IMG/VR virus record: IMGVR_UViG_3300009103_000149
Location: 1-24,324 of that record
DNA from: a virus
Length of the DNA stretch: 24,324 nucleotides
Reading direction: 5' to 3' (one strand)
The translations under genes were made by a program, and so were the position numbers. The first letter of the stretch is position 1, and every line of letters begins with the position of its first letter. A model generated the notes under the pieces. The model was not told the DNA's origin. It did not search any database and worked only from the letters and a program-made list of their open reading frames with translations. Shown one piece after another: positions 1 to 24,324 of the stretch.

Positions 1-85
1 TAATGTTGTTAGGTTGGAGATTTACCCGACAGGGGCAAGCAGTCCTTCTTCTGGGGATCAATTTTTGGTGACAATTATAGGATGA
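1..85 (+). CDS. 3' end of an unknown upstream gene (partial)
   Basis: An open frame (codons from base 2) enters from the left edge and ends at TGA 83-85. It encodes 27 residues ending in FLVTIIG. The stop overlaps the ATG of the next gene in an ATGA arrangement, the same coupling used by the two following gene junctions, which supports a real coding end. The tail is too short to assign. By position, just before small membrane proteins and the ejection-protein block, it may be a virion or tail gene, but that is inference from gene order. Confidence 0.55.
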   Translation, partial: NVVRLEIYPTGASSPSSGDQFLVTIIG

Positions 86-501
86 CAAATGTTCTTGAAC
101 AACTTGGGGGTCAGGAAGCGATGGAGGGAGTGGCGAGAGATTTAATGGGCGAGTATGGCTGGCTCTTTGTGTGTGCATTTGTGGCACTCATGGCCAAAGA
201 CATATTGATGAACATGGTGCAGGGCATGATGGTTTTTGTGGGCAACGAGTGGAAGAACGATGAGATTTTATACCTGTCAGGAAGGAAGGCACGGGTGATT
301 CGTAAGGGTTGCCTAAACACTACATTCCAGATGGATGATCGCTTGACTTCAATGATCGTTCCAAATTCGCAACTCAAAAGTTTAACCGTGGAAAGAAGAC
401 TGCCAAACGGTCATGCCGAAATGTATTTACCGAAAGGCCCAGAGATGATGGGGCCGATGGAAGTGAAGATTGTTGAATCGGGGGCGAAGAAAAAGCGATG
501 A
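82..501 (+). CDS. Minimal MscS-like mechanosensitive channel protein
   Basis: A 139-aa protein with one hydrophobic segment at about residues 26-52 (WLFVCAFVALMAKDIL then a Met-rich stretch). A beta-rich segment follows at about 53-105 with the order seen in MscS: a short loop carrying NDEI, then SGRKARVIRKG, then NTTFQMDDR, then the hallmark IVPNSQL. In MscS this is the end of pore helix TM3 followed by the beta domain. The usual TM1 and TM2 and the large cytoplasmic alpha/beta vestibule are missing; the protein ends in a short basic tail. Start and stop overlap neighbours by 4 bp on both sides, so it is translated with them. It may form a small membrane pore or alter envelope tension during infection or lysis; that role is inferred. 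The MscS resemblance is read by eye from motif order. Confidence 0.7.
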   Translation: MTNVLEQLGGQEAMEGVARDLMGEYGWLFVCAFVALMAKDILMNMVQGMMVFVGNEWKNDEILYLSGRKARVIRKGCLNTTFQMDDRLTSMIVPNSQLKSLTVERRLPNGHAEMYLPKGPEMMGPMEVKIVESGAKKKR

Positions 502-821
502 GGGATTATGATCCAGATGCGATGTTTCCTCGCAAGCCAAAGCCAAAGTCAAGGGTTGATGGAAAGGCTATACGCTGGATCATTATAGTTGCCTTGGCAG
601 CGATGGCAATTTGGGTTGGGGCGGGATGCAAAAATGTTCGCTCCATAGACGCAGGGTTCGGTGGGTTGGAGGTGGAGTATTGGCCAAGCCATCCCTCGCA
701 AGAAGACAAATCAATTTTTGATTTTGGTATGACAACAAATAGGTTGAAGGCTGTTCCAGCAAGCTGGGATGCCCCGGCAAATTGGAATGGGCCTTTGTTG
801 ATGCCAATGAAAAGGAAATAA
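498..821 (+). CDS. Small single-pass membrane protein, possible lipoprotein
   Basis: A 107-aa protein. A charged N-terminus rich in Lys, Arg and Pro (residues 1-25) precedes a strong hydrophobic helix at about 26-42 (WIIIVALAAMAIWVGAGC). A Cys follows directly after Ala-Gly. This resembles a lipoprotein signal, but the residue at -3 is Gly rather than Leu or Val, so the lipobox is not canonical. The remaining 60 residues are polar and would lie outside the cytoplasmic membrane. Its ATG overlaps the stop of the MscS-like gene by 4 bp. No family is recognised; a spanin-like or envelope-anchored role is possible but unsupported. Confidence 0.65.
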   Translation: MRDYDPDAMFPRKPKPKSRVDGKAIRWIIIVALAAMAIWVGAGCKNVRSIDAGFGGLEVEYWPSHPSQEDKSIFDFGMTTNRLKAVPASWDAPANWNGPLLMPMKRK

Positions 822-826
822 TTATT

Positions 827-1324
827 ATGGCTAAAATACGATATGACGTTACCCGATGGGACGTTTCAGTAGTTCACGACAGTCATCCCACAGAAGCGGG
901 GTGTGTCGATTCGGTGATCCTCGGCGTGACTGCCTTGGAGCAGGAGAGTGGTAAATCCGCATATAAAGATGAACGCATTAGTGTTCCTCATCAACCGCTT
1001 GCAGAGTTTGAGGCGGGAGCGGAAGCCTTCATAGAAGGGGTGCTGGGGTCACAGGGTTGGTATCTTGAGCTACAGACTCGGATTGCATCACAGATGTCTG
1101 CCCCGGTGGCAGCACCGTCAAGCCGAGAGAAGCCTGACTTCTCCAAGATGACAATTGGCGATGGTTATTCTGATTTGCCGAGTGAAGAGAAGGAAGAGGA
1201 GAAGGCTGAAGAGAAGGCTGAAGAGAAGGCTGAAGAGAAGCCAGCCGAGGAAACTCCAAAGCCAGCGGCAAAGAAAAAGGCGACCAAGAAGAAAGAGGAG
1301 GCAAAGGAAGAATCATCTGAATAA
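827..1324 (+). CDS. Unknown protein with Lys/Glu-rich repeat tail
   Basis: A 165-aa protein. ATG 827 is preferred because GGAA lies about 10 bp upstream; an in-frame ATG at 782 would overlap the previous gene deeply. Residues 1-95 look globular (MAKIRYDVTRWDVSVV onward). From about residue 118 the chain becomes low complexity, with repeated EEKA units, then Ala/Lys-rich sequence and a Glu-rich end, likely an extended helix or disordered tail. No family is recognised. The neighbours suggest a virion-associated or accessory protein. The stop overlaps the next ATG (TAATG). Confidence 0.75.
   Translation: MAKIRYDVTRWDVSVVHDSHPTEAGCVDSVILGVTALEQESGKSAYKDERISVPHQPLAEFEAGAEAFIEGVLGSQGWYLELQTRIASQMSAPVAAPSSREKPDFSKMTIGDGYSDLPSEEKEEEKAEEKAEEKAEEKPAEETPKPAAKKKATKKKEEAKEESSE
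1196..1243 (+). repeat. Four tandem 12-bp units inside a gene
   Basis: The unit GAAGAGAAGGCT occurs four times in a row with minor changes (first unit GAGGAGAAGGCT, last GAAGAGAAGCCA). It is in frame and encodes Glu-Glu-Lys-Ala repeats (last unit ends in Pro). This is a simple coding microsatellite-like repeat. Confidence 0.9.
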
Positions 1325-1689
1325 TGTCACCAATTCAGGCAGCGAGAGTTTCCTATGATGAAGATAGCCAATATACATTTGAGCAAGATTTGGTCTGGCA
1401 TATGCACAATGCGTATGTTTGGAGCGGAAAAGATGCCTTTGTTATGGGAAGACCGATGCCAAAAAATAAACTTGAATCCGAAGCAGCCAGCAGAAAGTCA
1501 TATGATCTTCCAGATTGTGATGTTTGGTTTGTCTGGTTGGGGGCTGGAAAAGCTGCTCTCAAAAGATTCTTGGAAGTTGCTCCGTTTAAACTACCCTTTG
1601 TGGCGTGGCATAGGAAAGGCGACAATCTAAAAGTATATCCGTGGGACGATTATGAAAGAAAGGTAAAACGATATGGGAACAAAAATTAA
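1324..1689 (+). CDS. Conserved-looking phage protein of unknown function
   Basis: A 121-aa soluble protein rich in Trp and Tyr. A central hydrophobic strand-like stretch (DVWFVWLGAGKAAL) is followed by LPFVAWHRK and a C-terminal YPWDDYERK motif. No signal or membrane segment is seen. It starts at the TAATG overlap with the preceding gene and overlaps the next gene by 17 bp. Lying immediately before the internal-virion block, it may be a minor virion or assembly protein, but no function can be read from the sequence. Confidence 0.7.
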   Translation: MSPIQAARVSYDEDSQYTFEQDLVWHMHNAYVWSGKDAFVMGRPMPKNKLESEAASRKSYDLPDCDVWFVWLGAGKAALKRFLEVAPFKLPFVAWHRKGDNLKVYPWDDYERKVKRYGNKN

Positions 1690-2494
1690 AGCCCCGGCTC
1701 CTAGAAATTATGCACAAGAGACAAGAGATACCCTCAAAGCACAGGTAGACCTTGCTCCAGAATTATATGCCGCAGAGGAACGGTTTAGAGGCAAGTATGC
1801 CCAATTGGACATGGATATTGCCAAACAACTTGCTCCTGATTTATTGAATTTGTACGAGACTTCACAAAGAAGATTAGGTTCATTAGATAGGGAAACTCTT
1901 GCTGCTCAAAGAGAATCGGATATTGCTTCCATAGAGCAGCTAGGAGGACGAGCTAAAGCAGCCTTTGATGCGGCTAATCCAGAACAAGCTGCATTAATGG
2001 CTGAACTAAATCAACAAGCCATGTCTGACCTTAAACTAGGGGGAAGACTAAACGCCTCTGAAAGAAGAGAATTACAACAAGGAGCTAGAGGAGCGCAAGC
2101 TGCGAGAGGTTTTGGTTATGGCATAAACGATGCGGCTATAGAATCTTGGGCGCAACTACAAGGTAGTGAGCAGAAGAGAAGAGAGAGGCAACAGTTTGCA
2201 CAGTCTATGGTTGGAATGAATCAGGCAACTTCAGCCGATCCTTTCATGGCAATTCTTGGCAGACCAGCATCCATGACTCCAGCAATGACAGGATCGTTTG
2301 TTGGACAAGCTCAAGGGTTTAATCCCGGTGCGATGTTCAGCCCAGAATCCCAGTATGCTGGAGATATTTATAACCAGAATTATCAGGGAGTGCTTGCCGC
2401 TCGTACCGCAAGTGCCAAAAACAGAGCTTCCATGATTGGTGCTGGAATAGGTGCAGTTGGTAAAATAGGTGGGAGTATATTTGGAGGAGGATAA
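1673..2494 (+). CDS. Small internal virion (ejection) protein, gp14-like
   Basis: A 273-aa protein, mostly helical and rich in Ala, Gln and Arg, with a long coiled-coil-prone N-terminal half (residues 1-130). It ends in a glycine-rich hydrophobic segment (GAGIGAVGKIGGSIFGGG, residues 256-273). Small podovirus internal proteins of the T7 gp14 type are Ala/Gln-rich with membrane-inserting Gly-rich segments, and they sit directly before larger internal proteins, as here. An AAAGG lies about 8 bp before the ATG. The assignment rests on composition and gene order rather than a specific motif. Likely role: part of the channel that carries DNA through the cell envelope. Confidence 0.55.
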   Translation: MGTKIKAPAPRNYAQETRDTLKAQVDLAPELYAAEERFRGKYAQLDMDIAKQLAPDLLNLYETSQRRLGSLDRETLAAQRESDIASIEQLGGRAKAAFDAANPEQAALMAELNQQAMSDLKLGGRLNASERRELQQGARGAQAARGFGYGINDAAIESWAQLQGSEQKRRERQQFAQSMVGMNQATSADPFMAILGRPASMTPAMTGSFVGQAQGFNPGAMFSPESQYAGDIYNQNYQGVLAARTASAKNRASMIGAGIGAVGKIGGSIFGGG

Positions 2495-2498
2495 TAAA

Positions 2499-4166
2499 AT
2501 GGCAGATTATTTCAGTAAATACAGAGGAAGAGGTGGCCCAGCAATAGAACCCGGTATTATCCAGATGATGGGTAGTATAGGGGATGAGTATGCTAAAGGA
2601 ATACGGTCACTTGGTGAAAGTATCGGATCAGCTATTGAAGAAAAAGCTAAACGCAAAAAAGCTGAAGCTGATCTGGAAGCTATTAAAAAGTTCTATGATA
2701 ATAGTGAAACAACTTTTGACGAAGATCGTTATATTAGAGATAAAAAAATACAAGACGATGCTCTAGATATTAAGAAACAGGAAAAGGATTCGGCACTCAC
2801 AGCCTTCAAAACAGATCAGGCAGATTTTGAGGATTTCAATGTCATTAGCGATTACGAAAACATAGCTAAAGATAGGGACTTTTTACAAGAATCATTAGAT
2901 CAGTTAATTGCAGATACTGAAAAAGAAGAAGGTATACTAGGTGTTCGTGAGGAACAACTGAAATCTAAAGAAGGGCAGAAACTTTTAGGAGTACAGCTTC
3001 CAAAGTTCGAAAGTGATTATTATTTAGGCATAGCCACTCCTTTCACACCGAGGACTCCCCCCGTGGGCGTATTAAAAGCAGCCGACTATGCTTTAGTAGA
3101 AAGACCTGCCCAACTGAAGCTAGTAAAAGAAAAGCGAAAACTAGTAACTAGAAACAGAGAGAATATATCCACTATCCAAGAACAGATAGCTAAACTAGAT
3201 ACTCTTGGAAGAATGGAGTTGGAAAATCCCGGTTCTACTAAAGGTAGAGCTAGTTACACTTGGAATCCAGATGAAAAATTTGTTGTTCACGAAACCGAGA
3301 GAAGTAAAGTTATAGATGAAAGATTGCTGTTTTATCAAGGTTTAGAAGAGGAACAGGGCGTACTCAAAACTAGACAAAGCCCTCTTATGAATCGAGATGG
3401 CACTTTCACTACTATACCTTTGGGTCAATATCAAGAAGGGGCTTTAATGTCTCGTTCTGGTGCTGAACCAAGGAGAAAACTAGCTGCAAGCATATCGGAA
3501 AAAGTAACCGATCCTATGCAACTTAACAGACTCCTAAACTATGGAAAGCAACCTTTAAAAAGACAAACTGAAGAAAGCCTTGAAAAATATGCAGTTGCCC
3601 AAAGAGCTTATGATGAAGCTCTGGAAGGTAGGATAGATAAAAAAGACTATTCTAGACGGTTAACAGAAGAAGAGAAACTAACTAGGTTGGTTAACAATGT
3701 TAAAGCCGGAGTTAATTCTCCTTCTATAGTGGATAAAATAATGGAATTAGGTAGAGCCGTTGAGAAACCTACTTTCCACATTGTCACAGACCCAACAACA
3801 GGGGAAAAACGAGCCGTATTAAGCAACAAATACCATGCAGTAAAGCCCGTTTCGAGTCTTGGGAGTCCTGAACAGCTTGCTTTAACTAAACATCTACAAG
3901 GAAGAAGTACTTCCGCAACTGAAGGGTGGAATAAAATAGAAGACGATAGGCAAAAAGCAGTATCCGTTTTAGAGAAAGAACTTCTTGATCTTCAAACAAA
4001 GGATGAAATAGAGACTTTGGAAGACCCAGAAATAAAACGAATGGAACAGCTTCCGGCTTTAATTAGAGCTGCTAAACTTCGTTATGAAACTAGATTTATA
4101 AGGCACATGTCGAACTATCCGCTAGTATATAGGGATACGGAAATGAGAACCGGGGTTATGGAATAG
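2499..4166 (+). CDS. Coiled-coil internal virion protein, gp15-like by position
   Basis: A 555-aa protein. ATG 2499 is chosen over an upstream in-frame start because GGAGGAGG sits about 9 bp before it. Short Gly-rich N-terminus, then long charged helices with predicted coiled coils (about residues 45-120, 130-165 and 205-235). No membrane segment, signal or enzymatic motif is seen. It lies between the gp14-like gene and two giant proteins, the position of T7 gp15 in the ejection cluster. Function by context: internal core or ejection protein. No family motif is recognised. Confidence 0.55.
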   Translation: MADYFSKYRGRGGPAIEPGIIQMMGSIGDEYAKGIRSLGESIGSAIEEKAKRKKAEADLEAIKKFYDNSETTFDEDRYIRDKKIQDDALDIKKQEKDSALTAFKTDQADFEDFNVISDYENIAKDRDFLQESLDQLIADTEKEEGILGVREEQLKSKEGQKLLGVQLPKFESDYYLGIATPFTPRTPPVGVLKAADYALVERPAQLKLVKEKRKLVTRNRENISTIQEQIAKLDTLGRMELENPGSTKGRASYTWNPDEKFVVHETERSKVIDERLLFYQGLEEEQGVLKTRQSPLMNRDGTFTTIPLGQYQEGALMSRSGAEPRRKLAASISEKVTDPMQLNRLLNYGKQPLKRQTEESLEKYAVAQRAYDEALEGRIDKKDYSRRLTEEEKLTRLVNNVKAGVNSPSIVDKIMELGRAVEKPTFHIVTDPTTGEKRAVLSNKYHAVKPVSSLGSPEQLALTKHLQGRSTSATEGWNKIEDDRQKAVSVLEKELLDLQTKDEIETLEDPEIKRMEQLPALIRAAKLRYETRFIRHMSNYPLVYRDTEMRTGVME

Positions 4167-4173
4167 AATAGAT

Positions 4174-7100
4174 ATGCCAATTAGAATAGAAGTTAAAAAC
4201 CCAAGGGGGAAAGACACCTCTTCTGAATACATAACTTTTCCTGATTACTTTCCATATGAAGATATGGAAAACGCAGTTAGAGAGAAGTTTCCCAATAAAC
4301 ATTGGCCAGAAGAAACTCCTATTCCTGAAAACGAGAAACCTGTTGGAAAAGGCATATGGGATAGGTTTATGGATGCTGGCTGGAAAGCTCACGACCAAGC
4401 CCAAAAAGATTATGCTTTTGGTTCAGCTATACTCCAAACCTCTACTGAAGAAGCGACCGAATATTTAGAAAACTCATACCAAAAATGGAAAGCTAATCCA
4501 ACAGCCACAAACGAATACGAACTGTTAAGCGCGGAATTTTTCGGGGAAACCTTTGGTAGTATCGCTAGAGATATGGCTTTAGGTATATCTACAGGTGTCG
4601 CCGCTGGAATAGTAAGCACTCCATTAGGGGGTATTATTACAGGTGGTGGGGTAGTAGCTACTGCCCAAGGGGTTACTGCTAAAGGTGGTTCTATAAGAAA
4701 TACCTACTTTGGAGAAAGGTGGAAACAAGACCAAGAAGGGTCTCAAAATATTGAAGCGGCATATGAAACAGCCAGAAAAGTATCTAATTCTGATGCTGCT
4801 ACCGCAGTAGCGGAAGCCGGTGTAGCAATAATGGTTCCTGTACCGGGATTTGGAAAAGGACTCACTAGAGTTGGCACAAAAATAAGTAACGAACTTATGT
4901 TTGATGCTACTGTAGGTGCATCAGGGTCGGCAATATCGGATGCATATGCTGTATCTCAAGGGGTTGATCGTGGAGATAGATGGGAGAATGCTTTTCGTTC
5001 TGGATTACAGGAAATGATAGGGGGTTCCGTGCCTACCGCAGTTCGTGGAATGACGGAGTGGGGTGTGTATGTAACTGATTTACGAGCAGCGCAAGATGCT
5101 GCTAAAGTGAATGAAGACTTAATTGACGATCTAGTAGAAATCCAAGCTGAAGCTCCCCCAGAAGATAAGAGAAAAATTGCTGTAGAGATACAGAAAGCTC
5201 AAGAGCGTATTGAGGATAGTAAAAAGAAGATAAAAGATATTAAGGAAGGGAAGGTTCCTTCTTCAAAAGTCCTGTCTTATGATTGGGAAAACCCGACTGG
5301 AGAAGCGATTTTCATTCCTCAATTTGATGAGAACGGGTCTTTAGAGTCCACTAAAACAGCTACTCCCGCTAATATAGAAGAGCTATCTGCTGCTGGCAGC
5401 ATACCTAATATTTTCACAGACGAAATATATAGTATTCAAAATGAACCTAATAGGGCAGCTATAACGCATTCAAATGGAGAAAAATATGAGGTGTTTAAAG
5501 ATGGTTCTGTCAGTCCTTACCCATTAAAAACGAAAGCAAAAATAGTAGAAACTCCAAATTCTGATGCTGGAAGTTTAAATGAGGGAGGAGAAGTGTCCAA
5601 TACTTTTAAAGCTCCCATACCCACCACTAGAAGTTGGGCAGAGTTTGCAGAAAGTTTTGGATATGAGTTGCCAATTTTGGGGTCGCAGATCGTAAAACCA
5701 GAAAGATATAAAGATTACAAAGGCGACAGAACAAAAAGCCAAACTTTTATAGATAGATACACACTAGAAGATAACGATACCTTTAACAAAGACCTTTTAA
5801 TCAAGGATTTTCCTATATTTGGTTTAGACATCCATAAAAACGCACTACCTAATAAAATTTCAGAAGGCATAAGAAGCCTAGGCCATGTTCCTGAATTCAT
5901 GAATAAAATTCTCAATGATCTATCATTAGGGAATATAAAAATAAATCTAGAAAAAAGTTCTGGATTAGGCAAACAATCAGAAGGCGAGAAACCACTAGTC
6001 TATGCCGACATTCCCAGAATTCAACTTCAAGGGAGAGAAGGTACTCCTATATCGCTACCTGTTACTGATTTCGGATACACAATACCAACTACTCTTAATG
6101 CTGACGGCACTAAAAACTTTGCGGAACAACTCTATGGAAAAGATATTAAGAGCATCCACAGAGTTGTTAAGAATAGAATGGAACAAATCAGAGAAAATAG
6201 AGTTTCCGTATTAACTAGAACTGAAGAATATGCCAAGAAATATAAAGAATTAGTTAAGAGTAGGGCAATTGCTAGGGAAGCCGGTAAAAGCACCAAACAA
6301 TTTAATAAACGAATAGATGAATTAGAGAAGAAGATAGAAAAGGGTAGTAAATTTGTAAAAGAAACTTGGGGTATTCCGTTACCAGATGACGCCACCTTAA
6401 AAACTATAGCTCCCTTTGTATCGCACCCAGAAAAACCAGAAATTGGCCCATATCCACACTTTGGGGACGAAAGAAACTTCCCTAAAGACATCAGACCATT
6501 TGCTAGAATATTGGAGGGTGATCCTAGGGGTGGAAGAGTTAAAGGTGCGTATGCCGATTTGGATGACAGATATTCGGCTGCCGGGTTTGGTCGCCTTGTC
6601 AAAACAATGCTGAATGAATATCGGCAGAGGGAAGCTAAACTACCCAATTCAAAAAGACTAGACCCAAACTGGAAATGGACAGATTCCAAAATTAAAAAGT
6701 TTATAGAGGAGTTCCACAGAGTTGTTGCTGGAAATACTATAGGAATAAATAAGGAAGGTATGCTAACCGTAGATGAAGTTAAACGCATACTTGCTGGAGA
6801 AAGTGTTTTTAGTGATGTTTTAGAAGGGGTGCAATATATAGACGCAAACGCAGAAGCTGCTGCGCTTGATAGATTAGAAATGGCACTACTTCGTACAGAG
6901 GTACATCATAATAGTAGTATAGCTGAAGCTTTGGCTCAAGAGGAGAGAAATACTATATTACAAAAAGCAGAAGGGCCGCTAGATGCTCTTGCTTCAGGAA
7001 TGCATCAAAAAGGAATGATGGATACTGGTAATTTTGATTATCTAGCTTTTACCTTCCAACAACTTAAAATTGCCCAGTATGCCAGAGATGCCAAGGAAGA

Positions 7101-8244
7101 AGGCACTACCTTTACGCCTCCTCCTACGATTTCAGTTGATCTAATAGAAAAGAAACTAGCGCAAGAAGTAGCTGAAGGAAAATCAAAGGGAGATTTTGTT
7201 AAGTTTGAGCTACCTTTTGGAAATGTTAACATTACTTTAAAAGAAATAGACAGATCGAGAGAGTTTTATTCTAATGATCTACTGTTACCTAATAGACAAG
7301 GCCAAAAAATCAGCCTTAAAGATTTAGGTGAAAATGAAATTGAAGCCCAAAAAACAAAATTCTATCGCAAACTCAATGCAGACTTTAAAGATTTAGAGAA
7401 CAATTTAAAAAATGTTCTGAAATGGTTGTGGTATACAGACACTAGTAAATGGATGGCTCCATATACTAAAGGAGCTAAAAAAGGACAGCCTAATCCAAAC
7501 GATATTTTGTTTAAAATACCCAAGAAGAAACTAGAAGCTGTTAGAAACATAGAGGACAAAGGACAACCGCAAGCTAGTCCAAGTCAATTTTTAGGTAAAG
7601 TAGGAGATATAAAATCGAAACAACCTCTATTAATACAATCGCATCTGAAAACAATTGAAGATTGGATGAAGAAAGGCAAAAAAATAGATTTTGATAGAAT
7701 ACAAAAAATAATGCTTTCGGATTTAGAACCCGCCTTTAATAGAAACAGGAGTCTAATAGACGAGTTCCTAAAAACAGTTGTTGAATGGAAACGAAATAAA
7801 GACCCTTATTATGCTCAAGAAAAAACCCAACCAATCCGAAGGCACATGCGTAAGATTTTAGCTGGATTCAATGCCTTGGGTAAAGTACAGGGAGCCGTGT
7901 ATGCGAATATGTTTTTTAATCCCGGCGCAGTACCTCAAATATATACGGGATTAGTTGGTTTAGCAGCTCATCTGCACCATGTTGGAATACGAAATGTGAA
8001 GGAGTTTGCAAAAGCTATAGGAACTAATATTACTAAAGCTGTTGATATGGCTTGGAACGATGGAGTTAAGGGAATTTATAGAACTATGTATAACCTACCT
8101 TGGCAAGTAGTTCGTGATTTAATTAGACTTGTGACTCCGAGTAGAGAGACAATAGAGAAAATGGTTCCCCCAATTCTTCTAGATTGGTCTGATGCAAAGT
8201 GGGATGCTTTCTATAAAAAACATAGTCTAGAAGACTATTTATAA
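4174..8244 (+). CDS. Giant internal virion/ejection protein, N-terminal partner (1356 aa)
   Basis: A 1356-aa protein. Residues 1-45 carry a pattern common at the start of large phage internal proteins: a short beta start, then ITFPDYFPYEDMENAVREKF. A Gly/Ala-rich hydrophobic region at about 134-168 and another at about 208-230 could insert in membranes. A charged coiled coil lies at about 301-360, followed by long mixed regions without a clear catalytic motif. The C-terminal 100 residues are helical (NPGAVPQIYTGLVGL). The gene ends 15 bp before the next giant ORF, which begins mid-architecture for this class, so the two may be halves of one polyvalent/ejection protein. No SD is visible; only 7 bp separate it from the upstream stop. 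Confidence 0.6.
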   Translation: MPIRIEVKNPRGKDTSSEYITFPDYFPYEDMENAVREKFPNKHWPEETPIPENEKPVGKGIWDRFMDAGWKAHDQAQKDYAFGSAILQTSTEEATEYLENSYQKWKANPTATNEYELLSAEFFGETFGSIARDMALGISTGVAAGIVSTPLGGIITGGGVVATAQGVTAKGGSIRNTYFGERWKQDQEGSQNIEAAYETARKVSNSDAATAVAEAGVAIMVPVPGFGKGLTRVGTKISNELMFDATVGASGSAISDAYAVSQGVDRGDRWENAFRSGLQEMIGGSVPTAVRGMTEWGVYVTDLRAAQDAAKVNEDLIDDLVEIQAEAPPEDKRKIAVEIQKAQERIEDSKKKIKDIKEGKVPSSKVLSYDWENPTGEAIFIPQFDENGSLESTKTATPANIEELSAAGSIPNIFTDEIYSIQNEPNRAAITHSNGEKYEVFKDGSVSPYPLKTKAKIVETPNSDAGSLNEGGEVSNTFKAPIPTTRSWAEFAESFGYELPILGSQIVKPERYKDYKGDRTKSQTFIDRYTLEDNDTFNKDLLIKDFPIFGLDIHKNALPNKISEGIRSLGHVPEFMNKILNDLSLGNIKINLEKSSGLGKQSEGEKPLVYADIPRIQLQGREGTPISLPVTDFGYTIPTTLNADGTKNFAEQLYGKDIKSIHRVVKNRMEQIRENRVSVLTRTEEYAKKYKELVKSRAIAREAGKSTKQFNKRIDELEKKIEKGSKFVKETWGIPLPDDATLKTIAPFVSHPEKPEIGPYPHFGDERNFPKDIRPFARILEGDPRGGRVKGAYADLDDRYSAAGFGRLVKTMLNEYRQREAKLPNSKRLDPNWKWTDSKIKKFIEEFHRVVAGNTIGINKEGMLTVDEVKRILAGESVFSDVLEGVQYIDANAEAAALDRLEMALLRTEVHHNSSIAEALAQEERNTILQKAEGPLDALASGMHQKGMMDTGNFDYLAFTFQQLKIAQYARDAKEEGTTFTPPPTISVDLIEKKLAQEVAEGKSKGDFVKFELPFGNVNITLKEIDRSREFYSNDLLLPNRQGQKISLKDLGENEIEAQKTKFYRKLNADFKDLENNLKNVLKWLWYTDTSKWMAPYTKGAKKGQPNPNDILFKIPKKKLEAVRNIEDKGQPQASPSQFLGKVGDIKSKQPLLIQSHLKTIEDWMKKGKKIDFDRIQKIMLSDLEPAFNRNRSLIDEFLKTVVEWKRNKDPYYAQEKTQPIRRHMRKILAGFNALGKVQGAVYANMFFNPGAVPQIYTGLVGLAAHLHHVGIRNVKEFAKAIGTNITKAVDMAWNDGVKGIYRTMYNLPWQVVRDLIRLVTPSRETIEKMVPPILLDWSDAKWDAFYKKHSLEDYL

Positions 8245-8259
8245 GAAGGAGAAAAGGGG

Positions 8260-11079
8260 ATGCAACTTCCTCCTGTAAAAGCCCTTCTAAAGAGAAACTT
8301 CATAGACAAATACCACGACCTTGCTTCCATAATGGCCAGAGTTGGTGTTGGATTGCAGGGTCAATCGCTAGACGAAAGACTAATGGAAATAAAAGATCAT
8401 GTTAATGCTGCGTATAAACTAGACGCACTCGAAACAATTCTTGGAGAAAAGATGACTGATCTAAACCTGTTCCAAGATAGATTAGGCGAAGCAATTATTG
8501 AAGCTAATGTGGATGTACTTAAATTTGCGGATTGGTTGAAAGCCAGACATGCTCCATCCAGAAATGCCAGAATTGCCGAAATTAATCCCGAAATGGCTAC
8601 TCCAGACAAACCGGGTTCGGGTATGACTAATGTACGCGCAGAAGAAATAATGGTTGAAGCTACGAGAGAAGGTAAGACTGAAGACTATAAGAAACTGGCA
8701 GAAGATTTCATAGACCCTTTACTTGCTGAAACATTAACTATTGCCCATGAGAGCGGCCTGATTACTCCTGAAGAACTACAGCGTCTTCGGACACATTACG
8801 AACATTATATACCATTGAGGGGGAAAGAAGATTCTGATGAAGTTATACAAGTTACGGGCAATGGTATAGAAAATTTCGGCCCTGAATGGAAGCGATCTTT
8901 AGGAAGAACTTCCGAGGCTCCAACTGAACAGGTATTGCCTTATATATTTCAGCAATATTTCAACATTGTTTATCGAGCGGAGAAGAATAAAGTTGCCCAA
9001 TCTCTACGACAATTTGTTATAGAAAACCCTAATGATGAGATAAAATTAGGTAGTCCTGACTATGTTCGACGGTTAACAAACTTGACAGATGATCGTCAGA
9101 TAGTTCAATTAGTGAACGATCCTAATTGGTATAAAGGAAAGGACATTTTAGCTTTAAAAGTTGAGGGAAAGAATAAATATTTGCGGATTAAAAACGCTGC
9201 TTTAGCACACGAACTAAAAGGAACGGGTGCTGCTGGATTAAAAGAATATACTAGAGGTGTGGGGCAGCTAACTAAAATACTTTCAAAGCTCAACACTCAA
9301 TACAACCCGTCTTTTATTCTTCCTAACTTTGCTAGGGATATACAGTTTGCTAGTCATCAACTTTCGGCAAGCCAATCTAAAGAGCTTTCCAAAAAGGTAG
9401 CTAACATAATGAATATTCCGGCTTTACTTTCCGGCAATCGAATTGGAAAGAATAAAAAAGGCGTTATAAACGATGCTTTTATGGCTATTTGGAGATATAA
9501 CGATCCTCTCCAAAGAGGAGATGCTAGGAAAATGCCAACTGATCCTAGCGAAATAGCGATAGCAGAGAAAATGGCAGAACGCCTCGATGAGATGATTGAA
9601 CATGGGGGTAAAATATCTTTTTATGGTTATAACGATTTTCAAAGTCATGTCAGTACGATCCAGAAACTATCGAAAGAAGTTAATAAAGCTAATGCCGGTA
9701 AAGAAACACCTAAAGCTATAAAAGCCTCTAAAGATTTGATTTCTTGGTTTGCTAAAGCAATGGAAGGAGTCAACGGTTCTTTTGAAACTTCTACTCGTCT
9801 AGCTATTTATTCAGTAATGCGAGATTACGGTTTCACTCCGCAACAAGCTGCATACACATCCAGAAACACCACTATCAACTTTACTAGAAAAGGTAGGTAT
9901 GGTTCGACATTGAATGATTTGTATATGTTTTTTAACCCTAGTATACAAGGGAGTTATAATATCTATAAAAATCTATTTCACACAGATAAAGGAAAGAAGA
10001 TATTTTTCAACATATTTGCAGGAGGGTTTGCGTTAGAGGCGTTAAACCAAGCTATTTCTGGAGAAGATGAAGAGGGTATTTCTTACTATGATAAAATCCC
10101 AGAATGGAAGCGGAAGCATAATATGATATTGATGAATCCGTGGACAGGGAAACAAGCGTTAGCAATACCATTGCCATACGGATATAATGTGATTCACTAT
10201 ATGGGAAGTAAAGCAACTCAAGTTGCTAGAGATGGGTATTTGAGATCAATAGGAGGATACGAAGAAACCCAATCCGTACCTAATGCTATGCGACCTTCTG
10301 AAGCTGCAATGCATATCATGTCAGCAGCGGCAAACGCCTTTAATCCTATTGGGGGGGATTCAACAATCGCTAAAATGATAAGCCCCGATGTTCTTGATCC
10401 TTGGTTAGCCGATCTCCCATCTAATAGAGATTGGAAGGGAGCCACTATTGTTCCAGAACCAAGCCCATTCTCTCCATATGTAAAACCTGAATCTGAAAGG
10501 TATTGGCAGACAGTAGGAGTTCCATTTAAGGCAGTAGCTAAAACTATAAACAAAATAACAGGTGGGAACGAAGTGGAGTCAGGCTGGATGGATTTTAGTC
10601 CTGAAGCCCTAGAACATTTGACAGAATATTATACTGGGGGTGCGGGTAAATTCACAATAAATTTCTACAAACTGATGGAGAAAATGGCTACTGGAAAAGA
10701 AATTATTGCCAACGATGTTCCTATAACTAGGCGTTTTGTCGCTGCTCCTTCTAGTCATTATGAGTTGGAACGATTTAAGGAACTTCGGGAAATCTCACAT
10801 CAAGCTACGGATTTATATAAAGCCTACCGAAAAGCCGGTAGACATGCTGATGCCAAAACTCATCAAAAACTAAATAAATCTTTATTTAGAATACAGGCAT
10901 CTATTAAAAGTGCTGAATCTAGAATAAGAAAAGTTAATCAAAGCATACGAGTAGTTACTGCTTCTAAATCTCTTCCATACCAAGAGAAAATGGCTAGAAT
11001 AAGAAAGCTGAAGCAGCTTAAAAACGATGCTATGCGTAGAACACACGCAAGATTCATAGACCTTGTAAATCCGATATAG
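8260..11079 (+). CDS. Giant virion protein with LPD38-like domain (939 aa)
   Basis: A 939-aa protein with a good SD (AAGGAG upstream of ATG 8260). Residues about 91-122 contain LKARHAPSRNARIAEINPE followed by GSGM, a pattern typical of the core of large phage polyvalent proteins. Residues about 500-660 match the LPD38 layout: NTTINFTRKGRYGS, FFNPSIQGSYN, then PEWKRKHNMIL and IPLPYGYN. The C-terminal 100 residues are basic helices. In relatives I know, these segments sit inside one very long chain, so the N-terminus here looks like an internal breakpoint. Likely role: delivered with DNA from the virion as part of the internal core. The domain call is by eye; ejection is inferred from gene order. 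Confidence 0.65.
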   Translation: MQLPPVKALLKRNFIDKYHDLASIMARVGVGLQGQSLDERLMEIKDHVNAAYKLDALETILGEKMTDLNLFQDRLGEAIIEANVDVLKFADWLKARHAPSRNARIAEINPEMATPDKPGSGMTNVRAEEIMVEATREGKTEDYKKLAEDFIDPLLAETLTIAHESGLITPEELQRLRTHYEHYIPLRGKEDSDEVIQVTGNGIENFGPEWKRSLGRTSEAPTEQVLPYIFQQYFNIVYRAEKNKVAQSLRQFVIENPNDEIKLGSPDYVRRLTNLTDDRQIVQLVNDPNWYKGKDILALKVEGKNKYLRIKNAALAHELKGTGAAGLKEYTRGVGQLTKILSKLNTQYNPSFILPNFARDIQFASHQLSASQSKELSKKVANIMNIPALLSGNRIGKNKKGVINDAFMAIWRYNDPLQRGDARKMPTDPSEIAIAEKMAERLDEMIEHGGKISFYGYNDFQSHVSTIQKLSKEVNKANAGKETPKAIKASKDLISWFAKAMEGVNGSFETSTRLAIYSVMRDYGFTPQQAAYTSRNTTINFTRKGRYGSTLNDLYMFFNPSIQGSYNIYKNLFHTDKGKKIFFNIFAGGFALEALNQAISGEDEEGISYYDKIPEWKRKHNMILMNPWTGKQALAIPLPYGYNVIHYMGSKATQVARDGYLRSIGGYEETQSVPNAMRPSEAAMHIMSAAANAFNPIGGDSTIAKMISPDVLDPWLADLPSNRDWKGATIVPEPSPFSPYVKPESERYWQTVGVPFKAVAKTINKITGGNEVESGWMDFSPEALEHLTEYYTGGAGKFTINFYKLMEKMATGKEIIANDVPITRRFVAAPSSHYELERFKELREISHQATDLYKAYRKAGRHADAKTHQKLNKSLFRIQASIKSAESRIRKVNQSIRVVTASKSLPYQEKMARIRKLKQLKNDAMRRTHARFIDLVNPI

Positions 11080-11080
11080 T

Positions 11081-11752
11081 ATGGAACCTATAATTTCTGA
11101 CGAGAGAGTTCGGCAATTGGAGAAATCACTCCTGATTTCCGATCAATTCACTCAATCTAGAAAGCCCGAATCTCTTTACGGTAAACTAATGCCGCGAGAG
11201 GCTTTAAGTCCAGTTTTAGAAAAATTCATAGAGGTTATGAAGCAGAGAGAAGGGAAGGGGGAGAAAGGGAGAGCCGGATTCTCCTACCTAGTTCCCGGTG
11301 AAGATAAACCTACTATTGGGTACGGGCATCAGATGGTTAAAGGGGACGAGGAAGTATTTAATAAATTATTTGGCGATGATATTAACTACGATGATCTGCT
11401 TGGGGGTAAAACTGCTTTGACAGAAAAGCAGATGGATAAGTTAGCTAGACGAGATGCTAAATGGAAATACCAAAAACTCCAAGAAGCCCTACCCAATCTC
11501 AAAACCTTCTCTGACGATCTAGTAGTTTCCCTCGCAGACAGTTATTTTAGAGGAGGTCTTTCTGGCAGTCCAAAGACGCTTGGGTTACTTAAAGAAGGGA
11601 AGTTTTCCGAAGCGAGCAAGGAGTTTTTAGATAATGAGGAATACCGACAATCCAAGGGGGGATATGGGAAAAAAGGACACCTTCCCGGCATAGCAAAACG
11701 CATGGAAATCCACGCCAGAGAAATGCTAAACGAAGAAAGTAGAAAAAAATAA
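11081..11752 (+). CDS. Phage lysozyme (GH24-like muramidase)
   Basis: A 223-aa protein that would cleave peptidoglycan glycan strands. The T4-lysozyme-type active-site block appears at residues 57-83: Glu57 (in KQREGKG) as candidate acid, then YLVPGED, then PTIGYGH (77-83), where the Thr of TIGYGH corresponds to catalytic Thr26 of T4. The Asp20 equivalent is not obvious; the nearest candidate is Asp75. The C-terminal half has the helical pattern of the family, with SLADSYFRGGL and GLLKEGKF. A 50-residue N-terminal extension precedes the domain. There is no signal peptide or membrane anchor. It follows the giant virion genes by 1 bp with no SD, so it may be a virion-associated lysin as well as the endolysin. 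Confidence 0.75.
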   Translation: MEPIISDERVRQLEKSLLISDQFTQSRKPESLYGKLMPREALSPVLEKFIEVMKQREGKGEKGRAGFSYLVPGEDKPTIGYGHQMVKGDEEVFNKLFGDDINYDDLLGGKTALTEKQMDKLARRDAKWKYQKLQEALPNLKTFSDDLVVSLADSYFRGGLSGSPKTLGLLKEGKFSEASKEFLDNEEYRQSKGGYGKKGHLPGIAKRMEIHAREMLNEESRKK

Positions 11753-11762
11753 AAATTTTTTG

Positions 11763-11810
11763 TTGACACCCTCTTCTGCCTATGGGAAAGTGTCCCCTGA
11801 CATGGGCAGA
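11763..11810 (+). promoter_or_regulatory. TTGACA box plus inverted repeat over a start codon
   Basis: A perfect -35-like TTGACA is at 11763-11768, but no good -10 lies 16-18 bp downstream. An inverted repeat follows: TCTGCCTATG (11775-11784) and CATGGGCAGA (11801-11810), complementary at 9 of 10 positions with the tenth a G-U pair in RNA. GGG and CCC inside the loop could extend the hairpin. The right arm contains the ATG (11802) of the RHH-like gene. It could be an operator for that protein or an RNA hairpin that hides the start. Confidence 0.45.
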
Positions 11811-12008
11811 AATGTTCTAATAACCATTGAAATACCCCTTTCTTTAAGGGAGAAAGTCAGAGCAAGTTGGAAGAGAAACGGTCAAGGTTTAAAGGAATTC
11901 TACACCGAACTATTCAAACTTGGAGTCGAGGTAAATGAGGAATCGAAGTCAACTGGAGACAAGGTTCTTAACCCTATGGGGCAGAATCGAAGGGCCAAAG
12001 CTAGTTGA
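11802..12008 (+). CDS. Small ribbon-helix-helix-like DNA-binding protein
   Basis: A 68-aa protein from ATG 11802; TTG codons at 11760 and 11763 are in-frame alternatives. The pattern is a beta strand (VLITIEIP), a helix (SLREKVRASWKRNG) and a second helix (GLKEFYTELFKLGVEV), the order of Arc/MetJ-type ribbon-helix-helix regulators. These bind DNA as dimers and often repress their own promoter. No SD is seen; the start lies inside an inverted repeat. The last 74 bp overlap the nuclease gene in another frame. It is the first gene after the virion block and probably heads the replication transcription unit. The fold call is by pattern only. Confidence 0.5.
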   Translation: MGRNVLITIEIPLSLREKVRASWKRNGQGLKEFYTELFKLGVEVNEESKSTGDKVLNPMGQNRRAKAS

Positions 12009-12282
12009 AGAACTCAAGTTCCATCCTGACCGCAAATGGCGATTTGATTTTGCCCATCCTGATACGATGGTTGCGGTTGAGATTGAAGGAGGTATTTGGG
12101 ATCAGAGCCGCCACACTCGTCCAGCCGGTTTCATCAAGGACTGCGAGAAGTATAACGCTGGAACAAGCCTTGGATGGCACATATTCCGATTACCGGGATT
12201 CCTAATTACAAAAGAAGCACTAACCGAAATAAAAACCCTAATATGCCAACGCAACACGCAAAACACTCCCCCAGCCAATTAA
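11935..12282 (+). CDS. Vsr-like PD-(D/E)XK nuclease
   Basis: A 115-aa protein that reads as a compact Vsr/restriction-endonuclease-fold nuclease. The core is PDRKWRFDFAHPD (about 31-43), giving the metal-binding Asp38, then VAVEIEGG with Glu49/Glu51 as the E-x-E element, then RH and FIKDCEKYN with Lys residues, and a final strand GWHIFRL. Small proteins of this type are frequent in phage replication regions and are thought to cut or resolve DNA intermediates. It overlaps both neighbours (74 bp upstream, 40 bp downstream). The domain is complete. Likely role: recombination, branch resolution or host DNA breakdown; the exact substrate cannot be read. Confidence 0.75.
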   Translation: MRNRSQLETRFLTLWGRIEGPKLVEELKFHPDRKWRFDFAHPDTMVAVEIEGGIWDQSRHTRPAGFIKDCEKYNAGTSLGWHIFRLPGFLITKEALTEIKTLICQRNTQNTPPAN

Positions 12283-13331
12283 AGTACAAGGCAGCTTGCC
12301 CCAACTGGACTAACGACCCTCTATCCGACACCTTCGCTGCCGACCGGGGTACACGGTTACATGCCATAATGGAAAAGTACGCTAGTTGGCTTGCCGGTAA
12401 AACCGAAGATTTCGACATGGATGACTATTCCAAGGAGGATCAAAGTGAGCTTGGTTGGTGCATGAAAATCATCGAGCCTTATGTTAGACAAACAGAAAAC
12501 CGAGATGTTCATGTTGAAAAGAAGGTAGCTATTCCAGACTGCACTTGGGGTACTTGCGATTTAGTTCTTAAAGTGGGTAAAACGGTTATCATGTTTGACT
12601 ATAAGTTTGGAAAATCTTCGATTGACCCTCCAGAGAAGAACTTCCAAGCCAGAGCATATGCCCTCGGTGCTGCTTTTGAATTTGAGCCTGAAACAATTGA
12701 GTTTCATTTCCTCATTCCAAACAGGGACGAACATCCCCAACACACTTGGAAAACAGAGGAAGTCTTGGGTTGGGTAGAGGAATTTAGGGAGATAATTCGC
12801 AAAGCCAATAGCGATGGCGAAAAGAACCGACCCTCTCCAGACACTTGTGTTTATTGTGGTGCTAAAGCCACATGTCCAGATGTAATCAATACTGCCATTG
12901 AAGTTGCTGACAGATTTGAAGGTTTACCTGTTCCAATGGAGCCAGACCTGAATGCCTTAACTAGTCCAAGCGACATTAGTAAGGCACTCCAACTTGCGGC
13001 AATTATGGAAAGGTTTAGTAAGAGTGTTAAAGCCAGAGCTTTGGAGATGGCTTTAGATGGTGAAGAAATTCCCGGCTATCAGCTAAAAGTCCGTCAAGCA
13101 AGTAGGAGAATAAAAAACATTCTGGATTGCTGGACTATCTTAAACCACACTTTAGAACTAGGAGAATTTCTACCCGCTTGTAGCATATCAATAACTGAAC
13201 TGGAAAGGGCAATTAAAGATAAAGCTCCAAGGGGAGAAAAAGCGAAGTATGCCGCTTCCGTACTTGGTGAACTGGCGAGTGCCGGAATTATCAATCAAGG
13301 TGAAGACATACCCTACATAAGTAAAAGCTAA
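12243..13331 (+). CDS. Cas4/AddB-type Fe-S exonuclease (RecB-like nuclease)
   Basis: A 362-aa protein from ATG 12243; an upstream in-frame start would overlap the previous gene further. RecB-nuclease motifs are in order: GTRLH (His40), GTCD (Asp106), FDYKFG (Asp119-x-Lys121) and QARAYALG (Gln135). One Cys near the N-terminus (Cys20) plus Cys202, Cys205 and Cys211 match the four-cysteine 4Fe-4S pattern of Cas4 and AddB. It resembles the DUF2800 phage family. The expected role is DNA end processing for recombination, with the SSB-like protein encoded by the next gene, whose ATG overlaps this stop. No CRISPR array is nearby, so it is a phage recombination nuclease rather than an adaptation Cas4. 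Confidence 0.8.
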   Translation: MPTQHAKHSPSQLKYKAACPNWTNDPLSDTFAADRGTRLHAIMEKYASWLAGKTEDFDMDDYSKEDQSELGWCMKIIEPYVRQTENRDVHVEKKVAIPDCTWGTCDLVLKVGKTVIMFDYKFGKSSIDPPEKNFQARAYALGAAFEFEPETIEFHFLIPNRDEHPQHTWKTEEVLGWVEEFREIIRKANSDGEKNRPSPDTCVYCGAKATCPDVINTAIEVADRFEGLPVPMEPDLNALTSPSDISKALQLAAIMERFSKSVKARALEMALDGEEIPGYQLKVRQASRRIKNILDCWTILNHTLELGEFLPACSISITELERAIKDKAPRGEKAKYAASVLGELASAGIINQGEDIPYISKS

Positions 13332-14023
13332 TGAGTAAAACAGCTAATAAAACAAAAGAAGAAACAACCGAAGTGGTAGTTGCTCCCGCAATGCCTGTCG
13401 GTACGGTTGAAGTCAGTAGCGAAAGCGTCAGCGGTGAGATTTGTAAAAGCGATTTACAAATTCCATCTCTGAAACTGGTTCAACAAGTCGGTGATCTTGG
13501 TGAATTATTCTCACCGGGATCGTTTGTCCTAAACAACGAACACGCTATAAGCGATGGTACAGAAGATACTATCCTGACAGTTGCCCATTGGAATAAATAC
13601 TATATTGAAAATCTTGAATATGGTAGTGACCAAACTCCAGAAACCGCAAAAACCATGAAGGAGGTTGTGGAAAAAGGAGGGACAACTGAATGGAAAAACG
13701 ACACTCCTCCATCGTGGAGTCCTGTAGGAGTTGCAACTTGTATTGTTACCGGGGAAGACGACATGCATTTCCCGTTTGAATACAAGGATAAGCAGTATGC
13801 AATTGCTTTGTGGACAATGCGTAACACGGCATACCGTAGGGCTGGAAGAGTCATAATGACAGCCGCCGCCTACAACCTGAAACAAGGGTTGGAGTATGGT
13901 AACTGGAATCTGACCAGCAAACGGGAAACCTTGGGTAAAAACAAGGTGTTCGTACCAGTAGTTAAAACTAATGGTAAGAACGATGAAGAGTTTGCTGCTT
14001 GGGTTAGGCAATTGTCACGGTAA
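13331..14023 (+). CDS. Conserved phage protein, possible ssDNA-binding protein
   Basis: A 230-aa soluble protein. Residues 1-35 are Thr/Glu/Val-rich and probably disordered; a beta-rich core follows with IPSLKLVQQVGDL, FSPGSFVL and a conserved-looking end (NLTSKRETLG, VFVPVV). No enzyme motif is seen. It sits directly after an exonuclease and before polymerase genes, where phages often encode a single-strand-binding protein. It lacks the acidic C-terminal tail of classical SSBs, so the role is positional inference. It starts at the TAATG overlap with the nuclease stop, and a strong hairpin follows 7 bp after its stop. Confidence 0.6.
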   Translation: MSKTANKTKEETTEVVVAPAMPVGTVEVSSESVSGEICKSDLQIPSLKLVQQVGDLGELFSPGSFVLNNEHAISDGTEDTILTVAHWNKYYIENLEYGSDQTPETAKTMKEVVEKGGTTEWKNDTPPSWSPVGVATCIVTGEDDMHFPFEYKDKQYAIALWTMRNTAYRRAGRVIMTAAAYNLKQGLEYGNWNLTSKRETLGKNKVFVPVVKTNGKNDEEFAAWVRQLSR

Positions 14024-14029
14024 GTAGCA

Positions 14030-14064
14030 GGGGGTAGGGGTTTCTGACGGGTTCCCCTATCCCC
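14030..14064 (+). terminator. Strong GC hairpin after the SSB-like gene
   Basis: GGGGGTAGGGG (14030-14040) pairs with CCCCTATCCCC (14054-14064) over 11 bp with one G-U, leaving a 13-nt loop. It starts 7 bp after a stop codon. The downstream tract is ACTCTTTG, only a weak U-run, so it may be an attenuator or processing/stability hairpin rather than an efficient intrinsic terminator. Confidence 0.55.
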
Positions 14065-14070
14065 ACTCTT

Positions 14071-14138
14071 TGAGGTTTGGGTAGGGTGCTATTAAGAAGC
14101 ACAAGGGTTAGTACTCCTTTTATCCCGCCCAAACCTCA
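14071..14138 (+). ncRNA. Candidate structured RNA leader, three-way junction
   Basis: An 11-bp perfect stem TGAGGTTTGGG (14071-14081) with CCCAAACCTCA (14128-14138) encloses two smaller hairpins: GTGCT/AGCAC (14086-14090 with 14098-14102, 7-nt loop) and AAGG/CCTT (14103-14106 with 14116-14119). Together they would fold as a three-way junction just upstream of the replication genes. No known riboswitch or RNA family is recognised. The neighbouring hairpin at 14030-14064 does not overlap it. Confidence 0.45.
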
Positions 14139-14159
14139 TTACCCAAACATAAACACACA

Positions 14160-14237
14160 ATGATCTTACAAATACTAGCAGTAACCAGTTTGTTTTTCAC
14201 AATATTATTTCTATCCCTTTACTTTATAGACGAATGA
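14160..14237 (+). CDS. 25-aa single-span membrane peptide
   Basis: A short ORF of 25 codons plus stop, nearly all hydrophobic (starts MILQILAVTSLFFTILFL, ends FIDE), long enough to cross a membrane once. Its TGA overlaps the ATG of the next gene in an ATGA arrangement, as for several confirmed gene pairs here, which argues that it is real. No SD is visible. Role unknown; it could be a holin-like, inhibitor or membrane-anchoring micropeptide. Confidence 0.5.
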   Translation: MILQILAVTSLFFTILFLSLYFIDE

Positions 14238-14569
14238 GATTCATAGCAATGCAAGGAACTAGACCAAAACACTACACACAAGTACAAACAGAAGTAGAAG
14301 ACAGTATCCAAACCGACAGGAAAGCTATAAGCGTAGCTTTTAAAAGATTTGCCGCAAGGCATGGCCTAACGCCAGATGAAGTGGGCAAACACCCAAGCCG
14401 GACAATGGATTACGCAACCGATTTTAAAGGGAAAACAGCGAAGATTGCCGAAGCTCGCCAAACATACGGCGATCCAAGGAGAGCTATAAACAACGCTTTG
14501 AGGAGACAGGGATTCACACCTAACCTTGTTAGACAAGAAAGCCGCCGCATTAAACTATTTAATCCATGA
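14234..14569 (+). CDS. Small basic protein of unknown function, upstream of DNA polymerase
   Basis: A 111-aa strongly basic protein with many Arg and Lys (for example KRFAARHGL and NALRRQGFTPNLVRQESRR), suggestive of nucleic-acid binding. No recognised domain. It is coupled by 4-bp overlaps to the membrane peptide before it and to the DNA polymerase after it, so it is probably co-translated with the replication genes. ATG 14234 is favoured by the overlap; an in-frame ATG at 14249 is an alternative. A DNA-binding accessory role is inference. Confidence 0.65.
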   Translation: MRFIAMQGTRPKHYTQVQTEVEDSIQTDRKAISVAFKRFAARHGLTPDEVGKHPSRTMDYATDFKGKTAKIAEARQTYGDPRRAINNALRRQGFTPNLVRQESRRIKLFNP

Positions 14570-16332
14570 AGCCAATCGCAATAGATTTTGAAACCTACTA
14601 TAGCAAGGAATATTCCATAAGGGATTTGGGTAATCAAGGGTATGTAGCCCATGAGGAATTCGACCCCTACATGGTTTCGATAGTTGGAGATGGAATTGAA
14701 TATGTAGGTCATCCAAAGAATGCCCCTTGGAAAGACATTCCAGACTTCCCACATTTCGTTGCCCACAATGCCGGATTTGATTCAACCGTTTTTAGAGGAT
14801 GCCAAATTAACCACTACATTCCCTCCAGAATTAAACCCACTTGGGACTGTTCCGCTAACCTCGCAGTATATATCCAAGCACCTCGCAGCTTGGCGGGAGT
14901 TAGTGAACAGATGTTTGGAGAGAAACCTGACAAATCAGTTAGGGATAAAATGAAGGGTAGGAGTTACGACACCCTATCCCCAATAGAAAACGGTAAGTTA
15001 ATTTACTACGCACTCCAAGACTCCAAGCTATGCCTAAACTTGTGGGAAACATACAGCCCACATTGGCCCGTTCTAGAAAGAACCATTGCCAGACACACAA
15101 TGGAGAGCGGATACCGGGGAGTAAAAATAGACCGTCAAAAACTTGTTGAAGGTCTGACTGAACTTAATTTCCAAAAAAGACAAGCCGAGAAAAACATCCC
15201 TTGGGCTAAAAACGCCCCCCCAACCTCCCCCATACAGCTAAAATCATATTGTGCGAAACAAGGCATTCCAGCACCTTCAAGTACCGCTATGGGCAATGCA
15301 CAATGTGACTTGTGGGAAGCCGAACATGCCGAAAAATACCCAATCGTAGCAGCATTGCGAAACTGGAGGTCTGCTAACAGATTGGTCAGGTTGCTGGAGA
15401 CAATCCAATACCGAACTTCCCACAACTTAATCGGTACAGACTACCTACCTTTTAACCTAAAGTATTTCGGAGCCAACTTAACTGGCAGGTGGAGCGGGGA
15501 TACTAGAGTAAACATGCAGAACATCCCAAGGGGGGAAGTGTTTGGAGTTGATATTCGCAGTATGTTTGTTCCAAGGGACGGGAAGAAATTTATAATTGCT
15601 GACCTAGCTCAAATAGAACCTAGATGCCTAGCTTGGTGGGTTAAAGATGAAGAACTCCTAAATTTAATCAGGGAGGGTATGGATATTTACGAGGCACATG
15701 CCAAAACTACCCACATGCTACCTGACCCGACTAGTAAATTCACAAAGGCAATTAGACAGTTAGCTAAAATAAGGGTTCTGGGATTAGGCTACGGTTGCGG
15801 AGCGGTGAAATTCAGAACGGTTGCTAAAAACATGGGTAGTGAAATATCAGAGAGAAAAGCTAAAACAGTAGTTAAAGAATACCGCAAAACAAACCGCAAG
15901 GTGATTGATTTCTGGAAAGAGCGGGAAAAAGACTTCATCTCTAATGTAGGACAGGACTACCGACTTAAACTTCCAAGTGGTAGATGGGTTTCGTACTTCA
16001 ATTGCCGTGGAGTTGGAGTGGACGCTCCCTATCCACAATACTTTGCTTCCGTTACCAGAGGGGCTGCCCCAAGGAATTTCTATGGAGGTAAAATATGTGA
16101 AAACATAATCCAAGCTACGGCTAGAGATGTTTTCGCAGACTGCTACTACCGAATGCTAAAAGCCGGGTATGATGTTATATGGACAGTCCACGATGAATTT
16201 ATCGTAGAGGTTGATGAGAACGACAAAGATGCCAGAGAGGACATAGAAAAACTCATGTCCATTACTCCTGAATGGCTGGAAGGTTGTCCGATAAATGCCG
16301 AAGCGATAGAAGCAAAACAATACACTAAATAA
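14566..16332 (+). CDS. polA: Family A DNA polymerase with 3'-5' exonuclease domain
   Basis: A 588-aa phage replicative polymerase without a 5' nuclease domain. Exonuclease motifs: DFE at 7-9, NAGFD at 68-72 and YYALQDSK at 147-154, so proofreading looks intact. Polymerase motif A is DLAQIEPR (346-353) in place of the usual DYSQIELR; motif B has Arg397, Lys401 and Tyr409-Gly410; motif C is VHDEF (541-545). The residue matching E. coli Pol I Phe762 is Leu405. Leu at this site has been reported as common in environmental phage polymerases and is linked to altered nucleotide selection. The start overlaps the previous stop (ATGA). Primase and helicase genes follow, forming one replication unit. 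Confidence 0.95.
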   Translation: MKPIAIDFETYYSKEYSIRDLGNQGYVAHEEFDPYMVSIVGDGIEYVGHPKNAPWKDIPDFPHFVAHNAGFDSTVFRGCQINHYIPSRIKPTWDCSANLAVYIQAPRSLAGVSEQMFGEKPDKSVRDKMKGRSYDTLSPIENGKLIYYALQDSKLCLNLWETYSPHWPVLERTIARHTMESGYRGVKIDRQKLVEGLTELNFQKRQAEKNIPWAKNAPPTSPIQLKSYCAKQGIPAPSSTAMGNAQCDLWEAEHAEKYPIVAALRNWRSANRLVRLLETIQYRTSHNLIGTDYLPFNLKYFGANLTGRWSGDTRVNMQNIPRGEVFGVDIRSMFVPRDGKKFIIADLAQIEPRCLAWWVKDEELLNLIREGMDIYEAHAKTTHMLPDPTSKFTKAIRQLAKIRVLGLGYGCGAVKFRTVAKNMGSEISERKAKTVVKEYRKTNRKVIDFWKEREKDFISNVGQDYRLKLPSGRWVSYFNCRGVGVDAPYPQYFASVTRGAAPRNFYGGKICENIIQATARDVFADCYYRMLKAGYDVIWTVHDEFIVEVDENDKDAREDIEKLMSITPEWLEGCPINAEAIEAKQYTK

Positions 16333-16333
16333 T

Positions 16334-16696
16334 ATGAAACTACACAATAAAACCAAACACTTCCTCAAGTTCCATAGGGCTAATCCAAAAGTATACTCCC
16401 TGTTTTGTCGGATCACTTTTCAAGCCATGAACAAGGGTCTGAAAAACTTTGGATCGTCAGCGGTATTTGAAATCATACGATGGGAAACAAGTATGGTTAA
16501 AAATACAACTAGTCAAACACTATGTAATTCTTTCAAACCCTACTACGCTAGGTTGTTTGAAATGCAATATCCAATACACGCCGGATATTTTAGAAATAAA
16601 CTTTCGGTTGCCGATGAATTGCTCGATATGCCGGTGGATATAGATGGAGATATTGAATACTCTCAAGGTGAGCAGCAACTTAAACTTGCGTATTAA
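16334..16696 (+). CDS. Conserved phage replication-region protein, unknown function
   Basis: A 120-aa protein with patterns I associate with small phage proteins near replication genes: FHRANPKVYSLF near residue 13, AVFEIIRWE near 43, and FKPYYARLFEMQYP followed by AGYFRNK. No catalytic motif or membrane segment is seen. It lies 1 bp after the DNA polymerase and 5 bp before the primase, with an AT-rich leader and no SD. The function is not established; an accessory role in replication is inferred only from position. Confidence 0.7.
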   Translation: MKLHNKTKHFLKFHRANPKVYSLFCRITFQAMNKGLKNFGSSAVFEIIRWETSMVKNTTSQTLCNSFKPYYARLFEMQYPIHAGYFRNKLSVADELLDMPVDIDGDIEYSQGEQQLKLAY

Positions 16697-16701
16697 GTAA
16701 A

Positions 16702-17574
16702 ATGCCAATCCAAATACCCGTCGATACCGTTCCTTGCCCTCCATCTGGTGAAGGCGTACACAAATGGGTTTACCATGTTTGTTGCGTTTTCCTAGATGCC
16801 GGGGTAGAGGAGGCAGAAGTTGAGAAATATTGCGAGGAACATGCCACTCGTGCCTTACAAATAAACGAAGTATCCAACGCATGTGCCTCCATAAGAAAAA
16901 CGGGAATCAAGAAACGCCTCAAATGGGACAAACCCGAACCCGAATATATCAAGTTCGTCAAGCGAACAGCCAAGGGAGGCTTATACCAATCCCTACTCAA
17001 CCGATTCACCCTATCACGGGCTGAAGAGATAAACTGCTTCGAGACATTAAAACTTCTATTCCCCGATGATATTGCCTCTGGAAACTGGTCATTGCTTTGT
17101 TGTGGAGCTAGTCAATCCGACTTTAGAACTGCCCCACTAACTTTCTTCAAGGACAAATGCCAAGACCTACAGTTTATTGTACCCTCCCCCATGTCTAGCG
17201 TTTGGGGAGTAAACCAAAGCGGTGAAAGAAGTATGCATACCCTCGACAACACGGGGCCAAGAAAATATTTGGTCGTGGAATATGATAGAGGGGAACATGC
17301 CGATCATGCCGCATTCCTACATAACCTCCATAGGTTAATTCCAATAACAATGGTAGTCTATTCAGGGAACAAATCCCTCCACGGTTGGTTCAATGTGGAA
17401 AACCTTCCACTACCTAAACAAATTAGTTTCTTTAGAGAAGCAACCAGACTAGGAGCAGACACAGCAACATGGAACAAATCCCTGTTTGTCAGAATGCCAG
17501 ACGGTAGAAGACACAACGGTAAACGCCAAAGAATTCTACTGTTTAACCATCCACAATATTATACCCCTATCTAA
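16702..17574 (+). CDS. Archaeo-eukaryotic primase (PrimPol-like)
   Basis: A 290-aa protein. The C-terminal half has the AEP catalytic motifs: YLVVEYD (Glu193, Asp195), SGNKSLHGWF (221-230, with the S-x-H element Ser225/His227), then GADTATWNKSLFVRMPDGRR (Asp253, Arg264). The first motif has Glu where many AEPs have Asp. The N-terminal 70 residues form a Cys-containing helical region starting PCPPSGEGVHKW, similar to helical domains accompanying phage primases. It should make primers for the upstream PolA. The helicase that often shares a chain with such primases is here a separate gene 8 bp downstream, so the two probably act as a complex. No SD. Confidence 0.8.
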   Translation: MPIQIPVDTVPCPPSGEGVHKWVYHVCCVFLDAGVEEAEVEKYCEEHATRALQINEVSNACASIRKTGIKKRLKWDKPEPEYIKFVKRTAKGGLYQSLLNRFTLSRAEEINCFETLKLLFPDDIASGNWSLLCCGASQSDFRTAPLTFFKDKCQDLQFIVPSPMSSVWGVNQSGERSMHTLDNTGPRKYLVVEYDRGEHADHAAFLHNLHRLIPITMVVYSGNKSLHGWFNVENLPLPKQISFFREATRLGADTATWNKSLFVRMPDGRRHNGKRQRILLFNHPQYYTPI

Positions 17575-17582
17575 AAACCTGT

Positions 17583-18869
17583 ATGTTTAAGAAAGTCGAA
17601 GTAGAACATAGAATCCAGATTCCAATCTGGTTCTTTCCACAAAATGAAAAATATTATGTGGAGAACGAGCTACAAGAGTATGTGCCGTACACTAAAACAA
17701 CTCTAAAGCTAATCCTAAAATCATTTGGCCTACGAGGTAGAGCGCACGATGACGAACTCTTGTCACCAATTGACTCCCTAATTGCCGATGTATCCTACAC
17801 CAAATCCGTAGCCTATGCGGGACGGCTCGCCGGGATAAGGAGAGGATGCTACCTGATGAACGGCAAGAGAGTTTTAGTAACTGCCGATCCAACAATAATC
17901 GAAGGGAAAAAAGGCCAAACACCCATAATTGAGTCCGTTGTAAAGCAATTATTCCAAATAGGAGAAGTAGACCAACGACCTCGCATCTATGGATGGCTCA
18001 AAATGGCCCGTAAAGCCATGCTAGAGGGTTTTCCAATGCCGGGACAGGCACTAGTCCTAGCTGGGCCTAGAAACGCCGGGAAAAACTTATTCCAAGACAT
18101 TATCACAGAGATGCTTGGAGGCAGGGCAGAAAAACCCTACCGCTACATGGTTGGCAGAAGCGAATTCAACGGCGACCTATTCGGGGCCGAACACCTATGC
18201 ATAGCCGATGAAGTGCCTTTCTATGACATGCCTTCCAGACGAGTTTTTGGTTCCAAAATCAAAGACATTTGCGTAAACTCACTCCAGAGTTGTCACGGTA
18301 AACATAAGGAAGCCCTAACCCTCTTCCCACTCTGGCGACTCTCCATAAGCGTCAATGATGAAGCCGAAAACCTCGTCATGCTCCCCCCTCTAGAGGAGTC
18401 TATCGAAGATAAAATTATGCTGCTCAAAGTAAGCAGGGCCATTATGCCCATGCCCTCCGATAGCCCTCAACATAGGATGGAATTTTGGGATGCCGTTCGT
18501 GCCGAAATACCTAGTTTTATCCATTTTGTGGAGAACTATGAAATTCCAGAAGAGTTGAAGGAGTCTAGGTTTGGCATCCAAGCATTCCAACATCCAGAAC
18601 TGGTTGAAGTACTCAAAGAGATGACTCACGAAAACCGCCTAATGGAGCTTATGCAGATCATTGTAATTCCAGAAAATGGGGTCTGGAAAGGGTCTTTAGA
18701 GCAGCTTGAAACCCAACTTTTAGAGGACTCCACATACAAAAGACAATTGGAGAAGCTACTTTACTATCCAACTGCCCTTATGACTTATATGAGGAGGCTC
18801 CAAAAGACTATGCCAGAACGAGTTAAGGCCGTTAAATTCCAAGGGAAAAGACAATGGGAGTTGAAATAA
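17583..18869 (+). CDS. SF3-type (D5-like) replicative helicase
   Basis: A 428-aa ATPase. Walker A is GPRNAGKN (161-168), Walker B LCIADE (205-210), and the SF3 motif C/sensor is RLSISVNDE (252-260). Asn after GK is typical of superfamily 3 phage helicases. The N-terminal 130 residues contain no clear domain; the C-terminal 140 residues are helical and end with KFQGKRQWELK. It would unwind DNA at the fork with the AEP primase encoded just upstream. Its stop overlaps a 10-codon ORF (TAATG at 18867-18871), and the inverted repeat at 18871 begins immediately after it. Confidence 0.85.
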   Translation: MFKKVEVEHRIQIPIWFFPQNEKYYVENELQEYVPYTKTTLKLILKSFGLRGRAHDDELLSPIDSLIADVSYTKSVAYAGRLAGIRRGCYLMNGKRVLVTADPTIIEGKKGQTPIIESVVKQLFQIGEVDQRPRIYGWLKMARKAMLEGFPMPGQALVLAGPRNAGKNLFQDIITEMLGGRAEKPYRYMVGRSEFNGDLFGAEHLCIADEVPFYDMPSRRVFGSKIKDICVNSLQSCHGKHKEALTLFPLWRLSISVNDEAENLVMLPPLEESIEDKIMLLKVSRAIMPMPSDSPQHRMEFWDAVRAEIPSFIHFVENYEIPEELKESRFGIQAFQHPELVEVLKEMTHENRLMELMQIIVIPENGVWKGSLEQLETQLLEDSTYKRQLEKLLYYPTALMTYMRRLQKTMPERVKAVKFQGKRQWELK

Positions 18870-18870
18870 T

Positions 18871-18961
18871 GGACGGCAAGGACGCCAAATCTGGAGTTTA
18901 AAGGTGGAAAAAGTAGGTATAAAACGACTGGCATTCTTCAAAATTGGCGTCCTTGGCGTCC
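18871..18961 (+). repeat. Inverted repeat built from 9-bp tandem units
   Basis: The left arm GGACGGCAAGGACGCCAA (18871-18888) and right arm TTGGCGTCCTTGGCGTCC (18944-18961) are complementary at 17 of 18 positions, with 55 bp between. Each arm is two copies of a 9-bp unit (GGACGCCAA, or its reverse TTGGCGTCC). Between them is a possible -10 box TATAAA at 18918-18923. The next gene encodes an RHH-like protein, so this may be its operator; an origin-like iteron role or an RNA hairpin are alternatives. Confidence 0.7.
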
Positions 18962-18994
18962 ACTCTGGAAGACCAGACGAGAGAATTTTGGAAC

Positions 18995-19243
18995 ATGAGT
19001 GAAACAAAAACAAACCAAGTAATATTGTCGGACTCCTCACATGCGAAGCTAGTTGAAGGAGTGGAACGGTTGAAGACCTTCATAGGTATTTCGGTATCTG
19101 AAAGTGAGCTTTTGGATATGTTGATAGACAACTATTTGCGGTCTTATCTAGATAAGTATGTGGAAAAATCGCATGAGCTAGTTGATTTGAAAGCCCGTAT
19201 GGAAAAACTGGAGGGAGCAGGGTATAGGGCTTTTGAACTTTAG
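18995..19243 (+). CDS. Second ribbon-helix-helix-like regulator
   Basis: An 82-aa protein from ATG 18995 with a weak purine-rich leader. A strand (NQVILS), a helix (SSHAKLVEGVERLKTF) and a helix beginning at ISVSESELLDMLIDNYL match the RHH layout, including the Ser-x-Ser-Glu-Leu start of the second helix. A charged coiled-coil tail follows (HELVDLKARMEKLEG) that could mediate oligomerisation. It is flanked upstream by a 9-bp-unit inverted repeat and downstream by tandem 10-bp palindromes, which fits an autoregulated DNA-binding protein. The fold is inferred by eye. Confidence 0.5.
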   Translation: MSETKTNQVILSDSSHAKLVEGVERLKTFIGISVSESELLDMLIDNYLRSYLDKYVEKSHELVDLKARMEKLEGAGYRAFEL

Positions 19244-19265
19244 ACTAGGAAGAGAATCCATGTGG

Positions 19266-19286
19266 GCATTAATGCAGCATTTATGC
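19266..19286 (+). promoter_or_regulatory. Two tandem 10-bp palindromes, candidate operator
   Basis: GCATTAATGC (19266-19275, perfect palindrome) and GCATTTATGC (19277-19286, near-palindrome) are separated by one base, an 11-bp period of about one helical turn. ATTA follows, so TAATGCA and TGCATTA can also pair around a 7-nt loop. It lies 22 bp after the RHH-like gene and upstream of the nucleotide-metabolism genes. Confidence 0.5.
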
Positions 19287-19297
19287 ATTACTGGAAA

Positions 19298-19497
19298 TCT
19301 GACTCTTAAATGAAACCAATTAAAGGTCAGAAAAATTTTGGTAGGACAATCCAGCAACAAGGTTGGACACTACCATCCCCGGTTTTAGTTAGCGTCAGTT
19401 AAACTATAAAACTTAACCCGGTAGTTAGAAAGGCTACCATATGTTTTTGGTTTAGGGACAGACTGGGCAACACCGTTAGCTGATACTGGGGAGAATT
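19298..19497 (+). other. Structured non-coding stretch upstream of nucleotide genes
   Basis: No convincing ORF is present in the 254 bp between 19244 and 19497. Several hairpins can be drawn: TCTGAC/GTCAGA (19298-19303 with 19326-19331); TGGTAG/CTACCA (19339-19344 with 19370-19375) enclosing CCAGC/GTTGG; GTTTTAGTT with AACTATAAAAC (19382-19390 with 19402-19412, 2-nt bulge); GGTAG/CTACC (19420-19424 with 19434-19438). The stretch ends with a strong SD (GGGGAG) 4 bp before ATG 19498. It may be a long 5' leader or small RNA; no known family is recognised. Confidence 0.35.
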
Positions 19498-19746
19498 ATG
19501 AGAAGTAAAACAAGAGTATTGAGATATATGACAGACGAACAAATAAGAGATGCAGGGTTGACCGCATTTAAATTGCGAGCAGCAGAGAAATTCAACATGG
19601 GAATCAAAGAGCATAATCCAAATGGAGATAAAGGTTTAATTAAGATGACCGACTTGCAGCGGATTAAAGCGGCCCAAGAGGAGTGTATGGATTTATGGTT
19701 TTACCTATACACGATGGAGCTTGCTGCTTTAAAGGGAGGAGCCTAG
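19498..19746 (+). CDS. Small MazG-like / all-alpha NTP pyrophosphatase-like protein
   Basis: An 82-aa helical protein with a strong SD (GGGGAG). The segment EHNPNGDKGLIKM followed by AAQEECMDLWFYLYTMEL resembles the core of very small phage MazG-like proteins, where the E-E-x-x-D motif (here EECMD) binds metal and nucleoside triphosphate. It is shorter than classic MazG, and the second E-x-x-D pair is not evident, so activity is uncertain. Its stop overlaps the GTG start of dCMP deaminase, consistent with joint control of the nucleotide pool. Confidence 0.45.
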   Translation: MRSKTRVLRYMTDEQIRDAGLTAFKLRAAEKFNMGIKEHNPNGDKGLIKMTDLQRIKAAQEECMDLWFYLYTMELAALKGGA

Positions 19747-20162
19747 TGGAACCGAAGTATGCTAGACTATCTTGGGAGGAGTATGCCCTGCAATTAGCTA
19801 CGGCAGCAGCGGCAAGGAGTGAAGACCCATACGAGAGGGTTGGTGCTTGCGTGTTGAGGCTGGACTATTCGGTAGCTGGAGTTGGGTATAACGGTGCGCC
19901 TACTGGAGTAGAAATAGATTGGAGTGACCGGGATAGACGGCGCGAGAGGGTTGTTCATGCGGAGGTTAATGCTTTGAGGTATGTCCGGCCTGACGAGGGG
20001 TATATTCTAGCGAGTACTTTAATGCCGTGTCAGGATTGTATGAGAACAGCAGCCGCCTTTGGAATTGAGAGGATAGTTTATCGAGAGGTTTATTCCAAAG
20101 ACGAGACTGCTATTTCTCTGGCTGAAGAATTCGGGATAGCTTTGGAGCGGCTACCTGATTAA
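19746..20162 (+). CDS. Deoxycytidylate (dCMP) deaminase
   Basis: A 138-aa enzyme converting dCMP to dUMP, the precursor for dTMP. Zinc-site motifs are complete: VHAEVNAL (His71, Glu73) and LMPCQDCMRTA (Cys95, Cys98); the substrate-loop YNGAPTG (48-54) is typical of the family. GTG 19746 is chosen because GGGAGG lies 6-11 bp upstream and the codon overlaps the previous stop (TAGTG); the longer open frame upstream would run through the MazG-like gene. The 3' end overlaps a convergent leftward gene by 12 bp. Confidence 0.92.
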   Translation: MEPKYARLSWEEYALQLATAAAARSEDPYERVGACVLRLDYSVAGVGYNGAPTGVEIDWSDRDRRRERVVHAEVNALRYVRPDEGYILASTLMPCQDCMRTAAAFGIERIVYREVYSKDETAISLAEEFGIALERLPD

Positions 20163-20342
20163 CGGGTAGACTGTTTTCCCCTTGGATGGTAGGCGTTTAA
20201 TATCCTCACGAACTAAATTCTTAACCCTCCTCTCAAGGTCATCTAGATACTCGTTGGATATTATCGTGAACTTATGGGCGCGAGCGGTTTCTGCTATGGC
20301 CTTGAACTCTATTTTGCATTGTTTTCTGTTCCAGATACTCAT
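20151..20342 (-). CDS. Small leftward protein, unknown
   Basis: A 63-aa basic, helical protein. The middle part (ISNEYLDDLERRVKNLV) and the end (RLPSKGKTVYPLI) vaguely resemble histone-fold-like small proteins, but this is weak. It is last in the leftward cassette, 19 bp after the stop of the 83-aa gene, and its 3' end overlaps dCMP deaminase convergently. No SD; the leader is A-rich. Confidence 0.5.
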   Translation of the reverse strand: MSIWNRKQCKIEFKAIAETARAHKFTIISNEYLDDLERRVKNLVREDIKRLPSKGKTVYPLIR

Positions 20343-20361
20343 CGTTTAATTTTGTTTTGGG

Positions 20362-20613
20362 TTAATAGCCTAGTTCTTTCCTGTCAAATTTGTAGTCAAG
20401 GTCGGCATCGTCCCATTGCCTGACTAGTTCGTCAAACTCCGCTGGGGGTAAGCCGGACAATTGCTGTAGGGAATTAAACTTCATACCGTAGCGACAGCGT
20501 AACTTGTGGCAGATGTTTCCTAGTGCGATTCCGTCCCTTTCCATAGACAGTTGATGGCACAACTTTTCGTAGTCTTCTTTGGTTTGTCTTTCTGGTTCTT
20601 TGAAATGTAACAT
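20362..20613 (-). CDS. Small leftward protein, unknown
   Basis: An 83-aa acidic, helical protein. Two Cys lie near residues 19 and 35, and the C-terminal half reads NSLQQLSGLPPAEFDELVRQW, a possible short protein-interaction helix pair. No family is recognised. Its ATG is 5 bp after the U-tract of a leftward intrinsic terminator, so expression from upstream would need read-through, or a separate start of transcription. It shares the leftward direction with the 63-aa gene downstream. Confidence 0.55.
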   Translation of the reverse strand: MLHFKEPERQTKEDYEKLCHQLSMERDGIALGNICHKLRCRYGMKFNSLQQLSGLPPAEFDELVRQWDDADLDYKFDRKELGY

Positions 20614-20618
20614 GATTT

Positions 20619-20651
20619 AAAAAAATTGCCGTGCATCAAGGGCGGCACGGC
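20619..20651 (-). terminator. Leftward intrinsic terminator
   Basis: On the minus strand, GCCGTGC and GCACGGC (plus positions 20645-20651 and 20628-20634) form a 7-bp GC-rich stem with a 10-nt loop, then two bases and a run of seven U (20625-20619). It follows the membrane-peptide stop by 11 bp. Confidence 0.85.
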
Positions 20652-20662
20652 TCGCCCGTTTG

Positions 20663-20740
20663 CTATAGCCAGCCAAACCAGCTTGCAAGGATTATCCCCA
20701 CAAACCAAATCAGGAAGCTATACCCCAACACTATCATCAT
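20663..20740 (-). CDS. 25-aa single-span membrane peptide (leftward)
   Basis: A 25-codon minus-strand ORF that is strongly hydrophobic and Trp-rich (MMIVLGYSFLIWFVGIILAS at the start, then WFGWL). AAGGA sits about 5 bp before the double Met start. It overlaps the end of the Cys-rich gene by 23 bp, and an intrinsic terminator follows 11 bp after its stop. SD plus terminator placement argues that it is a real gene. Function unknown; a toxin-like, holin-like or superinfection-exclusion micropeptide are possibilities. Confidence 0.55.
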   Translation of the reverse strand: MMIVLGYSFLIWFVGIILASWFGWL

Positions 20741-21449
20741 TGTTTCCTTGTCTACTTTCGTTTTTTATCCTTTCGTTTATCACTTTTTTCCTTGTGCCAT
20801 GAGCCGGAAAGCCCACAACAAAATTTCTGTTTTTGTTCTGGCAAATTTTACAGGATAGGCAATTGATTTGTGGGTTGTAGGTTGCTGGGCATACCATGAC
20901 GGTTTTACCTTTTGGAGTAGTGGTGCAGAGTGTGGAGCTAGTCGGCACAACAACTACAGCGGGAGCAATCTTCCAAGCGGTTTTTGTGTCCGCTTCGGCT
21001 AGACTGTCAGCGGATAGATTGATTGTGAAATTTGTGTTGGAATTGATCCAGCCAACGAGGGCTTTTTCTCCCGGTAGCGAGAGGGGTTTGTGAGTGTAGG
21101 TGAAGCCCCGCGCCTCGCCGTTTGCGAGAGCTAATTCCAGCGTGAGTTTAAGGTCTAGCTTGTCGCCGTCCCCCGGCAAGTCACCGGCTACGGCGTACCG
21201 CCACAACGACCCAGCAGGGATGCCCCGTATTTCGTCCAGAAACACCCTCCAAGGGGTTTTTGTAGCGTTCCAATGGTAGGACACCGGCCCTTGCTCTGCG
21301 TAACACCCTGCCCCCCGTAGGGGGCAAGATGGAGGGCATGTTTTTTTCTCGGCATAGACGGCTGGCATCGGGCCGAGTTTGCGGTTTGTGGATCGTGCCA
21401 CAAACTTGACTAGCGGAGCCACTTCGGTGTTCTCCTTGTTTGTCGGCAT
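20718..21449 (-). CDS. Cys-rich phage protein, putative Fe-S or zinc protein (DUF7227/Gp37-like)
   Basis: 243 aa from ATG 21449. A GTG at 21422 (codon 10) has a far better SD (AAGGAG about 9 bp before it) and may be the true start. The N-terminal cluster CPPSCPLRGAGC (Cys38, Cys42, Cys49) and C-terminal cluster with Cys187, Cys197, Cys200 and Cys203 look like metal ligands. Between them are strand-like segments ending in small motifs (VAGDLPGDGD, GFTYTHKP, NFTINLSADS, AVVVVPT), as in a TIM-barrel or radical-SAM-like fold. The Cys spacing is not the classical CX3CX2C. It resembles phage/plasmid proteins near the DUF7227 or Gp37/Gp68 groups; the name is tentative and no reaction can be assigned. 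Confidence 0.6.
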   Translation of the reverse strand: MPTNKENTEVAPLVKFVARSTNRKLGPMPAVYAEKKTCPPSCPLRGAGCYAEQGPVSYHWNATKTPWRVFLDEIRGIPAGSLWRYAVAGDLPGDGDKLDLKLTLELALANGEARGFTYTHKPLSLPGEKALVGWINSNTNFTINLSADSLAEADTKTAWKIAPAVVVVPTSSTLCTTTPKGKTVMVCPATYNPQINCLSCKICQNKNRNFVVGFPAHGTRKKVINERIKNESRQGNNDDSVGV

Positions 21450-21580
21450 CCTGTCTCGTGAATGCCTTTTTGGTTGCCGAAACGAAACACCCGGTTTTGT
21501 GGATACGCCATTGGCACAAACCGCTTTTTTTGGGTGGGTGTTGTGTGTTTAGCTTTTCGGAGTTTCTTTTTCTGTTTCAT
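21410..21580 (-). CDS. Possible 56-aa basic protein
   Basis: A minus-strand ORF starting 3 bp after the U-tract of the DUF932 terminator. It is very basic (MKQKKKLRKAK start) and ends by overlapping the Cys-rich gene start region; with the GTG 21422 start the overlap is only 13 bp. No SD. It fills an otherwise empty 180-bp gap, but there is no homology evidence, so it may be chance. Confidence 0.3.
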   Translation of the reverse strand: MKQKKKLRKAKHTTPTQKKRFVPMAYPQNRVFRFGNQKGIHETGCRQTRRTPKWLR

Positions 21581-21583
21581 GTT

Positions 21584-21621
21584 AAAAAAAAAAGGCCGGA
21601 CGGGAAAAGCCCCGCCCGGCC
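21584..21621 (-). terminator. Leftward intrinsic terminator after DUF932 gene
   Basis: On the minus strand GGCCGGGCGGG pairs with CCCGTCCGGCC over 11 bp (one G-U) with a 6-nt loop, followed directly by ten U (plus 21593-21584). It begins 7 bp after the DUF932 stop. Textbook form. Confidence 0.95.
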
Positions 21622-21628
21622 CGGTGTT

Positions 21629-22492
21629 TTAGTCTAGTTCTGCCAGTTCGATCTCGGCAGCGTTGTCGATCTCCTGCCCCCGCTCGGCCCGGTATCGGTC
21701 GTGCGCGGTCACATCAACCCACTTGACGCCGCAAACTGCGTCCAGTTCTTTGTGCAGTTTTTGGGTGCGGACGCACATTTCTTGCGGCGGCACTCGTTTC
21801 AGCGTTTGGGTAACAGCGTTGAACAGATTCCACACTTTGGAGTCCGTTTCGTGTTCGTGTGTCGGCTTTAGGTACTCATCGCAAACCGACACAATATGAT
21901 TAGGAGCCAGACACCCCTCACGGGCCAGATTCACCACTTTTTCGTGTAGTGTGCTGCAATCCAGTTCGTGCGCTTTGTAGGCGTCGATCCGTTGATCTTG
22001 GAACTTGAACGCCTCGCTTATTTTAGACACCGCTTCGGTGATTAATCCCGGCAGTTTTGTCAGGATGTTTTTTGTGTGCCGGTGTTGTGCTGAAACATCG
22101 CCTGAAAACGACAGATTGTCGCAGACCATGACCTTGGCCCCGGCAGCAAGACCAGCCGCAAACGACTTGTCTAATGAGTTACGGAGGCCAAGCAGCCTTT
22201 TGTATCCCTTGGCGTTTCCGTTGCCATCGATGTTGTTGCCTTCGATCTCCATCAGGCCAAAGAATCTGGCCCCGTTTGGAGTGACCCCGAATTGACGGTT
22301 GACAACCGAAAAGCCCTGATTCAACAGGCTTTGCTCGGTATAGCGCACAAGGAATTCATGCTCTATGGGTTGCCAGACTGTCATGCCGCCGTTTTTCCTT
22401 GGCGTTTCTATGGCTTCAGGAGTGGGCAAATCCTTGATGGCTTCGCGTTCAATCTCCTTGGCCCCACAATGCAACATCAATCCAAGGCTCAT
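21629..22492 (-). CDS. DUF932 family protein
   Basis: A 287-aa protein matching the DUF932 pattern of phage and plasmid proteins: RYTEQSLLNQGFSVV near residue 50, then LGLRNSLDKSFAAGLAAGAK and VMVCDNLSF at about residues 106-133. The C-terminal half is helical. Molecular function of the family is not established; it often occurs on mobile elements near replication or anti-defence genes. The start overlaps the preceding 61-aa gene by 4 bp and the gene ends in a strong terminator. The GC-rich codon choice here differs from the AT-rich virion genes. Confidence 0.8.
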   Translation of the reverse strand: MSLGLMLHCGAKEIEREAIKDLPTPEAIETPRKNGGMTVWQPIEHEFLVRYTEQSLLNQGFSVVNRQFGVTPNGARFFGLMEIEGNNIDGNGNAKGYKRLLGLRNSLDKSFAAGLAAGAKVMVCDNLSFSGDVSAQHRHTKNILTKLPGLITEAVSKISEAFKFQDQRIDAYKAHELDCSTLHEKVVNLAREGCLAPNHIVSVCDEYLKPTHEHETDSKVWNLFNAVTQTLKRVPPQEMCVRTQKLHKELDAVCGVKWVDVTAHDRYRAERGQEIDNAAEIELAELD

Positions 22493-22674
22493 GCTGTTTT
22501 TGCTCCTTTCAGGTTGATGTTGATGTACTGTCCAAACTCCCGCCCATATTGGGAAATCAGCCGCTTTTCGGCTGGCGTTAGTTTGTTGTTTGGTAAGTAA
22601 GGGTATTCGTCTAAAAACGAATCCTCTTCGGTTTTCGTCATTGGCCGACTTTGCGGCTTTTTAGTAGTACTCAT
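22489..22674 (-). CDS. Small first gene of the leftward cassette
   Basis: A 61-aa hydrophilic protein. The N-terminal 15 residues are Lys/Thr/Pro-rich and likely disordered; the rest reads LTPAEKRLISQYGREFGQYI, a helix pair. SD AAGGAG lies about 10 bp before ATG. Its TGA overlaps the DUF932 ATG by 4 bp, so the two are co-translated. No family is recognised. Confidence 0.7.
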   Translation of the reverse strand: MSTTKKPQSRPMTKTEEDSFLDEYPYLPNNKLTPAEKRLISQYGREFGQYININLKGAKTA

Positions 22675-22808
22675 GTTTTTTTATCTCCTTATCCGCAAGT
22701 AAAACAAGCGGAACACCCCCACGACACCCCTAACCGGCGGCTTGGTCAATCTTTTTTTTGCTTTTTTTATTCCTTGCGAGCAGAGCAGGGGAGTGGATTA
22801 TTCAGGGC
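22675..22808. promoter_or_regulatory. Divergent intergenic region between leftward and rightward units
   Basis: 134 bp between two divergent starts, so it should hold promoters for both directions. On the minus strand a TTGACC box lies at plus 22741-22746, but no convincing -10 follows. CCGC and GCGG (22692-22695 and 22707-22710) can pair. Two long T runs occur near 22750-22769. No promoter can be fixed by eye. Confidence 0.35.
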
Positions 22809-23219
22809 ATGGCAGCGAAGAAGAAGAAGCAGCACGGGGGACACAACAAGACCCCACAGGTCAAAGTTGACGCAGTAGTTCAGGGCTTGAAAGCCGGGAA
22901 AGGTATTAACCAGCTTGCTGTTGACAATGACCTTGGCCGGACAACGGTTGCCTTGATACGGGAGCAAAACCGGGATGTTGTCCCCAATTGGAGACGCAAC
23001 ACCGCTGAAAGCATGATGGAGCTTGCGTCCAAACTAGTGGAGCATTTGACTGACACATACGAAGACCTGCCGCCCCATTCTAAACCGATCTTGCTAGGCA
23101 TTCTTTCTGATAAAATACGCGACTTGACGAGCGAAGGGGGCCAAGTTGTGCAACACCAGCATGTTCACATAAGTCATGCGGATGTGAATGCGCTCATGTC
23201 CGGCACGAAAGGCAAGTGA
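22809..23219 (+). CDS. Helix-turn-helix protein, candidate terminase small subunit
   Basis: 136 aa from ATG 22809. A Lys-rich start (MAAKKKKQHGG) is followed by a helix-turn-helix-like region at about 18-52 (VKVDAVVQGLKAG, INQLAVDNDLGRTTVALI). A helical oligomerisation-like middle part and a tail with VVQHQHVHISHADVNALM follow. HTH plus helical core plus position upstream of the large terminase suits a small terminase that recognises the packaging site. It could equally be a transcription regulator, since it heads the rightward unit opposite the leftward cassette. SD is weak. Confidence 0.5.
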   Translation: MAAKKKKQHGGHNKTPQVKVDAVVQGLKAGKGINQLAVDNDLGRTTVALIREQNRDVVPNWRRNTAESMMELASKLVEHLTDTYEDLPPHSKPILLGILSDKIRDLTSEGGQVVQHQHVHISHADVNALMSGTKGK

Positions 23220-23398
23220 CAACCGGGGCAGGGCAGGGGAGTGCAAGACTCATGCGCGGTGGCTTTAAGCATGGTGCTAAAAACGGGCAGAATACCCGTT
23301 GTCGTACAGTAAATGTTGTATTCGGTATGTGTGGCAACTCCGGCGCAAAAGGCCGAAACACACGCGAAAGGCGGGGGGGGGCGGCCTTCGGCTTTTAG
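23216..23398 (+). CDS. Doubtful 60-aa ORF overlapping the previous stop
   Basis: A GTG start overlaps the TGA of the HTH gene (GTGA). The product is Gly/Arg-rich and basic and ends in GGAAFGF. Coding is doubtful: the frame contains a run of nine G (23373-23381) and hairpin-forming sequence (ACGGG/CCCGT near 23284, and AAAAGGCCGAA with TTCGGCTTTT, 23347-23357 and 23387-23396, imperfect). The 238 bp from 23220 to 23457 hold nothing else convincing. Confidence 0.25.
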   Translation: MTTGAGQGSARLMRGGFKHGAKNGQNTRCRTVNVVFGMCGNSGAKGRNTRERRGGAAFGF

Positions 23399-23457
23399 TT
23401 TGTTAAACAGATAATGGTTTTTCATATGGAAAATTTTTTTACAAAAAGGAGTCGCTA

Positions 23458-23505
23458 ATGATTCTGTTTCAGCGTATTAGTACTCCGAAATGGGTAGGAA
23501 CATGA
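23458..23505 (+). CDS. 15-aa leader peptide ORF with strong SD
   Basis: AAGGAG lies 6 bp before ATG 23458, which opens a 15-codon frame (MILFQRISTPKWVGT). Its TGA overlaps the next gene's ATG (ATGA at 23502-23505). The strong SD followed by overlap suggests that translation of the leader couples to, or regulates, the following acidic protein. Confidence 0.45.
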   Translation: MILFQRISTPKWVGT

Positions 23506-23711
23506 CAAAAGAAAGTCAGATTACAGCTTTTAAAGAAGGCATAGGAGCAGTTGTGGATCGGTTTTCTAGTGAGTTTGATCTTACCTATACAGAAATGATA
23601 GGAGTCATAGAGGAGACTAAATTTTGGCTTTTACTGGAGTCTGTCGGTCTTATCCCAGAAGAAGAGGAGGAGGAAGAGGAAGATGACGAAGGGGAGACTT
23701 GGAAATCCTAA
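23502..23711 (+). CDS. Small acidic phage protein upstream of terminase
   Basis: 69 aa from ATG 23502, coupled to the leader peptide; an in-frame ATG at 23490 is an alternative without a better SD. Residues 1-50 are helical (FDLTYTEMIGVIEETKFWLL), and the tail is a run of Glu and Asp ending ETWKS. The pattern resembles small conserved phage proteins of unknown function located near terminase genes. The acidic tail might mimic DNA or bind basic partners; that is speculation. It lies 26 bp before the terminase. Confidence 0.6.
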   Translation: MTKESQITAFKEGIGAVVDRFSSEFDLTYTEMIGVIEETKFWLLLESVGLIPEEEEEEEEDDEGETWKS

Positions 23712-23737
23712 AGACTTCTAGTTTAATATAAATTAAT

Positions 23738-24324
23738 ATGGCATTTCAGCCAACGCAACACCCGGTTCTAGCAATGCCGTCCCAAGAGAGGATGCTGGAA
23801 TTTAAAAAACGGGGCAAAAAGGGGCTTGATGAACTAGTTGAAATTCTCGAAAAGCGGGAAGACCTTATTCGCTTGGAGAGAAACGATCCGTATAGGTATG
23901 GTTTTGAACCTGAAAACTGGGCAGATGCGGATAGGTTGTGGTCGGAAGCCTCGGAACTGCTAATTCAGGGAGGCAACCGTGCTGGAAAAAGTGAGTTTGC
24001 AGCTAAAAAGGTAGTTAAAGCTCTGGTAGAAAAGAAAAATTCTAAAGTGTGGGTGTTAGGCATGACCGCACAATCCTCCATCCGAGATCAGCAACCTCTA
24101 GTTTACAAGTACATTCCAGAAGAGTGGAAAAACCTGAAGAAAACCAAGATTCAGAATGTAAGCTACAGCCAGAAAAACGGTTTTACAGAGAACACTTTCG
24201 TATTTCCTAATGGATCGCAATGTTGGTTTATGAATTATTCCCAAGAAATGCGAGTCATAGAGGGTGGAGAGGTTGATTTAATTTGGGCAGACGAGTTGGT
24301 TCCTCTTCAATGGATTGAGACTTT
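23738..24324 (+). CDS. terL: Terminase large subunit, N-terminal part (runs off window)
   Basis: 195 codons are present before the right edge. This is the ATPase half of the phage DNA packaging motor. Walker A is GGNRAGKS (78-85) and Walker B is VDLIWADE (179-186), with a coupling-type region LGMTAQSS between them. The N-terminal 70 residues are charged helices, including RNDPYRYGFEP before the ATPase core, a layout common in podovirus-type terminases. The C-terminal nuclease domain lies beyond the window. It is preceded by an AT-rich leader without SD. Confidence 0.92.
   Translation, partial: MAFQPTQHPVLAMPSQERMLEFKKRGKKGLDELVEILEKREDLIRLERNDPYRYGFEPENWADADRLWSEASELLIQGGNRAGKSEFAAKKVVKALVEKKNSKVWVLGMTAQSSIRDQQPLVYKYIPEEWKNLKKTKIQNVSYSQKNGFTENTFVFPNGSQCWFMNYSQEMRVIEGGEVDLIWADELVPLQWIET

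Follow-up and report, generated by a model that had tools for sequence, protein, structure and literature searches.

The closest characterised miniature of the MscS superfamily is the 165-aa TcMscS from Trypanosoma cruzi (PDB 9bgu), which has neither TM1 nor the vestibule and is built of TM2, TM3 and the beta-domain (PMC12334622, PMC8282336). It is a heptameric tension-gated channel whose short helices deform the membrane and whose gating is mediated by lipids (PMC12334622), so that a reduced MscS of such a kind can be a channel, and TM1 is dispensable. Short MscS proteins of 176 aa are also encoded in Bacteroidota (L250 575–1102 and L251 532–1059, both on the minus strand). For cultured phages, the only MscS-like mention found in the literature is gp51 of the Paraglaciecola phage PANV1, with an HHpred match to MscS (6RLD, 99.7%) and a weak prediction of a single TM (PMC9239159).

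The gene considered in the present study occupies positions 82–501 (plus strand, ATG start) of the window, that is, of the whole 24,324-nucleotide stretch of viral DNA analysed (IMG/VR record IMGVR_UViG_3300009103_000149). Its predicted product of 139 aa, referred to below as mini-MscS, consists of the pore helix TM3 and the beta-domain only. As in TcMscS, this is a miniature without TM1 and vestibule, with the pore helix TM3, the beta-domain and a short membrane span; unlike TcMscS, which keeps TM2, the phage protein has one helix fewer, carries an acidic N-tail, is of phage origin and is coupled to a lipoprotein. With E. coli MscS and the PF00924 superfamily it shares the TM3 and beta alignment, the fold found by Foldseek and the invariant Asn of the PN motif, whereas the TM1/TM2 tension sensors, the vestibule and the Gly/Ala-rich TM3a are missing and additional invariant Arg residues are present. 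The Bacteroidota proteins are likewise vestibule-free and have the beta-domain, but they possess three hydrophobic helices, are chromosomal and fall outside the phage family. PANV1 gp51, compared by its published description alone, resembles the phage proteins in its MscS match and single weak TM.

Relation of the 82–501 gene product to MscS

The reading frame had been placed at exactly these coordinates in the original prediction, and it proved to be a conserved gene. Only 81 bases of the window precede it, and an in-frame stop at 10–12 excludes a longer form of the protein; there are no alternative starts. The ORF is considered a real gene because its product is 71–79% identical to those of relatives, with synonymous sites saturated and non-synonymous change low; in other pairs of the family, where dN/dS was measurable, it amounted to 0.04–0.15. 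Judged from these sequence comparisons, mini-MscS is a functional conserved gene under purifying selection and not a chance frame.

The Pfam profile PF00924 aligned with residues 40–102 of the window protein at 16.1 bits, under the cut-off of 20.2. The same profile was found in 31 of 35 relatives at E ≤ 1 (best E 6.5e-7) and, at E ≤ 0.001, in 24 of the 57 family members, for which no other family was matched. Searching the PDB with phmmer gave H. pylori MscS as the top match (E 0.02), in the TM3/beta register. Comparison of the 57 phage proteins with 11 cellular MscS proteins by hhalign resulted in a probability of 95.1% (E 3.4e-8) over residues 30–103 (73 columns), covering TM3 and the beta-domain with approximately 25% identity. 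The profile match to MscS expected from the first reading of the sequence was thus obtained.

The predicted structure led in the same direction. An AlphaFold2 model of the window protein, based on the 57-sequence alignment, had a mean pLDDT of 77.7, with block means of 84–95 at residues 11–50 and 79–90 at residues 51–100; it consisted of a helix (residues 11–53) followed by strands at 62–65, 68–75, 79–84, 90–94 and 103–105. One helix running into an MscS-type beta-domain had been predicted from the letters of the window, and the PF00924 matches of the relatives and this order of secondary structure elements agree with it. Foldseek comparison with the PDB returned 37 matches at E ≤ 1e-3, every one of them an MscS-family protein, with modest TM-scores of 0.42–0.52, so the predicted fold, when checked against the Lsm-like beta-domain, is MscS-like. 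Homology of mini-MscS to the MscS superfamily is therefore almost certain from these data, and the phage protein appears, as far as alignment and modelling can tell, as a member of this superfamily that is reduced to the pore module, TM3 and the beta-domain.

In a scan of GTDB genomes, for which a narrower alignment than the 35-member one served as the query, a single match was found, on a Flavobacteriales MAG contig with phage-type neighbours. When 297 genomes from the phylum of this MAG were searched with the phage profile, one short phage-like copy only was detected, and the next best matches were full-length MscS-type proteins, most of them in frames of 270–870 aa, which adds to the case for homology.

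Retained and lost elements of the pore module

The N-terminal tail (residues 1–26, positions 82–159, plus strand as for all parts of the gene) is net negative in all 57 members and ends in the family motif (E/D)NLIGEYGW, which has the form RDLMGEYGW in the window, and the average net charge of the beta-domain is positive; according to the positive-inside rule, the N-out/C-in orientation of MscS is therefore predicted, with the tail probably periplasmic. The single membrane helix (residues 27–53, positions 160–240) aligns with TM3a/TM3b and is composed of a hydrophobic part (27–38), a conserved K/R39 followed by D40, and an amphipathic part (41–53), the counterpart of TM3b. The hydrophobic run ahead of K39 comprises only about 12 residues; the predicted insertion energy of the pore helix (median 0.94 on a simple scale) is nevertheless within the range of cellular MscS TM3 (0.2–1.1). 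The MscS-type (Lsm-like) beta-domain follows at residues 60–107 (positions 259–402), and the C-terminal tail (residues 108–139, positions 403–498) has a Lys/Arg-rich end, low-confidence structure and no vestibule domain.

The absence of TM1/TM2 and of the vestibule, also claimed in the original prediction, was evident in the whole family: the ORF has room for neither, no second hydrophobic segment was found in the window protein or TM1/TM2 in any aligned member, and the aligned proteins stop shortly past the beta-domain, without the C-terminal alpha/beta vestibule and its side portals. A split gene with TM1/TM2 encoded upstream was considered and rejected, as the upstream gene in relatives encodes a soluble protein of 72 aa. 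The “PNS hallmark” noted at residues 94–96 stood in part only: N95 is invariant in the 57 members, but P94 is present in 30 and S96 in 12 of them.

The invariant or near-invariant residues of the family are W27, D60, R71, R74, T80, N95 and E104. The Gly/Ala-rich packing of TM3a is not kept, with 17% Ala and 7% Gly (24% together) at residues 27–38 of the 57 members, in contrast to a Gly/Ala-rich cellular TM3 such as VAVLGAAGLAVGLAL. This loss of pore packing, together with the invariant R71 and R74 in the beta-domain, would fit a membrane-anchored Sm-like ring that conducts nothing and serves as a scaffold or ligand-binding platform. We consider such a role improbable, given that throughout the family the helix runs straight into the beta-domain in the register of MscS. 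Even less probable, and very much so, is a modulator of host MscS, that is, a truncated subunit that co-assembles with host channels and poisons or opens them: exactly the pore helix and the ring domain have been retained, but the low identity to cellular MscS (~25%) and the family-specific invariant R71 and R74 speak against co-assembly, and the protein is not host-like in any branch seen. Formation of a conducting pore by mini-MscS is, on the evidence of its sequence, a matter of about even chances.

The coupled lipoprotein and the phage neighbourhood

The stop codon of mini-MscS overlaps the start of the next gene in the sequence ATGA (498–501, plus strand), so the coupling to a second membrane protein that had been noted is confirmed, and this second protein is a predicted lipoprotein. 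It is encoded at 498–821 (plus strand, 107 aa) and has a signal-like hydrophobic segment ending at an invariant Gly-Cys (residues 43–44) and a C-terminal PLLMPM, corresponding to the motif P-x-L-M-x-M. A predicted lipoprotein lies directly 3' of mini-MscS at 37 loci including the window (36 relatives). Most of these loci belong to the window's half of the tree, where coupling to such a lipoprotein is usual; in other branches, the +1 gene often encodes another small membrane protein. Small membrane proteins accounted for 56 of 108 close +1 genes (52%) against 93 of 1270 background pairs (7%), relatedness being ignored in this count, and a 4-nt stop/start overlap was observed for 46 of the 108 +1 genes of the family, compared with 148 of the 1270 background gene pairs. 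The third gene of the module in podovirus-like relatives, at 827–1324 (plus strand) in the window, encodes a 165-aa protein with an acidic Glu-rich tail (23–70% identity in relatives).

The lipoprotein had no match in Pfam. Its assignment as a spanin was not retained, since the phrog_6073 match (E 2.4e-5) spans residues 1–25, the signal peptide only. An Rz/Rz1 spanin pair couples a lipoprotein of the outer membrane to an inner-membrane protein that has a coiled coil in the periplasm; here, a predicted lipoprotein and coupling are present, and no coiled coil was seen in mini-MscS, which is predicted to be N-out with a cytosolic ring. Lipoproteins such as Cor take part in superinfection exclusion, and a pair of mini-MscS and its lipoprotein could block or steer the passage of DNA through the envelope, a role in DNA entry having been among the original suggestions; matches of the lipoprotein to the Cor-type phrog_1119 point this way. 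However, these matches are weak (E above 0.02) and lie mainly in the signal peptide, and mini-MscS sits among late-type virion genes, whereas genes for exclusion are as a rule expressed early or from a prophage, which makes this explanation rather unlikely.

Osmotic protection of the infected cell, another role offered at the outset, would require a tension-gated valve that stops early bursting at a stage when the host has ceased to make its own channels and its wall is under stress. TcMscS functions in osmoregulation as a channel gated by tension (PMC12334622, PMC8282336), and genes for MscL and other mechanosensitive channels have been reported in estuarine viruses in connection with salinity (PMC13288924). 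At the same time, PF00924 proteins above the cut-off are already encoded in each of 30 genomes sampled from the order to which the Flavobacteriales MAG belongs, and a valve leaves the lipoprotein partner unexplained; we therefore regard this role as unlikely, although less so than exclusion.

The survey of related phage contigs recovered a large family. In three scans of IMG/VR, the sets of which overlap, 52, 160 and 180 stretches were confirmed, and 80 each were kept from the second and the third. At least 139 distinct mini-MscS proteins from uncultivated phage contigs were obtained. Five family members used as queries gave no convincing match among the named phages of INPHARED, where the matches to full-length MscS were mostly in records resembling host sequence; PHROGs gave one weak match among the 57 members and no good match for the mini-MscS gene, and the PADLOC defence families gave none. 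Papers describing this family were not found in searches of an open-access library, which is not proof of their absence.

The member-bearing contigs are 4–170 kb long and vary in gene order. In the podovirus-like type, a tail fibre gene is upstream of mini-MscS and internal virion-type genes are downstream, so that the gene sits within a block of both; other contigs have PhoH/terminase neighbours or capsid or baseplate genes at the flanks. The position beside virion genes, as originally described, thus holds for relatives, where the upstream gene is tail-fibre-like or mini-MscS lies just past the tail-fibre genes; the window itself offers only its short upstream segment for this comparison. 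Some contigs carry two mini-MscS paralogues, adjacent or divergent, with one shorter and far diverged (L083 7983–9020; also L023, L197, L198 and L205 at ~7580–8400, and L186 4274–8384). Throughout one branch, a calcineurin-like phosphoesterase is encoded at −1 of mini-MscS (16 loci: L112 7198–7986, L124 7208–7987 and ~14 more). Near mini-MscS on phage contig L186 (6278–7258), a prepilin-like protein of 326 aa (GFSLIELLVVIAIIAILAALLLPAL...) is encoded, which may hint at the host group.

Association with lysis genes and a possible late role

A T4-type lysozyme-like ORF of 223 aa is located at 11081–11752 of the window (PF00959 18.9 bits; phrog_7 endolysin), directly after giant virion-type genes, and a relative is found at the same place in phage G004. 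Two ORFs at 4174–11079 (1356 and 939 aa) replace what is one giant ORF in relatives (in G001, of 3563 aa), and the second of the two matches large phrog_14770/616 proteins in their C-terminal part. Separately, a dCMP-deaminase-like ORF was recognised by eye at 19683–20162 from its HAEVNAL ... PCQDCM motif. A whole-contig search with PF00959 missed even the window lysozyme, and its negatives were therefore not used.

The window lysozyme has no obvious signal peptide, and among the window ORFs of up to 400 aa, a membrane segment was predicted only for mini-MscS and its lipoprotein. These two facts first suggested, by elimination, that mini-MscS is the holin itself, forming the pore through which the non-secreted lysozyme is released. 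The elimination failed when a conserved holin-like protein of 61–80 aa, followed by an Rz1-like lipoprotein with a LE.ELERR-type helix at its end, was found in six relatives (G001, G003, G004, G005, G006 and G009). This pair is exemplified by L263 12942–13454 (G004 31942–32457); it is within ~4 kb downstream of mini-MscS in G003 and G006 and far away in the other four. Neither G008 (48 kb) nor the window yielded a separate holin-like gene, which would favour the holin role of mini-MscS, but the corresponding region may be missing from the window, which is incomplete. Because the six relatives have their own pair, the role of sole holin is disfavoured, and we consider it quite improbable. To our knowledge, the MscS fold is not known for holins. 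The overlap of a small membrane protein gene with a lipoprotein gene, and the lysozyme or Rz-like genes near it in some branches, are shared with holin/spanin cassettes; the separate holin-like and Rz1-like pair of the relatives distinguishes mini-MscS from them.

The link to lysis proposed originally was therefore retained in a weaker form, the supporting gene context being present in some branches only. At eight loci of one branch, a T4-type lysozyme is encoded one to three genes upstream on the same strand, and other members of this branch have an Rz-like protein (phrog_739, E 6e-4) or a 2-TM protein at +1. No lysis gene accompanies mini-MscS in every branch. An accessory role in lysis is plausible; a lysis or late-envelope role of mini-MscS in general is put forward tentatively, at clearly less than even chances.

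The preferred reading, that of a lysis accessory, can be outlined as follows. Mini-MscS would insert N-out/C-in in the inner membrane, and its beta-domains would assemble into a cytosolic ring around the short pore helix, possibly heptameric like the rings of MscS and TcMscS. The GEYGW segment would then face the periplasm, where the lipoprotein partner should be located. Made late, together with the virion genes, the pair may change the permeability of the host envelope or its response to tension; most likely, it would assist in the control of lysis, through timing or as a safety valve or trigger, beside a separate holin. This proposal as a whole, in which a minimal MscS ring of the inner membrane acts late on the envelope together with a lipoprotein, is offered with the same reserve as the lysis role itself. 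Its broadest form, a widespread two-part phage device in which the smallest MscS-type ring so far observed and the coupled lipoprotein control late host membrane permeability across the periplasm, is a slightly more doubtful possibility.

The phage family of one-helix MscS-like proteins is large and nearly undescribed, and the coupled lipoprotein provides a concrete candidate partner for mini-MscS. Should mini-MscS conduct, no smaller MscS-type pore would be known to us, and the requirements of the fold for sensing tension could be read from it; it would also suggest that phages use parts of mechanosensitive channels to manipulate the envelope of the host.
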